A stretch of DNA of 64,000 bases, from NCBI GenBank assembly GCA_023259375.1, contig JAHFQC010000023.1, positions 1-64,000 of the forward strand. The letters run 5' to 3'. A program made the position numbers and the translations under genes. The stretch is from Alphaproteobacteria bacterium (lineage in GTDB: Bacteria; Pseudomonadota; Alphaproteobacteria; Micropepsales; Micropepsaceae). The notes beneath the pieces are model-generated. The model worked only from the letters and a program-made list of their open reading frames with translations. It searched no databases and was not told the DNA's origin. The stretch's first letter is position 1, and every line of letters starts with the position of its first letter. Below, one piece after another: positions 1 through 64,000 of this stretch.

Positions 1-2
1 CG

Positions 3-2933
3 GGCGGTTCGCTGGCAGCTTACGGCCATGGGGCCGTCGGCATGGCGATCGCGGGCCAAGGGGTTACCGGTGCACTGACCATCGACGGCACGCTGGCGTC
101 GTCGGTCCTCAACAACAACAACAACTACAACTATTATTCCAAGATCAATATGACCACCAACGCGGAAGCGGGTCCGGCGCTGCTCATCGGCGCCAGCATC
201 GGCAAAGGCGTTGCGATCGGCGAAACCAGCACGTCCGCCTCAATCACGATGCAGGGAACGGGATCCGCGGTTGTGGTCGGGTCGTCGAGCCAAGCCAGTG
301 CGATCACGCTCGGTGTGTTCGCGGACAGCCCCAATCCGGGCTTCAGCTTCTATAACCGCGGCTCCATCGGGGCGTCGTTCACCAACTACAACAAGCCGAC
401 GGAAGCCGTCTTGCTGTCCGGTGCGACGAGCTATCAGACCATCCTGACCGGCGGTTTCTTCAATGCTGGCGCCATATCGGCGACGGCCCAGACGTCCAAC
501 GATGCGACGTCGAGTTCCGGGGTCTACGCTCTTGGCTTGGTGATCGACGACTACGTCAAGCTGCTGCCGAACGAAACGGTCAAGAACGCGCCCAGCAAAG
601 GCACCAATGATCCCGGCGATCTGGCTGCACTGGTCGTATCGAACGTCTCGGGCGGCGGTACCATCAAGGCGACGGTCAGCGGCACCCGCGGCGGCACCGC
701 ACGCGCCATCTGGATTTCCGGTGCTCATGCATCGGTTCCTTCGTTGATCAACACCGGCACGATTTCCGCGTCGGCGACGACGACCACGGCGGATCTGACG
801 GGCAATCCCAAGGACTCGTCGGGAGTGCCTTACTACAGCACCAGTGTGGCCGATCCGCTGGCCGCCATTGCGATCGAGGATGATTCCGGATCGCTCGTTT
901 CGATCGTCAATTCGGGCACGATTTCGGCCGCTGCCGGTTATGTCAGTTCGACTTCGCAGACGACACCGACGGCGCTCGACAATGACAGCCAGATCGCCAT
1001 CGCGATCCGTGTCGCCGGCAACGCCAACGGTACGACGATCAAGAACTACGCGACCGACACCCACGCCGCGGTCATCGCCGGCGATATCATCTTCGGCGGC
1101 GGCAGCAATCAGGTCCTGGACCTCGTCGGCAGCAGCAACTACGTCTCGCAGGTTACCGGCGACGTGACCTACGGCTATACGATCGATCCGGCCAGCGTCG
1201 ACAAGCTGCATATCGGCGTGAATTCGGCCCTTACCGGCAAGGTCGTCACCAATGCGCCGAACAGTGGCGTTCAGGTCGACATCGACGCCAACGGCACGCT
1301 GAATCTGCTCAACACCGATACCGCCCTGGCGGCGTCGACGGTGACGGTACAAAAGAACGGCACCCTCAATCTCGGCGTCAACCGTCAGTTGACCGGCAAA
1401 GGCATGATCCAGGCCGATGCGATCAGCTTCGCCAACGGCGCCAATCTCGGCGTGACCTATGCGAGCTTCCTGCCGAAGCAGTCGCAGCAGAGCGGCACCT
1501 ACCAGTTCGTGTTGATGTCGTCGACCCAAGGCCAGATGGCCGTTGGCCAAAGCATCATCGACAACTTCAACAACAAGACCGACAAGGATGGCAATTCGAC
1601 CCGTCCGTATCTGCTCAAGACGGCAACGATGTGCAGCACCGGCAATCCGGGCGGCTGCGGCGGCTTCGCCAAACCCGACAGCACCAAGGACTATCTGCTG
1701 ATCGACGTTATCGCCAAGACGCCGACGGAACTCGGTCTCAATGCCAAATCGGTCGCTGTTGCGGCGCTGCCGAGCGATCAGGGCGGCACCACCACCCTGT
1801 TCCAGCAGGCCAATCTGGCGCTGGCGGTGGACGACGAACTCGGTGCGGCATTCCTCAACGGCATTCACAACGCCAAAGAAGCGGCGAAGGCCTACAACGA
1901 CTTGGCGCCCGGCGTGACCGGTGGCACCCGTGCCATCGCCATCTCGATCACCGACTCGGCGACCGGACCTGTCGCCGCCCGCCAGCGCGCCCTGCGCATG
2001 TATGGCAAGACCAGCGGCGACTTCACCATCTGGGGGCAGGAATTCGTCCAGATGATCAAGGATCCGGGTACCGGTGAGGTGGATACCAACACCGGCTTCA
2101 AGACCAATCCGGGCTTCAAGGACCACGGTTTCGGCGTTTCGCTGGGTCTCGACGGCGGCAGCCCGAAATACGGCTGGTACGGCGGCGCGCTGACGTTCTA
2201 TGCCGGCGACGTCAACGAGTTGTCGCGCAACGCCCACCAGTATCAGCAGTGGTATTTGTTGAGCCTGTACTCGGACTGGCGCGGCAAAGGCTTGTTCCTC
2301 GACACCAAACTCGATGCCGGCTACGGCCATATCAACGGCAAGCGCACCCTGACGCTGATGCCGACCTCGAGCACGTATTACTCGCGCCAAGCCGAGAATA
2401 CCCATGCCGGTGCCTTGATCTCGGGCTCGATCGCGACCGGTGTGATGTTCTCCTACGGTGCGGCGACCTTCATGCCGCAGTTCAACCTCGATGGGATGTA
2501 TCTGCGGGAAGAGGGCTACACCGAGAAGAATCCGTCCACCACGACGGTCGGCGACGGCTTCGATCTCAAGGTCGGCCAGTACTACGCCAAGTCGCTGCGC
2601 GCGTTCGTTGGTTTCGATGCGCGTTACGATCTCAAGCTGTGGGACGTCTATCTGCAGCCGGAGGCGCGTGCGGGCTATCGCTACGATTTCCTCAGCGATC
2701 CGGCGAAGCTGAAGGCGGCGTTCGCGTATTCCGATACTTCGGCGGCTCTGCCGGCGCCCGGCGCGTCCTTCGAGCTGACGGGCCCCGATCCGAGCCAGGG
2801 CAACTTCGTGCTCGGTGGTTCGATTTCCACCACCACCGACACCTGGACGCTGGGACTCAGCTTCGATCTCGTCAAAGGCAACAACAGCTCCTTCCAGCAG
2901 GTCGGAACGTTGCACGTCCTGGGACGCATCTGA
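3..2933 (+). CDS. Autotransporter-like outer-membrane beta-barrel protein (5' truncated)
   Basis: The reading frame is open from the first bases of the window, so the true start lies upstream; the first internal ATG is at 42. The N-terminal two thirds is a low-complexity passenger rich in Gly, Thr, Ser, Asn and Val, with recurring 'NTGTISA / NSGTISA' units typical of beta-helical autotransporter passengers. The last 300 or so residues (from about 1,990) alternate aromatic and polar residues as in an autotransporter barrel (WGQEFVQM, YGWYGGALTFY, LDAGYGHI). Inferred role: surface-anchored or secreted adhesin-like protein. The last residues are GRI rather than a terminal Phe or Trp, which is atypical for a barrel end. 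The substrate is unknown. Confidence 0.75.
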   Translation, partial: GGSLAAYGHGAVGMAIAGQGVTGALTIDGTLASSVLNNNNNYNYYSKINMTTNAEAGPALLIGASIGKGVAIGETSTSASITMQGTGSAVVVGSSSQASAITLGVFADSPNPGFSFYNRGSIGASFTNYNKPTEAVLLSGATSYQTILTGGFFNAGAISATAQTSNDATSSSGVYALGLVIDDYVKLLPNETVKNAPSKGTNDPGDLAALVVSNVSGGGTIKATVSGTRGGTARAIWISGAHASVPSLINTGTISASATTTTADLTGNPKDSSGVPYYSTSVADPLAAIAIEDDSGSLVSIVNSGTISAAAGYVSSTSQTTPTALDNDSQIAIAIRVAGNANGTTIKNYATDTHAAVIAGDIIFGGGSNQVLDLVGSSNYVSQVTGDVTYGYTIDPASVDKLHIGVNSALTGKVVTNAPNSGVQVDIDANGTLNLLNTDTALAASTVTVQKNGTLNLGVNRQLTGKGMIQADAISFANGANLGVTYASFLPKQSQQSGTYQFVLMSSTQGQMAVGQSIIDNFNNKTDKDGNSTRPYLLKTATMCSTGNPGGCGGFAKPDSTKDYLLIDVIAKTPTELGLNAKSVAVAALPSDQGGTTTLFQQANLALAVDDELGAAFLNGIHNAKEAAKAYNDLAPGVTGGTRAIAISITDSATGPVAARQRALRMYGKTSGDFTIWGQEFVQMIKDPGTGEVDTNTGFKTNPGFKDHGFGVSLGLDGGSPKYGWYGGALTFYAGDVNELSRNAHQYQQWYLLSLYSDWRGKGLFLDTKLDAGYGHINGKRTLTLMPTSSTYYSRQAENTHAGALISGSIATGVMFSYGAATFMPQFNLDGMYLREEGYTEKNPSTTTVGDGFDLKVGQYYAKSLRAFVGFDARYDLKLWDVYLQPEARAGYRYDFLSDPAKLKAAFAYSDTSAALPAPGASFELTGPDPSQGNFVLGGSISTTTDTWTLGLSFDLVKGNNSSFQQVGTLHVLGRI

Positions 2934-2961
2934 TAGCGCTGCACGTCGCGCGATACGAACA

Positions 2962-2990
2962 GGGGCCGGCGGAAACCGTCGGCCCCTTTT
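2962..2990 (+). terminator. Rho-independent terminator
   Basis: An 11-bp GC-rich stem (ggggccggcgg / ccgtcggcccc, one G-U pair) with a short AAA-containing loop runs into TTTT. It lies 29 bp after the autotransporter stop and just before the convergent ltaE gene. Confidence 0.8.
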
Positions 2991-3012
2991 CTTTGGCGAT
3001 TGGCTGTCGGCG

Positions 3013-4053
3013 CTATTGGCTGGCCCGCGCCAGCGCCACGAACCGTTCGACATCTTCTGGCGGCGTGGCGAAGCTGGTCACCAGGCGGATCAAGGTCCGT
3101 CCGCCCGACGGCGGTCCCCAGTCGTAGAATTCGGCGCCGCCTCGCCGCAGATGCGCTGCGAGGGCGTCAGGAAGCCATACGAACACGGCATTGGCATCCA
3201 CCGGATGGGCCAGTTCGACCCCGTTGATGCCTTCCAGGCCCTCGGCAAGCCGCGTCGCAAGCCGATTAGCGCCCGCGGCGCGCGTCAGCCAGCGGTCTTC
3301 GGTGAGGTAGGCGTCGAGCTGGGCCGAGACGAAGCGCATTTTCGAGATCAGATGACCGCTCTTCTTGCGCCGGTATTCGAAATCTCCGGCAGCGGCCGGA
3401 TCGAAGAACACCACCGCTTCCGCCGCCATGGCGCCGTTCTTGGTGGCGCCGAAACTGAGAACGTCGACACCCGCCTGCCAGGTTGCCGCGGCCGGCGAGA
3501 CGCCGAGATGGGCAACGGCATTCGCGAAACGCGCGCCATCCATGTGGACCTTCATGCCATGGTTGTGGGCGAGGCGGCTCAGCGCAGCGATTTCGTCGGG
3601 TGTGTAGACGGTGCCGAGCTCGGTCGACTGGGTCAGCGACAGCACGGCCGGCTGGGCGTGGTGGACAAACCCCTTGATCTGATGGGCGAGGGCGGTCGCC
3701 AGCGCCGCAGGCGTCAGCTTGCCATGCTCGCCTTCGATGCCGATGAGCTTGGCGCCGTGGGTGAAGAATTCGGGCGCACCGCATTCATCCACCGCTATGT
3801 GCGCTTCGGCGTGGCAAAAAACCGCCCCGTGCGGAGGGCACAGAGTGGCCAGTGCCAACGCATTCGCGGCGGTGCCGCTGATCACCGGAAAAGCTATGGT
3901 GCAGCGCGCAAAAATGCGCTCGAAATGGGTGGCGATTTGGGCCGTCAGGGCATCGGCCCCATAGGACGGAACCGGCCCGGCGGCGGCGGCAGTGACGGCA
4001 TCGGCGATCTCGGGCCAGCAGCCGTAGGCGTTATCTGACAGGAAGTTCATCAT
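3013..4053 (-). CDS. ltaE: Low-specificity L-threonine aldolase
   Basis: A PLP-dependent fold-type I enzyme of 346 residues, about the usual family length, that cleaves threonine or allo-threonine to glycine and acetaldehyde in the cytoplasm. The N-terminal NFLSDNAYG resembles the family's FRSDT region. HMDGARFANA carries the cofactor-binding Asp, and SFGATKNG holds the Schiff-base Lys at about residue 205. It is the second gene of a minus-strand pair, 30 bp after gloA. The two genes suggest small-aldehyde and glycine metabolism, although the pairing may be incidental. The first of two adjacent ATGs is taken as the start; a GGGGGA stretch precedes it. Confidence 0.9.
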   Translation of the reverse strand: MMNFLSDNAYGCWPEIADAVTAAAAGPVPSYGADALTAQIATHFERIFARCTIAFPVISGTAANALALATLCPPHGAVFCHAEAHIAVDECGAPEFFTHGAKLIGIEGEHGKLTPAALATALAHQIKGFVHHAQPAVLSLTQSTELGTVYTPDEIAALSRLAHNHGMKVHMDGARFANAVAHLGVSPAAATWQAGVDVLSFGATKNGAMAAEAVVFFDPAAAGDFEYRRKKSGHLISKMRFVSAQLDAYLTEDRWLTRAAGANRLATRLAEGLEGINGVELAHPVDANAVFVWLPDALAAHLRRGGAEFYDWGPPSGGRTLIRLVTSFATPPEDVERFVALARASQ

Positions 4054-4083
4054 TCCCCCGCGGATGGATTGGACGGCAAGCCG

Positions 4084-4524
4084 TTACCACGTGCCCGTGT
4101 TGGCCATCGAGGACCACGGCTCGGCTTTGGCGAGCGCTTCGCCCTCCTGCAGGAGCTCGATCGAGATGCCGTCGGGTGAGCGAATGAACGCCATGTGCCC
4201 GTCGCGCGGCGGCCGGTTGATGACGATCCCGGCGGCCAGCAGTTTGGCGCAAGTTTCATAGATGTTTTCGACGCCGAAGGCGAGGTGGCCGAAATTGCGT
4301 CCGCCGCTGTAGACTTCGGGGTCCCAATTGTATGTGAGCTCAACGAGCGGTGCCGCGTCTGTTACCGCTCTCAGTTTGTCGCCGGGCGCCGCCAGATAGA
4401 CGAGGGTGAAGCGACCGGCCGCGCTCTCCATCCGGTTGGTTTCGACGAGACCGAGCTTGGTGCAATAGAAGTCGAGCGCCGTATCGAGATCGGCGACCCG
4501 GATCATGGTGTGGAGATAGCGCAT
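4084..4524 (-). CDS. gloA: Lactoylglutathione lyase (glyoxalase I)
   Basis: This 146-residue single-domain enzyme converts the methylglyoxal-glutathione hemithioacetal to S-lactoylglutathione. The four expected metal ligands are visible: His5 (MRYLHT), Glu62 (LVELTYNW), His80 (FGHLAFGV) and Glu123 (ISIELLQ), with spacing close to the E. coli enzyme. An upstream in-frame extension to 4626 exists, but the start at 4524 gives the canonical [10 protein letters not shown] beginning and has GGAG a few bases before it. It is probably the first gene of an operon with ltaE. Confidence 0.93.
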
Positions 4525-5003
4525 TGGAAGCTCCGTTTTCGGGGGAAATGCAGACCGCCAGTTAGGCAATCGACAAAGAATTTCTATATTGCACTGCACA
4601 ACAAAACGCCGGGTGAGGCCGTCCACCGCATGCGAAAGTCGAGGCGGTGCAACGCCCTCTGGGTGTGCCGCAAAGCGAAATCACAAATCCGTGCGGCCGT
4701 CCGCCACAAGTGGCCTGCCCCAGATTGGACATTTTCTCTTGCGTTTTATCCGTCGTTGTTATGAGAGCTTGCGTCACCGAGGAACGTCTTGGAAGTCCAA
4801 GACAAAGTTAACCAAACTTCGCAACACTGGCATTTGTCAATGGACCCCCTGGACCGGCTGACGAACGATGTTTACGATTGCGTAACCGACGACGCGCTCG
4901 GGGTGAGCGCCCGGTGGGGGACGCGTGAGCTTGGTCTGCTGGAGCAGCGAGGCCTAGCGCGTTAGCGCCGGGTCGAATCTATACAAGGTACCGGTAAACA
5001 CCC
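4525..5003. other. 479-bp intergenic region between divergent gloA and tonB
   Basis: No convincing gene is seen. It must hold the promoters of gloA (leftward) and the tonB-exb cluster (rightward). The clearest structure is an 18-bp palindrome at 4786-4803 (GTCTTGGA-AG-TCCAAGAC, perfect 8-bp arms), which could be an operator. Open frames here have no ribosome site or coding character. Confidence 0.5.
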
Positions 5004-5618
5004 ATGGAACAGCCACTACACACCATCAGGACCGCCAACCCGTCGATGCTGTCGCCTGAGCGGCTTCCGGCGCTCATCGCGTCGGCCGCGCTCGTGCTGC
5101 TTTCGGGCTGGGCCCTTTCAGCGGGTCTCGCACAGAAGCTGATCGATCGGCTTCCGGACGAGATCAAAGTCGACGTTCTCAAAGAGAAGATCGAAAAGAA
5201 GGAACCGCCGCCGCCGCCGCCGGAAATGAAAGCGCCGCCGCCGCCCTTCGTGCCGCCGCCGGACATCGTCATTCAGAACGATGCGCCGCCTCCGACCAAT
5301 ACCATTACCACCCAGTCCAAGCAGGCCACGCCGCCGCCGATTTCGTCGCCGGTGTCGATCGGCAAGCCGCATATCTGCTTGCAGGATTATCCGGCCATTT
5401 CGGTGCGCCTGGGTGAGCAAGGAACGACCACCATCGGCTTCACCATCACGCCCGAAGGGCGCGTCGAGAACGTACATGTGGTGAACTCGAGCGGATCAGA
5501 ACGTCTGGACAACGCCGCCGTCAACTGCGCTGGCAGCTGGCACTACAAGGGCGCGGTCAAGGACAACGTCCCCGTCGCTGTTCCGTGGAAAGCGGAAGTG
5601 AAGTGGGTCCTGCACTGA
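5004..5618 (+). CDS. tonB: TonB-family energy transducer
   Basis: This 204-residue protein spans the inner membrane and periplasm and passes proton-motive energy to TonB-dependent receptors. It has one N-terminal membrane helix (about residues 22-45), then a Pro-rich linker with runs of PPPPPP and APPPP (about 68-115), and a C-terminal TonB domain (about 123-204) with GEQGTTTIGFTITPEGRV and the SSGSERLDNAAV / WHY motif. It is the first gene of the tonB-exbB-exbD-exbD-exbD cluster, which gives a complete Ton motor. Two further TonB-like proteins are encoded at 23,753 and 46,554. Confidence 0.9.
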   Translation: MEQPLHTIRTANPSMLSPERLPALIASAALVLLSGWALSAGLAQKLIDRLPDEIKVDVLKEKIEKKEPPPPPPEMKAPPPPFVPPPDIVIQNDAPPPTNTITTQSKQATPPPISSPVSIGKPHICLQDYPAISVRLGEQGTTTIGFTITPEGRVENVHVVNSSGSERLDNAAVNCAGSWHYKGAVKDNVPVAVPWKAEVKWVLH

Positions 5619-5673
5619 GACAACAAGGCAAGCAAAAGCGTTACAATTCGAAAAGCTACGGAGTAGTACAGCA

Positions 5674-6489
5674 ATGATCTCGAAGAAACTGACGATCGCA
5701 GCCGCTTTCGTCCTTCTCACCGGTCTCAGCGTCGGCCCCGCGCAGGCGCAGGCGACCGCCCCCGCCCCGTCGGCTCCGGCCGCCACTGCCGCGGCTCCGG
5801 CCGCTGGCACGCAGGTCGTCAAGGCCGCCGCCGCCACTGAGAAAAAGAATCCCTACGGCCTTATGCATATCATCGAGCAGAAGAACCCCGTCTCGATGTC
5901 GATCCTCACGATCCTGGCGATCATGTCGATCGGCACCTGGTACGTGTTCTTCGTGAAGTTCTTTGAGCAGAACAAGATCCTTGGTCAGGCCAAGTCGGTC
6001 GAGCGTCGCTTCTGGACCTCGGGCAGCCTGAACGAAGGCATCGAGAAGCTGCCGAAGAACTCGGTGTTCCGCGGCCTTGCCGAAGCTGGCGTCCGCGCCT
6101 CGCAGGGTGGCACCACCCTCGTTGGCCTGAACGACTGGATCGCCATGAGCCTGGCCCGCCAGCTCGAAGACGCCAACTCCAAGCTCGCCGGTGGTATCAC
6201 CTGGCTCGCTTCGGTGGGTTCGGTCGCCCCGTTCGTCGGCCTGTTCGGCACGGTGTGGGGCATTCTGCAAGCCCTGATCTCGATCGGTGTTGCCGGTCAG
6301 GCTTCGATCGATAAGGTCGCGGGCCCGGTTGGTGAAGCTCTGATCATGACCGCCATCGGCCTGTTCGCCGCCGTCCCGGCCGTGCTGCTGTATAACTTCC
6401 TCGTTCGCCGCAACAAGGTGATCGGCGAGAAGTTCCGCGGCTTTGCCGGCGACCTTCAGACCTACCTGATCTCGAAGGGCAGCAAGTAA
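5674..6489 (+). CDS. exbB: ExbB / MotA-TolQ proton-channel subunit
   Basis: An inner-membrane protein of 271 residues that forms the pentameric ring of the Ton motor. It starts with a cleavable signal-like segment (MISKKLTIAAAFVLLTGLSV...AQAQA), followed by an Ala/Pro-rich stretch of about 35 residues seen in extended ExbB proteins. Three membrane helices follow (about 70-90, 172-195 and 215-240). GLFGTVWGILQAL and IGLFAAVPAVLLYN are hallmark MotA/TolQ/ExbB motifs. It lies 55 bp after tonB, with GGAG before the ATG. Confidence 0.92.
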   Translation: MISKKLTIAAAFVLLTGLSVGPAQAQATAPAPSAPAATAAAPAAGTQVVKAAAATEKKNPYGLMHIIEQKNPVSMSILTILAIMSIGTWYVFFVKFFEQNKILGQAKSVERRFWTSGSLNEGIEKLPKNSVFRGLAEAGVRASQGGTTLVGLNDWIAMSLARQLEDANSKLAGGITWLASVGSVAPFVGLFGTVWGILQALISIGVAGQASIDKVAGPVGEALIMTAIGLFAAVPAVLLYNFLVRRNKVIGEKFRGFAGDLQTYLISKGSK

Positions 6490-6503
6490 GTTTGGGCAAA
6501 CGT

Positions 6504-6527
6504 GAGAGGCCGGCGTGCCGGCCTCTC
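6504..6527 (+). promoter_or_regulatory. Strong intra-operon hairpin between exbB and the first exbD
   Basis: A perfect 11-bp inverted repeat (gagaggccggc / gccggcctctc) separated by 2 nt, so the real loop is about 4 nt. It lies between the exbB stop and the exbD ribosome site. No T-run follows (cctttgcgg), so it is more likely an mRNA-stability or partial-attenuation hairpin than a full terminator. It could set the ExbB:ExbD ratio. Confidence 0.6.
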
Positions 6528-6544
6528 CTTTGCGGAGAAGTAAT

Positions 6545-6991
6545 ATGGCTGCTTTTGTACAAAGTGCCGGCGGTCACGCAGACGAAGACGATCTGAACTG
6601 CACCATCAACGTTGTCCCTCTCGTGGACATCATGCTGGTCATGCTGATCATCTTCTTGGTGACCATCCCGGTGATTGTTAAGGTCGTGCCGGTTTCGTTG
6701 CCGAATGCGCGCAACATCGCGACCGAAACCAAGCCCGAGAATATCGTGGTTGCGGTGACGGCCGAGGAAGAAGTGTTCTTCAACAACTCGCCGGTGACCT
6801 ATTCGGAACTCCATGGCCGCTTCCTGGCTGCGCTTCTTCGCGCCGCCAAGTCGGGCACGCCGCTTCCGGAAGTTCACATTCGCGCTGACCGGCAGGTCCG
6901 CTTCGAAGCTGTTGGTCGCGCCATTCTGGCCGCCCAGATGGCTGGCGTTCCGAAGGTCGGATTCATCACTGAACCGCGTAACGAAGACTAA
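6545..6991 (+). CDS. exbD: ExbD biopolymer transport protein (first copy)
   Basis: A 148-residue inner-membrane protein. A short cytoplasmic N-terminus precedes one membrane helix carrying the proton-path Asp (NVVPLVDIMLVMLIIFLV), and a periplasmic domain follows. It ends in the ExbD-type fold (VHIRADRQVRFEAVGRAILAAQMAGVPKVGFITEP). The start at 6545 is set by GCGGAGAAG nine or so bases upstream; a longer frame from 6515 would begin inside the hairpin. It differs clearly from the next two ExbD copies, so it is probably the ancestral partner. Confidence 0.9.
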   Translation: MAAFVQSAGGHADEDDLNCTINVVPLVDIMLVMLIIFLVTIPVIVKVVPVSLPNARNIATETKPENIVVAVTAEEEVFFNNSPVTYSELHGRFLAALLRAAKSGTPLPEVHIRADRQVRFEAVGRAILAAQMAGVPKVGFITEPRNED

Positions 6992-7027
6992 TTGCTCGCG
7001 TAGCGAACTAAAAAGGTAGTTATTGCC

Positions 7028-7453
7028 ATGGCCGGAATGTCAACCAAGCAGGCTGAAGGCGATCCGATGATGGAAATCAACATGACGCCGCTTATCGACG
7101 TCATGCTGGTGCTCCTGACTCTGCTCATCATTACCCTGCCGATCCAGACGCACGCCGTGAAGCTGGACATGCCGCGACCGAATCCCTCCGCGAACAAGCC
7201 GCTCATCGATATTCCGAAGGTCAAACTGACCATCGACTTCGACGGGACGATCTTGTGGAACGGTTCGCCGGTCGATCGGGCGACGCTCAACGGGTACTTC
7301 CTTGATGCGTCGATGCAGGATCCTCAGCCGGAAATCCATCTCGAGCCCAACAAGCTCGCGAAGTACGACGTGGTTGCCAAGGTGCTGGCAGACGCCCAAC
7401 GTCTGGGCGTGAAGAAGATCGGGTTCACCGGTCTCGACCAGTACATGCAATAA
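7028..7453 (+). CDS. exbD: ExbD biopolymer transport protein (second copy)
   Basis: A 141-residue ExbD with the motif NMTPLIDVMLVLLTLLIITL, which holds the conserved membrane Asp, and a periplasmic domain ending KVLADAQRLGVKKIGFTGLDQYMQ. The first 49 residues are identical to the third copy at 7704, although the DNA differs at synonymous positions. That points to an old tandem duplication held under protein-level constraint. It lies 36 bp after the first exbD. Confidence 0.92.
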   Translation: MAGMSTKQAEGDPMMEINMTPLIDVMLVLLTLLIITLPIQTHAVKLDMPRPNPSANKPLIDIPKVKLTIDFDGTILWNGSPVDRATLNGYFLDASMQDPQPEIHLEPNKLAKYDVVAKVLADAQRLGVKKIGFTGLDQYMQ

Positions 7454-7477
7454 TAGTCCCGAGGGGATTTGTTCGAG

Positions 7478-7507
7478 CGGGCGTGCGGGGGAGACCTCGC
7501 GCGCCCG
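7478..7507 (+). repeat. GC-rich hairpin after the second exbD
   Basis: cgggcgtgcg / cgcgcgcccg forms a 10-bp stem (one G-U) with a 10-nt loop, followed by tcggcatttt. It may be a weak terminator or processing site in the 250-bp spacer between exbD copies 2 and 3. No gene was found in the rest of that spacer. Confidence 0.45.
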
Positions 7508-7703
7508 TCGGCATTTTGGGGATCCTCTCGCTCCCCGCATCCATGTCTGCTTAGGCCGTCTTAACCGCGTCGGCCGGTTCTGCTTTGTGCCGGCGCGACA
7601 GACCATAAAAATGCCCAAAGGGAACGTCAGGCTGCGGCCGATCGGTTGGGCTGTCGGGGGATTGACGGGCTGGCGCCGGTCGTTCCAGGAAAGGTGATGC
7701 GCC

Positions 7704-8123
7704 ATGGCGGGAATGTCGACCAAACAGGCCGAAGGCGATCCGATGATGGAGATCAACATGACGCCGTTGATCGACGTCATGCTGGTGCTGCTGACGCTTC
7801 TGATTATCACGCTGCCGATCCAGACCCATGCGGTGAAGCTCGACATGCCGGCAGGCCCGGGAAAGCCGGCCGTGCTGAAGCCTGTGGTTGTTAACCTCGG
7901 GGTCGACTTTGACGGCACGATCCTGTGGAACGGATCGGCGGTCGATCGGGCAACGCTGGATTCGTATTTCTACGATGCGGGCTTGGCCGACCCGCAGCCG
8001 GAAATCCACCTTAATCCGAACAAACTGGCCAGATACGACACTGTGGCGAAAGTGCTCGCGGATGCGCAGCGCTTAGGCGTCAAAAAAATTGGCTTTGTTG
8101 GCCTAGATCAGTATATGCAATAG
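7704..8123 (+). CDS. exbD: ExbD biopolymer transport protein (third copy)
   Basis: A 139-residue tandem paralogue of the gene at 7028. Residues 1-49 are identical and most of the C-terminal half matches (LWNGSAVDRATLDSYF; PQPEIHLNPNKLARYDTVAKVLADAQRLGVKKIGF). The difference is concentrated in the linker after the membrane helix (PAGPGKPAVLKPVVVNLG against PRPNPSANKPLIDIPKVK). A 250-bp spacer separates the copies, so this one may have its own expression level. A Ton complex could use different ExbD partners for different TonB proteins. Confidence 0.92.
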   Translation: MAGMSTKQAEGDPMMEINMTPLIDVMLVLLTLLIITLPIQTHAVKLDMPAGPGKPAVLKPVVVNLGVDFDGTILWNGSAVDRATLDSYFYDAGLADPQPEIHLNPNKLARYDTVAKVLADAQRLGVKKIGFVGLDQYMQ

Positions 8124-8203
8124 CAGTGTGAGGGAGCGGACTGGGCTCCTTGGGGATCCCCGGGGGCGCCTGTGTACCTAAGGCGAAGATAGAGGTCTCT
8201 GAG

Positions 8204-9349
8204 ATGATCGCAAAGAAAACCCGCGCCGTAGCAACGGCGTTTGTACTTGGAACGGCCGCTTTGGCTGTTGCCACCATGCCTGCCGATGCGGCCATGCGCT
8301 CGTCGGTGGGAAAGCCCCTGCAAGAGGCGCTGAGCCTGGCCAAGTCCGGCAGCTATGCTGCGGCTTGCTCGAAGGTGAAGCAGGCTGAAGCCGTCGGCGG
8401 CCTTTCGGCGGAAGAAAACAAAACCGCCAACCAGATGAAAGAATACGTAGCGGCAGCATCGAAGGGTGCGGCTTGCGCCGACACCGCGGTCGGCATCCAG
8501 GCGAAATTCAACGCCGACTGGAACGCCCGCAAATATCGCGACGTGATCGCCGATGAAGATGCGCTGCGTCAGCGCGGCGTTCTCAATGCCCAGTCGATGG
8601 TCGTGATCGCGCAGGCCTATGAAGGCCTCGGCGATTACCGCGGTTGCATGCGTTATGCCGACAGCCACGCCAGCGCTGGCGCGGAAATGGTCAAGCGCGG
8701 CATGCTGTGCGCCTTCAAGGCCGGCGACGACAACGCCGCTCGCGCTCTGGCGCTGAAGCTGGTGTCGCAGAGCCCGACCCCGGACAACTGGGCCCAGCTC
8801 CTGAAGCAGGCCGAGCATGCCAAGCAGCTCTCGGATCCGCAGACCCTCCACATCTATCGCTTGAAGCTGCTCACCGGCAATCTCACGAGCGCCGTCGAGT
8901 ACTTCATGCTGTCGCAGATGCTGATTGCCGCCCGCGTTCAGAACGAAGCCGCGGCGGTGGTCGACAAGGGCGTTGCCGCGAAGCTCCTGGTCGATGCGCG
9001 TGCGCAGCGTCTGGCCGGCATGGCCAAGAAGAACGCGGCCGACGAGAGCGCCAACATCAGCAAGGCGCTGGCCGCTGCCCAGAAGCAGAAGACCGGCGAC
9101 GATCTGATCAAAATCGGCGAAGAGCTGTCCGGCATGGGCCGCTATGCCGACGCTGTCGACGCCATCAAGACCGGCATCGGCAAGGGTGTGAAGGACTCCG
9201 ACAACGCCCAGATTCGCCTCGCTGTCGCCCAATACGGCGCCAAGCAGAAGCCGGCGGCGCTCAGCTCCCTCGACAAGGTGATCAAGAGCGGGTCGGCCAA
9301 CGGCAAGATGGTTGCCCAGATGTGGTCGCTGTACATCCGCGGCCACTGA
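8204..9349 (+). CDS. Secreted helical-repeat (TPR-like) protein of unknown function
   Basis: 381 residues. The signal peptide MIAKKTRAVATAFVLGTAALAVATMPADA supports the start at 8204; an in-frame extension upstream to 8150 would bury it. The mature part is almost entirely helical, with degenerate repeats of about 35 residues (GRYADAVDAIKTGIGKG; LAVAQYGAKQKPAALSSLDKVI), as in a TPR or alpha-solenoid protein. It follows the tonB-exb genes on the same strand, so a periplasmic accessory role in Ton transport is possible. That is inference from position only. Confidence 0.7.
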   Translation: MIAKKTRAVATAFVLGTAALAVATMPADAAMRSSVGKPLQEALSLAKSGSYAAACSKVKQAEAVGGLSAEENKTANQMKEYVAAASKGAACADTAVGIQAKFNADWNARKYRDVIADEDALRQRGVLNAQSMVVIAQAYEGLGDYRGCMRYADSHASAGAEMVKRGMLCAFKAGDDNAARALALKLVSQSPTPDNWAQLLKQAEHAKQLSDPQTLHIYRLKLLTGNLTSAVEYFMLSQMLIAARVQNEAAAVVDKGVAAKLLVDARAQRLAGMAKKNAADESANISKALAAAQKQKTGDDLIKIGEELSGMGRYADAVDAIKTGIGKGVKDSDNAQIRLAVAQYGAKQKPAALSSLDKVIKSGSANGKMVAQMWSLYIRGH

Positions 9350-9375
9350 GCCCATTCGCAGTGAATTCGTGCAAG

Positions 9376-9410
9376 ACGGCGGGCCGCGAGGTCCGCCGTT
9401 TTTGTTTTTT
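9376..9410 (+). terminator. Rho-independent terminator after the TPR-like gene
   Basis: The stem acggcgggcc / ggtccgccgt (one G-U) has a GCGA-type loop and is followed by TTTTTGTTTTTT. A nearly identical terminator ends the pfkB gene on the minus strand at 51,957-51,988. In both places it is followed by the same 104-bp repeat. Confidence 0.9.
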
Positions 9411-9466
9411 GCTGCGGCGAAATGGTGCGACCGCGAACCGGTCGCGAGCGCTTCAAAACTAAGCCG

Positions 9467-9517
9467 CTGATTTGTACTCGTTTTGTTCAGTTTGTCGCAC
9501 TCGGAAAACTCCCCTTG
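9467..9517 (+). repeat. Dispersed 104-bp intergenic repeat, copy A, left half
   Basis: Starts ctgatttgtactcgttttg. Joined to 12,888-12,940 it aligns without gaps to 51,777-51,880 (minus strand), with about 93 of 104 positions identical counted by eye. The transposable element at 9,518-12,879 split this copy. The last 8 bases (tccccttg, 9,510-9,517) are the target-site duplication. Confidence 0.85.
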
Positions 9518-9659
9518 GGTAGTGTCCTAATTTGAAAAATAAACCCCAAGGCACCCAAAGATCCCGGCGGCTATCCTTTTCGGATGGGCGATAAGCACAA
9601 ACCCGTGAAATGGAAATGCCGCTGGGGCTGGCATGAGTGCCGGACGATGCGGGAAGCGC

Positions 9660-9869
9660 TCAGACCATCCGGAAGTGATGAAGTGCCGCCACAATCGCGG
9701 AACGCTTCGACGCGGGGCATGGCACCTGCCGGACATCCGGGTTACGCCGATTTGCAGCCACCCGAACTCGCAGACCAGCATCTGATTTGACGTGAGCAAT
9801 CCAGCAAGACTTTGGCACAAAGCCATGCCTTGCCTTTACCCAGTCTTGGATTTCTTTGACCGTCGCCAT
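9660..9869 (-). CDS. Small conserved element-borne protein (69 residues), function unknown
   Basis: Begins MATVKEIQDWVKARHGFVPKSC and is basic, with an IQ/W-rich first helix. It starts 4 bp after the transposase stop on the same strand, with GGTGAG just before the ATG, so it is probably co-transcribed and translationally linked. From memory, short proteins of this type (WVK..HGFVPKSCWIAHVK) recur in rhizobial mobile elements and phages; no function is known to me. A regulatory or DNA-binding accessory of transposition is possible but unproven. Confidence 0.65.
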   Translation of the reverse strand: MATVKEIQDWVKARHGFVPKSCWIAHVKSDAGLRVRVAANRRNPDVRQVPCPASKRSAIVAALHHFRMV

Positions 9870-9873
9870 GGCC

Positions 9874-10698
9874 TCACCGGCTAGTTTCTTCCACCAGTTC
9901 CTGCAGTGACCATAGCCGATTTTCCACACCCGCCGCCATGGCTGGCGTAACCCGCAGCGACTTGTGGATACGCACGAAATTGTAGTGCGCAAAGTGCAGC
10001 GCCACAGCCGCCTTGAGGTGTTCCGGCTTCTTAGAGAAGCCGTTCGTCAGCCGGGTCATGCGCCGCATGGACATGCGCATGTTGAGGTTCTGGCGCTCAA
10101 CAAGACTCGTGCTGATATGGCGTTCATCGGGGTTACCAGAAATCACGGTCTTTTCCTGGCCTGAAACCTTGGGAGGCGAATAGCGTCCGGGGCCGATAGG
10201 TTCTGCATCGTAGAATTTAACCACCTGACCGTAATCGACATCGCCACCGAAAGCGTCTTCGACCGCACGGATATAAGAAACCAGACCGTCCGTCGAAATC
10301 TGGACGCGGTTGGTAAGGCGCGCGCGAAGATCGCTCATAAAGGCGTAGGCGTTCTCAGCGGTGCGCTTGCCGGTGAAGTAGGTAGGAACAAGCTTGGTAT
10401 CAGGATCAAGCGCCACGAACGTCCAGAAGTCGCCAGCGCGGACGCTTTCGCCCGGCTTCAATTGGGCCTGCTTCTTGCGAACGTAGGACCAAATCTCATC
10501 ACACTGGACGCGTTCGCAAGACAGGTTGCGCATCTTCTCGTGCGCCAGCTTGTGGCAGCCCTTACCGGCCTCAAAGCCAAGCCGCATGATCGTATCGCGA
10601 TGGATGCCAGTCATCCGCTCTACTGACCGGATGGAATTCCCCTCTACCAATGCCCCGATAACTTGGCTGCGGCGTTCGATGGAAAGGCGGTTGACCAT
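9874..10698 (-). CDS. IS1-like DDE transposase
   Basis: 274 residues in one uninterrupted frame. The N-terminal helix-turn-helix (ERRSQVIGALVEGNSIRSVERMTGIHRDTIMRL) would bind the element ends. The catalytic core shows Asp67 (QCDEIWSYV), Asp137 (ISTDGLVSY) and Glu201 in SLVERQNLNMRMSMRR, then HYNFVRIHKSLRVTPAMAAG at the C-terminus. This matches the RNase H-fold transposases annotated as IS1-like in rhizobia. Unlike classical IS1 there is no frameshift between two ORFs. All catalytic residues are present, so it is probably active. Its promoter overlaps operators shared with the divergent HTH gene. Confidence 0.92.
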   Translation of the reverse strand: MVNRLSIERRSQVIGALVEGNSIRSVERMTGIHRDTIMRLGFEAGKGCHKLAHEKMRNLSCERVQCDEIWSYVRKKQAQLKPGESVRAGDFWTFVALDPDTKLVPTYFTGKRTAENAYAFMSDLRARLTNRVQISTDGLVSYIRAVEDAFGGDVDYGQVVKFYDAEPIGPGRYSPPKVSGQEKTVISGNPDERHISTSLVERQNLNMRMSMRRMTRLTNGFSKKPEHLKAAVALHFAHYNFVRIHKSLRVTPAMAAGVENRLWSLQELVEETSR

Positions 10699-10719
10699 GA
10701 CTGTCTCTCTTGACGATCT

Positions 10720-10757
10720 GTATATGTGAGAATATACGTGTATATGGTTACGTATAC
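10720..10757. promoter_or_regulatory. Divergent overlapping promoters with two 18-bp inverted-repeat operators
   Basis: Inverted repeat 1 is GTATAT-6-ATATAC (10,720-10,737). Inverted repeat 2 is GTATAT-6-GTATAC (10,740-10,757), centred 20 bp away, about two helical turns. A rightward promoter TTGACG (10,710-10,715)-17-TATACG (10,733-10,738) faces the HTH gene. A leftward promoter TTGTAT-17-TATATT (complement of 10,754-10,759 and 10,731-10,736) faces the transposase. Both -10 boxes overlap the repeats, so a protein bound here would silence both genes. Confidence 0.7.
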
Positions 10758-10769
10758 AAGAGGTCAGTC

Positions 10770-11003
10770 ATGAATTTTCGTCAGGCCACCGATGCACTAT
10801 TGGAATCAGTAACCCTGGAGGATTTGGCCAATGCCATGGGGATATCGATTCAGGCCGTCAGACAGGCCCGAGCGGCAGAAGGCAGCAAGGCTCATAGATC
10901 GCCGCCTCCGGACTGGGATGGGGCCGTAATCCAACTGGCGCAGGCCAGAGCTAAGGCGCTTTCGGCGCTTGCGCGCCAAGTGAGCCGCAAGCGATGGATT
11001 TAA
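10770..11003 (+). CDS. Small helix-turn-helix protein, probable element regulator
   Basis: 77 residues. Positions 12-38 read as an HTH (ESVTLEDLANAMGISIQAVRQARAAEG), and a basic C-terminus (ARQVSRKRWI) follows. The start at 10,770 is set by AAGAGG six bases upstream; the longer frame from 10,710 would run through the promoter. The gene is divergent from the transposase, and its own promoter lies on the paired operators. This suggests autoregulation and repression of transposition. Family name not assigned. Confidence 0.75.
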   Translation: MNFRQATDALLESVTLEDLANAMGISIQAVRQARAAEGSKAHRSPPPDWDGAVIQLAQARAKALSALARQVSRKRWI

Positions 11004-11042
11004 TCCGGCTCCAAGTTGCCGATAACGTTATCGGCAAAAACA

Positions 11043-11309
11043 TCAATGGCATAACGGTAGCATGGCGGCCCATGCAGATTGTCTTACGGCTCCAGTCTGT
11101 ACCCATTCCGTTCTAAGTGCGCTATAACACTCTGATGTATAAGGGAAAACATCCTCAATTGGAAATCCGATTGCGAATGACTCTCCACTTTCTACTGCCT
11201 CCACCGCTTCTGGGGCTGCCAAATATGCCAATGTGCGATTCCTGTGGATAAATACCCGAACCATAGGTTCCCCCCCGTAACACCGAGCGATTACTTGCTG
11301 ATGGGACAT
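11043..11309 (-). CDS. Element-borne hypothetical protein (88 residues)
   Basis: Begins MSHQQVIARCYGGEPMVRV. A strong GGAGG lies six bases before the ATG (complement of 11,316-11,320), which is the main support. The sequence is mixed alpha/beta with an acidic middle (EAVEAVESGESFAIGF) and has no motif I recognise. It is convergent with the HTH gene and transcribed away from the DUF5343-like gene. One of the passenger genes of the transposable element. Confidence 0.6.
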   Translation of the reverse strand: MSHQQVIARCYGGEPMVRVFIHRNRTLAYLAAPEAVEAVESGESFAIGFPIEDVFPYTSECYSALRTEWVQTGAVRQSAWAAMLPLCH

Positions 11310-11471
11310 GTCAAACCTCCGATGATATCTGCGTTTTCTTCAGCATCGCAGGGCTTTATCTGGAGTGTGAGCGCTTTCTTGGAACGCGCAATTCCGCCGT
11401 TGCATTTGGAATATCATACGGTATAAATAGTGCGATCCCGGTACACCACTGACGACGGGATGGAGCCGAGA

Positions 11472-12158
11472 ATGAGTGAAGCCCCTGAAATCAAGGTAAC
11501 GCCACCTTACACCTCGTTTCCGTCGTTCAAGACGCTGCTTTCCAAGCTGAAGGAACATGGCATCCCGGCACGGATCGATCGGAGCGTCCTGGGCAACAGC
11601 TTTTCTAATGCTGTCGGAAGCCAGATTTTGACCTGTCTCAAGTTCCTGGGCCTGACGGACGACGACAACCAGCCAACGAAGCTACTCAAGCCGCTGGTAG
11701 ACGAATATGGCACCGAGGATTGGAAGTCATCGCTCCGTATCGTCCTGGAGCAGTCATATCCGTCTCTATTCGCGCTGAACCTCGAAAATGCTTCAGCATC
11801 TCAGTTCAACGAGCGGTTTCGTAGCGCCTACAACGGCACCGATGATGTCCAAAGGAAGTCTATGACGTTCTTCTTGTCGGCTGCCAAGGACGCCGATGTG
11901 AAGCTCAGCCCGTACATCATGAAGAACAAGAAGCCGCGATCATCTCCGGCCAAGAGGCGAGCGGTCAGGACGCCAAAGAATAACACTCCAAATAACGGCG
12001 CTAACGGAGAGAATAACGGTGGCAATTACGTTCCACCGGCGCAGACTCAAAAGATGCCATCTGAAATCCTGCTCGGACTATTCGACACCAAGATGGACCA
12101 GAAGGAGCAAGACGCTTTGTGGCTTCTCATCAAGCACTTCAAGACGAAGAGCCAATGA
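11472..12158 (+). CDS. DUF5343-like passenger protein
   Basis: 228 residues. The N-terminal 150 residues (PPYTSFPSFKTLLSKLKEHGIPARIDRSVLGNSFSNAVGSQ...LKFLGL) match my memory of the DUF5343 pattern, a winged-helix-like domain found in bacterial and mobile-element proteins of unknown role. A basic, Asn/Pro-rich linker follows (about 155-198: KKPRSSPAKRRAVRTPKNN...NNGGNYVPP), then a short helical tail ending HFKTKSQ. The start at 11,472 has GGAG six bases upstream and is preferred to 11,430. The basic linker suggests nucleic-acid contact (inference). It is the largest cargo gene of the element and is followed at once by a hairpin-rich spacer. Confidence 0.72.
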   Translation: MSEAPEIKVTPPYTSFPSFKTLLSKLKEHGIPARIDRSVLGNSFSNAVGSQILTCLKFLGLTDDDNQPTKLLKPLVDEYGTEDWKSSLRIVLEQSYPSLFALNLENASASQFNERFRSAYNGTDDVQRKSMTFFLSAAKDADVKLSPYIMKNKKPRSSPAKRRAVRTPKNNTPNNGANGENNGGNYVPPAQTQKMPSEILLGLFDTKMDQKEQDALWLLIKHFKTKSQ

Positions 12159-12400
12159 GCGCCAGATACGAAATCGGCTGCGGTGTGCAACCACCGCAGC
12201 CCGATCCCGGCGGGTCGCGCCCGCTAACCCCTAACCCGTCCTGACCGGCGGAACTGGAAAAGAGGTGATCTCCCTGCGAAAAGATCGCAGCATAAAAAAG
12301 TAGGCGGTCAGGCCGCGTTGCTCGGTAGCTACCTAGCGACGCGGCTTCCGTCGTTCATATAACATAGTGGCAGAATCTTACGCAAATCTGAGAGAAATCC
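12159..12400 (+). ncRNA. Hairpin-rich non-coding segment in the element, possible structured RNA
   Basis: Four GC-rich stem-loops occur in 200 bases. The first has 10-bp perfect arms GGCTGCGGTG / CACCGCAGCC (12,176-12,185 and 12,192-12,201). The second is GCGGG-TCGCG-CCCGC (12,210-12,224). The third is CTGCGA-5-TCGCAG (about 12,272-12,288). The last has 11-bp arms GCCGCGTTGCT / AGCGACGCGGC (12,312-12,322 and 12,335-12,345), and its loop holds the palindrome GGTAGCTACC. The only open frame is a 29-codon ATG overlapping the upstream stop (12,155-12,244), which is Pro-rich and doubtful. Could be a leader or attenuator for the downstream pair, or a separate RNA. No known RNA family is recognised. 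Confidence 0.4.
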
Positions 12401-12721
12401 GTGGTCGAAGTCGCCCCCAGCGAACTGAAACAGGCCGTCGAATCCCAGCACGGCGGGACGGCTAGCTACGTCCAGTCCGTACCTCTCCAAGAGGTATTCG
12501 ACGGCAAAGTGGTCTGGGACGGGACTGTTGCCGTCTTTGACCTGGCCGACAGCCCCAGCGGGGCTAAACGGGCCTATGCGTGGTCATATGAGCGGGACGA
12601 CGGCCGGCGCCGGTTCTTTGCTGTGCTGCATATGGGGCCGATTACAGGGCCACGGGAGGCCGTCAGAGCGGCGACAGTGGCGGAAGCGCGATCATCCAGT
12701 AATGAGGGGAAAAATCGATGA
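12401..12721 (+). CDS. Element-borne hypothetical protein (106 residues)
   Basis: GTG start (MVEVAPSELKQAVESQHGGT), with a purine-rich GAGAGAAA eight or so bases upstream. It is an alpha/beta protein with VWDGTVAVFDLA, YAWSYERDDGRRRFFAVLHMGPI and a C-terminal helix (GPREAVRAATVAEAR). Similar small proteins seem familiar from rhizobial mobile elements, but I know no function. The stop overlaps the next start as ATGA (12,718-12,721), so the two are translationally coupled and probably act together. No toxin or antitoxin signature can be named. Confidence 0.7.
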   Translation: MVEVAPSELKQAVESQHGGTASYVQSVPLQEVFDGKVVWDGTVAVFDLADSPSGAKRAYAWSYERDDGRRRFFAVLHMGPITGPREAVRAATVAEARSSSNEGKNR

Positions 12722-12870
12722 TCTCTAACGAGGCACGTCTAGGAGAAGTTCTACGGATGGCTGCCCTGGCGATTAATGAGCTTTACAAAGAACTTGATCG
12801 CAGTCCTCCCCAGGAGGCGGTTAGGCTGGTGCGCGAGTTACAGGAATACGCGGAACAGATTTCAAATTAG
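12718..12870 (+). CDS. Element-terminal small protein (50 residues)
   Basis: Begins MISNEARLGEVLRMAALAIN and ends LQEYAEQISN. The ATG overlaps the previous stop (ATGA). The TAG stop (12,868-12,870) and the last codons are supplied by the right terminal inverted repeat. The protein is predicted to be almost wholly helical and acidic. The pairing of a 106-residue and a 50-residue coupled gene recalls toxin-antitoxin or partner pairs, but this is only a layout resemblance. Its reading frame survives up to the element edge, which argues for selection. Confidence 0.65.
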   Translation: MISNEARLGEVLRMAALAINELYKELDRSPPQEAVRLVRELQEYAEQISN

Positions 12871-12887
12871 GACACTACCTCCCCTTG

Positions 12888-12940
12888 AACCGTGCGGGTG
12901 GTTTCCCCATTTCTCTTATATCCGATGACGTGTAGCCGGA
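12888..12940 (+). repeat. Dispersed 104-bp intergenic repeat, copy A, right half
   Basis: Continues copy A after the transposable element (aaccgtgcgggtggtttcc ... tgtagccgga). It matches the complement of 51,777-51,829. The second copy of the 8-bp target duplication lies just before it at 12,880-12,887. Confidence 0.85.
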
Positions 12941-12949
12941 GCCGTCCGC

Positions 12950-13052
12950 CAGAGCGCTTTCAGGAAAAGTGGCGCCGGTTTTCCGTCCGAAAGCGCGACA
13001 ATCAGAGAATCTGGAGCAGTTCATCCGTTTCAGAGAAACGTTGAAGTGCTCC
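12950..13052. repeat. Rhizobial-type palindromic intergenic element
   Basis: Resembles the common alphaproteobacterial intergenic palindromes: gctttcaggaaaagtgg ... ggttttccgtccgaaagcg, then a second hairpin with GGAGCA / TGCTCC outer arms (13,013-13,018, 13,047-13,052) and CGTTTC-AGA-GAAACG inner arms (13,026-13,040). It lies downstream of the gene at 13,064 and might act as its terminator. Family assignment is from memory of RIME-like sequences. Confidence 0.6.
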
Positions 13053-13063
13053 ACGCGGCTTTT

Positions 13064-14872
13064 CTATCGCAGCCGCCACCACCGCCTGCCTTTGTCGGCT
13101 TCTTTGGCCGGCAGACGGGCTTTGAGGGCGGCCTGGGCGCCCGGCTGAGTTAGAAGCCAGCCTCGAACGTCCGTCTCAGGCGGGGCGGCCACGCCCTTGC
13201 CCGGCCCTGGTCCGCTCAGCTCGTCGCGGGCGAAGTCCATCCGGGCCTCGTAAGTGCGATCGATCTGGTTGCGCAGATATTTCTCGGCCTCGTACCAGGC
13301 CTGTTTGTCTTTCCCGTCGGGGCAGGTCGCCAGCTCCAGACCCTTGGCGCCCCAGCGCCGCTCCGGGCACTGGTAGGGATCGAACGACATGTCGAACAGC
13401 CGCCGCCGCGCCTCTTCGTAGCCGAAACTGACCTTGGAGCCGTTGGAGCGGAGATAGCCGATCTGGCACTGCGCGGCGTGGGTGTCGTAGGCGCTCAGCA
13501 TGTCGGCGGCGAGATTTTTGCCTTTGTAGGCGAGCTTGGCGTCGCCTCGTTTGCTCATCCACAGGAACCGCTTGGTGCTGTCGTAAAGCTCTTTGAACGC
13601 CGTCTTCAGGCGGGCGTCGCGCGACGGCGTCGAATAGGCCTCCCAGTCGCCCTCGGTGCCGTAGATGTTGGGCGGCAGGCGGTTTGGTTCGGCCCGCTTG
13701 GCGAGGCCTGTCGCGACCGCCAGATCGACGGCATCGCCGCGATAGTGCAGGTCGGCGCAGTTGGAATCGACCATGTCGCCGATTTCGCGGACGGGATCGA
13801 ACAGCAGCGTGCCGCCCGCCATCTGGCCGCGGACATAGTCGTAGTAATCGACGGTTTCCTTCGCCAGCGTGAAGGTGCCGCTTTTCCAGTCGCGATCCTC
13901 GGCTGGACGCGGTCCGTTGCCGAAATACTGTTCAATCGAGAAGTCGGCGATCTCTTTGTTGGCGGTGAGCACGATGGTTCCGCCAGCGAAAGTGCCATCG
14001 GCCCGGCGCTTGGCACCGGCGAGTTTCTGCGGCCGCCAGTTCTTGAAGCCGGCGCCCATGCCGGGCGAGGAGCGCACGAAGCGCACGTCGTAGTAGCCGC
14101 GCGTCACCGAATAATCGGGATGGGCATCGAGATAATGGATGCGGCCGTTGCGTTCGACCTTCCACACGGTGGCGAGATGGCCGTTGGGATCGTAGATCAC
14201 CGTGCCGGGACGGATCGCCCCCGGCGTCAGCGCCGGCGAATAGAAGTCTTGTCCGTCGGGCGTTTCGAGGTCGGGATGGATGCGATAGGTGGCCGAGGAA
14301 ATCGCGTTGCGCAGAACATCGAGAATGGCATAGCCGCTGTAGCCAACGGGATTGAGCCGGAGTTCGACGCGGTTGCCGGCCGCGGTATAGCGCATGTCGC
14401 GGGTGTGTCCGCGCGGTGCGACTTCGGCCGCAATCGAGAACGGCAGACCGCGTTTCCAGGCGAAGTAGAAGCGCAGGTAATAGGGCAGGTCGGCGCAATC
14501 GGCGGCGAACGTGATGCCCGGCGGATCGGAGCCGCGGAACGGATTGCGCGGATCATGCAGACATTTGTTGACCGTGGCGCAACCGGATTCGCCGAGTTCG
14601 GCGATGAAGGCGCCGTATTCGCGTTCGTCGGTTTCGCTCCAATGATCGCTTTTGAGAACGTAGGCGCTGGCGGGATAGTTCTTCGACGTCGCGGCGAGCA
14701 TCTCGGCCGGCGTCAGTTCACGCTCAGGTGCTGCGGCTTCAGTTGGCGCGGCCTGGACCGTGGCGGTCCGTCCGTCGGGCAAGGTTGTCGTTGTGCCGAC
14801 CGTAGCCGGCACATCCTGCGCCCCCGCGGCGACCGCAAAGGCGGTCAGTGTCCAGTGCCCCCACTTCCCCAT
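13064..14872 (-). CDS. Exported protein of unknown function with a possible Cys-His-Asp triad
   Basis: 602 residues. The start at 14,872 (MGKWGHWTLTAFAVAAGAQD) gives a weak signal peptide; a longer frame to 15,088 would overlap modB and lacks coding character. I do not recognise the family. Cys126 (FAADCADLPYYLRFYFAWKRG), His232 (DPNGHLATVWKVE) and Asp249 (IHYLDAHPD) are laid out like a papain- or transglutaminase-like cysteine enzyme. The C-terminal half is helical and charged, with several Cys-containing segments. A periplasmic cell-wall or protein-processing enzyme is a reasonable guess but not shown. It is divergent from modBC. Confidence 0.6.
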   Translation of the reverse strand: MGKWGHWTLTAFAVAAGAQDVPATVGTTTTLPDGRTATVQAAPTEAAAPERELTPAEMLAATSKNYPASAYVLKSDHWSETDEREYGAFIAELGESGCATVNKCLHDPRNPFRGSDPPGITFAADCADLPYYLRFYFAWKRGLPFSIAAEVAPRGHTRDMRYTAAGNRVELRLNPVGYSGYAILDVLRNAISSATYRIHPDLETPDGQDFYSPALTPGAIRPGTVIYDPNGHLATVWKVERNGRIHYLDAHPDYSVTRGYYDVRFVRSSPGMGAGFKNWRPQKLAGAKRRADGTFAGGTIVLTANKEIADFSIEQYFGNGPRPAEDRDWKSGTFTLAKETVDYYDYVRGQMAGGTLLFDPVREIGDMVDSNCADLHYRGDAVDLAVATGLAKRAEPNRLPPNIYGTEGDWEAYSTPSRDARLKTAFKELYDSTKRFLWMSKRGDAKLAYKGKNLAADMLSAYDTHAAQCQIGYLRSNGSKVSFGYEEARRRLFDMSFDPYQCPERRWGAKGLELATCPDGKDKQAWYEAEKYLRNQIDRTYEARMDFARDELSGPGPGKGVAAPPETDVRGWLLTQPGAQAALKARLPAKEADKGRRWWRLR

Positions 14873-14975
14873 GCCCGGAACGGTAGTAGACTGGGCGGGC
14901 TCGTCAAGCGGGGAAGTTGCGAAGTTTTCGCGAAATCGAGACGAGTACAGAGGCTTCACTATAGAATTCCCGACA

Positions 14976-15659
14976 ATGAACGGTTTTCTTTCTCCCGCTG
15001 AAATGACGGCGCTGATGCTGTCGCTGCAGGTTTCCGCCGTCGCTGTGGCTGCGGCACTGCCGTTTGCGCTTCTCACTGCCTTACTCATTGCCCGCCATCG
15101 CTTCGCCGGTGCTGGCGTGGTCGACGCCGTCGTGCATCTGCCGCTGGTCTTGCCGCCGGTGGCGGTCGGCTACCTGCTGCTGGTCGTGTTCGGCGGCCGC
15201 GGGCCGGTCGGCGCTTGGCTGTGGGAGGCGTTCGGCATCCGCTTTGTGTTTTCCTGGACCGGTGCGGCCTTGGCCAGCGCTCTGATCACCTTTCCGTTGC
15301 AGGTCCGCGCCATCCGCTTGGCGCTCGAAGCGACGGATGCTGGTCTCGGCGAGGCCGCCCGCACGCTCGGTGCCGGCTGGTGGGACCGGCTCTGCAACAT
15401 CACCGTACCGCTGGCGCTGCCCGGCATCGTTTCGGGTGCAATCACGGCGTTTGCCGCCAGCCTCGGCGAGTTCGGCGCCATCATCACGTTCGTCTCGAAC
15501 ATTCCCGGCGAGACGCAGACTTTGCCGCTGGCGATCTATGCCGCCTTGCAGTCGCCCGGCGGCGAGGTCGTTGCCGCGCGGCTATGCGCCGTGTCGATCA
15601 TGCTCGCACTGGTGTTCGTCACTGCCGGCAATCTGGCCGCCAGGAGATTGTGGCGATGA
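14976..15659 (+). CDS. modB: Molybdate ABC transporter permease
   Basis: 227 residues, the usual ModB length, with five or six membrane helices. The permease EAA loop is visible (EAARTLGAGWWDRLCNITVPLALPGIVSGAITAFAASLGEFGA), which docks on ModC. It imports molybdate through the inner membrane for molybdenum cofactor synthesis. The start MNGFLSPAEMTALMLSLQV at 14,976 fits the family; the upstream frame is an artefact. Its stop overlaps modC as ATGA. No periplasmic binding protein (modA) is found beside it in this window. Confidence 0.93.
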   Translation: MNGFLSPAEMTALMLSLQVSAVAVAAALPFALLTALLIARHRFAGAGVVDAVVHLPLVLPPVAVGYLLLVVFGGRGPVGAWLWEAFGIRFVFSWTGAALASALITFPLQVRAIRLALEATDAGLGEAARTLGAGWWDRLCNITVPLALPGIVSGAITAFAASLGEFGAIITFVSNIPGETQTLPLAIYAALQSPGGEVVAARLCAVSIMLALVFVTAGNLAARRLWR

Positions 15660-16720
15660 GTTTGGAGGTCGCGCTCAAGCATCGCCTGGGAGACTTCGTG
15701 CTCGATGTCGCCTTCGCCACCAAGGGGCGGGTGACGGCACTGTTCGGACCTTCCGGTGCCGGCAAGTCGCGCATCATTGCGTCGGTCGCTGGTCTGATGC
15801 GGCCGCGCCAGGGGCGCATTGTTGTGGGCGGGCGCGTTCTGACCGAAACGCCGCGTCTGTTCGTGCCGCCGGAAGCGCGACGCCTCGCCGTGGTGTTTCA
15901 GGATTCGCGATTGTTTCCGCATATGAGCGTCGACGACAATCTCAAATTCGGCTGGCGCCGGGCGGCGGTGAAGGCGGATGCCGCAAGCATCGCACACATG
16001 ATTGATCTTCTCGGTCTCGAAGGACTGCTTCATCGCTATCCGCGCGATCTTTCGGGCGGCGAGAAAGCCCGTGTTGCGCTCGGCCGGGCGCTGCTGGCGT
16101 CGCCGGAAATGCTGCTGCTCGATGAGCCGCTGGCGTCGCTCGATGCCGCCCGGCGCGACGAGATCCTGCCCTATCTCGAACGGCTGGCGCGCGAGACGGC
16201 ATTGCCGATGCTGTATGTCAGCCATCAGGTCGATGAGGTGGCGCGGCTTGCCGACGAAATCGTGGTGATCGAGAACGGCCGCGTGAGGCTCCAAGGCCCG
16301 GTGTTCGAACTGCTCGCCGATGTCGACGCGCCGGTGGGCGTGCCGCCGCTCGGTGCCGTACTCGACGCGATTATCGAAGAGCATCAGGCCGACGGTCTGA
16401 CGCGGTTGAGCTTTAATGGCGGAGTGCTGTTCGTGCCGTCGCTGTTCCGGCCTGACGGTGCCCAAGTGCGGGTGCGTCTCCGGGCTGAAGACTTGATGCT
16501 GGCGATCGAAGAACCGCGCGCCATCAGTGCCAACAACGTGCTTTCTTGTTCCATCGCCGCGATCATGCCGGCCGGCGATCATGTCGATGTCCAGCTTCGC
16601 TGCGGCGCCACGCGGCTGGTCTCGCGCATCACCGGCGCTTCGGCGGCGCGACTCAAGCTTGCCTCGGGACAGCCAGTCTATGCTGTGGTGAAGGCGGTTA
16701 CGGTTGCGCGGGAGGGGTGA
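15656..16720 (+). CDS. modC: Molybdate ABC transporter ATP-binding protein
   Basis: 354 residues. The nucleotide-binding domain has Walker A GPSGAGKS (31-38), Q-loop VVFQDSRLFPH, signature LSGGE (132-136), Walker B MLLLDEP (152-158) and the switch His in YVSHQVDE. A C-terminal Mop-type oxyanion-binding domain (about 285-354: ISANNVLSCSIAAIMP...VDVQLRCGATRLVSRIT) marks it as ModC rather than another importer. It overlaps modB by 4 bp. Its 3' end overlaps the convergent GtrA gene by about 23 bp. Confidence 0.94.
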   Translation: MSLEVALKHRLGDFVLDVAFATKGRVTALFGPSGAGKSRIIASVAGLMRPRQGRIVVGGRVLTETPRLFVPPEARRLAVVFQDSRLFPHMSVDDNLKFGWRRAAVKADAASIAHMIDLLGLEGLLHRYPRDLSGGEKARVALGRALLASPEMLLLDEPLASLDAARRDEILPYLERLARETALPMLYVSHQVDEVARLADEIVVIENGRVRLQGPVFELLADVDAPVGVPPLGAVLDAIIEEHQADGLTRLSFNGGVLFVPSLFRPDGAQVRVRLRAEDLMLAIEEPRAISANNVLSCSIAAIMPAGDHVDVQLRCGATRLVSRITGASAARLKLASGQPVYAVVKAVTVAREG

Positions 16721-17162
16721 CGCGTTTGGCGCGGAACACCAGCTTTTTCGACAGCGTATAATTGAAGACCAAACCGACCAGAACGCCGACGCAGAGTGCC
16801 GGGTAAGCCCGAAGATCGGCGCGCAGCAATGCCAGCGGCCACGGTGCCCACCACAACAACAGGGCATAGACGCAAACATTGGCGCCGGCGCCGAAACTGT
16901 TGGTCAGGAAGAAGCGGAACCACTCGGCCAGAATGCCGACGTGGCCGCTGCTTTTGTGTTCGTGGAACGTGAAAGTGCGGTTGCCCCACCAGGTGAACGT
17001 CACCGACACGAAGAACCCGAAGAACCAGGCCACGAGGTCATGCAAGCCGAGCGCTTCCTTGGCGAACGCCAGCGCGGCGAGATTGACGAACATGCCCGCG
17101 CCGCCGACCGCACCGAAACGCACAAGCTTGGAGGCGAGGAGTTTGTCGAACAGCTCTTTCAC
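16698..17162 (-). CDS. GtrA-family membrane protein
   Basis: 154 residues with four membrane helices and the GtrA pattern (VRFGAVGGAGMFVNLAALAFAKE, FFVSVTFTWWGNRTFTF, VFNYTLSKKLVFR). The family is thought to move undecaprenyl-linked sugars across the inner membrane for surface glycosylation. It starts at GTG. It follows the GT2 gene on the same strand by 16 bp, so the two form a lipid-linked sugar module together with the polytopic GT upstream. Confidence 0.85.
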   Translation of the reverse strand: MKELFDKLLASKLVRFGAVGGAGMFVNLAALAFAKEALGLHDLVAWFFGFFVSVTFTWWGNRTFTFHEHKSSGHVGILAEWFRFFLTNSFGAGANVCVYALLLWWAPWPLALLRADLRAYPALCVGVLVGLVFNYTLSKKLVFRAKRVTPPAQP

Positions 17163-17178
17163 AACGATGGGTCTTCTC

Positions 17179-18150
17179 TTACGGCCGCCGGAGATCGTGC
17201 GGGCCGGGGAACGCGAGATAGGTGAGCCGCCGCAATTCCCAGCGCCCGCGCGTCACGGTGTCGAGGATGAGACCTGCCACCAGCGACAGGCAGGCGATCA
17301 CCATGGTCGAGGCGACCAGTACGGCGGTCGGCAGGCGCGGCACCAGTCCGGTCTGGAGATAGCCGATCACCAGCGGCAGTCCGATCGCAAACGTGAACAG
17401 CGCAAAGAGGATGAAGATCAGGCCGTAAAACACCAGCGGACGCTCGCGGCGCGTCAGGCCTGCGATGGTCATCAGAATGCGCCAGCCGTCACGATAGGTG
17501 GACAGCTTCGATACCGAGCCCTCGGGCCGTTCCTTGTACACGGTATCGACTTCCGCCATCGGCACCAGCATGCGCACCGCATGGACGGTCAATTCGGTCT
17601 CAATGCCGAAGCCTTCCACCGAGGAGGGGAAGGATTTGACGAAGCGCCGCGACATGATGCGATAGCCGGTCAGCATGTCGCCGAGGTGGACCTTGAACAT
17701 CAGGCTGGTGAGGCCGGTCAAAAGCTTGTTGCCGAGCACGTGCCCGCGCCGGTAGGCGGCGGCGCCGGTCGCGACGCGCTTGCCCGAAACGATGTCGAGG
17801 CCTTCGTTGATCAACTGGTCGATCAGGCTGGGTACAACGGCGGCGTCGTAGGTGTCGTCGCCGTCGACCAGGATGTACACGTCGGCTTCGATGTCGGCGA
17901 ACATCCGGCGGACGACGTTGCCCTTGCCCTGGCGGAGTTCGGCGCGGACAACCGCTCCCGCTTCCCTGGCGCGTGCGGAAGTCTCGTCTTTCGAGTTGTT
18001 GTCGTAGACGTAAATCTCGGCGCCCGGCAGCGCGGCGCGGAAATCGGCCACGACTTTCGCGACGGTAGCTGCCTCGTTGTAGCAGGGGATCAGCACCGCC
18101 AGCCTGGGTTCCAGCTGGGTCACCAGTTTCGGCGCAATAGCGGACACCAT
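17179..18150 (-). CDS. Family 2 glycosyltransferase, dolichyl/undecaprenyl-phosphate sugar synthase type
   Basis: 323 residues from the start at 18,150 (AGGGG a few bases upstream); an ATG at 18,198 has no ribosome site. The GT-A domain (AVLIPCYNEAATVAKVV; YVYDNNSKDET; ILVDGDDTYDAAVVP) carries the DxD-type motif and resembles DPM1/GtrB enzymes that load a sugar onto a polyprenyl phosphate. Two C-terminal membrane helices follow (about 238-262 and 272-297). Its 5' end overlaps the upstream membrane GT gene by about 31 bp, which implies coupling. Confidence 0.88.
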   Translation of the reverse strand: MVSAIAPKLVTQLEPRLAVLIPCYNEAATVAKVVADFRAALPGAEIYVYDNNSKDETSARAREAGAVVRAELRQGKGNVVRRMFADIEADVYILVDGDDTYDAAVVPSLIDQLINEGLDIVSGKRVATGAAAYRRGHVLGNKLLTGLTSLMFKVHLGDMLTGYRIMSRRFVKSFPSSVEGFGIETELTVHAVRMLVPMAEVDTVYKERPEGSVSKLSTYRDGWRILMTIAGLTRRERPLVFYGLIFILFALFTFAIGLPLVIGYLQTGLVPRLPTAVLVASTMVIACLSLVAGLILDTVTRGRWELRRLTYLAFPGPHDLRRP

Positions 18151-19715
18151 TGATAGGCCCCTGTCAGGTTTGTTGTGAAGATCCGGCATTTTTGCCAATC
18201 GACCGCCATGCCGTAATCGACGATCGCGGCACTGGCGCGGCCCATATCATAGGCGTCGGCGATCAGGAAGAGGGGCCCTTTATGGGCCGCGACGCGGCGG
18301 CGCATTTCCCGCGTCAGGAAGGATCCGTCTTCCGGCTGCATCATCCAGCCGTCGATGCGCAGAACCGGGACTTGCGACGGCAAGGACGGCGCAATGAAGC
18401 CCAGCGGCGCGTCGCCGGTCATCACCACCATGGTGTGGGCCGGATCGGGAATCGGCGGCAGATCGACCGCAATGTAGGGATCGCCGAGCGGCGCGCCTTC
18501 GAGGTGTTCGGTGCGCGTGAACAGGAGGGCGAAGAAGAACAGGCAGCCGATCGTCACCAGTTTGGCCTTGCGCCCCAGCGGCAACAGCCCGACGCCCATG
18601 GCGACCAGGATCGGGGCCAGCATTTCGAGCTGCAGGATGTAGCGATGAATGGCGAACAGCTTCAGCCAGAACAGATACGTCACCGCGGCGAAGGCGAGCA
18701 GGATCCGGGTGGCGCGGACGTCGAACAGCGCGTCTTTCGAGCGCTTGCCGACGAGCCAAACCGCGCTCGCAATGAGCACGACGACATAGCCGATGCCGAT
18801 GCGGATGTCGCCGTAGGGAATATCGTCGGCAATGCGGTAATCGATCGAAAAGCGGATCGGGAAGGTCAGGTTGTTCCAGAAGCCGTACTGCAGGAAGCGC
18901 ATGTCGCGATAGGGCGAAGACAGCGCCAGCGGCGACTTGAAATAGTCGTTGAAGTACGGAAACAGCGGATTGCCGGTGACCTCTTGCATCTTCAGCATCC
19001 AGTAGCCGGCACCGGCCAAGAAGCCGGCGATGCCGCCGATGCCGCCCGCGATCAAGCGGGTGAGGAGATGCTTGCGCGAGCCGCCGACTGCAACCAGCGC
19101 CGCGGCGAAGCCCAACGCATAGGGCGCCATCGGCAGTTTGAGGCCGGCGGCAAAGCCGGTCAGCAGGCCTGCCAAGCCGCACCATTTGGCCACTGCGACG
19201 AGCGGGCCTTCTGCCATCTCCTCCCGCCGCAGCACGATGATGGCGAGCGCGGTCAGCGTGAAGACGGAGAGGGCATTGTCGTAATAGTGGGTGCCATAGA
19301 GTGTCAGCATCATGCCGCCGGTCATGCCGAAGAACGACAAGGCGGCGGCGGCTAGTTCGCGTTCGGCGATCTTCAGGCTCGACCGCGCGATCAGGTACAT
19401 CGGGACGATATTGAGCGCCTGGATCAGGCCCAGCACGGCGACCGCGAACCACGAGGTGGTGTAGCGGGCCAAAAGATAGAACGGCACGTCCGACAGCGGA
19501 TTGTAGTAGCTGCCCTGGTGCGCCACGGCGATGTCGACGTCGAGGCGGTTGTTCAGGAGCTGATAGGGAATATACCAGTGGTAGTTGCGGAAATCCCAAG
19601 ACGTGTCTTTGCCCAACCAGACCGTGTAGACGGTCCAGATCAGAAGCGAGACCCCGAGGAACACCTGTTCGGCCCGCGAAAGGCGCTCAGCCTTGTAGAT
19701 ACTGCCTGACTGCAT
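18120..19715 (-). CDS. Polytopic GT-C-type membrane glycosyltransferase (putative)
   Basis: About 531 residues with about ten hydrophobic helices. The first periplasmic loop carries acidic residues (GKDTSWDFRNYHWYIPY; NNRLDVDIAVAHQGSYYNPL), as in polyprenyl-phosphate-sugar-dependent GT-C enzymes. A soluble C-terminal portion follows (about 415-531). With GT2 and GtrA downstream it probably completes a pathway: load sugar on lipid, flip, transfer to an acceptor. The acceptor is unknown. The ATG at 19,715 is taken as the start; a TTG seven codons earlier is also possible. Confidence 0.72.
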   Translation of the reverse strand: MQSGSIYKAERLSRAEQVFLGVSLLIWTVYTVWLGKDTSWDFRNYHWYIPYQLLNNRLDVDIAVAHQGSYYNPLSDVPFYLLARYTTSWFAVAVLGLIQALNIVPMYLIARSSLKIAERELAAAALSFFGMTGGMMLTLYGTHYYDNALSVFTLTALAIIVLRREEMAEGPLVAVAKWCGLAGLLTGFAAGLKLPMAPYALGFAAALVAVGGSRKHLLTRLIAGGIGGIAGFLAGAGYWMLKMQEVTGNPLFPYFNDYFKSPLALSSPYRDMRFLQYGFWNNLTFPIRFSIDYRIADDIPYGDIRIGIGYVVVLIASAVWLVGKRSKDALFDVRATRILLAFAAVTYLFWLKLFAIHRYILQLEMLAPILVAMGVGLLPLGRKAKLVTIGCLFFFALLFTRTEHLEGAPLGDPYIAVDLPPIPDPAHTMVVMTGDAPLGFIAPSLPSQVPVLRIDGWMMQPEDGSFLTREMRRRVAAHKGPLFLIADAYDMGRASAAIVDYGMAVDWQKCRIFTTNLTGAYQWCPLLRRNW

Positions 19716-19782
19716 GAAATAACCGCGCCGAAGCAACCGGGAACCGTTCTAGCGCATTTTTCCGCCGCGGAAGAGTCGGCGA

Positions 19783-20841
19783 TTACGGCTCATGATCGAT
19801 CGCAATGTTGGACAGGAACTGCTCCGTACAGGATTTCCAGCTCCGCTTGAGGGCAAAGGCGCGGGCGTCGTCGCGGCTGATTTTGAGCGCTTCGCGGCAA
19901 GCGGTTGCGAGATCGTCGTTCAGAACGCCGACGGGTGCGTCCCCGATCACGTCGGTCGGCCCCTGAACCGGGTAGGCTGCGACAGGTGTGCCGCAGGCCA
20001 GCGCCTCGAGGATGACAAGACCGAACGTATCCGTCTTGGACGGAAACACGAACACGTCGCTGCCGGCATAGGCCTCCACCAGCGCCTCGCCGGTGCGGGG
20101 GCCGAGGAATTTGGCCTCCGGATAGGTCTTGGCCAAGGTCGTCCGCGCTGGGCCATCGCCGACCAGGACCTTGGTGCCGGGCAGATCGAGCTTCAGGAAG
20201 GCCTCGATGTTCTTCTCGACCGCGATCCGTCCGACATAGAGCCAGATCGGTCCCGGATAGGGCAGATGATGCCCGGGAAGCGGCCGGAACTGGTCGGTAT
20301 CGACGCCGCGGGACCAGATCTTCAGGTTCTTGAAGCCATGCGACACGAGTTCGCTCTGCAGCGCCGGGGTCGCCACCATCATGGCCACGGCCGGGCTGTG
20401 GAACCAGCGCAGGAAGCGGTAGACGGCTTCCTCGCGGATGAAGGGAAAGCGCGCCGTCACGTATTCGGGAAACCGCGTGTGGAACGAGGTCGTGAACGGA
20501 ATGTCGTACTGCAGGCAGATTTTTCGCACGCCGATGCCGAGCGTGCCTTCGGTGGCGATATGGATCGCGTCGGGCGCGAATTCGCGGATTTCCTGTTCCA
20601 GCGTGCCTTGGGCGAACAGCGACAGGCGGATTTCCGAATAGGTGGGCAGCGGTACCGTGGTGCGCCCTTCCGGCGTGACGTAGCGCACCTCATGGCCGAG
20701 CGCGGTCAGCTCGCGGCCCAGCATTTCGAGCGTGCGGACGACGCCGTTGACCTGGGGCGCCCAGGCATCGGTCACGATCATCACTTTCAGGGGCGGATGG
20801 GCAACAGCGTTCCATTCGGTCTGCCCGATGCCTGCCGGCAT
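19783..20841 (-). CDS. Family 4 glycosyltransferase (lipid mannosyl- or glucosyltransferase type)
   Basis: 352 residues, GT-B fold. The N-terminal domain starts KVMIVTDAWAPQVNGVVRTL. The C-terminal domain has VGRIAVEKN and the nucleotide-sugar-binding FVFPSKTDTFGLVILEALACGTPVAAY (EX7E motif). It is close to the PimA-like enzymes that glycosylate membrane lipids. The start at 20,841 has AGGGAG upstream and lies 19 bp after the phosphatase gene, so the two form an operon. This pairing with an LpxH-like phosphatase recurs in alphaproteobacteria (from memory) and suggests envelope lipid synthesis. Confidence 0.85.
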   Translation of the reverse strand: MPAGIGQTEWNAVAHPPLKVMIVTDAWAPQVNGVVRTLEMLGRELTALGHEVRYVTPEGRTTVPLPTYSEIRLSLFAQGTLEQEIREFAPDAIHIATEGTLGIGVRKICLQYDIPFTTSFHTRFPEYVTARFPFIREEAVYRFLRWFHSPAVAMMVATPALQSELVSHGFKNLKIWSRGVDTDQFRPLPGHHLPYPGPIWLYVGRIAVEKNIEAFLKLDLPGTKVLVGDGPARTTLAKTYPEAKFLGPRTGEALVEAYAGSDVFVFPSKTDTFGLVILEALACGTPVAAYPVQGPTDVIGDAPVGVLNDDLATACREALKISRDDARAFALKRSWKSCTEQFLSNIAIDHEP

Positions 20842-20860
20842 CGGACGCCGCTCCCTGCGT

Positions 20861-21742
20861 CTACGCGGGTATAAGCGCAACTTCACTTTCGGTTGCCACG
20901 GTGGGATCAGCCACAGGTGTGGATGTTGCCCAGCGCAGAATCTCCAAATGTCCGCGCGCATCTTCGACAAGGGCTGTGCAGCTTTCAACCCAGTCTCCGT
21001 CGTTGAGGTAACGAATGGCGCCGATCTGGCGGATTTCGGCATGGTGGATATGGCCGCAGCAGACGCCGTCGACACCTTTGGCCGCAGCGGCACGGGCCAC
21101 GATTTCCTCGTAGCGGGAAACGTATTCGACCGCGTTTTTCACCACCCGCTTAAGACCGGCCGACAGCGACCAATAAGGCAGGCCGGCGTATCGCCTGAAA
21201 TCATGCAGGCGGTCGTTCAACGCCAGGGCGAGCGTGTAGGCGCGGTCTCCGATATGCGCGAGCCATTTGGCGTAACCGATCACCGAATCGAAGATGTCGC
21301 CGTGCAGCACCCAGAGCTTCTTGCCGTCGGCGGTCTCGTGAATGGCTTCCGCCTTGATCTCGATGCCGGCCATCGTGCGGCCGACATAGCGCCGGAGGAA
21401 TTCGTCGTGGTTGCCGGGGATGTAGATGACCCGGGTGCCGGTATCGGCTTTGCGCAGGATCTCGTGAACGACGCGGGTCTGGTCCTCGGTCCAGTACCAG
21501 CGGCGCTGGAGCTGCCAGCCGTCAATGATGTCGCCGACCAGGTACAGGGTGTCGCACGAGTTGGCGGCCAGGAAATCGGCCAGAATCTCGGCTTTGCAGC
21601 CGCGGGTGCCGAGATGGACGTCGGACAGGAAAATCGTGCGGTGCCGGCGGCCGGCCGGGGCTGCGGAGGGGCGGGATGCCCGGGATGGGCCTGCCTGCGG
21701 CAGTCTCAGAAAGGCCAATACATGCCAGTCGCGCACACTCAT
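20861..21742 (-). CDS. UDP-2,3-diacylglucosamine diphosphatase-like metallophosphoesterase
   Basis: 293 residues. All metal-binding motifs of the calcineurin-like superfamily are present in order: SDVHLGTRG, GDIIDGW, GNHDEFL, LHGDIFD and GHIHHAE. The family includes LpxH, which splits UDP-diacylglucosamine in lipid A synthesis, but members with this longer helical insert (AKWLAHIGDRAYTLALALNDRLHDFRRY) may act on other lipids. The start at 21,742 (MSVRDWHVLAFL) has AAGGA upstream. First gene of the operon with the GT4. Confidence 0.82.
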   Translation of the reverse strand: MSVRDWHVLAFLRLPQAGPSRASRPSAAPAGRRHRTIFLSDVHLGTRGCKAEILADFLAANSCDTLYLVGDIIDGWQLQRRWYWTEDQTRVVHEILRKADTGTRVIYIPGNHDEFLRRYVGRTMAGIEIKAEAIHETADGKKLWVLHGDIFDSVIGYAKWLAHIGDRAYTLALALNDRLHDFRRYAGLPYWSLSAGLKRVVKNAVEYVSRYEEIVARAAAAKGVDGVCCGHIHHAEIRQIGAIRYLNDGDWVESCTALVEDARGHLEILRWATSTPVADPTVATESEVALIPA

Positions 21743-22026
21743 CGGTTCGATTCCTTGCGAGTCGTTCGCTGTCTCCTGCGTACCCCCCAAACGCAAAAGT
21801 CTTTTTGCAGATGCACAACAGTGTTGTGACTCCAAGGATCCCGATTCCAGTCGGTATAATACCGGTTCGCAGTTATCGCAGTGCACAACGCGGCAGCGGG
21901 CCCTGCCCAACTCTTGGGCAAATGTGAAAACAATGTGACGTTACAATAGGTTCAACATCCAAAACTGCTCCAAATTAGGTCTTAAAAGACCCTTGCAGAC
22001 AGGCAGTCAGAAGTGCATATTGTTGC
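21743..22026. other. Intergenic region upstream of the small RNA
   Basis: About 280 bp between the phosphatase start (leftward) and the sRNA (rightward). It holds the leader and promoter of the phosphatase operon and the sRNA promoter; GGTCTTAAAAGACC at 21,978-21,991 is an 8-bp-class palindrome that may be an operator. No gene is seen. Confidence 0.45.
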
Positions 22027-22107
22027 AGCGCGGTAGTTCCTACCGCGGCCCTTCCTGGGCGTTTCCTCCCTGAACTTGGCCGCTCCTTTGGGAGCGGCCT
22101 TTTTTTT
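22027..22107 (+). ncRNA. suhB / MmgR-type (alpha-r8) small RNA
   Basis: About 80 nt with three hairpins: CGCGGTAG-TTC-CTACCGCG, GCCC-TTCCT-GGGC, and a final terminator GGCCGCTCC / GGAGCGGCC followed by eight T (22,078-22,107). The single-stranded core GGGCGTTTCCTCCCTGAACT matches my memory of the conserved alpha-r8 (suhB) motif, whose CCUCC can pair with ribosome-binding sites. A promoter TTGCAG (21,993)-17-CATATT (22,016) fits a start near 22,027. In Sinorhizobium the homologue is Hfq-linked and responds to nutrient state. Confidence 0.8.
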
Positions 22108-22143
22108 GAGCTAACGATCGTGTTTTGCGGTGCCGAAAGGCGC

Positions 22144-23028
22144 CTACTCGGCCGCCAAGCGGCGGGGGCGTAGCTGCGCGATGTCGAAGCTCAGCACCTG
22201 GCGCAAGGCGCTGGTGAGCCGTCCTTTGATCGCGGCGAAGCTGGCGGTCTTCGCGACCTGTACCTCGTCGAGATAAAGCGCGCGATTCAGTTCGATCTGC
22301 AGCGCGTGAATGCCCGCTTCACGGCGGGCATAGAGATGTGTGGTGAAGCCGCCGGCATAGGGTGCATTGCGGGCTGTGGCGAAGCCCTGGCCGGCAAAGG
22401 CGCGCTCGACGTGCCGCATCAGGGCCGAACTGACCGAGGTACCGTGGCAATCGCCGAATACCATTTCGGCGACGGCCGGTATCGAGGGCATGGAATGGCA
22501 ATCGATCACCACGGCGCACCCGAAACGCGCCAGCGTCTCTTCGACCAGCGTTGCCAAGGCTGCGTGATAAGGCCGGTAAAGGCGCATCAACCGCCACTCC
22601 GCGTCTTCCGGCTGGAGCTTGTCGCGATAGATTTCAACCCCATCGCGGACCACCCGCGGAATAACGCCCAGCCCCGCATGGACCCGCGGTCCGGTCGGAT
22701 CCACTGCGAGGTTCAAGGCGCCCGCAAACATTTCGGTATCGAGTTCGCCGGCCGCGCGGTTGACGTCGACATAGGCACGCGGGAATTGGGCCGCGAGCAG
22801 TGGGCAGCCGAAACCGGCGACACCGGCGAACAGTTGGTCGACATAAGCATCTTCGGAGCGGCGCAGCGCCAAGGCCGATAGTGGGCTGGCGGTGACAAAG
22901 CTTTCGGGATAGATGCGGCCGGAGTGGGGAGAGGCAAATACGAACGGCAGGCGCTGCTCGTCCGGACGGATGAGACAGACAGGGCCGGCTTCCAGCGCGG
23001 CAAGGATAGGGTCGGTGGTCGCGTTCAC
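22144..23028 (-). CDS. N-formylglutamate amidohydrolase
   Basis: 294 residues. The FGase family signatures are present: VFASPHSGRIYPESF, RSEDAYVDQLF, ARAYVDVNRA-type PRAYVDVNRAAGELD, and the zinc-site VVIDCHSMPS. It hydrolyses N-formylglutamate to glutamate and formate, the last step of the five-enzyme histidine route. The hut genes here (36.7-42 kb) encode the alternative formimidoylglutamase, so this orphan copy may serve another formylated substrate. It is divergent from cpdR, an arrangement I recall from other alphaproteobacteria. Confidence 0.88.
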   Translation of the reverse strand: MNATTDPILAALEAGPVCLIRPDEQRLPFVFASPHSGRIYPESFVTASPLSALALRRSEDAYVDQLFAGVAGFGCPLLAAQFPRAYVDVNRAAGELDTEMFAGALNLAVDPTGPRVHAGLGVIPRVVRDGVEIYRDKLQPEDAEWRLMRLYRPYHAALATLVEETLARFGCAVVIDCHSMPSIPAVAEMVFGDCHGTSVSSALMRHVERAFAGQGFATARNAPYAGGFTTHLYARREAGIHALQIELNRALYLDEVQVAKTASFAAIKGRLTSALRQVLSFDIAQLRPRRLAAE

Positions 23029-23180
23029 GCCTCAGTGGACCATTAACCTGGTGGGGCAATCAAGCGCAGGCTTGCTTTTCCGGTTAAGCGCGATCAGGAC
23101 AAATGCTTGCTCAGCGCGACGTTAACCGGCATTTACGGGTTCCGGATTATAGGCTTTAGTTTGCTTGGGCGAGGCAGCGT

Positions 23181-23540
23181 ATGGCGCACATCCTTTTGGT
23201 CGAAGACGATGAATCCCTGCGCAAATTCCTGGCGCTGGCGTTGACGCGTGCCGGTCACGAAGTTGTCGATTTCGGCGATGGCCAATCGGCTTGGGCGTTG
23301 TTGAAGGAAGCCACCTTCGATCTTCTGCTGACCGATATCGTGATGCCGGGCATGGACGGCATCGAATTGGCCAAGCGTGCCGCCGAAAAAGACGTCACGA
23401 TGAAAATCATGTTCATCACCGGCTTTGCCGCCGTGGCGCTGCATCCGGCTTCCAATGCGCCCAAGCAGGCCAAGGTCCTGTCCAAGCCCTTCCACCTGCG
23501 CGAGATCGTGGCGGAAGTCGAACGGATGATGGCGGCCTGA
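23181..23540 (+). CDS. cpdR: CpdR single-domain response regulator
   Basis: 119 residues, receiver domain only. Acidic pocket EDD (8-10), phospho-acceptor Asp52 (LLTDIVMPGMDG), then MFITGFAAVALHP and LSKPFHL with the conserved Lys. The GFAAVAL stretch is typical of CpdR. In Caulobacter and rhizobia unphosphorylated CpdR brings ClpXP to the cell pole to degrade cell-cycle regulators, under CckA-ChpT control. It is monocistronic. Confidence 0.93.
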   Translation: MAHILLVEDDESLRKFLALALTRAGHEVVDFGDGQSAWALLKEATFDLLLTDIVMPGMDGIELAKRAAEKDVTMKIMFITGFAAVALHPASNAPKQAKVLSKPFHLREIVAEVERMMAA

Positions 23541-23752
23541 CGTCGCCAACACCTCCTGCGTGAAATTCTATTGCCGGTCCAACGCGAAGAAGGCTCGCCT
23601 TTGACGCGAACCCGCCGCAATCGCTCCGCAATGCAGCCGCGGAGCGCGCTCAGCCTTTTTCGTGTTCCGGCGAGAGAAACTCGCCTTTTGCGAGACTCCC
23701 GCAGGGACCGTCAGAGAGCCCGCACGGCTCTTCGTGATTGGGGGAGGCAAGC

Positions 23753-24373
23753 ATGCAACACACGACTTATGCCGCACCGGCAGGGCGTTTCACTAAGCGC
23801 GCCACCGGTCTTCTGTTGGCTGGCCTGCTGCAGGCCGGTTTCGTTTGGGCGCTCGTGGTTGGGTTGGACATCAAGGATCTGGTCAAACCATTTACGCCAG
23901 CGATTGAGACTTTCTTCCCGAAGGACAAGGTCAAACCGGTGGACCCGCCGCCGGTCGATCCGACGGTCCGGCTGAAGGACATCGTCGTGCCGCCGCCGGA
24001 TGTAGTTTTCGATGGTCCGCCGCGGACCACCGCTCCAACCGGCGTCGGCGGCGACATTCACCCCAACGTTGCCACAGGCCCCGCCGACCACGGGCCAGTC
24101 AGCGTGGCAGCGACTCACACCATTCCGCCCTATCCGCCGCTGGACGTCCGGCTGGGGAACCAGGGAACCGTGCTTCTCAGGCTCTTGGTCGGGCCCGACG
24201 GCCGGGTTTTGGATGCCAAAGTGATCCGCACCAGCGGTTTTGAGACCCTGGACCGGGCGGCTCAGGGGTGGGTGATGGCCCATTGGCGCTACCAGCCGGC
24301 GATCCGGGGTGGGATGGCTGCCCAGGGTGCTGTCGATGTCGCGGTTAAGTTCGATCTTCGTAACGCCGGCTGA
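23753..24373 (+). CDS. TonB-family protein (second copy)
   Basis: 206 residues. The start at 23,753 (MQHTTYAAPAGRF) is set by GGGGAGG five bases upstream. One N-terminal membrane helix (about 19-38) is followed by a Pro/Asp-rich linker (PVDPPPVDPTVRLKDIVVPPPD) and a C-terminal TonB domain (IPPYPPLDVRLGNQGTVLLRLLVGPDGRV...SGFETLDRAAQ). No exbB or exbD is beside it, so it must share the motor at 5.7-8.1 kb. It is followed by tRNA-Val. Confidence 0.85.
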   Translation: MQHTTYAAPAGRFTKRATGLLLAGLLQAGFVWALVVGLDIKDLVKPFTPAIETFFPKDKVKPVDPPPVDPTVRLKDIVVPPPDVVFDGPPRTTAPTGVGGDIHPNVATGPADHGPVSVAATHTIPPYPPLDVRLGNQGTVLLRLLVGPDGRVLDAKVIRTSGFETLDRAAQGWVMAHWRYQPAIRGGMAAQGAVDVAVKFDLRNAG

Positions 24374-24420
24374 CTTGCGTTGCCCGCCGGGCGGAGGCTA
24401 TACACCCAGCCCCGTCTGGC

Positions 24421-24495
24421 GGGCGGTTAGCTCAGCGGGAGAGCACTACCTTGACATGGTAGGGGCCATAGGTTCGATCCCTATACCGCCCACCA
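24421..24495 (+). tRNA. tRNA-Val (GAC)
   Basis: 75 nt with the acceptor stem GGGCGGT / ACCGCCC, D-arm GCTC..GAGC, anticodon arm CTACC-TTGACAT-GGTAG (anticodon GAC at 24,453-24,455), T-arm ATAGG-TTCGATC-CCTAT and encoded CCA. A short hairpin CCATCCC / GGGATGG overlaps and follows the 3' end (24,493-24,511) and may help termination. No integrase or island adjoins it. Confidence 0.96.
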
Positions 24496-24553
24496 TCCCT
24501 TCTCGGGATGGGCCAGACAGGTTTCCTTCGATTTTTCGAATGTCGTCCTGGCG

Positions 24554-25546
24554 TTAGCCGGCGGGCGCCCGCGTGGTTCCGTCGGCTTGGCTGCGATCGG
24601 CGTAGCGCTGCGCCAGGACCGCGCACACCATCAGCTGAATCTGATGAAACAGCATCAGCGGCAGGATCATCGGGCCAAGCAAGGCCGAGGGAAATAGCAC
24701 GCCTGCCATCGGGACGCCCGACGCCAAGCTCTTCTTTGAACCGCAGAATACCACCACCGTCTCGTCCGCCGTGGACAGCCCCGCCCGGCGTGCCACCACG
24801 GTCGTGAATACCAGCGCCAAAGCCAGGATCGCCCCATTGAGGACAAGCGTGATCGCCAGATCGGAGGCACTATAGCGTGTCCATAGGCCTTCGATCACGG
24901 CGGCGCTGAAGGCGGTGTAGACGACCAGAAGAATCGTTCCCCGATCGACCTTGCCGATCACCGCTTTGTGGCGCGCGATGAACGCCGCCGTGAGTGGTCG
25001 TGACAGGTGTCCCACGACGAACGGCAAGAGAAGCTGCAGCACAATGGCACCCAGCGACGACAGCGAGAACCCGCCTGCCGGTCCGCGCAACAGAAAGATG
25101 CCGACCAGAACGGGCGTCAGGAATATCCCGAGCACATTCGAGGCCGACGCGCTGCATACTGCTGCCGGGACGTTCCCCCGCGCGATCGAGGTGAACGCGA
25201 TCGAGGACTGCACGGTCGACGGCAACAGGCAGAGAAACAGCATGCCGTCGGCAATGACCGGATTAAGCCAGCCATGGCTCGCCGCCCGCAGAATCAAACC
25301 AATTGCCGGAAAAAACAGGAACGTCGTTCCCAGCGCGAGGGCGTGAACCCGCCAGGCGCCAATGCCGCTGACAATTGCAGCGCGCGATAGCCGCGCCCCA
25401 TGCAGGAAGAATAGCAAAGCGATGCCTGCGTCGGTAACGTTCGCCATCACTCCGGCGAAGCTGCCTTCGCACGGCAGCACGCTGGCCAACGCGACCGTGG
25501 CGATCAGGGCCGCGAGAAACGGATCGAGGCGGAGGAGCTTGGACAT
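24554..25546 (-). CDS. Bile acid:sodium symporter-like (SBF-like) membrane transporter
   Basis: About 330 residues with ten hydrophobic segments. It matches the SBF-like family (LLFFLHGARLSRAAI; LLPSTVQSSIAFTSIARGNVPAAVCSASASNVLGIFLTP; VFCGSKKSLASGVPMAGVLFP). The paired crossover motifs are typical of the sodium-dependent BASS fold. The cargo is unknown; organic anions are likely. Start taken at the ATG 25,546, with a GTG one codon upstream; no clear ribosome site separates them. It stands alone on the minus strand. Confidence 0.85.
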   Translation of the reverse strand: MSKLLRLDPFLAALIATVALASVLPCEGSFAGVMANVTDAGIALLFFLHGARLSRAAIVSGIGAWRVHALALGTTFLFFPAIGLILRAASHGWLNPVIADGMLFLCLLPSTVQSSIAFTSIARGNVPAAVCSASASNVLGIFLTPVLVGIFLLRGPAGGFSLSSLGAIVLQLLLPFVVGHLSRPLTAAFIARHKAVIGKVDRGTILLVVYTAFSAAVIEGLWTRYSASDLAITLVLNGAILALALVFTTVVARRAGLSTADETVVVFCGSKKSLASGVPMAGVLFPSALLGPMILPLMLFHQIQLMVCAVLAQRYADRSQADGTTRAPAG

Positions 25547-25723
25547 CACCTTCGGTTCTAAAAGCCGGGATTAGTCTTGGCAAATCCCTTGCCGCAGGAC
25601 TGATTGACGGATCGGCGGAGCGTCGCTATCGCAAAGATGTCGAACGAATGATTGCGTTATCATTTTGCGCGCGGCTTCCGAGCCGTCGGGATACGTACAA
25701 ACCACAACGCACGTTGGCTTCAT

Positions 25724-25737
25724 CGAAACGCGTTTCG
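25724..25737. promoter_or_regulatory. LacI-type operator CGAAACGCGTTTCG
   Basis: A perfect 14-bp palindrome with the central CG of LacI-family sites. It lies about 200 bp before the TBDR start. Its sequence differs from the GCATnCGTATnC sites nearby, so a second LacI-family regulator may bind it. Confidence 0.55.
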
Positions 25738-25771
25738 TTTCACGCGATCGGCTCGGGCAGAACTGCCACAG

Positions 25772-25813
25772 GCATTCGTATTCATGCCACAAAGAAGCCA
25801 TGAATACGTATGC
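25772..25813. promoter_or_regulatory. Pair of predicted maltose-regulator operators upstream of the TBDR
   Basis: Two 12-bp sites, GCATTCGTATTC (25,772-25,783) and GAATACGTATGC (25,802-25,813, the complement of GCATACGTATTC), are centred 30 bp apart, close to three helical turns. The same motif as a perfect palindrome, GCATACGTATGC, precedes the MFS transporter at 36,383-36,394. The LacI-type protein at 33,734 is the likely binder. Confidence 0.6.
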
Positions 25814-25932
25814 AAGCAGTTGAGAGCAGAATCGGCCCGGATAATCCTCCTGGCGAAACAGGTAACCGGAAAGCCTGGTTACAGATAAATCCCGCCGCGG
25901 ACGTCGTAAGGGGGGATAACTGGGAGGGTTCT

Positions 25933-28617
25933 ATGACATTGAAGACTTCGCGCTCGGCTGCCATTCGCGCTGGTCTCGGAACGACGGCGACGAGTTTGGC
26001 CGTCCTTATCCTCGCAACAAGCGGTGCCTTCGCGCAGGAAAGTACGGAAGTCGTCACCGTGACAGGGATTCGGGCGTCGATCGAGAAATCGCTCGAGATC
26101 AAGCAGAAAAGCCAGAGCATTGTCGAAGCGATTTCGGCCGAAGATATCGGCAAATTGCCGGAATACTCGATCGCTGACGCTCTGGCCCGGTTGCCGGGTC
26201 TTGCCGCACAGCGCAGCAACAACGGTCACTGGCAGGACATTTCGATCAACGGCCTGCCACCGTCCATGAGCGCAACGTTGTTCAATGGCCGCCCTCAGGC
26301 GTCGACCGACAACAACCGCATCATCCAGTTCGACCAGTATCCTTCCGAGTTGATGAATACCGTCAAGGTCTACAAGACCAGTGACGCATCGTTGACCAAC
26401 GGCGCCATTGCGACTGTCGACCTTACGACGATCCGGCCGCTCGACTACGACAAAACGGCATTCGTTGTCAGCGTTCAGGGTGAGTACGACACGCGAGGCG
26501 CACTGCAGCCGCAGGCCGACGACAAAGGTGGACGGGTCAACGTCTCCTATATCGATCAGTTCGCCAACGACAAGCTCGGCGTTCTTCTGGGCTTTGCCTT
26601 GATGTCGGCGCCCAATCAGATTTACGCGGCGCACCCATGGGACTGGCCTGCGCCGGGTACCCGCCCCAACGGTTATCAGGCCCAGGTGCGCAGCGACGTT
26701 CTCGCCCGCACCGGTGTAATTGGGTCGGTACAATGGAGGCCTTCGAACAACTTCCAAATTGTGTTCGACGGATTCTATTCGCGTTATGACGACGACACGA
26801 TCATCCGTGGCGTCGAGTTTTCGATGGATACGCCGACGGCAACGTCGGCGGGATCGTACGGCACGTTTACCGTGACGCCCCAGATCGAAAACCGCAACAA
26901 CGACGCCAAGTCGAAGCAATACTCGTTCGGCGGAACGCTGGACTATACGTTCGGTCGTTGGTCCATTCGCGGCGATGTCGGCTTCTCTGAAGCCGATCGT
27001 TCAGGGCCTCGCATGGAAATCAACAGCGGTATCAGACCCGACGGCACCAGCAACAGCAGCACGGCAACTGTGAGCTACGGTACCGGCGATAGCGGGATGA
27101 TCGGCATCTCCGGGTGGGATTTGCCGATCGTCGGAAACCCCAATATCGCAATCGGCGAAAACATGAACTGGTCGCATTGGTTCCCGACCCAATGGCCTGG
27201 CGGAGCCCTCGATAACGCAGCCGGTATCGGCTGGTACCAGAATGCCTCGTCCGTTGACATTGTTCGCGACACAAGCTGGTCGCTGCGGCGCGAGTTCGGC
27301 GGCTTTTTCAGTGATGTCGAGATTGGTGTCAGCTATACCGACCGTTCGAAGAACTATGTCGACTTTGAAGGTGCCGCGGCATTGACGAACCTCAGCCCGC
27401 TCGCCGCACCTCCCTCTAAATATGTGTTGGGCCCAACAAATATGAGTGCGTACGGCTTGCCTGATACGCTGAGCTTGGACCTCAAAAGCTTCTTCGCCAA
27501 CGAGATTACGATTGTTCCGCGGCCCGACGCGATCGGGCAAGCGTATTGGCTAGTCAAGGAGAAGGTCGTCACACCCTACGTCATTACGCGGATCAGCACA
27601 TCGCTGTTAGGGCTGCCTCTCACCGGTAATGCGGGAGCACAATTCGTCCATACGGAACAGCAGGTGACCACTAACAACGAGACCGGTAGCTGGCCCATTT
27701 TCACCTACACGCCGATAACGACAACAACCGACTACTGGGACATCCTTCCCAGCATGAACCTGACGTGGCAGGTCGCAGACGACCAACAGCTCCGTCTAGG
27801 CGTCGGCCGCTCGATGGCACGGCCGCGGTTCGATACCATGGGCGGTCATACCGGCATCAGCTTCGACGTGACGAAGTATTCGACGTTCCCATGGAGTGGA
27901 AGTGCCGCCAATCCGAAGCTGAAGCCCTGGTACTCCGACGACGTGGATGTGTCGTACGAATGGTACTACGGCCAAGGTGAAGCCGTCTTCATCGAAGCAT
28001 TCTACAAGAACCTCGAATCCTTCATCTATAACAAGGAAACGATCACCGACTTCCGTCCGTTCGCCTACCAGATTCCAGCCCAATTTGTGGGATTGATCAC
28101 CAATTGGCAGGGTATGATCAGTTCCTACGACAACGGCGACGGTGGCGACATTGAAGGCATCGTGGTGGGCGGCAATTTCCAGCTGTCGCACATCTCGCAC
28201 TGGCTCGACGGCTTCGGCCTTGAGGCGCAAGCGACCTATCTTTCGAGTTCGGTCGTTATTCCCGATTCCAAGACCAGTCCGAACAAGCAGGTTCCGGAGC
28301 TTTCGAAGTTTTCGGGCAACTTGACCTTCTACTATGAAGCGCACGGCATTTCGTTCCGCATCAATGATCGCTATCGCAGCAAGTATGTGCAGGAAGTTCC
28401 AAACTTCGACGGTACTTTGCAGTCGATCGAAGGCGCATCGGAAAACACGGTCGATGTGCAGGTTTCCTACAACTGGGAACCCCTGACGTTCAGTTTCTCG
28501 GCAGAGAACATCACCGACACGCCGATGAACAGCTACGTCGCCGGAGATATCAAGAAGCCGCAATACTACAAACTGTTCGGCACCAACCTTCTGTTCGGTA
28601 TCTCCTACAAGTATTGA
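25933..28617 (+). CDS. TonB-dependent receptor, probable maltodextrin uptake
   Basis: 894 residues. Signal peptide ending GAFAQ, then a TonB-box-like EVVTVTGIRA, a plug domain (SIVEAISAEDIGKLPEYSIADALARLPGL; ISINGLPPSMSATLFNGRPQAS) and a 22-strand-type barrel ending LLFGISYKY with the terminal aromatic residue. The plug start resembles the Caulobacter/Xanthomonas glycan TBDRs. It heads the maltodextrin locus, 108 bp before the GH13 amylase, and paired operators lie upstream. It would take malto-oligosaccharides over the outer membrane, powered by TonB-ExbBD. The substrate is inferred from neighbours. Confidence 0.9.
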   Translation: MTLKTSRSAAIRAGLGTTATSLAVLILATSGAFAQESTEVVTVTGIRASIEKSLEIKQKSQSIVEAISAEDIGKLPEYSIADALARLPGLAAQRSNNGHWQDISINGLPPSMSATLFNGRPQASTDNNRIIQFDQYPSELMNTVKVYKTSDASLTNGAIATVDLTTIRPLDYDKTAFVVSVQGEYDTRGALQPQADDKGGRVNVSYIDQFANDKLGVLLGFALMSAPNQIYAAHPWDWPAPGTRPNGYQAQVRSDVLARTGVIGSVQWRPSNNFQIVFDGFYSRYDDDTIIRGVEFSMDTPTATSAGSYGTFTVTPQIENRNNDAKSKQYSFGGTLDYTFGRWSIRGDVGFSEADRSGPRMEINSGIRPDGTSNSSTATVSYGTGDSGMIGISGWDLPIVGNPNIAIGENMNWSHWFPTQWPGGALDNAAGIGWYQNASSVDIVRDTSWSLRREFGGFFSDVEIGVSYTDRSKNYVDFEGAAALTNLSPLAAPPSKYVLGPTNMSAYGLPDTLSLDLKSFFANEITIVPRPDAIGQAYWLVKEKVVTPYVITRISTSLLGLPLTGNAGAQFVHTEQQVTTNNETGSWPIFTYTPITTTTDYWDILPSMNLTWQVADDQQLRLGVGRSMARPRFDTMGGHTGISFDVTKYSTFPWSGSAANPKLKPWYSDDVDVSYEWYYGQGEAVFIEAFYKNLESFIYNKETITDFRPFAYQIPAQFVGLITNWQGMISSYDNGDGGDIEGIVVGGNFQLSHISHWLDGFGLEAQATYLSSSVVIPDSKTSPNKQVPELSKFSGNLTFYYEAHGISFRINDRYRSKYVQEVPNFDGTLQSIEGASENTVDVQVSYNWEPLTFSFSAENITDTPMNSYVAGDIKKPQYYKLFGTNLLFGISYKY

Positions 28618-28724
28618 CGGGATGGCGCGGCCTTCTATCGAGGGCTGCGCCAGACTTTCTGCGGCGAAGTGAGACAGTTCGGCCGCAGATGGCGGCCGCA
28701 CAAAAGGGGCCAGCCAAACGGAAC

Positions 28725-30581
28725 ATGGCTCGAACCGGTATGCTATCGATCTCTCCCTTGAAGATGTTTGTTCCGCTCGCGGCAACCGCCGTCGCTTTGA
28801 TGGCTGCATTGCCTGTTCATGCGGAAGGCGCTTCTCTCGATGCCCTGCGCGCGCGTCTGCCGCAAGATGAAGTCATCTATTTCCTTCTGCCCGACCGCTT
28901 CGAGAATGGCGATACCACGAACGATCGCGGCGGGCTCAAGGGGGATCGCCTCAAGACCGGGTTCGATCCGGCATCAAAGGGCTTCTACAACGGCGGCGAT
29001 TTCAAAGGGGTAATGAAGCGCCTCGACTATATCCAATCGCTCGGCGCCACCGCGGTATGGCTCGCACCTGTTTTCAAGAACAAGCCGGTGCAAGGCGATC
29101 CGGGCAGCGAGTCGGCCGGCTATCACGGCTATTGGATCACCGATTTCACCCATGTCGATCCGCATTTTGGAACCGATGCCGAATTCAAGGCGCTGGTCGA
29201 CGCAGTTCATGCCCGTGGCATGAAGTTCTACATGGACATCGTCATCAACCACACGGCCGATGTCATTCAATATAAGGAGTGCCCGCATCAGCTCGCGTGT
29301 CCGTACCGGTCGCGGGCCGACTATCCTTATACCCGTGTCGGCGGCGTCAATGGCGCCTCGATCAACGACGGATTTCTCGGCGATAGCGTCCAGACCGAAG
29401 CCAACTTCGCGCGGCTGACCGATCCCAACTTTGCCTATACGCCCTATGTCCCCAAGGGCGAAGAACACGCCAAAGCGCCGGCCTGGTTGAACGATCCGAT
29501 CTACTATCATAATCGCGGCAATTCGACGTTTTCCGGCGAAAGCTCGACAATGGGTGATTTCTCCGGGCTCGACGATCTCATGACCGAAAATCCGCGCGTG
29601 GTGCGCGGGATGATCGACATCTTCGCCGCCTGGATCGACAAATATCGCATCGACGGATTCCGCATCGATACCGAAAGACACGTCAATTCCGAATTCTGGC
29701 GGGCGTTCATTCCGGTAATGCAGGCGCGCGCCAAGGCTGATGGCATCCCCAATTTCCACGTCTTCGGCGAAATCGCCATGGATGAGCCGGACGTGGCCGA
29801 ACTAGCCCGCCATACGCGCGAGGACAAGCTGCCGTCGGTGCTCGATTTCGGCTTTGCCAAGGCCGTCAAACATGTGATCGCGGGCTCAGCCGGCACCGAC
29901 ATGTTGGCGCGCGTGTTCGCTGATGACAGCCTCTACGAAGGCGGCGCTGCGGCCGCGCTCGCTCATCCCTCCTTCGTCTCCAACCATGATCAGGGCCGAA
30001 TGGCTTGGTTCGCGCGTACGGCGTTCCCGGAAGCAAGCGACGAGGAAATCCTGAAACGGGTGACGCTGGCGCACGCCATGATGTTCACCATGCGAGGTGT
30101 TCCCACCGTCTATTACGGTGACGAACAAGGCTTCGCGGGCGTCGGCAACGATATGAGTGCCCGCGCCGACATGTTCCCGTCCAAGGTCGAAGAGTACAAC
30201 GAGGCGCCTCTGGTCGGCACCAAGCGAACCACGGCAACGTCGAGCTTTACGATCGATCATTCGCTTTATCGCGCGATCCGGGATATTTCCCGCATCCGCG
30301 CGCAACAACCGGCGCTGCGCCAGGGACGCCAGATCGTTCGCGCCACTTCGGAAAAGCCCGGCCTGTTCGCAATATCACGGATTGATCCTGCCACCGGCCA
30401 TGAAATCGTGATTGCCTATAACACCTCGGTGCGGCCGATCGAGGCCCAGATAGAAGTTGACGCGAAGTCACGACTGTTCGCGCCGCTGCATGGAAATTGC
30501 GTCTCGAAACCGAGCGCACCCGGCAGCTATCATATCTCCCTGCAGCCCCTCGACTATGTGATTTGCTCGGGTACTCCATGA
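28725..30581 (+). CDS. Exported GH13 alpha-amylase / cyclomaltodextrinase-type enzyme
   Basis: 618 residues. The signal peptide ends ALPVHAEG, so it is probably periplasmic. The GH13 conserved regions are all present: MDIVINH (I), GFRIDTERH with nucleophile Asp315 (II), HVFGEIAMDE with acid/base Glu349 (III), and FVSNHDQGR with Asp422 (IV). It would cut imported maltodextrins to maltose or glucose. The start at 28,725 is the best ATG before the signal; two others (28,740 and 28,614 upstream) are possible. Its stop overlaps the mutase start as ATGA. Confidence 0.9.
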   Translation: MARTGMLSISPLKMFVPLAATAVALMAALPVHAEGASLDALRARLPQDEVIYFLLPDRFENGDTTNDRGGLKGDRLKTGFDPASKGFYNGGDFKGVMKRLDYIQSLGATAVWLAPVFKNKPVQGDPGSESAGYHGYWITDFTHVDPHFGTDAEFKALVDAVHARGMKFYMDIVINHTADVIQYKECPHQLACPYRSRADYPYTRVGGVNGASINDGFLGDSVQTEANFARLTDPNFAYTPYVPKGEEHAKAPAWLNDPIYYHNRGNSTFSGESSTMGDFSGLDDLMTENPRVVRGMIDIFAAWIDKYRIDGFRIDTERHVNSEFWRAFIPVMQARAKADGIPNFHVFGEIAMDEPDVAELARHTREDKLPSVLDFGFAKAVKHVIAGSAGTDMLARVFADDSLYEGGAAAALAHPSFVSNHDQGRMAWFARTAFPEASDEEILKRVTLAHAMMFTMRGVPTVYYGDEQGFAGVGNDMSARADMFPSKVEEYNEAPLVGTKRTTATSSFTIDHSLYRAIRDISRIRAQQPALRQGRQIVRATSEKPGLFAISRIDPATGHEIVIAYNTSVRPIEAQIEVDAKSRLFAPLHGNCVSKPSAPGSYHISLQPLDYVICSGTP

Positions 30582-31261
30582 GTGGTTTGTCTGCCTGCTT
30601 GTTCGATCTCGATGGTGTCATCGTCGACACAGCGAAGTACCATTTCGTAGCTTGGCGCCAGATCGCGCACGAGCTGGGATTCGAATTCACCGAACAGAAT
30701 AACGAGCGGCTGAAGGGCGTTTCGCGCATGCGGTCGCTCGAGATACTCCTCGAGGTCGGCGGTTTGGCGCTCGATACGGCGACGAAGGTTGCACTCGCGG
30801 AAAAGAAGAACGCGCTTTATCTCTCCTACGTGATGCAGATGACCCCGACGGAGGTTCTGCCGGGTGCCGTTGATTTCCTCAAGAACTGCCGCCAGTCCGG
30901 CTACAAGACGGCGCTTGCGACCGCCTCCCGCAATGCGGCGGTTATCATAGAACTCCTCAAGATTGCGCCTCTGTTCGACGTCGTAGTCGATGGTAATCGG
31001 GTCACCCACACCAAGCCCGATCCGGAAGTTTTCCTCACGTGCGCCAGCGATCTCGGTGTGTCGCCGACAGCTTGCGTCGTGTTCGAAGATGCTGAGGCGG
31101 GAATAGAGGCGGCCCACGTCGGCGGCATGTTGGCCATCGGCATCGGCAGTCCCGCGAACCTCGCGAAGGCCGACCTGGTCGTTCCGGGCCTATCGAAAAT
31201 TTCTGTCGAGCAATTGCGCGCAGCGTGGGACAACAAAAAGAGCACGGTGGCAAAGCCATGA
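30578..31261 (+). CDS. pgmB: Beta-phosphoglucomutase
   Basis: 227 residues, HAD superfamily. The nucleophile motif is CLFDLDGVIVDTAKYHFVAW, where the Asp pair and the HFVAW / WRQIA cap residues mark beta-PGM. Further motifs are TASRN, THTKPDPEVFL with the conserved Lys, and VVFEDAEAGIEAA. It converts beta-glucose-1-phosphate to glucose-6-phosphate. It lies between the amylase and GH65 genes with ATGA overlaps on both sides, which fits its use of the phosphorylase product. Confidence 0.95.
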   Translation: MSGLSACLFDLDGVIVDTAKYHFVAWRQIAHELGFEFTEQNNERLKGVSRMRSLEILLEVGGLALDTATKVALAEKKNALYLSYVMQMTPTEVLPGAVDFLKNCRQSGYKTALATASRNAAVIIELLKIAPLFDVVVDGNRVTHTKPDPEVFLTCASDLGVSPTACVVFEDAEAGIEAAHVGGMLAIGIGSPANLAKADLVVPGLSKISVEQLRAAWDNKKSTVAKP

Positions 31262-33579
31262 CGAGCAAAGCGGTTTGCGACGAATGGTCGGTGATCGAGG
31301 AAGGCTTTGATCCCGAGCGGCATGAAGCGTGTGAGAGCCTGTTCGCGATCGGCAACGGCCACATGGGCCAGCGCGCCAATTTCGAGGAGCATTATTCGGG
31401 CCCTTCGCTGCAAGGCAGCTATATCGCCGGCATCTATTATCCTGACAAAACCCGGGTCGGGTGGTGGAAAAATGGCTATCCCGAATACTTCGCCAAAGTC
31501 CTGAACGCGCCGAGCTGGATTGGGGTGAATGTGAGAGTGAACGGGGCCGAGCTCGATCTCTTCACCTGTCCCGTCTGTGCCTTCCGCCGCACTCTCGATA
31601 TGAAGCACGGGCTTCTCAGCCGCAGCTTCGTGGCCGAAGTCGGTGGCGGAAAAATCAAGGTGGAGGCACAGCGGTTCGTCTCGATGGCCCGTCCCGAGAT
31701 AGGGGTCGTGCGCTATCGTGTGACGGCGCTTACGCCGGTGACCCTCAGCCTCGTTGCCGGTCTCGACGGCAACGTGGTGAACCGCGATTCCAATTACGAC
31801 GAGCGCTTCTGGAATGTTCTCGAAACAGAGATCGAGCCGGAAGCGGGCTATCTTTTGGCCCAGACGCGCAAGCTTGATTTCAGGGTCGGGTTGGCGATGC
31901 GCCTGTCGTTCCATTCTGGTGCAGCTGATGTGGCCCCACAGTGCCTTCGCAAAGATGGATACGTAGCGGGCGAGTTCACGGTCTCGTTGCAGGAAGGTGA
32001 AGCGGCAACGCTGACCAAATACGTTTCCGTGGTCACCTCCGAGGATCACGACAAAGACAAGCTGAAAAGTGCTGCGAGTACGACGGCGGCATCCGCCGCG
32101 AAAGCCGGCTTTGACGTCTTATTCGCCGAACACGCCGCCAAGTGGGCCGACGTCTGGAACCATTCGGACATCGTTATCGACGGCGATGTCGCGGCACAGC
32201 AGGGCATCCGCTTCAACATCTTCCATCTCAATCAGACCTACACCGGCGAAGACGAGCGCCTCAACATCGGCCCCAAGGGATTCACCGGCGAGAAGTATGG
32301 TGGTTCAACCTATTGGGATACCGAGGCGTTTTGCATCCCGTTCTACATTGCGACGGCGCCGTCGAAGGTCACCAGGAACCTTCTGATCTATCGCTACAAG
32401 CACCTCGCCAAAGCGATCGAAAACGCGGAAAAGCTCGGCTTCAAGAACGGCGCCGCGCTCTATCCGATGGTCACCATGAACGGCGAGGAGTGCCATAACG
32501 AGTGGGAGATCACCTTCGAGGAGATCCACCGCAACGGCGCTATCGCGTTCGCGATCTACAACTACATCCGGCACACCGGCGACACCGAGTATCTCGGCGA
32601 GTACGGTCTCAAGGTCCTGATCGGCATTGCCCGGTTCTGGGCTCAGCGCGCCACCTTCTCACCCGAAAAGGGACGGTATGTCATCCTGGGCGTCACCGGT
32701 CCCAACGAGTACGAAAACAACGTCAACAACAATTGGTACACCAACAAGATCGCGTGCTGGTGCCTGGACTACGCCCGCGAAGCCGTTGCGATCGTCGAAA
32801 AGAATGCTCCGCATCGTTTGGCGGCGATTTCTGCCGAAACGTACTTTGACCGCGCCGGTGAAACCTCGCAGTGGGCCGCGATCAGCGCCAGCATGTATTT
32901 CCCCTACGACCCCGTGCGCCGGATATTCCTGCAGCAGGACGGCTATCTCGACAAGGAACCGCTGACGACGGAAGACCTTGATCCCGCCGAACGGCCCATC
33001 AACCAGCATTGGAGCTGGGATCGCATCCTGCGGTCGCCATTCATCAAGCAGGCTGACACCTTGCAGGGCATGTACCTATTCGAGGAACAGTACGACCGCG
33101 AAACCTTGCAGCGCCATTTCGATTTCTACGAGGCGCGTACCGTCCACGAATCATCGCTGTCGCCCTGTATCCATGCCGTATTCGCCGCCCATCTCGGCAT
33201 GATGGACAAGGCCTATGCCCTGTACCTCAGGACCTCGCGCCTCGATCTCGACGACTACAACCACGAGGTCGATGAAGGTTTGCATATCACGTCGATGGGC
33301 GGCTCGTGGCTGGCCATCATCGAAGGCTTCGGCGGCAAGCGCGTCGTGAACGGCAAACTCACGCTCAATCCTCAGATTCCATCCGGTTGGAAGCGCTATG
33401 CCTTCCGCCTGTTGTGGAAGGATCAGCCGGTGGAAGTGTCGGTAACCCGCGATGGAGTACAGATTCTGTATCGCGGCACGGCGCCGGTCACCATTGCCGT
33501 ATGGGGCAAGGACCACACGCTGGTTCCCGACGTAATGCTCAAGCTGCCGCGTGAGCAGGGGCATCTAGTACGGGCGTAA
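31258..33579 (+). CDS. GH65 glycoside phosphorylase, probable maltose phosphorylase
   Basis: 773 residues, normal GH65 length. The N-terminal beta-sandwich (about 1-270) is followed by an (alpha/alpha)6 barrel. GGSTYWDTEAFCIPFYI and GEECHNEWEITFEEIHRNG contain the predicted catalytic acid Glu415, and GEYGLKVLIGIARFWAQR follows. Phosphate-dependent cleavage of maltose gives beta-glucose-1-phosphate and glucose; pgmB completes the step. Trehalose or kojibiose specificity cannot be excluded from sequence, but the amylase and LacI context favours maltose. No signal peptide, so it is cytoplasmic. The start at 31,258 is ATGA-coupled. Confidence 0.92.
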   Translation: MTSKAVCDEWSVIEEGFDPERHEACESLFAIGNGHMGQRANFEEHYSGPSLQGSYIAGIYYPDKTRVGWWKNGYPEYFAKVLNAPSWIGVNVRVNGAELDLFTCPVCAFRRTLDMKHGLLSRSFVAEVGGGKIKVEAQRFVSMARPEIGVVRYRVTALTPVTLSLVAGLDGNVVNRDSNYDERFWNVLETEIEPEAGYLLAQTRKLDFRVGLAMRLSFHSGAADVAPQCLRKDGYVAGEFTVSLQEGEAATLTKYVSVVTSEDHDKDKLKSAASTTAASAAKAGFDVLFAEHAAKWADVWNHSDIVIDGDVAAQQGIRFNIFHLNQTYTGEDERLNIGPKGFTGEKYGGSTYWDTEAFCIPFYIATAPSKVTRNLLIYRYKHLAKAIENAEKLGFKNGAALYPMVTMNGEECHNEWEITFEEIHRNGAIAFAIYNYIRHTGDTEYLGEYGLKVLIGIARFWAQRATFSPEKGRYVILGVTGPNEYENNVNNNWYTNKIACWCLDYAREAVAIVEKNAPHRLAAISAETYFDRAGETSQWAAISASMYFPYDPVRRIFLQQDGYLDKEPLTTEDLDPAERPINQHWSWDRILRSPFIKQADTLQGMYLFEEQYDRETLQRHFDFYEARTVHESSLSPCIHAVFAAHLGMMDKAYALYLRTSRLDLDDYNHEVDEGLHITSMGGSWLAIIEGFGGKRVVNGKLTLNPQIPSGWKRYAFRLLWKDQPVEVSVTRDGVQILYRGTAPVTIAVWGKDHTLVPDVMLKLPREQGHLVRA

Positions 33580-33733
33580 TGACTGTCTAGAACCGCATTT
33601 GGCGGCGGTGACGGGGGCGAATCACTGATTTTTGCAATGACCGCAGGTTTGTGCGGCCGTGTGGCGTCCCCGCGATTGTGCGTATTGCCACTCTGCCCCA
33701 TAGATGTGCCATACTTGGGGCGGAGGGCTCCCT

Positions 33734-34786
33734 ATGGAAAGTGGAAACGACGATAAGCTGCGCGCGCATGAGCGGCCGACGTCGTTCGATATTGCCTATC
33801 GCGCCGGCGTTTCGCAATCGACGGTTTCGCGAGCCCTGCGCGGCGATCCCAATGTCAACGAGGAGACCCGCCGCAAAATCGAATCGATCGCGCGCGAGCT
33901 CAAGTACAAGGTCGACAAGAACGCGTCCAACCTCCGCCGCCAGCGCTCCAACACCATTGCGGTCTTGTTTTTCGAGGATCCGAGCCCCGATCCATCGCAG
34001 ATCAACCCGTTCTTCCTCTCGATGCTGGGGTCGATTACGCGAGCGTGCGCCAAGCGCAGTTTTGATCTGCTGATCTCGTTTCAGCGTTTCGCCCAGGACT
34101 GGAATGAGGATTACGAGGATTCCGGCAAGGCCGATGGCCTGATCCTGCTGGGATACGGTGATTACCTCGACTACCGGCCTCATCTCGAACAATTGGTGGC
34201 GCAGGGCACGCGATTTGTGCGTTGGGGCGCGGTCGAGGACGGCCAGCCGGGCCTGTCCATCGGCAGCGACAACTTCCAAGGCGGGCGAACCATCACCGAA
34301 CACCTGATCGGTCTGGGGCGGCGGCAGATCGCCTTTCTCGGTGGCGCCTCCAACCACTATCCCGAATTCTCCGAGCGCTATCGCGGCTTCCAGACGGCGA
34401 TGGCGGAAGCGGGCTTGGAACCGGGCCCCCAAATCGATGCCATCAGTTCTGAGGAATCCGGCATGGCGGCCGCGGCGCGGCTGATCGGCAGTGGGTTCAA
34501 GTTCGACGGCATCGTCGCAGCCAGCGATCTCATCGCCGCGGGCGCGCTGCATTGGCTGCGCGATGCCGGTATCGACGTGCCGCGCGATGTCTCGCTGACC
34601 GGATTCGACGACATTGCCGCTGCCAGTCTCGTCAATCCGCCACTCACGACGATGGCGCAGGACACCTCGCTGGCCGGCGACAAGCTGGTCGAGACGCTTT
34701 TGAAGCTGGTCTCGGGCGATCCGGCGGAGAGTGCGGTCCTCCCCGTCAAGCTGATCGTCCGGCGCTCCTGCGGCGCCAAGCGGTAA
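33734..34786 (+). CDS. LacI-family transcriptional regulator of the maltodextrin locus
   Basis: 350 residues. N-terminal HTH (TSFDIAYRAGVSQSTVSRALRGDPNVNEETRRKIESIARELKY) plus hinge helix, and a periplasmic-binding-fold sugar domain with the ending GFDDIAAASLVNPPLTTM. The start at 33,734 has GGAGGG eight bases upstream. It follows the GH65 gene and is directly convergent with the MFS transporter; the stop codons abut. It is the best candidate for binding the GCATnCGTATnC sites at 25.8 and 36.4 kb. Confidence 0.92.
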   Translation: MESGNDDKLRAHERPTSFDIAYRAGVSQSTVSRALRGDPNVNEETRRKIESIARELKYKVDKNASNLRRQRSNTIAVLFFEDPSPDPSQINPFFLSMLGSITRACAKRSFDLLISFQRFAQDWNEDYEDSGKADGLILLGYGDYLDYRPHLEQLVAQGTRFVRWGAVEDGQPGLSIGSDNFQGGRTITEHLIGLGRRQIAFLGGASNHYPEFSERYRGFQTAMAEAGLEPGPQIDAISSEESGMAAAARLIGSGFKFDGIVAASDLIAAGALHWLRDAGIDVPRDVSLTGFDDIAAASLVNPPLTTMAQDTSLAGDKLVETLLKLVSGDPAESAVLPVKLIVRRSCGAKR

Positions 34787-36304
34787 TCAAGCCTTCTTTT
34801 CCTTCGGAAGCCGCAATACCAACAATCCCGAGATCAGGAAGCTGACACCACCGACCGCCAGGGCATAAATCGGCTGGCCGTGGAAGACGAGCTTGAGCAC
34901 GAAGCCGAGCACGCTGGCGGCCACGAGCTGCGGGATCACGATGAAGAAATTGAAGATGCCCATATAGACGCCCATGGTTTTGGCCGGGACGCTGTCGGAT
35001 ACGATGGCATATGGCAGCGACAGGATCGACGCCCAGGCAAAGCCGACGCCCAGCATCGAGGCGATCAGCCAATCCGGGTCGTGGATGAAGAGGAACGACA
35101 GCAGTCCGAAGCCGCCAAGCCAGACGTTGATCAGGTGCGTCCAGCGCAATCCTAGTTTTTTTGTGATCGAGGGAACCACGATCGAAGCCAATGCGGCGAA
35201 ACCGTTGTAGGCCGCAAACAGGATTCCGACCCAATTGGCGCCTTCATTGTAAGCCGCTGAGGTCGCGTCCTTGGAATGGAAGAAGGTCTCCGTCACGCCG
35301 CCGGTGGTGTAGATCCACATCGCAAACAGCGCCAACCAGGAGAAGAACTGTACCGGCGCCAGTTTGCGCATGGTTTCCGGCATGGTCTCGATGTTGCGCA
35401 TGATGGTGCCGAACAAGCCCTTGGGCTCGCCCGTTCGCTGCAACAGTAGCGCCGTGCCCCACACAAAAGCGCCCGCCCACAACAGATAAAGCTGCTTGTC
35501 GAGCGGGAAGCCGTAGAGTTTCTCGAACGTGCCCGCGAACTGATGCATGGCGACGAACCCGGCGATGCCAACCAACAGCCAGAAAGCACCCCAGCCGCGC
35601 TTGGGAGCTCCGGCCGGGGGGAGTTCGGGGGAGGCGTCGTCGAAGGCTTCGAGTTGTTCGGGCGGATATTCGCGGGTGGAAATCACGGTCCACAATACGG
35701 CCACGAACAGGACGACCGCACCGAGGAAGAAGGAATAGCGCACGGTATCCGGCACGATGCCGGCGGGGGCGGTGTTGGATATCCCGACTTGTTCGAACAG
35801 CCAGGGCAGGGCACTCGCCACCACCGCGCCGACGCCGATGAAGAAGCTCTGCATCGCGTATCCAGCTGGGCGCTGGGCGAGCGGTAGTTGATCGCCGACG
35901 AAGGCGCGGAACGGCTGCATCGAGGTATTGATGGAGGCGTCGAGAATCCAAAGCATGACCGCGGCCACCCACAACGCGGGCGACATCGGCATAATGAGAA
36001 GGGCCGCCGAACTGAGGAGGGCTCCGACCAGGAGATAGGGCCTGCGGCGGCCGAGCTTGGTCCAGGTCCGGTCCGACAGGTAGCCGACCAGCGGCTGCAC
36101 CAGAAGACCGGTTAGAGGGGCGGCGATCCAGAGGATCGGAATGTCGTCGATCTTCGCACCCAGCGTCTGGAAGATGCGGCTGACATTGGCATTCTGCAGT
36201 CCCAGCCCGAATTGCAGGCCAAGGAATCCGAAGCACATATTCCAAATAGCGAAAAAAGTGACGCTCGGTTTTGTGGTAACCGGAGCCGCGCTGAGGCTGG
36301 CCAT
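34787..36304 (-). CDS. MFS sugar transporter, probable maltose/maltodextrin importer
   Basis: 505 residues, 12 membrane helices, SLC45/GPH-like MFS. LSDRTWTKLGRRRPYLLVGAL is the loop 2-3 signature. The N-terminal FGFLGLQFGLGLQNANVSRIFQTLGA is typical of the MalY-type transporters found beside glycan TBDRs. It moves the sugar from periplasm to cytoplasm for the GH65 enzyme. It is transcribed towards lacI. A perfect palindromic operator lies 79 bp upstream of the ATG. Confidence 0.9.
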   Translation of the reverse strand: MASLSAAPVTTKPSVTFFAIWNMCFGFLGLQFGLGLQNANVSRIFQTLGAKIDDIPILWIAAPLTGLLVQPLVGYLSDRTWTKLGRRRPYLLVGALLSSAALLIMPMSPALWVAAVMLWILDASINTSMQPFRAFVGDQLPLAQRPAGYAMQSFFIGVGAVVASALPWLFEQVGISNTAPAGIVPDTVRYSFFLGAVVLFVAVLWTVISTREYPPEQLEAFDDASPELPPAGAPKRGWGAFWLLVGIAGFVAMHQFAGTFEKLYGFPLDKQLYLLWAGAFVWGTALLLQRTGEPKGLFGTIMRNIETMPETMRKLAPVQFFSWLALFAMWIYTTGGVTETFFHSKDATSAAYNEGANWVGILFAAYNGFAALASIVVPSITKKLGLRWTHLINVWLGGFGLLSFLFIHDPDWLIASMLGVGFAWASILSLPYAIVSDSVPAKTMGVYMGIFNFFIVIPQLVAASVLGFVLKLVFHGQPIYALAVGGVSFLISGLLVLRLPKEKKA

Positions 36305-36382
36305 ATCTGTTCTCTGAGCCGTTTCTTCCCGGCCCCGATGATAGCCCTCAGCCCGCTATCGGCAATCGTAACGGGTCGATTT

Positions 36383-36394
36383 GCATACGTATGC
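36383..36394. promoter_or_regulatory. Predicted maltose-regulator operator GCATACGTATGC
   Basis: A perfect 12-bp palindrome with the central CG, inside TTGCATACGTATGC. It lies upstream of the MFS transporter and matches the sites before the TBDR (25,772-25,813). This supports one regulon. Confidence 0.65.
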
Positions 36395-36425
36395 TGCCTC
36401 CGGCCCGGCCGATTCAACCCGCGGC

Positions 36426-36647
36426 TTAGCTTCGCCGCACGCCGACGAAGACGAATCCCAGTCCGGCGATCAGGAGGACTACGCCACCCACGGTCGGCAG
36501 CGAAATCACGTGGCTTTCCTTCTTGTCGACCTGGATCGGCCCGGCTTTCACCACCGGCTCGGTCTCGGTGTAGCGAATTTGTCCGAAAATCAATGCCCCC
36601 AAGCCCAAAACAGCCAGCACGATACCGACCCGCACCATCCCGCGCAT
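36426..36647 (-). CDS. Small two-helix membrane protein
   Basis: 73 residues with two hydrophobic helices (about 4-22 and 49-69) and a short polar loop between (RYTETEPVVKAGPIQVDKKESHV). GGAG lies eight bases before the ATG. It recalls DUF3185-type small membrane proteins, but the match is weak and no function is known. It lies between the sugar transporter and hut genes, apparently monocistronic. Confidence 0.65.
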   Translation of the reverse strand: MRGMVRVGIVLAVLGLGALIFGQIRYTETEPVVKAGPIQVDKKESHVISLPTVGGVVLLIAGLGFVFVGVRRS

Positions 36648-36710
36648 TTATCCACTCCGCTCGATTGGGTTCGGAGAAGAACGCGCCGCCCGAATTCCCG
36701 TTCCGGGTGT

Positions 36711-37622
36711 TCAGGGAACCTTACGGGCCGAGAAGCCGGCGAGGAGTTCGGCGAACCAGCGCGCGGTCGTCAAGGCGCCGATAGCGGCGACATCGAGGCT
36801 GGGATCGAATTCGGCGAGATCGACGACGCGTACTTTGGGATGGGCGGCTATCACGCGGGCGGCGGCGAAGAAGTCGCTTACCGCGATCCCGCCGGGGCGC
36901 GCCCCCGGGGCAGCCGGCATCTGAGCCCGGTCGATCACGTCGATATCGAAATCGACGTAAATGGTGTCGCAAAGGCCGGCAAGCCGGTTGAGTTCGGCCG
37001 CAACCACCGTGGCGAAGCCTTGGCGGCGGCAGTCGTCAGCGGTACGGACAGTAATCCCCGCGCGTTTGGCTTTATCGTGCGCCCTGGCGGTATTGGCGAA
37101 GGGCAACAGCCCGATCTGACTGATATGCCTACCAGGCAGTCCGTCTTCGAGCAGGGCCGCGATCGGGTTGCCGTTATTCAAGCCGCCGTCGGTATCGCGC
37201 AGATCGAAATGGGCGTCGAGGGTCATCAGCCCGACGTGTGCGAGCGAAGCATCGAGGCCATGGACCCCGGGGCGGGTCACGGCATTGTTGCCACCAACGA
37301 CAACCGTCAACCCGCGCGCGACCTGTTCCGCAACCGCCGCTCTGATGGGCGCGAAAGCTTCCGCAGGCGTGCGTTCATTCACAGCGACATCGCCGACATC
37401 GAACACGGAGACGTCTTTGAGATCGGTTCCGGTCTCGAGGTCATAGACGCTCATGCGCCGTAAGGCGTCGCGCAGCACACCCGGAGCAAGGTCGCAACGG
37501 CCGGGCGTGATCGACTCAAGTCCCAGCGGCGCGCCGATGAACGCGACGGCGGCTTCGTCGTTCGTGCCCAACAAGTCACGAACCGAATGCCAGCGCTTGT
37601 TTTCGGACATTTCCGTCATCAT
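36711..37622 (-). CDS. hutG: Arginase-family formimidoylglutamase
   Basis: 303 residues. Arginase/ureohydrolase fold with LDAHFDLRD (Asp136, His138, Asp140) and YVDFDIDVIDRAQMPA (Asp226, Asp228) as manganese ligands. Position beside hutI-hutU-hutH points to formimidoylglutamate hydrolysis to glutamate and formamide. The first ligand motif reads VVGGNNAVTRPG, so the usual GGDH His is Asn113; activity with one altered ligand should be checked. GAAGG precedes the ATG at 37,622. It is divergent from hutI across an 84-bp gap. Confidence 0.85.
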   Translation of the reverse strand: MMTEMSENKRWHSVRDLLGTNDEAAVAFIGAPLGLESITPGRCDLAPGVLRDALRRMSVYDLETGTDLKDVSVFDVGDVAVNERTPAEAFAPIRAAVAEQVARGLTVVVGGNNAVTRPGVHGLDASLAHVGLMTLDAHFDLRDTDGGLNNGNPIAALLEDGLPGRHISQIGLLPFANTARAHDKAKRAGITVRTADDCRRQGFATVVAAELNRLAGLCDTIYVDFDIDVIDRAQMPAAPGARPGGIAVSDFFAAARVIAAHPKVRVVDLAEFDPSLDVAAIGALTTARWFAELLAGFSARKVP

Positions 37623-37706
37623 TGCGGGGCCTTCGGGCATGGAAGATTATCCTCGTTTCCCGGCGTGCAGGATGTATCGTGTCCGGCGCCGACAGGATCA
37701 TCAGCG

Positions 37707-38912
37707 ATGTGGGATATCTTACTCACGGACTGCCGCACCGCCACCATGGATTCGACCGGCGTCATCGGCGACGCGGCCATCGGCATCGCGGCCGGACGAA
37801 TTGTCTTTGTTGGGTCCCGTGCCGATCTGCCGTCCGGCGACATCGCCCGCGCGGTGCATCGGCTGGGTGGGGCGTGGGTGCTGCCGGGCTTCGTCGATTG
37901 CCATACCCATCTCGTCTATGCCGGCAACCGCGACCGCGAGCGGCAGATGCGGGCCGGCGGCATGAGCTACGAAGACATTGCCCGGGCCGGCGGCGGCATC
38001 ATGTCGACCGTGCGCGAGACCCGTGCGGCCGATGAAGACACGTTGGCCGACGTGGCGGTGGAACGGGCCCGGGCGATGGCGCGCGAAGGCGTCACAACGA
38101 TCGAAATAAAATCGGGATATGGCCTCAACCTCGACTGCGAATTGAAGATGCTGCGGGCGGCGGCGCGTGTTGGCGATCGTGTGCCGATGCGAATCTGCCG
38201 GACCCTGCTCGGGGCTCATGCCGTGCCGCCGGAGTTCGCCGGAAACCGCGACGGATATGTCCGCTTTGTCTGCGAAGGGATGATCCCGGCCGTGGCGCGG
38301 GAACAGCTTGCCGAGGCGGTGGACGTTTTCTGCGAAGCGATTGCCTTCATGCCGGAAGAAACCGAGCGCATTTTTTCCGCTGCCAAGGCGCACGGCCTGA
38401 AAGTGAAACTGCACGCCGATCAGCGCTCCGATATGGGTGGCGGTGCTTTGGCGGCGCGCCATTGCGCACTGTCGGCCGATCATCTCGAACATCTGAGCGA
38501 AGCGGGCGTGGCGGCAATGGCGGAAGCCGGTACCGTGGCCGTGCTGCTGCCTTATGCCTATCATCATCTCGGCGATACCCATTTGCCGCCGATCGAGGCA
38601 TTGCGGCGCGCGCGCGTGCCGGTCGCCATCGCCACCGATTGCAATCCCGGTACCTCGCCGATGCATTCGCCGCTGCTCCTGAAAGAGGTGGCGGAAGGGG
38701 TCTTTGGCCTCACGCCGCACGAGGCACTGGCGGGAATGACGATCAACGCCGCACGTGCATTGGGGCTGGAAGCGGAAACCGGCAGTCTGCGGGTCGGAAA
38801 ATCGGCCGACCTTGCCGTTTGGGACGTTGCCGATCCCGCAGTCTTGGCGCCAAAGAATGGGCATCTCATCTCACGCGTCTTCCGCGGCCGAATGGACGGA
38901 GATCTGTCATGA
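37707..38912 (+). CDS. hutI: Imidazolonepropionase
   Basis: 401 residues, amidohydrolase TIM barrel. Metal motif [15 protein letters not shown], then [21 protein letters not shown] (substrate loop), KLHADQ, and [10 protein letters not shown] with the catalytic Asp. It hydrolyses 4-imidazolone-5-propanoate to formimidoylglutamate. First gene of the hutIUH operon; its stop overlaps hutU as ATGA. The start [14 protein letters not shown] at 37,707 is preferred; an upstream frame adds an unrelated 40 residues. Confidence 0.96.
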
Positions 38913-40582
38913 CCGACATAACTAATGCCCGCATCGTCCGCGCCCCGCGGGGGCCCGAGTGCACCTGCAAGACCTGGGAAGCCGAAGCCGCGCTGCGGAT
39001 GCTGATGAACAATCTCGATCCCGACGTGGCCGAACGGCCGCAGGATCTGGTCGTTTATGGCGGCATCGGCCGCGCCGCCCGTTCCTGGCAGGCGTTCGAT
39101 CGTATCGTCGAAACGCTGCGGGCACTCGACCCTGATGAAACGCTGCTGGTGCAGTCGGGCAAGCCGGTCGGCGTGTTTCGCACGCATGCCCGTGCTCCGC
39201 GGGTGTTGATCGCCAATTCCAATCTGGTGCCGCATTGGGCGACCTGGGAGCATTTTCGCGAACTCGATAAGAAGGGTCTGATGATGTACGGCCAGATGAC
39301 GGCCGGGTCGTGGATCTACATCGGCAGCCAGGGCATCGTGCAGGGTACTTACGAGACCTTTGCCGAAATGGGCCGGCGTCATTACGGCGGCGATCTTTCC
39401 GGCCGCTGGATTCTGACCGCCGGGCTTGGCGGCATGGGCGGCGCGCAACCCTTGGCCGCGACCATGGCAGGCGCGTCGATGCTGGCGGTCGAATGTCAGC
39501 GCAGCCGGATCGAAAAGCGGCTGGAAACCAAATATCTCGACGTCGCCACCGACAATCTCGACGAGGCGCTGCGGCTGATTGCCAAATCGGTGTGGGCCAA
39601 AGAGCCTCTGTCGGTGGGCCTGGTCGGCAATGCCGCCGAAGTTCTGCCCGAGCTGGTGCGCCGCGGCATCAAGCCGGATGCGGTGACGGACCAGACCAGC
39701 GCCCACGATCCCGCTAACGGTTATCTGCCGGAAGGCTGGACGCTGGCCGAATGGGAAGACCGCCGCGCCAAAGAGCCGGAGGCTGTCGCCGCCGCGGCGC
39801 GCCAATCCATCGCCAAACACGTCAAAGCGATGCTGGAATTTGCGGCGCAAGGCATTCCGACCTTCGACTACGGCAACAACATCCGCCAAGTGGCGAAGGA
39901 CGAGGGCGTTAGCAACGCATTCGACTTCCCAGGTTTTGTTCCGGCCTATATCCGTCCTCTGTTCTGCCGCGGCATTGGTCCGTTCCGCTGGGCGGCGCTG
40001 TCGGGTGACCCGGAAGACATTTTCCGCACCGACGAAGCGGTGAAGCAACTGTTTCCGGACAACGCCCATCTGCATCGCTGGCTCGATATGGCGAAGACAA
40101 AGATCAGCTTCCAGGGACTGCCGGCACGCATCTGCTGGCTCGGTTTGGGTGAGCGTCATCGCGCCGGACTCAAGTTCAACGACATGGTGGCACGCGGCGA
40201 ACTTAAGGCGCCGATCGTGATCGGCCGCGATCATCTGGATTCCGGCTCGGTGGCGAGCCCGAACCGGGAGACGGAATCCATGCGTGACGGATCCGATGCC
40301 GTGTCCGATTGGCCGTTGTTGAATGCATTGCTCAACGCCGCGTCGGGTGCGAGCTGGGTTTCGCTGCATCATGGCGGCGGTGTCGGCATGGGCTTTTCGC
40401 AGCATGCGGGTGTCGTGATCGTCGCCGACGGTACGCCCGAAGCGGCCGAAAAACTTGCAACGGTGCTGTGGAACGATCCGGCGACCGGGGTGATGCGTCA
40501 CGCCGATGCCGGCTACGATACGGCCATCGACGCGGCGCGGTCGGCACATCTCAATCTTCCTTCGCTTGGAGACCATTCATGA
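38909..40582 (+). CDS. hutU: Urocanate hydratase
   Basis: 557 residues, the usual length. Near-invariant stretches are [51 protein letters not shown], the NAD-binding [17 protein letters not shown], and the catalytic-region [10 protein letters not shown]. It uses tightly bound NAD+ to convert urocanate to imidazolonepropionate in the cytoplasm. It overlaps hutI and hutH by 4 bp each, so the three are translated as a coupled set. Confidence 0.97.
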
Positions 40583-42090
40583 AAATCGGTGAACCGCTGG
40601 CGCTGAGCGATTTGCGGTCCATTTACGAAACGGCGCCGAAACTCGAGTTCACACTCGACGCGTTCGCCCGCATCGATCGTGGCGCCAAAGTGATCGCCGA
40701 CGTGATCCGCTCGGGCGCTACCGTCTACGGCGTCAACACCGGGTTCGGCCTGCTGGCCAACACCGAAATTCCCGACGACGATCTCGTCGCCTTGCAGCGC
40801 AACTTGGTGCTGTCGCATTCCTGCGGCGTCGGTCCGCTGCTGCCCGACGAGATCGTGCGGTTGATCCTCACCTTGAAAATCGCATCGCTATCGCGCGGCG
40901 CCTCCGGCATCCGGCGGGAGACCGTGGCGGCGCTGGCGCGTCTGGTCGAAGCCGAAGTCTATCCCTGCATTCCGTCGAAAGGCTCCGTTGGCGCCTCGGG
41001 CGATCTGGCGCCGCTGGCACACATGTCCGGTGTGCTTCTCGGTATCGGTTCGGCGCGCGTGAACGGCAAGGAAGTCGCCGCTGTCGAAGCGCTGGCCAAA
41101 GCGGGACTGCAGCCGATCACGCTGGGGCCGAAGGAAGGTCTGGCGCTGCTCAACGGCACCCAGGTTTCGACCGCGATTGCGCTGGCCGGTCTGTTCGAGA
41201 CCGAGAAGGCTTTCACCGCCGGCATTGTCGCCGGCGCCATGTCGACCGACGCCTTCAAAGGCTCCGATACGCCGTTCGATGCGCGCATTCATGCCTTGCG
41301 CGGCCAGCCGGGCCAGATCACGGTTGCGGCGATGCTGCGGGCTTTGATGCAGGGTTCGGAAATCCGCGAATCCCATCGCGCGCCGGGCGATGACGGCAAG
41401 GTGCAAGATCCCTACTCCTTCCGGTGTCAGCCGCAGGTGATGGGCGCCGTGCTCGACGTATTGCGCGCCGCCGCGAAAACCCTGCAGATCGAAGCCTCCG
41501 GCGTCACCGACAATCCGCTGGTGCTTGATGATGGATCGGTCGTGTCGGGCGGCAATTTCCACGCCGAACCAGTGGCGCTCGCCGCCGACCAGATCGCGCT
41601 CGGTCTTTGCGAGATCGGCAACATCTCCGAACGGCGGACCGCGATCCTGGTCGATCCCAAGATGAGCGGCTTGCCGGCGTTCCTGGTCAAGGAATCCGGC
41701 CTCAACTCCGGTTTCATGATTGCGCAGGTGACGGCCGCCGCGCTGGTGGCGGAGAACCGCATGCATTCCCATCCGGCGTCCGTCGACACCGTGCCGACCA
41801 GCGCCAATCAGGAAGATCATGTCTCGATGGCGACGCATGGCGCCCGCCGTCTGCTTGATATGGCCGAGAACGCTGCAACGGTGGTGGCAATCGAACTTCT
41901 CGCCGCCTGCCAAGGCCTCGATTTCCGCCGGCCGCTGCGCAGCTCCTCCAAGCTCGAGCGGGCGGCACAGGAAATCCGCGCTCTGGTGCGGCCTTACGAA
42001 CGCGACCGCTATTTTGCGCCCGACATCGAGGCCATCACCCGGCACGTCCAATCCGGCGCGTTCCGGGCTTTGGTGGGAGAGATTTTCTAG
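40579..42090 (+). CDS. hutH: Histidine ammonia-lyase
   Basis: 503 residues. The MIO prosthetic group would form from Ala139-Ser140-Gly141 in [25 protein letters not shown] and [12 protein letters not shown] are further family motifs. It deaminates histidine to urocanate, the first step of the pathway. Last gene of the hutIUH operon. Its stop overlaps the convergent TBDR stop by 4 bp (CTAG). Confidence 0.97.
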
Positions 42091-44498
42091 AACTTCTGAC
42101 TGACGGTGATCGAGAAGAACCTGGGTTTGGTCGGCAGGATATAGGGTTCGAAGCCGCAGACCTGTGTGGTGCAATAGGCATAGCGATAGTTCTGACCGCG
42201 TTCGTCGAACAGGTTCTGCGCCGACAACTCGACCGACCAGTTGTCCTTATCGATTCCGGTGGCGAGATCGAAGGTGGCGTATGCCGGCATCAATCCCAGC
42301 ATCTGGCGGATCGGCGTGAGCGAGCCGTCCCAGGGGCTGGGCGCCTGAACGCGAAGATCCGGATAGGCTTTGGTCTGGTAGACCAGCGAGCCTTGCAGAT
42401 GCGCCTTGACGTCGTAGAAGGCGAATTCATAACGGCCGGTGAGATTGCCCTTGAAGCGCGGCGTCGATGGCAAGAGAGAGCCCTTCGCTGCTGCGGGCGG
42501 GTACGGGTAGACCGCATTCGGACAGGTCACGTCGAGCGCGCCGGTGACAGGATCGAGGTCGCCGCAATAGACCTTGGTCAGTCGCGCGTAGTTGTAGGCA
42601 CCGGAACCGGTGAGTGTGAATCCGTCGACCGGTTGCCACGTCACGTCGGATTCGACGCCCTGAATGCGCGCCGCGCCGGCGTTGGCAATCTGGGTCAGCG
42701 AGTTGAGTCCGAGGAAGGCGAACTGGAACTTGTTCCAGTTTTCCCAATAGGCAGCGCCGTTCCAGCGCAGCGTGTTGTTGAACCAGCTCGTCTTCCAGCC
42801 GATCTCGAAATTGTCGAGACTGTCGGAGTTGTAGTTCGGCAGCGAAGCGACACGGTTGATGCCGCCGGGGCGGAAGCCGGTCGAATAGGTGGCGTAGACC
42901 ATATCCGCATCATCGATCTGCCATTGCAGATTGAACTTGTGGGTCTCACCCCATTCGTAAACGTGCTTGTTCACGTTGGTGCAAGGCCCGCCGAAGCGGG
43001 AGGGCACCAGCGGGTGGGCGCAGTTTGCAACGCCGGTATGACTGCTGACCGTTTCGGCGAGTCCGAAGAAACCTTCCAGCTTGTTGGTGGCGTCGAACAC
43101 GCGAACGCCGGCCGTCAGGGTCAGGTCGGGCAGGATGTCGTAAGAAACCTGTGTGAAGGCAGCAAGGTCGCGATCCTTGCGTTGTTGCTCGGTGAGCCAG
43201 ATCGTGTGCGGCCATCCCGGTATGGAAAAGTCGGTGCCGAGTGCGTCGATGACGTAGTTCTGCAGGATGTTGTGCGTCTGAGATTCGTGGAACAGGCCAA
43301 CCACGAACCGCAAACGGTCGGTCGCGGGTGACGCCAGGCGCAGTTCGTTCGACCATTTGGTGAACTGGTCCTTGAACAGAATGCGCTGGCTCGGATCGAC
43401 GACGTTGCCGTTGTTGTCGTTGAAAGTCAGCCCGAGCTGGTCGTACCAGAAGGCGTAGTCGGTGTAGTCGGAAGCGCCGTTGCCGCGACGGTCCATGTAG
43501 CCGGTAGCATAGGTGAGATCGAGATTGCCGATCTTGCCGGTGACGGTGAGCGCCGCCTGATACCAGTGGTCCTTGGCGTATTCGGGATAGAAGTGATGCA
43601 CCTTGAGATCGCCGACCGCGGGATCGAAACCGCCGATGCCGTTCGATTTTTCGAGCTGGCCGATCACGCTGGCCGTCACGGTCCAGTTGTCGTCGAGGTC
43701 GATGCCAAGCGCCAGCCGGGCTCCGAGCTTGCTGGTGTCGTTGTAGTCCTTCTTGGCCAGGGCGGCGTTGTCGATGGTGATGCCCGCGGTCGTGTAGGTG
43801 CGGGTGGCATGGACATTATCGATATAACCGGCGTCGCGCTGGCTCCAGGCCACCAAGCGGATCGCCATGTGGTTGTCGATCGGAACATTGAGGAAGCCGC
43901 GCAAGCCGTAGCCGAAGCCGCCGGCATCGACCTTGTTGCCTTCGACTTCATATCCGGCCGCAAACTTGGTCGCATCGGGCTGGTTGGTGATGAGGCGGAT
44001 CGTGCCGGCTTCCGACGAGGCGCCGAACAGCGTGCCTTGCGGACCGGCGAGGGCTTCGACGCGGGCCAAGTCATAGGTCGGCACGTCGAGATTGCCGCCG
44101 ATCGTGGTGATCGGAATTTCATCGAGATACATGCCGACGGTCGGCAACGGCCCCGAGTGATTGCCGTCGGCGCCGTTGGTCACGCCGCGCATCGAAATGT
44201 TGCCTTGCCCCGGGCCGCCGCTCGATCCCTGGCCGCCGGCAGTGAACGAAACCGACGGCAGGAAGCGGACGAAATCGCGGAAGTCGTTGACACGAAGGTC
44301 CTCGAGCTTCTGGTTGTCGAGCACTGCGATCGAGACCGGCACTTTCTGCAAGTCCTGTTCGCCTAATTTCTGGGCACTGACCGTGACCGTCTCGAGTCCG
44401 GCTTGCGCCGCGTCTTGGGCGAGTGCGGGCATTCCGCCAAGCATTGTCGTTGCCAACAAAGCTGAAGCCAGAGTGGGCGGTCTGTCGATAAAATGCAT
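42087..44498 (-). CDS. TonB-dependent receptor (second), substrate unknown
   Basis: 803 residues from the start at 44,498 ([20 protein letters not shown]...ALAQ signal peptide). TonB-box-like [11 protein letters not shown], plug ([79 protein letters not shown]), then a barrel ending [10 protein letters not shown] with terminal Phe. The plug type is the FecA/Fiu-like form common in Sphingomonas and Caulobacter. It follows a TPR-sulfotransferase and a TonB protein on the same strand. Confidence 0.92.
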
Positions 44499-44617
44499 GA
44501 AGCAAGCCCCCGTGGTTGTGGTGCGCCGGGGCAGATGAATCCCGCGTTCTGCGGCCGGCCGTTCGTACGCCTCTGCAAACTTGAGGCCGAACTTGCCAAA
44601 CGGGACGCGAGGGAAGT

Positions 44618-46492
44618 CTAGAGGTATGACGAGAGCATGTTTTTCAGCGGATCGAGCCAGTTTTCGTAGGCGCGCCACTGATCGACGGCATCGGAGAATA
44701 TCGGCATACGGACCTGCTCGGAGCTGGCAGTGCGTACAATCCGGTCATTCTGATAATAGCGCAGGCAACTTTCTTCGAACGGCAGCCCGCAGGCTGCGAG
44801 AAGGTTCCGCACCGTCGTCTCGAAATCCGCGATCATGGTTTCGTATTGTACACGGACGATCCGGCCCGGCAGTACGGCGTCGAAGTGCGCCATGAGGTCA
44901 ACATAGTCGGCGTAGTAGCGGCCGATGTCCGTCAGGCTGTAGGAGAAGGCCTGGCCGCGGGCGAAGTGCTGCTTGAAACAGGAAAAGCCGCACGCCATCG
45001 GATGGCGGCGGGCGTCGATGATCTTGGCGTTGGGCAGGATCAAATGGATGAAGCCGATTTGCAGGAAGTTGTTCGGCATCTTGTCGATGAACAGCGGCCG
45101 GCCGAGCTTACGGTGAATGCGGGTGCGTTCGAGATACTCCTCGCCGAGATCGTTCAGCTCTGCCGCGGATAAGCCGGCGATGACGTCGGGGTAGAAGGCG
45201 GCGTCACGGCCGCCGCGCAGCCGGTCGATCATTGCCAGGATGTCGGGCAGTTCCATGGTGCCTTCCACCTGGCTGTGGCTGGCGAGGATCTGTTCAATCA
45301 AGGTCGAGCCGGAGCGCGGCAGGCCGACGATGAAGATCGGATCGGGGGCGGGGCAGCCTTGGCCGGCGCGGGCGGCGAAGAACTCCGGCGTCAGCACCGA
45401 TTTCAAGCGCTCCTTGTTCGCCGTAATCAGATCCGCGTCGTAATTCAGCGCCTTGGCGCGGCAGGCATTGGCCGCGGCGTAGTGCGCGAACGACGTTTCA
45501 TAGTCCTTACGATCTTCAAAGGCCTTGCCGAGAGCAAAATCGAGATGCAGGCGGTCTTCGTCGGACAAACCTTCACGCGTGAGGGCGCGGCTCATCGTGG
45601 CGATGTCTTCGTCGCTGAAACGGAAGGTCTTGAGGTTGGCCAGACTCCACCACGCCTCGCCCAGGGTCGGCTGCAGGCGAACGCTCTGCCGGTAAGCGTC
45701 TTCCGCCTCGGCGCGGCGGCCAGCAGTCTTCAGGGTGTGGCCGTAGCTCATCCAGATCTTGGGCTGACCCGTCACCGTCTTGAGGAGTTCGCCATAGACC
45801 GCGATCGCTTTGTCGGTTTCCCCGAGACGCGCCAGCACGGCGGCGTATTGGTTTTTATGCGACGGGTTTTCGGGATCGCGCGCCAACAGGGTTTCGAGTT
45901 CGGTACGCGCCTCGACCGAGCGGTTCTGCCGGTGCAGCACAATGGCGAGATTGGCGCGCGCGGCATCGAAACTCGGCGCTAATTGGAGGGCCCGCCGCAG
46001 CAGCTTTTCGGCTTGGTCGTAGCGTTCGAGCCTGGCGGCGATCTCCGCCAACATGCGGATGGCGGTGATCTCGGTCGGATGATCCTTGAGGATGGCGCGC
46101 AGGATGCGTTCGGAATCGGCAAGGCGGTTTTCGTACAGCGCGCCGGCGGCTTCGATCAGGGCGCGGTCGCTGGTCGAGGCCTGGATATGATGCATGTAGG
46201 CGTCGTCGGCGGCTTCCGTCTTGCCCAGCGCCGTGTAGACGTCGCCGAGATCGCGCCACGCCGCCGGATGCTGCGGTTCGGCCGCCACCAGCGTTTTCAG
46301 CGGATCGAGCGCCTCTTCCAGTTTGTTCTGGGCAGCGAGGGCGGCGGCGTAGAGCAGGAGCGCACCCGGCTGACCGGGGACAACGCGCAGAATCTCGCGT
46401 GCCTGAACTTCCGCCATGGCCGGATCGACGGCGAGAAGGCGCATCAGATTGGTCAGCGCCGCCGACAGGCTGCCGCGCACATGTTCGCTCAT
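44618..46492 (-). CDS. TPR-domain sulfotransferase
   Basis: 624 residues. About nine tetratricopeptide repeats (residues 1-340; for example AWRDLGDVYTALGKTEAADDAY and AEKLLRRALQLAPSFDAARANLA) are followed by a PAPS-dependent sulfotransferase domain. The domain has the 5'-phosphosulfate loop FIVGLPRSGSTLIEQIL and the 3'-phosphate region IIDARRHPMACGFSCFKQHF. No signal peptide. Such proteins often lie beside TBDRs in alphaproteobacteria (from memory), but the substrate is unknown. It is between the TonB-like gene and the TBDR, 119 bp before the latter. Confidence 0.9.
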   Translation of the reverse strand: MSEHVRGSLSAALTNLMRLLAVDPAMAEVQAREILRVVPGQPGALLLYAAALAAQNKLEEALDPLKTLVAAEPQHPAAWRDLGDVYTALGKTEAADDAYMHHIQASTSDRALIEAAGALYENRLADSERILRAILKDHPTEITAIRMLAEIAARLERYDQAEKLLRRALQLAPSFDAARANLAIVLHRQNRSVEARTELETLLARDPENPSHKNQYAAVLARLGETDKAIAVYGELLKTVTGQPKIWMSYGHTLKTAGRRAEAEDAYRQSVRLQPTLGEAWWSLANLKTFRFSDEDIATMSRALTREGLSDEDRLHLDFALGKAFEDRKDYETSFAHYAAANACRAKALNYDADLITANKERLKSVLTPEFFAARAGQGCPAPDPIFIVGLPRSGSTLIEQILASHSQVEGTMELPDILAMIDRLRGGRDAAFYPDVIAGLSAAELNDLGEEYLERTRIHRKLGRPLFIDKMPNNFLQIGFIHLILPNAKIIDARRHPMACGFSCFKQHFARGQAFSYSLTDIGRYYADYVDLMAHFDAVLPGRIVRVQYETMIADFETTVRNLLAACGLPFEESCLRYYQNDRIVRTASSEQVRMPIFSDAVDQWRAYENWLDPLKNMLSSYL

Positions 46493-46553
46493 GGGTGTAC
46501 CTCGCCAGTTTTATGGCATGGCTGCCGGCAGGCGTGCAAAGACGATGGAAACG

Positions 46554-47264
46554 TTACGGCTGCGGCGCCGGGCTCTGAAGTTTTTTCTCCGCCTCGGCAT
46601 GCTGCTTGTCGGATGCAAACCAGCCGCGCGGATCGTACCAGGCGTGAGACTTCTGGCCTTCGTTCGACGTTTCGGCGACCGGAGTTGCTTCCTCAGGCTT
46701 TTTCTCGTCTTTCTTTTCCTCGGCTTTGGCGGCGGCTTCCGCCTTGGCTTCGGCTGGAGAAGGCAGCACCCATTTCACCAGCGCACCGGAAGTGACCTCG
46801 GCCAGCTTGCCGTCCTTGATCGCCGGCCGGTAATGCCAGGTTTTCACGCAGGCCACCGAAGCTTCGTCGAGCCGCTGCGAACCGCTGGTATTCGCCACCG
46901 TGACGCCTTCGACGGTACCGTCGGTAAGAATCGTGAAGCTGACCTTGGTGATGCCTTCCTCGCCTTTGACGAGGGAGTCGGGCGGATAGAACTCGAGCCC
47001 GCAGGTGTGCGGCTTGTCCTTGGGGGCGGAGGCGGACTGCGACGGCAGTATGGTCTTCACCACCGGCACCTTGACGATCTTGGTGATGACGGCGGGCTCG
47101 GGCTCCTTGCCCATCATCTTGGCGCCGACATGATAGAAGAAGAGGAGCGACGATCCGGTGGCGATCGCTCCGGCGAAAAGAACCGCCCACAAATGGTTGC
47201 GGAACCGTTCGCTGCAGAACAGCCCCGACGACACCACGAAGACGATGAACTCGATAACGATCAT
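46554..47264 (-). CDS. TonB-family protein with a charged C-terminal extension (third copy)
   Basis: 236 residues. Membrane helix at about 24-46, a short linker without the usual Pro-rich run, then a TonB domain (about 85-168: CGLEFYPPDSLVKGEEGITKVSFTILTDGTVEGV...GSQRLDEASVACVKTWHYRPAIKDG). After the domain comes a 65-residue Lys/Glu/Ala-rich tail (AEAKAEAAAKAEEKKDEKK) ending SPAPQP. A tail after the receptor-contact end is unusual for TonB. It lies upstream of the sulfotransferase and TBDR, suggesting a dedicated energiser. Confidence 0.82.
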   Translation of the reverse strand: MIVIEFIVFVVSSGLFCSERFRNHLWAVLFAGAIATGSSLLFFYHVGAKMMGKEPEPAVITKIVKVPVVKTILPSQSASAPKDKPHTCGLEFYPPDSLVKGEEGITKVSFTILTDGTVEGVTVANTSGSQRLDEASVACVKTWHYRPAIKDGKLAEVTSGALVKWVLPSPAEAKAEAAAKAEEKKDEKKPEEATPVAETSNEGQKSHAWYDPRGWFASDKQHAEAEKKLQSPAPQP

Positions 47265-47422
47265 GCCCTGAACCCTAGGTCCCCAACCCTAACCTGCCTT
47301 CAGCTCCTGCGACAGCCGCGCATATTGCCTCCCCTGATCGTGATCCCGCCGGATACCCGCACCGCTTGCACCGCCGGTTGGGGGCCTTATGTTGGCAGGG
47401 TTCCGGTTGAAGAGGGTCTGCA

Positions 47423-48364
47423 ATGTTCGCCAAGTTCCGCCGCACCGCCTTGTCCATCCTTCTGGCTGCCGGCTTCGCGGCCGCCGCCCCGGCGCCGGTC
47501 AAGACGCAGAGCCCCGGATTCTACCGCATGGCGGTCGGCAATTTCGAAGTAACTGCCCTCTATGACGGAAATTTGCGCATCGGGTCCCAGATTCTGCACG
47601 GGATCGACCAGGCTGCGGTGCCGGGTCTTTTGGCGCGTGAATTCGCCGACAGCAACGAGAAGGGTGTTCTGACCGCGATCAACGCCTTCCTGGTCAATAC
47701 CGGGGCGCACCTGATTCTGGTCGACGCCGGGCTCGGGACCTGTGGCGGGCCGGCCACCGGTCACGTGCTCGAGAACCTGAAGGCGGCCGGGTACCGGGCG
47801 GAAGATGTGGACGCCGTCCTGATCACCCATATGCATGGCGACCACGTCTGCGGCCTCGCCAAGGCAGGCGTGCGGCTGTTTCCGAACGCCACGGTTTACG
47901 CCTCCGAGCCTGAAATCGCCTATTGGCTGACGACGGTGCCCAATGACACTGCCGCCGAAAGCAAAAAGGGCGTGCAGAAGATGATGCAGCCTTACCAGGC
48001 CGTCGGCAAATTGAAGGGCTTTAAGCCCGGTGCCGTGGTATTCCCCGGCGTCACGGCGATCGACACCCATGGCCATACGCCGGGTCATACCGCTTATCTC
48101 TTCCAATCGACCGGTCAGAACTTCCTGGCGTTCGGCGACATCGCGCATGTGCATGCGCTGCAGTTTGTCCATCCGGAAGTCACCATCGATTACGATACCG
48201 ACCAGCCCACGGCCCGCGCGGCGCGGCTGGCGCTGTTCGACCGTCTGGCCAAGGAAGGCTGGAGCATTGGCGGGGCGCACCTGCCGTTCCCCGGCATCGG
48301 CCATGTGCGCAAGGACGCAAGCGGCTACTCCTACGTCCCGGTGGAATACGCCCCGCTGCCGTAA
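47423..48364 (+). CDS. Exported metallo-beta-lactamase-fold hydrolase
   Basis: 313 residues with a signal peptide (MFAKFRRTALSILLAAGFAAAAPAPV). Zinc motif THMHGDHVCGLA, then DTHGHTPGHTAY and a downstream His (LQFVHPEVTIDYD and GGAHLPFPGIGHV). It resembles the lactonase/AHL-hydrolase and ribonuclease-like MBL proteins, periplasmic. The substrate cannot be told. AGAGGG precedes the ATG. It is divergent from the TonB-like gene and followed by a hairpin before the GT4. Confidence 0.85.
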   Translation: MFAKFRRTALSILLAAGFAAAAPAPVKTQSPGFYRMAVGNFEVTALYDGNLRIGSQILHGIDQAAVPGLLAREFADSNEKGVLTAINAFLVNTGAHLILVDAGLGTCGGPATGHVLENLKAAGYRAEDVDAVLITHMHGDHVCGLAKAGVRLFPNATVYASEPEIAYWLTTVPNDTAAESKKGVQKMMQPYQAVGKLKGFKPGAVVFPGVTAIDTHGHTPGHTAYLFQSTGQNFLAFGDIAHVHALQFVHPEVTIDYDTDQPTARAARLALFDRLAKEGWSIGGAHLPFPGIGHVRKDASGYSYVPVEYAPLP

Positions 48365-48376
48365 AGCAGGAACAAA

Positions 48377-48417
48377 CCCTGCTGCCTGACGTTAAGACAG
48401 GCACGTCAACAGCAGGG
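48377..48417 (+). promoter_or_regulatory. Hairpin hiding the GT4 ribosome-binding site
   Basis: Outer arms CCCTGCTG (48,377-48,384) / CAGCAGGG (48,410-48,417), with an inner GCCTG / CAGGC. The AGGG of the 3' arm is the only Shine-Dalgarno-like sequence before the ATG at 48,423, 5 bases away. Folding would therefore block translation, so this may be a translational switch or a weak terminator for the MBL gene. Confidence 0.5.
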
Positions 48418-48422
48418 TCGTC

Positions 48423-49514
48423 ATGGCTATTCTCCCGTTAAAACCTTTGCGCATCGGCATGGTCGCTCCGTTGTGCGAGGCGACGCCGCCGCGATTGTAC
48501 GGCGGCACCGAACGGGTGGTGGCCAATCTCACCGATGCGCTGGTCGGCCTCGGCCATCACGTCACGCTATTTGCTTCGGGCGATTCCGTCACAAACGCCA
48601 AGCTGGTAGCATGCCGTCCGCAGGCGGTGCGGCTCGATCCGGCGCCGCTGAAATCCGATTGCGCCGCGCATCTGGCGATGCTCGCCGACGTCAAGCGCCA
48701 AGCGCACAGGTTCGATGTGCTGCACTTCCATGTTGACCTCTTGCACCTGCCGTTCTTCACCGACATCGCCGAGCGCACCCTGACGACGCTGCACGGCCGC
48801 CTCGACATGAAGGATTTGCCGGAGGTCTACAGCCGTTTCACCGAGTATCCGTTGGTATCCATTTCCGACAATCAGCGCGTCGCCATGCCCGAGGCCAACT
48901 GGCTGGCGACCGTGCATCACGGCCTGCCGCCGCACGTCTACACTTTCAGCCCGCATCCGAGCGGCGGCTATCTCGCCTTTCTCGGACGCATCTCGCCCGA
49001 GAAGCGGCCTGACCGCGCCATTACCCTGGCCAAGGCGACCGGCATTCCCTTGAAGATCGCAGCCAAGGTCGACGCTGCCGACAAGGCGTATTTCCATAAC
49101 GAGATCGAACCGCTGCTCGATCATCCGCTGATCGAGTTCGTCGGCGAGATCAACGATGCGCAGAAAGTCGACTTCCTCGGCGGTGCGCTGGCGCTGCTGT
49201 TCCCGATCGACTGGCCGGAGCCGTTCGGGCTCGTGATGATCGAAGCCATGGCTTGCGGCACGCCGGTGATCGCGTGGAACTGCGGCTCGGTGCCCGAGAT
49301 CGTCACCGACGGCGTTTCGGGACGCATCGTATCGTCGATGGACGAAGCGGTCATGGCGATCAAATCCCTGCATTGGCTCGACCGCCGCCGGGTGCGGGCG
49401 GAATTCGAACAACGCTTCACCTCGCTCGTGATGGCCCGCAATTACCAGCGGCTTTACTATCTCGTGTCGGGCGGCGGACAGGTACGCAACGAAGGCCTGG
49501 AAAACGTGGGTTAG
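48423..49514 (+). CDS. Family 4 glycosyltransferase
   Basis: 363 residues, GT-B fold. N-terminal domain GMVAPLCEATPPRLYGGTERVVANLTDALVGLGHHV, a donor-site segment LGRISPEKRPDRAI, and the C-terminal FPIDWPEPFGLVMIEAMACGTPVIAWNCGSVPEIV (EX7E motif). It lacks a signal peptide. It is 3 bp before a glycogen-debranching-type gene, a pairing that suggests alpha-glucan or trehalose-like metabolism. The sugar donor is unknown. Confidence 0.85.
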   Translation: MAILPLKPLRIGMVAPLCEATPPRLYGGTERVVANLTDALVGLGHHVTLFASGDSVTNAKLVACRPQAVRLDPAPLKSDCAAHLAMLADVKRQAHRFDVLHFHVDLLHLPFFTDIAERTLTTLHGRLDMKDLPEVYSRFTEYPLVSISDNQRVAMPEANWLATVHHGLPPHVYTFSPHPSGGYLAFLGRISPEKRPDRAITLAKATGIPLKIAAKVDAADKAYFHNEIEPLLDHPLIEFVGEINDAQKVDFLGGALALLFPIDWPEPFGLVMIEAMACGTPVIAWNCGSVPEIVTDGVSGRIVSSMDEAVMAIKSLHWLDRRRVRAEFEQRFTSLVMARNYQRLYYLVSGGGQVRNEGLENVG

Positions 49515-49517
49515 GCG

Positions 49518-51653
49518 ATGTCATCCTCCGCCCAGCCCCACGCCGAACACCTCCGGCCGGATCCGCCGCCACGCTTACGGCTGTTTTCCCTCAAGGACGG
49601 CGACATGTTCGTCGTCACCGATTCCGTCGGCGACATCTCGGGCCTCGGCGACGGGCTGTTTCGCAACGACACGCGCATTCTCTCCTATCTGCAATTTCGC
49701 GCCGGCGGCATGAAGCCGGTGGTGCTCAACACCGCCCGCTCGCGCGACAACGTTTTTCTCACCGCGCATCTGGTGAACCGTCCGCTCGGCGGTCATTCCG
49801 AAACCGGCAACGTTCACATCGAGCGCACCAAACTATTGTGGAGCGGCACGCTCTACGAGCGCGTCACCTGCACCAATTTCGGCAACAGCGACGCCGAACT
49901 GCCGCTGATGCTGCGCTTCGCCGCCGACTTTGCCGATATTTTCGAAGTGCGCGGGACGGCGCGGCATCGTCATGGTGCTTTGCAGCGGCGCGTCAACGGC
50001 GACGATCAGGTGCTGTTGATCTATGAAGGCCTCGATCATGTCGTGCGCACCACCTCGGCGTCGTTCTCCGAGCCGCCGCATCGCCTTACGCTCGACGAGG
50101 CGCATTTCCTGGTCCAACTCAAACCGCGCGAGCGGCACGCGATCTATATCGAATACGGTGTCGACCGCAGCGCCCGGCCGGATCGCAACCGCTATCGCAC
50201 CGCGGCCGCGGCGGCCTGTAGTGCCATGCGCGAAAACACGCGGCGAGGCGGGCGGCTGAAGTCGTCGGGCCTCAGGTTCAACGACTGGATCGAACGCTCG
50301 CGCAACGATCTCGCGTTGTTGACCACGCAAATGGAAACCGGCCCGTTTCCCTATGCCGGTATTCCGTGGTTTTCGACGGCGTTCGGCCGCGACTCCATCA
50401 TCACCGCACTGCAGACCTTGTGGCTCGATCCGCAACTGGCGCGCGGCGTGTTGCGCTTTCTTGCCCGCAATCAGGCGACGGAAACCTCGTCGTTCCAGGA
50501 TTCCGAGCCCGGCAAGATCATGCACGAAACCCGCAAGGGCGAAATGACGGCGCTGCATGAGCTTCCTTTCGGCCAGTATTACGGCGGCGTCGACACCACG
50601 CCGCTGTTCCTGATGCTGGTGTCGGCCTATGCCGAACGCACCGGCGATCTCGCCACCATCGATGACTTATGGCCGTCGGTCGAAGCCGCCCTGGGGTGGA
50701 TCGAAATGATCCAGGGCCGCTTCGGCAACGGGCTGCTCTCCTATCAGCGCGGCGAGAAAAGCGGTCTCGCCAACCAGGGCTGGAAGGACTCCGAAGACTC
50801 CATTTTTCACGCCGACGGAACGATGGCCCAAGGACCCATCGCCTTGGTCGAAGTGCAGGGCTACGCCTATGCCGCCTTCCGCGGCATGGCGCGTCTGGCC
50901 GAGCGGCGCGGCGATCGCGATACCGCCGCCAAATGGAACGAACGCGCCGACGCCTTGCGCCTGACGGTCGAAAGCCGCTTCTGGAGCGATAAGCTCGGCA
51001 TGTACGGCATTGCTCTCGATGGCGAGGGACGGCTGTGCGAAGTGCGCACCTCCAATCCGGGGCATCTGCTGTTCAGCGGTCTGCCCGAATTTTCCCGCGC
51101 CAAGAAAGTGACGAGCGCGTTTCTGACGCCAGCCTTTGACAGCGGCTGGGGCATTCGCACCCTCGCCAGCACCGAGGCCAACTTCAATCCGATGTCCTAT
51201 CACAACGGTTCGGTCTGGCCGCACGACACCGGCCTCTGCGTGGCCGGCATGGCGCGGTACGGCGAGCGCGCCGCCTGCGTGCGGCTCCTCAATCAGATGT
51301 TCGAAGCCGCCGGCCATTTCGGCATGCAGTTGCCGGAACTCTTCTGCGGTTTCGGACGCCGGCCGGGCGAGCCGCCGGTGCATTATCCTGTCGCCTGCCT
51401 GCCGCAAGCCTGGGCGGCGGGGGCGCCGTTCATGCTCTTGCAGGCCTGCCTCGGCGTGCAGGTCGACGGCTGGGCCAAGGCGGTCACGGTCGAACGGCCG
51501 TGGTTGCCGCCGCATGTCAACAAGCTCAGTCTCTCGAATATCGCGGTCGGCGATCAGGTGATCACGCTGAAGTTCGAGCGCCTGGCCGACCACGTCGTGG
51601 TGTCGTCCGACGCCGCCCTGCACCACGACGTGCCGGTGATGCTGAGACTTTAA
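49518..51653 (+). CDS. Amylo-alpha-1,6-glucosidase / glycogen debranching family protein
   Basis: 711 residues. N-terminal beta-sandwich domain (about 20-220: LKDGDMFVVTDSVGDISGLGDGLFRNDTRILSYL) as in the glycogen-debranching N-terminal family. An (alpha/alpha)6 catalytic domain follows (about 270-700), with AGIPWFSTAFGRDSIITALQTLWLDP, GWKDSEDSIFHADG and NGSVWPHDTGLCV holding acidic residues. It would hydrolyse alpha-1,6 or other alpha-glucosidic branches in the cytoplasm. Some members act on glucosylglycerate-type compounds, so specificity is open. Co-transcribed with the GT4. Confidence 0.87.
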   Translation: MSSSAQPHAEHLRPDPPPRLRLFSLKDGDMFVVTDSVGDISGLGDGLFRNDTRILSYLQFRAGGMKPVVLNTARSRDNVFLTAHLVNRPLGGHSETGNVHIERTKLLWSGTLYERVTCTNFGNSDAELPLMLRFAADFADIFEVRGTARHRHGALQRRVNGDDQVLLIYEGLDHVVRTTSASFSEPPHRLTLDEAHFLVQLKPRERHAIYIEYGVDRSARPDRNRYRTAAAAACSAMRENTRRGGRLKSSGLRFNDWIERSRNDLALLTTQMETGPFPYAGIPWFSTAFGRDSIITALQTLWLDPQLARGVLRFLARNQATETSSFQDSEPGKIMHETRKGEMTALHELPFGQYYGGVDTTPLFLMLVSAYAERTGDLATIDDLWPSVEAALGWIEMIQGRFGNGLLSYQRGEKSGLANQGWKDSEDSIFHADGTMAQGPIALVEVQGYAYAAFRGMARLAERRGDRDTAAKWNERADALRLTVESRFWSDKLGMYGIALDGEGRLCEVRTSNPGHLLFSGLPEFSRAKKVTSAFLTPAFDSGWGIRTLASTEANFNPMSYHNGSVWPHDTGLCVAGMARYGERAACVRLLNQMFEAAGHFGMQLPELFCGFGRRPGEPPVHYPVACLPQAWAAGAPFMLLQACLGVQVDGWAKAVTVERPWLPPHVNKLSLSNIAVGDQVITLKFERLADHVVVSSDAALHHDVPVMLRL

Positions 51654-51674
51654 GGTTTTGAGTTCCCCCATTCT

Positions 51675-51766
51675 CGTCATGGCCGCCCTCTGAGGCGGCC
51701 ATCCAGTCTTTTTTCGCCTGCCGCTGGATGGCCGGGTCATGCCCGGCCATGACGATTCGGAACGGG
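51675..51766. repeat. Palindromic intergenic repeat
   Basis: TCGTCATGGCCG...GCGGCCATCCAG then TTTTTT and CTGGATGGCC...GGCCATGACGA. Nested inverted repeats of the 'gtcatggccgg / ccggccatgac' type are common in alphaproteobacterial intergenic DNA. It may end the debranching transcript (T-run at about 51,709-51,714). Confidence 0.65.
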
Positions 51767-51776
51767 GAGGTGAGGG

Positions 51777-51880
51777 TCCGGCTACAATTCATCGGATATA
51801 GAACAAATGGGGAAACCTCCCGCACGCTTCAAGGGGAGTTTTTCGGGTGCGACAAACTGAACAAAACGAGTACGTATCAG
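51777..51880 (-). repeat. Dispersed 104-bp intergenic repeat, intact copy B
   Basis: Uninterrupted copy, on the minus strand directly after the pfkB terminator region. It aligns without gaps to 9,467-9,517 plus 12,888-12,940, with about 93 of 104 matches by eye. It contains the 8-mer TCCCCTTG once, so it represents the empty target of the transposable element. No ORF or clear single hairpin explains its conservation. Confidence 0.85.
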
Positions 51881-51956
51881 AGACTTACCCAAAAGTGGGT
51901 GTGCGACCGCTTCGCGTTCTTGTCAGTCTGTCGCAGTGCGCGGGATCGGCAGCTCC

Positions 51957-51988
51957 AAACAAAAACGGCGGACCTTGCGGCCCGCCGT
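51957..51988 (-). terminator. Rho-independent terminator of the pfkB-type gene
   Basis: On the minus strand ACGGCGGGCC-GCAA-GGTCCGCCGT is followed by TTTTTGTTT, 24 bp after the stop. The same stem sequence, with one or two changes, ends the gene at 9,349. Confidence 0.88.
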
Positions 51989-52011
51989 CTGAACACTTTC
52001 TGTTGGTCGCC

Positions 52012-52959
52012 TTAGAAGACCAGATTCTGGACTTCGACCTGCGGCGCCAGCTGGTTGACCACGTCCGGCGAGGCCAGGCCCGTACCGGGCGAGAGCAACG
52101 CGGCGCAGCCGCCGGCAATCGCCATGCGGAAGGCCTCGGTCAGCGACTTGCGCTGGGCCAGCGAGAGAATCAGCAGGGCGACAAAGCTGTCGCCGGCGCC
52201 GACCGTCCCGCGCACCTGAACCGGCGGCGGCTTGGCATGGATCGAGATGTCGCGGCTGATCAGCATGGCGCCGTCGGCACCCATGGTCAGAGCCACGATC
52301 TCGGCCTTGCCGTTGACGACCAGATTCTTGGCGGCGTCGTGGCAGGCCTTGGTGTCCGGGGTTTCGCCGATCAGGTCGGTGAACTCCGACAGGCTCGGTT
52401 TGACCAGATAGCAGCCGACATCGAGGGCATGCTTCAGCGGCGGGCCGGAGGTGTCGAGCACCAGCCGGGCGCCACCCGAAACCCGCAAATTGCGGGCAAG
52501 ACGGGCATAGAAGTCATGCGGCACGCCGCGCGGCAGCGAGCCAGAAGCGACGGCAAAGCCGCTGCCCGAAGCCGCCGTCGTCAGACCCAGGCCGGCGGTC
52601 CACTCTTCCTCACCCAGCGTCGGGCCGGGCATGACGAAGCGGAACTGCTGACCGGTCGACAGGTCGTTGGCCGTGAAATTGGCGCGACAGTCGCGGGCGA
52701 TCATGAACGATTGATGGCGGACTTCCTCAGCCGCGACCAGACGCTCCAGCATATGGCCGGAGGGGCCGCCCAGCGGGAAAATCGCCAGGGGTTCGGCCCC
52801 GAAGCGCTTTAACACGCGGGCCACATTGATACCGCCGCCGCCAGGATCGCGCCGCGTTTTGAGCGCACGCATCTTGTGTTCGGTCATCATCTGCTTGACC
52901 GACACACCCATGTCGATGGCCGGGTTCATCGTAAGGGTTACAATGTTCTCGGTCTTCAT
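52012..52959 (-). CDS. PfkB-family sugar kinase (1-phosphofructokinase / tagatose-6-phosphate kinase type)
   Basis: 315 residues. PfkB signatures: N-terminal TLTMNPAIDMGVSV, GGGGINVARVLKRFGAE, and the ATP/anion-hole GTVGAGDSFVALLIL with catalytic Asp. It resembles the 6-phosphofructokinase-2 / LacC branch that phosphorylates a sugar phosphate. The start at 52,959 has AGGAAGGG upstream. Monocistronic, with its own terminator. It may feed products of the glucan genes into glycolysis. Confidence 0.88.
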   Translation of the reverse strand: MKTENIVTLTMNPAIDMGVSVKQMMTEHKMRALKTRRDPGGGGINVARVLKRFGAEPLAIFPLGGPSGHMLERLVAAEEVRHQSFMIARDCRANFTANDLSTGQQFRFVMPGPTLGEEEWTAGLGLTTAASGSGFAVASGSLPRGVPHDFYARLARNLRVSGGARLVLDTSGPPLKHALDVGCYLVKPSLSEFTDLIGETPDTKACHDAAKNLVVNGKAEIVALTMGADGAMLISRDISIHAKPPPVQVRGTVGAGDSFVALLILSLAQRKSLTEAFRMAIAGGCAALLSPGTGLASPDVVNQLAPQVEVQNLVF

Positions 52960-53075
52960 TCCCTTCCTCTCGAGGCCCGCCCCCACAATGACAGCCCTGT
53001 CGGTGGTCCGGATACCATAACACTACGGATGCTTATATGCGGACGAGGACCTATTTCTCGGGATTTAAGGTCACA

Positions 53076-53112
53076 CTCGCAAGTGGGACCGGTCCCATTT
53101 CCTTCTTGCGAG
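53076..53112. promoter_or_regulatory. Nested palindrome TGGGACCGGTCCCA upstream of the metallophosphatase
   Basis: A perfect 14-bp palindrome (53,084-53,097) inside larger arms CTCGCAAG (53,076-53,083) / CTTGCGAG (53,105-53,112). It lies in the divergent 253-bp region between the kinase and the phosphatase genes. Could be an operator for either gene. No regulator can be named. Confidence 0.45.
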
Positions 53113-53212
53113 CCAAACCGGCCGAGATTGTGGCAGGCTGACGCAAGATCCGTTCGCATCTTCCCGCGAGCGGCGTAAACAAATCGCGAATTCCGCGAAT
53201 CGGAGAGCTTTG

Positions 53213-54604
53213 ATGATTTTGTCCTTTCGCGCTGGTGTTGCTGCCGGCCTCATTGTCGCCCTGGGCCTGACGGGCGCGGAAGCGGGGAAGAAGAAGGTAT
53301 CCGTCCCGGCTCCGGAGCCGGCACCCGCTGCCAAGCTGCTCCCGGCCGTGCCGCTGCGGGCGCTCAAATCGGTCTGGACGCAATACGGGCCGGGCGGCGT
53401 CTTGGAAGCGCGGGCGGTGGTCGAGGGCCAATGTCCGGCGATTCTGACCGGCGTCGAGCTTGGCGCCATGCAGCCGCGCGCGTCTGCAGACGCCAACTTC
53501 CCGACGCTGTGTTCGGCAACGCTGCCTGCCACGACCAAGTTGGCGGCTTTGGTGTTTCCCAAAGAGCTGGCCGGTACGCCGCCCGCGGGAGCTCTGCCGG
53601 TGAGCGATGTAGTCCCGCTGCCGGTTCCGGTCGCCGATCCGCAGCGCATTCTGATTATCGGGGACGGCGGCTGCCGCTCCAAAGCGGAGAAGCATCAGGA
53701 TTGCTTGAAGCCGGAAATCTGGCCGTTCGCGCAAGTGTCGGCCGAGGCGGCCAAACTGAAGCCCGATCTCGTCATCCATGTCGGCGATTACGTCTCGCGC
53801 GAACAGGCCTGCCCGGCGAATGTCGCGGTCTGCCAGAACCAGCCGTTCGGCGACAACTGGGCAGCGTGGGATGCCGACACCTTTACCCCGTTGAAGCCGC
53901 TGCTGGCGGTGGCGCCGGTGGTGTTCACCCGCGGCAACCACGAGGACTGCAAGCGCGAAGGTCTCGGCTATCTCCGGCTGCTGGCGCCGCAAGCCTTCGA
54001 TCCCAAGGCGGGCTGCATTCCGCATCTGCCGCCCTATTCAGTGCCGTTCGCGCGTCTCAATCTCGTGGTGTCCGATGATGCCGATGCGGAGGACACAAGC
54101 GTCGTGGACGCCGAGGTGCCGGTCTATCGCGCCGAAATCGCCAATCTCGCCAATGAGAAGAGCCCGACCTGGTGGGTGCTGCATAGGCCGATCTGGGGCC
54201 TGATCTCGGGGCCGCTGGGCATTCCGGCCGGCGGCAATCAGACCATCCTCGCCGCGGTTGAGGACAAAGGCATCCCGGCACCGGTCGAGCTGATGCTATC
54301 CGGCCATATCCATACCTTCGAGGCGATCAACTACACGCCCGACCCGCATGTGCCGCCGCAGATCCTGTCCGGGCGGGGCGGCGACCTGATGGACCCGACG
54401 CCGGCCAACCTGCGCGGCGCCATCTTCCAGGGTTTGTCGGGGGTGCACGTCAAGGACGGCATTTCGGTCCCTGAGTTTGGCTTCTCGCTGATGACCAGGA
54501 CCGACGACGGCTGGCGGATCGACGTCTACGACTGGCACGGCACCATCCAGCGTGTTTGTCAGTTTCACAACAGCCGGATCGATTGCCCGGTGGCGAAACG
54601 GTAA
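53213..54604 (+). CDS. Exported metallophosphoesterase
   Basis: 463 residues with a signal peptide (MILSFRAGVAAGLIVALGLTGAEA). Calcineurin-like motifs: LIIGDGGCR, DLVIHVGDYVSRE, FTRGNHEDCKR, LSGHIHTFEAI. Several paired Cys residues suit a periplasmic enzyme. The N-terminal 130 residues are a separate beta-rich region. The start at 53,213 is set by CGGAGAG, and a TTG immediately before it is unlikely. The substrate is unknown. Confidence 0.85.
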   Translation: MILSFRAGVAAGLIVALGLTGAEAGKKKVSVPAPEPAPAAKLLPAVPLRALKSVWTQYGPGGVLEARAVVEGQCPAILTGVELGAMQPRASADANFPTLCSATLPATTKLAALVFPKELAGTPPAGALPVSDVVPLPVPVADPQRILIIGDGGCRSKAEKHQDCLKPEIWPFAQVSAEAAKLKPDLVIHVGDYVSREQACPANVAVCQNQPFGDNWAAWDADTFTPLKPLLAVAPVVFTRGNHEDCKREGLGYLRLLAPQAFDPKAGCIPHLPPYSVPFARLNLVVSDDADAEDTSVVDAEVPVYRAEIANLANEKSPTWWVLHRPIWGLISGPLGIPAGGNQTILAAVEDKGIPAPVELMLSGHIHTFEAINYTPDPHVPPQILSGRGGDLMDPTPANLRGAIFQGLSGVHVKDGISVPEFGFSLMTRTDDGWRIDVYDWHGTIQRVCQFHNSRIDCPVAKR

Positions 54605-54706
54605 GGGGATAACTGTTTCGAATTCTCCCCAACCATCGCGCCGCCGCGCCTATTCACACCCCTAAACCCAGGATAGTCTTCGCTTGGGTCATGGGTGGGG
54701 TGCGAT

Positions 54707-57700
54707 ATGGGGCAGTATCGTAGGTGGCTTCTGATCGGCGGCGGTGCGCTGGTCGCGGTGGTTCTTGCCGTCGTCATTACGCTCTACATCATGGGCGGCA
54801 AGCACGGCGGCACGGTGCTCGAGCGCATTGCCGGCGGCCTCAACGACGTCGGCGGCGTCACCTCGGCCGAAGCCGATAATCAAAGCTTTTCCTTCCGTCG
54901 CGTCGACATCGACACCACCAAGCCGCAAGCGGAAGCCTGCATCGTCTTCACCCGGCCGCTGGATGCAAGCCGCACCAACTATAAGGACTATATCGCGATC
55001 GATCCCGACACCCGCGTTGCGGCGCGCGTCGTCGGCGACCGGCTGTGCCTGGCCGGACTCGATTTCGCCAAGACCTACAACATCACCCTGAAGACCGGAC
55101 TGCCCTCGGCCAGCGGCGACAAATTGCTGGAAGACGAAACCATTCCGGTCGAGCTGCGCGACAAGCCATCGATCGTGCAGTTCTCCGGCGGCATCATCCT
55201 GCCGCGGCAGAACATGAAGGGCGTGCCGCTGACCACGGTCAATGTCGCCAAGGTCAAGGTCAAGCTGGTGCGGGTCGGCGACCGGCTGTTGTCGCAGATC
55301 GAATCCGGCACCGTCGACGAGACCACGCTCTATTCCTGGAGCGCGCACGAGATCGAAAACAACCAGGGCTCGCTCGTCTGGCAAGGCACGATGGACATCG
55401 CCAACGTCAAGAACGACACGGTGGTGACCCTCATTCCCATCGACAGCCTCTTAAAGAACCGCAAGCCCGGCGCTTATGTGCTGATCGCTTCCGATGCCGC
55501 CAAGAAGCCGAACACGTCGGAAGACGGCGAGGAATACGAATCCGGCCAGATGGCGGTGCAGTGGGTGGTCGATTCCGACATGGCGCTGACCACCTTCAAA
55601 GGCGCCAGCGGGCTTTCGGTGTTCGTGCGCTCGTATGCCAACGCCAAACCTTTGTCGGGCGTCAAGCTGACTCTGGTGGCGCGCAACAACAACGAACTGG
55701 CGAGCGTCAAGACCAATGGCGACGGCCGCGCCGATTTCGATGCTGGATTGATGCGCGCCCATGGCGGCGACGAACCGGTTGTCGTTATGGCGTATGGCGA
55801 CGGCGGCGATTTTTCGTTCATCGATCTGCGCCGCTCGGCGTTCGATCTCACCGACCGCGGCGTATCGGGACGCGAAGTGCCGGGACCGCTCGATGCGTTC
55901 CTGTTCACCGAGCGCGGCGTCTATCGCGGCGGTGAAGTGGTGTATCTGACCGCGCTGTTGCGCGACCGCATCGGTGCGGCGGTTTCGAATGCGCCGTTGA
56001 CCCTGGTGGCGACCCGTCCGGATGGACTGGAAGTCGGCCGCATCACCATTCCGGGCGCGGGTCTGCAAGCCGGCGCGGCGGCGTGGAAACTGCCGCTGTC
56101 GTCGAGCGCGCCGCATGGGCGCTGGCAGATCGCGGCCTATGTCGACACCTCGAAGGATGCGACGCCGATCGGGCGGGTGCAGTTCGATGTGCAGGACTTC
56201 ATCCCGCAGAAACTGAAAGTCGTGCTCACGGCCGAAACCAAATCGGTCAAGCCGGGCGGCGAGATCAAGGTGAAAGCGGAAAGCCGCTTCCTTTATGGCG
56301 CCCCTGCTAGCGGACTGACCGGCGAAAGCGAAGCGCGCATCAGCGCCGATCCGACGCCGTTTGACGGCTATCGCGGCTGGCAGTTCGGCCGCATGGACGA
56401 CAAGTTCTCCGATGTCGATGTGCAGATGACTGTGCCGCCGACCGATACGGCGGGCGTGACCACCGCGACCGGCACGCTCAACGAAGTCGCCGATACGACG
56501 CTGCCGCTGCGCGCGCGTATTCGCGTCGCGATCCACGAACCCGGCGGACGCACGACGGCGAAGACGACCGAAATCCCGGTGCGCAATCACGAGGTGCTGA
56601 TCGGCATCCGTCCCGAATTCCAGAACGGCAGCGTGGCCGAAGGCCAGCGGGCGAATTTCCAGATCGTCGCGCTCAATGCCGACGGCCAGCGCGTCGACCT
56701 GAACGGCGTGACCTATTCGTGGGTGCGCGAAGACACGTCGTATCAATGGTATCAGGACGAAGGGAACTGGAAATACAAATCGGTCACGCGCGACCGCTTG
56801 GTGACGTCGGGCACGATCAAGATCGGCGCCGGTGCGCCCTTGAAGATGGGCCAAGCGATGGCGTGGGGCACCTATCGCCTGACGCTGACCGATGCCAAAT
56901 CGGGCGCGGCATCGTCGTACCGCTATTATTCCGGCTGGGCGGCGTCGAGTGCGGGCGATCGCCCCGACCGTATGCCGGTCGCAGCCGACAAGCCGACGTA
57001 TAAGGTGGGCGAGACCGCCCATGTCCGCATCAAGCCGACCGCCAACGGCAAGGCGCTGGTGGTAGTGGCATCCGACAAGGTCTTTATGTCGAAGACCGTC
57101 GATGCGCCGGCGAGCGGCGCGACCATCGACATTCCAGTGTCGGCCGATTGGGGCGCGGGCGCTTATGTGCTGGTCACCGATTACCGTCCGCTGAACGATG
57201 CGCGCGGCCATGAACCGGTGCGCTCGGTCGGCCTCGTGTGGTTGGCGCTCGACAACGCACCGCGCACGCTGACGACCTGGATCGCCGGACCCAAGCAGAT
57301 CGTACCGCGGCAGAAACTGACGCTGCCGGTGTGGGTGAAGGGACTGGCGAGCGGCGAGCAGGCCTATCTGACGCTGGCGGCGGTGGACGAAGGCATTCTT
57401 CAGCTCACGGACTATAAGTCGCCCGATCCGAACTCCTATTACTTCGGCAAGCGCCGTCTCGGCGTCGAGATGCGCGACGATTACGGCCGGCTGATCAAAC
57501 CGGAACGCGGGTTTGTCGGCGCGATGCGCGAAGGCGGCGACATGTTCGGCGGCCGGGCGCTGGCGGTGGTGCCGGTGAAAACCGTGTCGCTTTATTCCGG
57601 CCTGGTGAAAGTCGGCGCCAACGGCCTCGCCAACATTGCGGTCGAGGTGCCGGACTTCAACGGCGAACTGAGGCTGATGGCGGTGGCGGTGTCGGCAGGC

Positions 57701-59599
57701 AAGATCGGTCATGCCGACCGGCCGCTGACGGTGCGCGATCCGGTGGTGGCGGACTTGGTGCTGCCGCGCTTCCTGGCGCCGGGCGACCGCGCCGAAGTGG
57801 CCCTCAATCTCGACAATGTCGACGGCAAGTCCGGCGACTACACCGCCGAGATCTGGTCCTCCGGTCCGGTCGGCGTCGGCAACGGCCGCGTGGTGATCAA
57901 GCAAGCGTTGGCCAAGGGCAAGCGCGTGCTGGTGCCGGTGGAGGTTTCCGGCAAGGGTCTTGGCGTTGCCAATGTGAGCGTGAAAGTGACGGGGCCGGGC
58001 GGATTTGCGGTCACGCATTCCTACGGCATCGAAGTGCGTGCCCATCAGCTCGAAATCGCCAGCGAAGACGTGCAGCGGCTGCCCGCGGGCAAGAGCTGGG
58101 TCGCCAACAAAGGACTGATCGCGGGCGTGGTGCCGGGAACGCAAACAGTGGCGCTGACGGTGTCGGCGGCGCATGGCTTCGCCAATGTGCCGGGCTTGCT
58201 CAAGTGGCTCGACAAATATCCCTACGGCTGCATCGAGCAGACCACGTCGCGGGCGATGCCGTTACTGGTGTTCAACGACATGGCCGATCTCGCTGGCTTG
58301 CCCAAGGATCAGGCGCTGCGCGAGCGTGAGCAGAAGGCGGTCGATGCCGTGCTCGACATGCAGAATCCGGGCGGCAATTTCGGCATGTGGGGCCCAGGCT
58401 CCGACGCCGAACCGTGGATCAGCGTCTATGCGCTCGATTTCCTGATGCAGGCCAAGGACAAGAAATACATCGTGCCCAACGACGCGCTGCGCCGCGGCAT
58501 GGCGTGGCTGAAACGCACCGCGTCGTCGACCAGTCATGACGACGCCACCCGCGCCTATGCCTTCTATCTGTTGGCGCGGGCGGGGCAGGTGAATGTGTCG
58601 GACCTGCGCTATTTCTCCGACACGCGCGGCAACGCGTGGAACACGGTGATCGCGGCGGCGCTGACCGGCGCGGCGGCCTCGGAAGTGGGCGACCGTTCGC
58701 GCACCGCTTATGCCTTCAACCGGGCGCGCGATATCGCCTTCAAGCCGAACCCAAAATATCCGGGCGGTATGTACGGCTCGTATTTGCGCGATGTATCGGC
58801 GGCGCTGGCGCTGGCGGCGGAAAGCGGCGAGGCGACGATGATCCCGGCGTTCCTCTCCAAGGTCGAGGGCATCGACATGCGCCTCAACTGGACGACGACG
58901 CAGGAAAAGGCCTGGATGCTGCGCGCGGCGTATGAGTTGACCAAGCAACGCACCAAGCTGAACATCGCGGTGAACGGCCAGCCGGCCCAGCCGCGCAACG
59001 GCGCCGTCCGGTTGTCGCCGTCGTACGGCCAGCTTGAGGCGGGGCTCACTTTCCTCAATCGCGGTGATGCCGATGTCTGGCGTACCGCGTCGGTGCAAGG
59101 CCTGCCGTCGACGACGCTGCCGGCGGTGGCGAACGGGCTCAGCCTCGAAAAGACGCAATGGACGCTGGGCGGCTCGCCGGTCGATCTTGCCAGCATCCAT
59201 CAGAACGATCGCATCGTGATCGTGCTGACGGGACGCCTGCCGAACAACTTCGCGCGACAGGTGGGTGTGATCGATCTGCTTCCGGCCGGGTTTGAGATCG
59301 AGCAGGTGCTGAGGGGCGACGAAGGCAAACCCTATAATGTCACTGGCACGCTGACCGATCTCAGCTTAGCCGACAAGCGTGACGACCGCTTCGTCGGCGC
59401 CTTCACGCTGGGCTCGCGCTACGACTACAACGCCAAAGGCAACGACGTGCAGCCGGGCTTCCGTATCGCTTATGTGGTGCGGGCGGTGGCGGTCGGCACC
59501 TTCCAGTATCCGGCGGCGGTGGCCGAAGACATGTACGCCCCGGGCCAGATGGCGCGCACGACGGTGAAAACGGTGACGATCAAGGCGCAAGGGAAATAA
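54707..59599 (+). CDS. Bacterial alpha-2-macroglobulin (thioester type)
   Basis: 1,630 residues anchored in the inner membrane by an N-terminal helix (about 9-31, LLIGGGALVAVVLAVVITLY). Repeated MG beta-sandwich domains are followed by the alpha-macroglobulin complement region (WVKGLASGEQAYLTLAAVDEGILQLTDY). The intact thioester motif Cys1175-Ile-Glu-Gln1178 (YGCIEQTTSRAMP) lies in an alpha/alpha toroid. It would trap foreign proteases in the periplasm and protect the wall during repair. As in E. coli yfhM, pbpC follows. The length is like the family's. It overlaps the next gene by one base (TAATG). Confidence 0.95.
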   Translation: MGQYRRWLLIGGGALVAVVLAVVITLYIMGGKHGGTVLERIAGGLNDVGGVTSAEADNQSFSFRRVDIDTTKPQAEACIVFTRPLDASRTNYKDYIAIDPDTRVAARVVGDRLCLAGLDFAKTYNITLKTGLPSASGDKLLEDETIPVELRDKPSIVQFSGGIILPRQNMKGVPLTTVNVAKVKVKLVRVGDRLLSQIESGTVDETTLYSWSAHEIENNQGSLVWQGTMDIANVKNDTVVTLIPIDSLLKNRKPGAYVLIASDAAKKPNTSEDGEEYESGQMAVQWVVDSDMALTTFKGASGLSVFVRSYANAKPLSGVKLTLVARNNNELASVKTNGDGRADFDAGLMRAHGGDEPVVVMAYGDGGDFSFIDLRRSAFDLTDRGVSGREVPGPLDAFLFTERGVYRGGEVVYLTALLRDRIGAAVSNAPLTLVATRPDGLEVGRITIPGAGLQAGAAAWKLPLSSSAPHGRWQIAAYVDTSKDATPIGRVQFDVQDFIPQKLKVVLTAETKSVKPGGEIKVKAESRFLYGAPASGLTGESEARISADPTPFDGYRGWQFGRMDDKFSDVDVQMTVPPTDTAGVTTATGTLNEVADTTLPLRARIRVAIHEPGGRTTAKTTEIPVRNHEVLIGIRPEFQNGSVAEGQRANFQIVALNADGQRVDLNGVTYSWVREDTSYQWYQDEGNWKYKSVTRDRLVTSGTIKIGAGAPLKMGQAMAWGTYRLTLTDAKSGAASSYRYYSGWAASSAGDRPDRMPVAADKPTYKVGETAHVRIKPTANGKALVVVASDKVFMSKTVDAPASGATIDIPVSADWGAGAYVLVTDYRPLNDARGHEPVRSVGLVWLALDNAPRTLTTWIAGPKQIVPRQKLTLPVWVKGLASGEQAYLTLAAVDEGILQLTDYKSPDPNSYYFGKRRLGVEMRDDYGRLIKPERGFVGAMREGGDMFGGRALAVVPVKTVSLYSGLVKVGANGLANIAVEVPDFNGELRLMAVAVSAGKIGHADRPLTVRDPVVADLVLPRFLAPGDRAEVALNLDNVDGKSGDYTAEIWSSGPVGVGNGRVVIKQALAKGKRVLVPVEVSGKGLGVANVSVKVTGPGGFAVTHSYGIEVRAHQLEIASEDVQRLPAGKSWVANKGLIAGVVPGTQTVALTVSAAHGFANVPGLLKWLDKYPYGCIEQTTSRAMPLLVFNDMADLAGLPKDQALREREQKAVDAVLDMQNPGGNFGMWGPGSDAEPWISVYALDFLMQAKDKKYIVPNDALRRGMAWLKRTASSTSHDDATRAYAFYLLARAGQVNVSDLRYFSDTRGNAWNTVIAAALTGAAASEVGDRSRTAYAFNRARDIAFKPNPKYPGGMYGSYLRDVSAALALAAESGEATMIPAFLSKVEGIDMRLNWTTTQEKAWMLRAAYELTKQRTKLNIAVNGQPAQPRNGAVRLSPSYGQLEAGLTFLNRGDADVWRTASVQGLPSTTLPAVANGLSLEKTQWTLGGSPVDLASIHQNDRIVIVLTGRLPNNFARQVGVIDLLPAGFEIEQVLRGDEGKPYNVTGTLTDLSLADKRDDRFVGAFTLGSRYDYNAKGNDVQPGFRIAYVVRAVAVGTFQYPAAVAEDMYAPGQMARTTVKTVTIKAQGK

Positions 59600-59793
59600 T
59601 GGCTCGCAGGAAATCCGACGGTCCGAATTACTTCACCCTTGGCGCGCTGTGGTGGTTCGTCATCGGCGGGTTCATGGGCGTGCTGCATTTCATCTTCCCT
59701 GGCCTCATCGAGACGCCGCTGGTGGTGGTGATTGCGGTGGCCCTGGCGCTGATCGGAACCTTCGCGATCGTGTATTTTGCCAAGGCGAAGTAG
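59599..59793 (+). CDS. Small membrane protein coupled to alpha-2-macroglobulin
   Basis: 64 residues with two hydrophobic helices (about 13-34 and 40-59: LGALWWFVIGGFMGVLHFIF; LVVVIAVALALIGTFAIVYF). The ATG shares a base with the macroglobulin stop (TAATG), so translation is coupled. No known motif. It may help anchor or link the macroglobulin and PBP1C, which is inference from position. Confidence 0.75.
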   Translation: MARRKSDGPNYFTLGALWWFVIGGFMGVLHFIFPGLIETPLVVVIAVALALIGTFAIVYFAKAK

Positions 59794-59814
59794 GGGCGGG
59801 ACGTATGCAAAACC

Positions 59815-60152
59815 TGTCATTCCCGGCCGACCCTGCGTTGCGCGAAGCGCTATGCAGGGGAGGGGAAGGGAACCCAGGTGTAAGCGCCGCACGGGGCTCG
59901 CGATCTGCGATGCTGTTGGCACGCGGAGACGCGGAGGCGCGGAGATGGGGCGCCCGATGTGTCGGTCTCGGCCTCTTCAACGGCAGTGCATTGAAGCGTT
60001 CGCACGATTGTCTCCGCGCCTCCGCGTCTCCGCGTGAAAAACTCTGGTGCACCTCTGTTGAAGGTGTGCGCGCGGCACGACCTGGGTCCCCGCCAATACG
60101 CTGTCGCTATGGCGCCCGTCGCTGCGCTACGCTTGCTCAGCCGGGGATGACA
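59815..60152. repeat. 338-bp composite inverted-repeat element
   Basis: The outer arms are TGTCATTCCCGGC (59,815-59,827) and GCCGGGGATGACA (60,140-60,152), 12 of 13 matching. Inside is a perfect 26-bp inverted repeat (59,920-59,945 and 60,011-60,036) made of CGCGGAGACGCGGAGG-type subunits, with a 65-nt loop. No ORF is convincing. It separates the macroglobulin pair from pbpC and ends about 20 bp before the pbpC start. It resembles dispersed REP/MITE-like DNA. Confidence 0.75.
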
Positions 60153-60173
60153 GCGAAGGTGTGGTAGGCGCGA

Positions 60174-62273
60174 ATGCGAGCGATAGCGTCATCGCCGTGG
60201 GTTGTTCGCGGGCTTTTCACCGCTCTCGGCCTTGTGTCGGCGGTGGCGGTGGCCGATCTCGCCAATCCGCCGCCGATGGAGCGCATCGACAATGTTTCGC
60301 CGGAAGTGGTGGACCGGCATGGCGTGCTGCTGCGGGCGTTTCTCACCGCGGATGGCACCTGGCGCATGCGCACGCATGTGAATGAGGTTAGCCCACGCTA
60401 TCTCGCGATGCTGAAGGCCTATGAGGATAAGCGCTTCGACAGCCATGCCGGTGTCGATCCCTTCGCGATGGCGCGGGCGGCGAAGCAGTGGCTGGGCGTC
60501 GGGCATGTGGTGTCGGGCGGCTCGACCCTGACCATGCAGGTGGCGCGGCTTCTCGAACCGGCCAAAAAGCGCGGCATCGCCACCAAGCTGTTCCAGATGA
60601 TCCGCGCGGTGCAGTTGGAGGAGCGCTATTCCAAGGACGAAATCCTCTCCTTTTATCTGACCCTGGCGCCGTTCGGCGGCAATCTGGAAGGCGTGCGTGC
60701 CGCTTCGCTTTCGTATTTCGGAAAACCGGCGAACCAAATCGATCTCGCCCAGGCCGCGCTGCTGGTGGCGCTGCCGCAATCGCCGGTGAAGCAGCGGCCG
60801 GACCGTCATGCCATCGCGGCGCTCAAGGGCCGCGACAAGGTGCTGGCGCGGATGGTGTCGGAGAACGTCGTGACGGCGTCCGACGCGGCGGTGGCGAAAA
60901 AAGAAGGCGTACCGTTCGCGCGCCAAGCCATGCCGCTGATCGCGCCACATCTTTCCGAGCGTCTGGCGCGGTCGACCAACGCGACCCGCATCGTCACCAC
61001 GCTCGATGGGGATGTGCAGACCGCGCTCGAACAGATGGCAGCGCAAGAGGTGCGCTATATGGGCGACGGTGCCACCACCGCGATCGTCGTGGTCGAGAAC
61101 AAGACCCGCAATGTCGTCGCCTGGATCGGCGGCACCAATTACTGGGGCAAAGCGGGGCAGATCGATCTGGCGCGGGCGCCGCGGTCGCCGGGATCGGCGC
61201 TGAAGCCGTTCATCTACGGCCTCGCCTTTGATGATCTGATCCTGCATCCCTCGACTATGATGGAAGACTCGCCGATGAATTTCGGCGATTACGCGCCGCG
61301 CGATTTCTCCGGCGATTTCCAGGGGCAGGTCACCGCGCGCGATGCCTTGCGGATGTCGCTCAATGTGCCGGCGGTGGCGGTGCTGGAACGCGTCGGTCCG
61401 ATTGCCTTCACGCTGGCGCTCAAGAACGCCGGCGCGCGACTCTATTTTCCAACCGCCGACACCGCGCCCAATCCGGCGTTTGCGTTGGGCGGTCTCGGCA
61501 TTTCGCCCGCCGATCTCACGATGCTCTATGCGGGTATTGCCAATGGCGGCGAGGCGCGGGCACTGCGTCTAGTTGAAGGCACGCCGGATGCCCCGGCGCA
61601 TCGCCTGTTCGGGCCGGTTGCCGCCTATTACCTGCACCAGATCCTGATCGGCGTGTCGTTGCCGGAAGGCTGGGCGATGGGCGAGGGACTGGCGCGCGGG
61701 CGCACCATCGGCTTCAAGACCGGCACCTCATACGGCTTCCGCGATGCCTGGAGCGCCGGATTCTCCAACGACTACACCGTCGGTGTCTGGGTCGGGCGGG
61801 CGGACGGCACCCCGCGTCCGGGCAAAGTCGGCGTCGACACCGCCGCGCCGCTGCTGCTGAAAGTGTTCGGCCTGTTACCCGCCGACCGTGAACCGGCGCC
61901 GAGCCCGCCCTCAGGCGCCATCCTGGCCGAAACCACCGATGCGCTGCCGCCCTCTTTGCGGGTTTTCACCCGCACCACCGAGCAGCCGGTCGAGACCGCC
62001 GCGCCGCTGCCGCCGCCCGCCATCGCCTATCCGCCCAATGGCACCGTGATCCCGCTGCCCGGCCCGCGCGATGCGGACAAGACCATCATGCTCAAGGCCG
62101 AAGGCGGCAAGGCGCCGCTAACCTGGCTGGTCAACGGCATGCTGGTCGGCAGCTACGACCGTTTCCAGCCAGCACTCTACCAGCCGGCCGGCGAAGGCAA
62201 TGCCCGCATTACCGTGGTCGATTCCGAAGGCCGCAGCGATACGGCCACCGTGCGGTTCAAACGGGACCGCTGA
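60174..62273 (+). CDS. pbpC: Penicillin-binding protein 1C
   Basis: 699 residues. N-terminal membrane helix (about 11-29), glycosyltransferase-51 domain with Glu84 (AYEDKRFDSHAGVDP) and GGSTLTMQVARLLEP. The transpeptidase domain has Ser341 (SPGSALKP), SLN and Lys515 (GFKTGTSYGFRDAW). A C-terminal PBP1C-type beta domain follows (about 590-699: YPPNGTVIPLPG...WLVNGMLVG). It polymerises peptidoglycan and is thought to repair wall damage together with alpha-2-macroglobulin. Confidence 0.95.
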   Translation: MRAIASSPWVVRGLFTALGLVSAVAVADLANPPPMERIDNVSPEVVDRHGVLLRAFLTADGTWRMRTHVNEVSPRYLAMLKAYEDKRFDSHAGVDPFAMARAAKQWLGVGHVVSGGSTLTMQVARLLEPAKKRGIATKLFQMIRAVQLEERYSKDEILSFYLTLAPFGGNLEGVRAASLSYFGKPANQIDLAQAALLVALPQSPVKQRPDRHAIAALKGRDKVLARMVSENVVTASDAAVAKKEGVPFARQAMPLIAPHLSERLARSTNATRIVTTLDGDVQTALEQMAAQEVRYMGDGATTAIVVVENKTRNVVAWIGGTNYWGKAGQIDLARAPRSPGSALKPFIYGLAFDDLILHPSTMMEDSPMNFGDYAPRDFSGDFQGQVTARDALRMSLNVPAVAVLERVGPIAFTLALKNAGARLYFPTADTAPNPAFALGGLGISPADLTMLYAGIANGGEARALRLVEGTPDAPAHRLFGPVAAYYLHQILIGVSLPEGWAMGEGLARGRTIGFKTGTSYGFRDAWSAGFSNDYTVGVWVGRADGTPRPGKVGVDTAAPLLLKVFGLLPADREPAPSPPSGAILAETTDALPPSLRVFTRTTEQPVETAAPLPPPAIAYPPNGTVIPLPGPRDADKTIMLKAEGGKAPLTWLVNGMLVGSYDRFQPALYQPAGEGNARITVVDSEGRSDTATVRFKRDR

Positions 62274-62307
62274 AGACCTCACTGGACAGTTTGCCGCAGC
62301 TGCGGGA

Positions 62308-62366
62308 GAAAGCGCTTTCACCCGTCTTCTTCCGCGGATCGTGACTTGTTAGCCGTAAGCGCTGTC
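62308..62366. promoter_or_regulatory. Two LacI-like operator sites upstream of the GH5 pair
   Basis: GAAAGCGCTTTC (62,308-62,319, perfect palindrome) and GTAAGCGCTGTC (62,355-62,366), both with an AAGCGCTnTC core, centred 47 bp apart in the 140-bp region before the first GH5. Sites of this shape (AGCGCT centre) are typical of LacI-family regulators of cellulose or beta-glucan genes. The regulator is not in this window. Confidence 0.55.
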
Positions 62367-62413
62367 ACTAGGCTTTCGGGAAAACAACAACGACAACAAA
62401 CCGGGAGGACCAT

Positions 62414-63442
62414 GTGAGGAAATTTCTATCTGCCGCCATCGCTTTGGCCGGCTTTGCCGCCTGCGCACTCGCCGCGGCACCGACATTCCAGGAACCCTTC
62501 ACGCCGATCGATGCAGCGGCGCAAAACGCCGCGATGGGCGGCGGCGTCAATGTGCTCGGCTACGATCCGGGCTGGGGCGACCCCGCCCAGTTCCGCTTCA
62601 AGCCCGAGTATTTCAAGGTCATCCACGACGGCGGCTTCAAGCATGTCCGCATCGTGCTGCAGGCCTTCCAGTACCAGGATGCCGACGGCAATCTGCCGGC
62701 GCGCTGGCTGAACCAGCTCGACACTTTCGTGAAGGCGGCGCTCGATGCCGGCCTGACCGTGATCCTCGACGAGCATGATTTCGAATTCTGCGCCAAGGAT
62801 GCCGTCACTTGCGGCGTCAAGCTCAACAAGTTCTGGCAGCAGATCGCGCCCCGCTACAAGGACGCGCCCAACCGCGTGATCTTCGAGGTTCTCAACGAGC
62901 CGCACGGCGTTCTGACCGCCGACCTGTGGAACAAGCAGCTGGTCGAAACCGTGGCGATCATCCGCGCCACCAATCCGACCCGCAACCTGATCATCGGCGG
63001 TGCCGACTGGAACGGGCTGGCCGGTCTGCCCACGCTGCAGCTGCCGGAGAACGACCGCCATATCATCGCGACGTTCCATTATTATCTGCCGATGGAATTC
63101 ACTCATCAGGGTGCGCCGTGGGCCGATCCCAAGGTCGCGGCGCTGTCCGGCATTCATTGGGGCACGCCGGCGGAATACAAGTTCCTGGCCGACAAATTCG
63201 ACACCGCGAAGGCTTGGAGCGTGGCGAACAACCGTCCGCTCTATCTCGGCGAGTTCGGCCCCTTTGATGCCGCGCCGCAGGCCGATCGCATCAAATGGAT
63301 CATGGCGGTGCGTGAAGCGGCCGAGACGCGCGGCTTCTCGTGGGGCTGGTGGCAGTGGGACGGCAACTTCGTGCTCTGGGACTATGCCAAGCCGGGTTGG
63401 GTTGAGCCGACCAAGAACGCCCTCATTCCGCCCAAGAACTAG
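62414..63442 (+). CDS. Secreted GH5 glycoside hydrolase (first of tandem pair)
   Basis: 342 residues, GTG start with GGGAGGA just upstream. Signal peptide MRKFLSAAIALAGFAACALA. TIM-barrel GH5 with acid/base Glu162 (IFEVLNEPHG), nucleophile Glu280 (LYLGEFGPFD), and the supporting ATFHYY and SWGWWQWDGNF motifs. Single catalytic domain, no carbohydrate-binding module. It would cut a beta-glucan (cellulase/endoglucanase type) in the periplasm or outside. The next gene starts 9 bp after its stop. Confidence 0.93.
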   Translation: MRKFLSAAIALAGFAACALAAAPTFQEPFTPIDAAAQNAAMGGGVNVLGYDPGWGDPAQFRFKPEYFKVIHDGGFKHVRIVLQAFQYQDADGNLPARWLNQLDTFVKAALDAGLTVILDEHDFEFCAKDAVTCGVKLNKFWQQIAPRYKDAPNRVIFEVLNEPHGVLTADLWNKQLVETVAIIRATNPTRNLIIGGADWNGLAGLPTLQLPENDRHIIATFHYYLPMEFTHQGAPWADPKVAALSGIHWGTPAEYKFLADKFDTAKAWSVANNRPLYLGEFGPFDAAPQADRIKWIMAVREAAETRGFSWGWWQWDGNFVLWDYAKPGWVEPTKNALIPPKN

Positions 63443-63451
63443 GAGGCACGG

Positions 63452-64000
63452 ATGACGCTGCCGCGGATTTTCGCTGCCGCTGTGCTGCTCCTGGCAAGCA
63501 CGGCCGCCGTCGCTGCTCCGAAGGCCGACAAGGCCCCGGGGTTTGTTCCGATCGATCCCTTCGTTCAGGTCGCGGAGATGAAGCGCGGCGTCAATGTGCT
63601 CGGTTATGACCCGGTATGGAGCGACCCGCAAAAGGCGCGCTTCACACCGGCCATGTTCAAGAAAATCCATGACGCCGGATTTTCCAATGTGCGCATCGTG
63701 CTGCAGGTGTTCGAACACCTCGACGCGGAGGGCAAGCTCGATCCGGTGTGGCTGAAGACGCTCGACACCATGGTTGATGCGGCACTGAAACAAGGCCTCA
63801 CCGTCGTGCTCGACGATCATGATTTCATGATCTGCGCCAAATCGGTCGCTCTCTGCCACAGCAAATTGACGGCGGTGTGGGGACAATTGGCGCTGCATTT
63901 CAAGGACGCGCCCAACAAGGTCGTGTTCGAGATCTTGAACGAGCCCAACGGCGCGATCACGCCGCAGGTCTGGAACGGCCTGTCGCGCGAGTTGCTGGCG
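63452..64000 (+). CDS. Secreted GH5 glycoside hydrolase (second of tandem pair, cut by window end)
   Basis: 183 codons are visible and the frame runs off the window. Start at 63,452 with AGGAGG five bases upstream; signal peptide MTLPRIFAAAVLLLASTAAVAA. It closely resembles its neighbour: RGVNVLGYDPVWSDPQKARF, VRIVLQVFEHLDAEGKLDPVWL, VVLDDHDF, and the acid/base region FEILNEPNG (Glu164). This is a clear tandem paralogue with a probably different substrate preference. The nucleophile lies outside the window. Confidence 0.9.
   Translation, partial: MTLPRIFAAAVLLLASTAAVAAPKADKAPGFVPIDPFVQVAEMKRGVNVLGYDPVWSDPQKARFTPAMFKKIHDAGFSNVRIVLQVFEHLDAEGKLDPVWLKTLDTMVDAALKQGLTVVLDDHDFMICAKSVALCHSKLTAVWGQLALHFKDAPNKVVFEILNEPNGAITPQVWNGLSRELLA

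Follow-up and report, generated by a model that had tools for sequence, protein, structure and literature searches.

A complete, recently inserted transposon occupies positions 9518-12879 of the window, by which we mean the whole stretch of 64,000 nucleotides analysed from contig JAHFQC010000023.1 of a Micropepsaceae alphaproteobacterium. The explanation we favor, and consider fairly probable, is a passenger-carrying IS1-type (tIS-like) element in which a divergently encoded HTH protein would repress the transposase, a 106-residue protein (p106) would serve as an accessory protein, and a slot would hold a cassette of toxin-antitoxin (TA) or defense type, here a DUF5343 protein together with an 88-residue protein (p88). 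Simple insertion sequences are usually regarded as little beyond a transposase, and TA or defense cargo has mostly been reported from Tn3-type transposons, integrons, prophages and islands. An IS1-type family as compact as this one, found in at least nine phyla, with a fixed core and swapped TA- and defense-like genes, would represent a small and common route for such genes. The features of the element are as follows.

9510-9517, no strand: left target-site duplication TCCCCTTG, present once at the empty site in the related genome G016
9518-9537, plus strand: left terminal inverted repeat GGTAGTGTCCTAATTTGAAA, perfect 20-bp inverted repeat
9584-9790, plus strand: p68, 68-residue ORF convergent to the transposase gene; a doubtful gene, with a single homologue, located equivalently in locus L036
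9874-10698, minus strand: IS1-like DDE transposase, 274 residues in a single ORF, assigned by Pfam match and invariant residues
10699-10769, no strand: divergent promoter region of the transposase and HTH genes, a candidate operator with TGTATA/TATACA-type inverted half-sites
10770-11003, plus strand: 77-residue HTH protein that probably represses the transposase promoter, with a conserved divergent position and a dN/dS of 0.18
11043-11309, minus strand: p88, 88 residues, predicted barrel of SH3/Tudor type, encoded divergently from its partner DUF5343, with homologues that adjoin DUF5343 genes
11472-12158, plus strand: DUF5343 protein (PF17278; PADLOC PDC-M34A), 228 residues, assigned by Pfam and PADLOC; the ORF opens at GTG 11430
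12401-12721, plus strand: p106, accessory protein in the core of this lineage of elements, without a family name, assigned by recurrence and a dN/dS of 0.16-0.30
12718-12870, plus strand: p50, ATGA-coupled to p106, with a stop codon from the terminal repeat and positional equivalents in other elements
12860-12879, minus strand: right terminal inverted repeat, a perfect 20-bp match to the left end
12880-12887, no strand: right target-site duplication TCCCCTTG, an 8-bp copy of 9510-9517

The 3362 bp of the element lie between perfect 20-bp inverted ends with an 8-bp duplication outside. A genome search found it as a single copy in its 4.67-Mb genome, and the 20-bp end, with up to three mismatches allowed, occurs only twice in that genome, both times at this element. 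Left and right flanks were joined and then matched against the genus. In one relative (G016), the flanks are uninterrupted, with 84% identity over 290 nt across the junction and a single occurrence of the target sequence, and both neighboring genes are where they are expected (nucleotide identities of 91% and 87%). Because the flanks are joined around a single target sequence in G016, the site was empty before insertion, and the uninterrupted orthologous site indicates a genuine insertion that took place after the host lineage separated from that of G016. At the level of sequence comparison, the empty site shows that the whole 3.36-kb unit moved between its 20-bp ends with an 8-bp target duplication. 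The single-transposase passenger element of 3.36 kb proposed in the initial annotation is thus borne out by its ends, its duplication and the empty site. No structured RNA inside the element matched Rfam at curated thresholds.

The transposase scores 28.8 bits against Pfam DDE_Tnp_IS1, above the cut-off of 24.1, and 54.5 bits against the NCBIfam IS1 equivalog, below the cut-off of 100, and is therefore referred to as IS1-like, a divergent relative. Residues D67, D137, E201 and R208 are each 100% conserved among 54 aligned family transposases, and the dN/dS of the gene is 0.14-0.24. A transposase scan of bacterial and archaeal genomes yielded 80 loci, and a search of the host's order added more. 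Complete elements were recognized by pairing end motifs with target-site duplications, which had to be at least 7 bp long. This procedure added 55 complete elements, which range from 2154 to 6433 bp with a median near 3.1 kb, and since they share the architecture, the element belongs to a family and is not a one-off. The GGTAGTGTCCTAATTT end motif is common to most related elements. Hosts are recorded as Pseudomonadota, Acidobacteriota, Myxococcota, Thermodesulfobacteriota, Nitrospinota, Nitrospirota, Verrucomicrobiota, Fibrobacterota, Bacteroidota, Ignavibacteriota and Actinomycetota; many of these records come from metagenome binning, in which mobile DNA may be assigned to the wrong organism. 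Complete relatives with ends of the CAGTTT class are found on two named plasmids, from Mesorhizobium loti and Acidiphilium multivorum. RES/Xre and Shedu genes near the plasmid relatives lie outside, or at unproven, element boundaries and were left out of the counts. Comparison of all these elements shows a family architecture of a fixed core and an exchangeable slot, with three gene layers that recur separately: a core of transposase and p106, the HTH regulator, and the DUF5343-p88 cassette.

p106 is present in 37 of the 56 elements (36 of the 55 besides this copy) and its occurrence follows the type of end. It is encoded in 34 of the 38 elements with GGTAGTGTCCTAATTT ends, this copy counted (34 of 38 likewise for CCTAATTT-ended elements), and in 0 of 11 with CAGTTT ends, all 11 of which encode a KGG-motif protein instead. 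The KGG-like protein is 73-88 residues long and carries the C-terminal motif GGxARAxxLxxxxRxxIAxxAAxxRW. The p106 gene directly follows the transposase gene in elements from Acidobacteriota and Verrucomicrobiota, often overlapping its stop codon, and follows the slot gene in Pseudomonadota elements, again often with an overlap. Its dN/dS of 0.16-0.30 points to purifying selection. The predicted structure is alpha-beta4-alpha (pLDDT 86); a sequence search against the PDB gave no match and a fold search against the PDB no convincing one, and given a best Z of only 4.1 we do not name a fold. On plasmids, tblastn returned no p106 match. Homologues without any transposase also occur in the host's bacterial order, so that p106 is not strictly an element protein, and the idea of an element-only protein was rejected in part. 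From its position and conservation, we infer that p106, tied to one end class, is an accessory protein carried by the element and would act in transposition or its control. That p106 and the KGG protein each go so closely with one end class makes a direct test of insertion sequence accessory proteins possible.

About 11 other loci (about 12 with this one) have an HTH homologue at the same position, divergent from the transposase. The HTH protein of this copy has weak matches to KorA/TrfB and sigma-r4-like HTH, and the dN/dS of its gene is 0.18. In homologous promoter regions, inverted half-sites such as TGTATGCA / TGCATACA are located around promoter-like hexamers. By shuffling, this signal has P values of 0.001-0.026 in five of eight homologous regions and is weaker in this copy, where a P of about 0.1 is not significant alone. 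Judged by position and conservation, the HTH protein is probably a repressor of the transposase, acting from the promoter shared by the two genes. Both p106 and the HTH gene behave as core or regulatory genes of the element and not as free cargo.

Two further ORFs, p68 and p50, are variable or doubtful. The sole homologue of p68, in L036, is 46% identical. The ATGA overlap by which the initial annotation coupled the 106- and 50-residue genes is correct, as is its observation that the last gene runs into the terminal repeat, where the stop codon of p50 is located (12868-12870). No sequence homologue of p50 was detectable, and coupled ORFs of unrelated sequence are found at the equivalent position in several elements. 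At the left end, two ORFs on the minus strand (9527-9826 and 9660-9992) were rejected as they have no independent homologues, the homology signal of 9660-9992 being mere overlap with the transposase gene. The frames given in the initial annotation stand as described, with small corrections: the ORF listed at 69 residues has 68, the HTH protein is better started at 10770 (77 residues) and DUF5343 is best started at ATG 11472. From the six cargo genes counted there, p106 and the HTH gene are to be set apart as core or regulatory genes, p68 is weakly supported and p50 is without a homologue. Selection on the set holds in part, as purifying selection is indicated by dN/dS for p106, the HTH gene and the transposase gene, but the six genes do not form one block.

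The slot was surveyed through 101 cargo ORFs of the other elements. The most frequent families are P63C (8), M78/IrrE-like peptidase (5), the SocA/Panacea antitoxin domain (3) and SLFN_AlbA_2 (3), followed by PemK/MazF, NYN and YdaS (2 each) and zeta, RelA/SpoT, PIN and MazE (one each). Strong PADLOC matches are among the cargo ORFs, and GmrSD and a RloB and AAA_21 pair also occur in related loci. As a control, 101 ORFs beside the same loci were found to belong to ordinary metabolic and housekeeping families with only isolated PADLOC matches; this comparison was made on family lists by eye and is not a formal enrichment test. The closest relative (transposase 86% identical) has the same ends and p106, with a P63C gene replacing DUF5343 and p88. 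The same ends are thus found with other cargo, which contradicts a cargo travelling as one block; DUF5343-p88 is, on this comparison, a swappable cassette and not part of one travelling set, and the family would vary by cassette swapping and not by one fixed set. With TA- and defense-like genes at the same slot in sister elements and ordinary genes in the flanks, the stability- or defense-type cargo suggested at the outset remains the best reading. By analogy with the TA pairs of Tn3 elements, we hold with moderate confidence that the slot is a stability or defense cassette, selected as a TA- or defense-type unit that would keep the element in its host. Each element's slot is then a place to look for uncharacterized systems.

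DUF5343 or a similar protein is encoded in 9 of the 56 elements, and in one further locus (L046) with an unresolved far end. In this copy, the protein matches the Pfam family at 37.4 bits (cut-off 27) and PADLOC PDC-M34A at 3e-11. Homologues of p88 adjoin, and are divergent from, DUF5343 genes in L055, L046, L050 and L056, and in L055 and L046 the pair has the reverse orientation with respect to the transposase gene. The five carriers of the pair, this copy included, belong to different phyla and are scattered over the transposase tree, in which well-supported branches force at least four changes for the pair, which therefore seems to pass from one element to another as a unit. Although their hosts are unrelated, these five elements hold the two genes together, as type II TA systems do. 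A small p88 profile found no homologue beyond the elements in 398 other Pseudomonadota genomes sampled, and DUF5343 had no tblastn match on plasmids.

The AlphaFold2 model of p88, built from only five sequences, has a pLDDT of 92.5 and resembles SH3/Tudor-like folds (Foldseek probability as high as 0.99, though at E 0.1; Z 6.5 across 63 residues). All Foldseek E-values against the PDB were 0.1 or worse, and there is no recognizable catalytic fold, so p88 may not be a toxin; Pfam, PADLOC and NCBIfam gave no toxin match either. A predicted SH3/Tudor-like barrel by itself shows no function. Outside the elements, DUF5343 genes adjoin HEPN_Swt1 genes in four scanned loci (PDC-M34A/B), a DpnII-MboI-like nuclease gene on another contig of the same genome (C126) and DUF4145-like genes in further loci. 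From these neighbors, DUF5343 would seem to partner nucleases and HEPN proteins in general. Within the pair of this copy, DUF5343 is probably the DNA-binding regulatory or sensing partner, and p88 probably the small effector or its modulator. This element encodes no HEPN, M34B or nuclease partner, and p88 stands in that place. Our literature search found no mention of DUF5343 or PDC-M34.

A stronger version of the same scheme, which we regard as possible and put forward tentatively, is a shuttle with a standard socket, in which the end-class accessory protein (p106 or KGG) would be required for transposition, TA or anti-phage cassettes would repeatedly be exchanged in the slot, and DUF5343-p88 would be a new two-gene TA or defense system spread mainly in this way. 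Purely selfish regulation is rather unlikely. DUF5343, p88 and the HTH protein would then all be nucleic-acid-binding regulators that tune transposition by controlling copy number or target, and would lack toxin or defense activity; the p88 model does lie close to the C-terminal domains of retroviral integrases and to chromatin readers, the N-terminal region of DUF5343 looks winged-helix-like by eye, and a regulator divergent to the transposase does exist. However, most elements that share this transposase and these ends lack DUF5343-p88, which is thus dispensable for transposition, and at other sites, remote from transposases, DUF5343 is paired with HEPN RNases or nucleases. Improbable to a further degree is a set of fortuitous passengers, captured between the ends from beside an ancestral insertion sequence and now drifting. 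Variable cargo and the lack of clear homologues of p50 and p68 would suit such drift, which is difficult to reconcile with the purifying selection on p106, kept in 37 of the 56 elements, with p88 and DUF5343 staying together across phyla, and with cargo rich in TA- and defense-like families, unlike the flanking genes. A defense-island fragment that contains an insertion sequence, with ends that only appear so by chance, could account for the cargo families represented in PADLOC, but is ruled out by the empty site in G016 and is at odds with the perfect 20-bp ends, the 8-bp duplication and similar ends and duplications at 55 other loci.

The preferred reading, an IS1-type element with a TA- or defense-type slot, has parallels in several known systems. 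With the single-ORF branch of the IS1 family, the element shares a DDE transposase with an IS1 Pfam match, invariant D, D and E with a basic residue seven positions after the E, ends starting with GG and duplications of 8-9 bp, and its 50%-identical plasmid relatives are annotated as IS1 family. It differs from IS1 in being about four times longer (3.36 kb), in having its transposase in one uninterrupted ORF and in bearing at least five extra genes. With PDC-M34 (DUF5343 and HEPN_Swt1), it shares the M34A-like DUF5343 protein; the HEPN component (M34B) is absent and the partner p88 is divergent and not in an operon, which sets the pair apart from PDC-M34.

Passenger-carrying insertion sequences (tIS; PMC7986276) and TA pairs in Tn3 elements are both already known. 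Tn3-family transposons have repeatedly recruited different TA families, which have been proposed to stabilize the transposon (PMC7157771), and repeated recruitment of different TA-type families into one transposon family is what we see here as well. Tn3 elements, however, have a resolvase and res sites, with the TA genes beside res, whereas no resolvase family was matched in this element (Pfam, NCBIfam), its transposase resembles that of IS1, and recognized TA genes make up only part of the cargo. A literature search found no IS1-type family with end-class accessory proteins and a TA/defense slot; ISfinder, which lay outside that search, may list IS1-type tIS. The term tIS denotes a class of insertion sequences with passenger genes and is named in a review of the IS6 family, which cites only one tIS in that family (PMC7986276). 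Like a tIS, the element has a single transposase and one pair of ends enclosing genes unrelated to and not needed for transposition, and the empty site shows that all of it moved as a unit. It differs in that passengers are the rule in dozens of these elements, accompanied by a lineage-tied accessory protein and a recurrent TA/defense flavor.

The closest relative of the window element, which carries the same ends and p106 but a P63C gene in place of DUF5343 and p88, is inserted at the target CAAGGGGAG (L034:107-115 and 4039-4046). This is the reverse complement of CTCCCCTTG, the target of the window element, and about 40 nucleotides of further flank similarity between the two loci are found on one side. 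The target match and flank similarity may reflect either a target preference or a shared repeat.

In many elements of the family, the terminal repeat (9518-9537 and 12860-12879 in the window) supplies the stop codon of the outermost open reading frame. Across the family, 29 reading frames end in this way, in some cases including that of the transposase. The right flank of the window element (12951-13051) contains an intergenic repeat, about 100 bp long, that is dispersed in many copies, 80-90% identical, across the source genome and the genus.

All 11 CAGTTT-ended elements (L014, L020, L065, L066, L078, L079, L081, L086, L095, L096 and L097) encode a lysine-rich KGG-motif protein of 73-88 amino acids near the element end, and several P63C cargo proteins begin with the same motif.

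Free-standing chromosomal p106 homologues without a transposase are found within the same bacterial family (L162, L164, L166, L167 and L171-L174) and are possibly domesticated copies. At L053, a second element-like unit encoding transposase, DUF5343 and p106 (1695-4066) adjoins a complete element, possibly forming a tandem composite. The source genome encodes another DUF5343 protein on contig C126 (L179:4306-5566), whose gene overlaps one for a DpnII-MboI-like nuclease, making the two a candidate DUF5343-nuclease pair.
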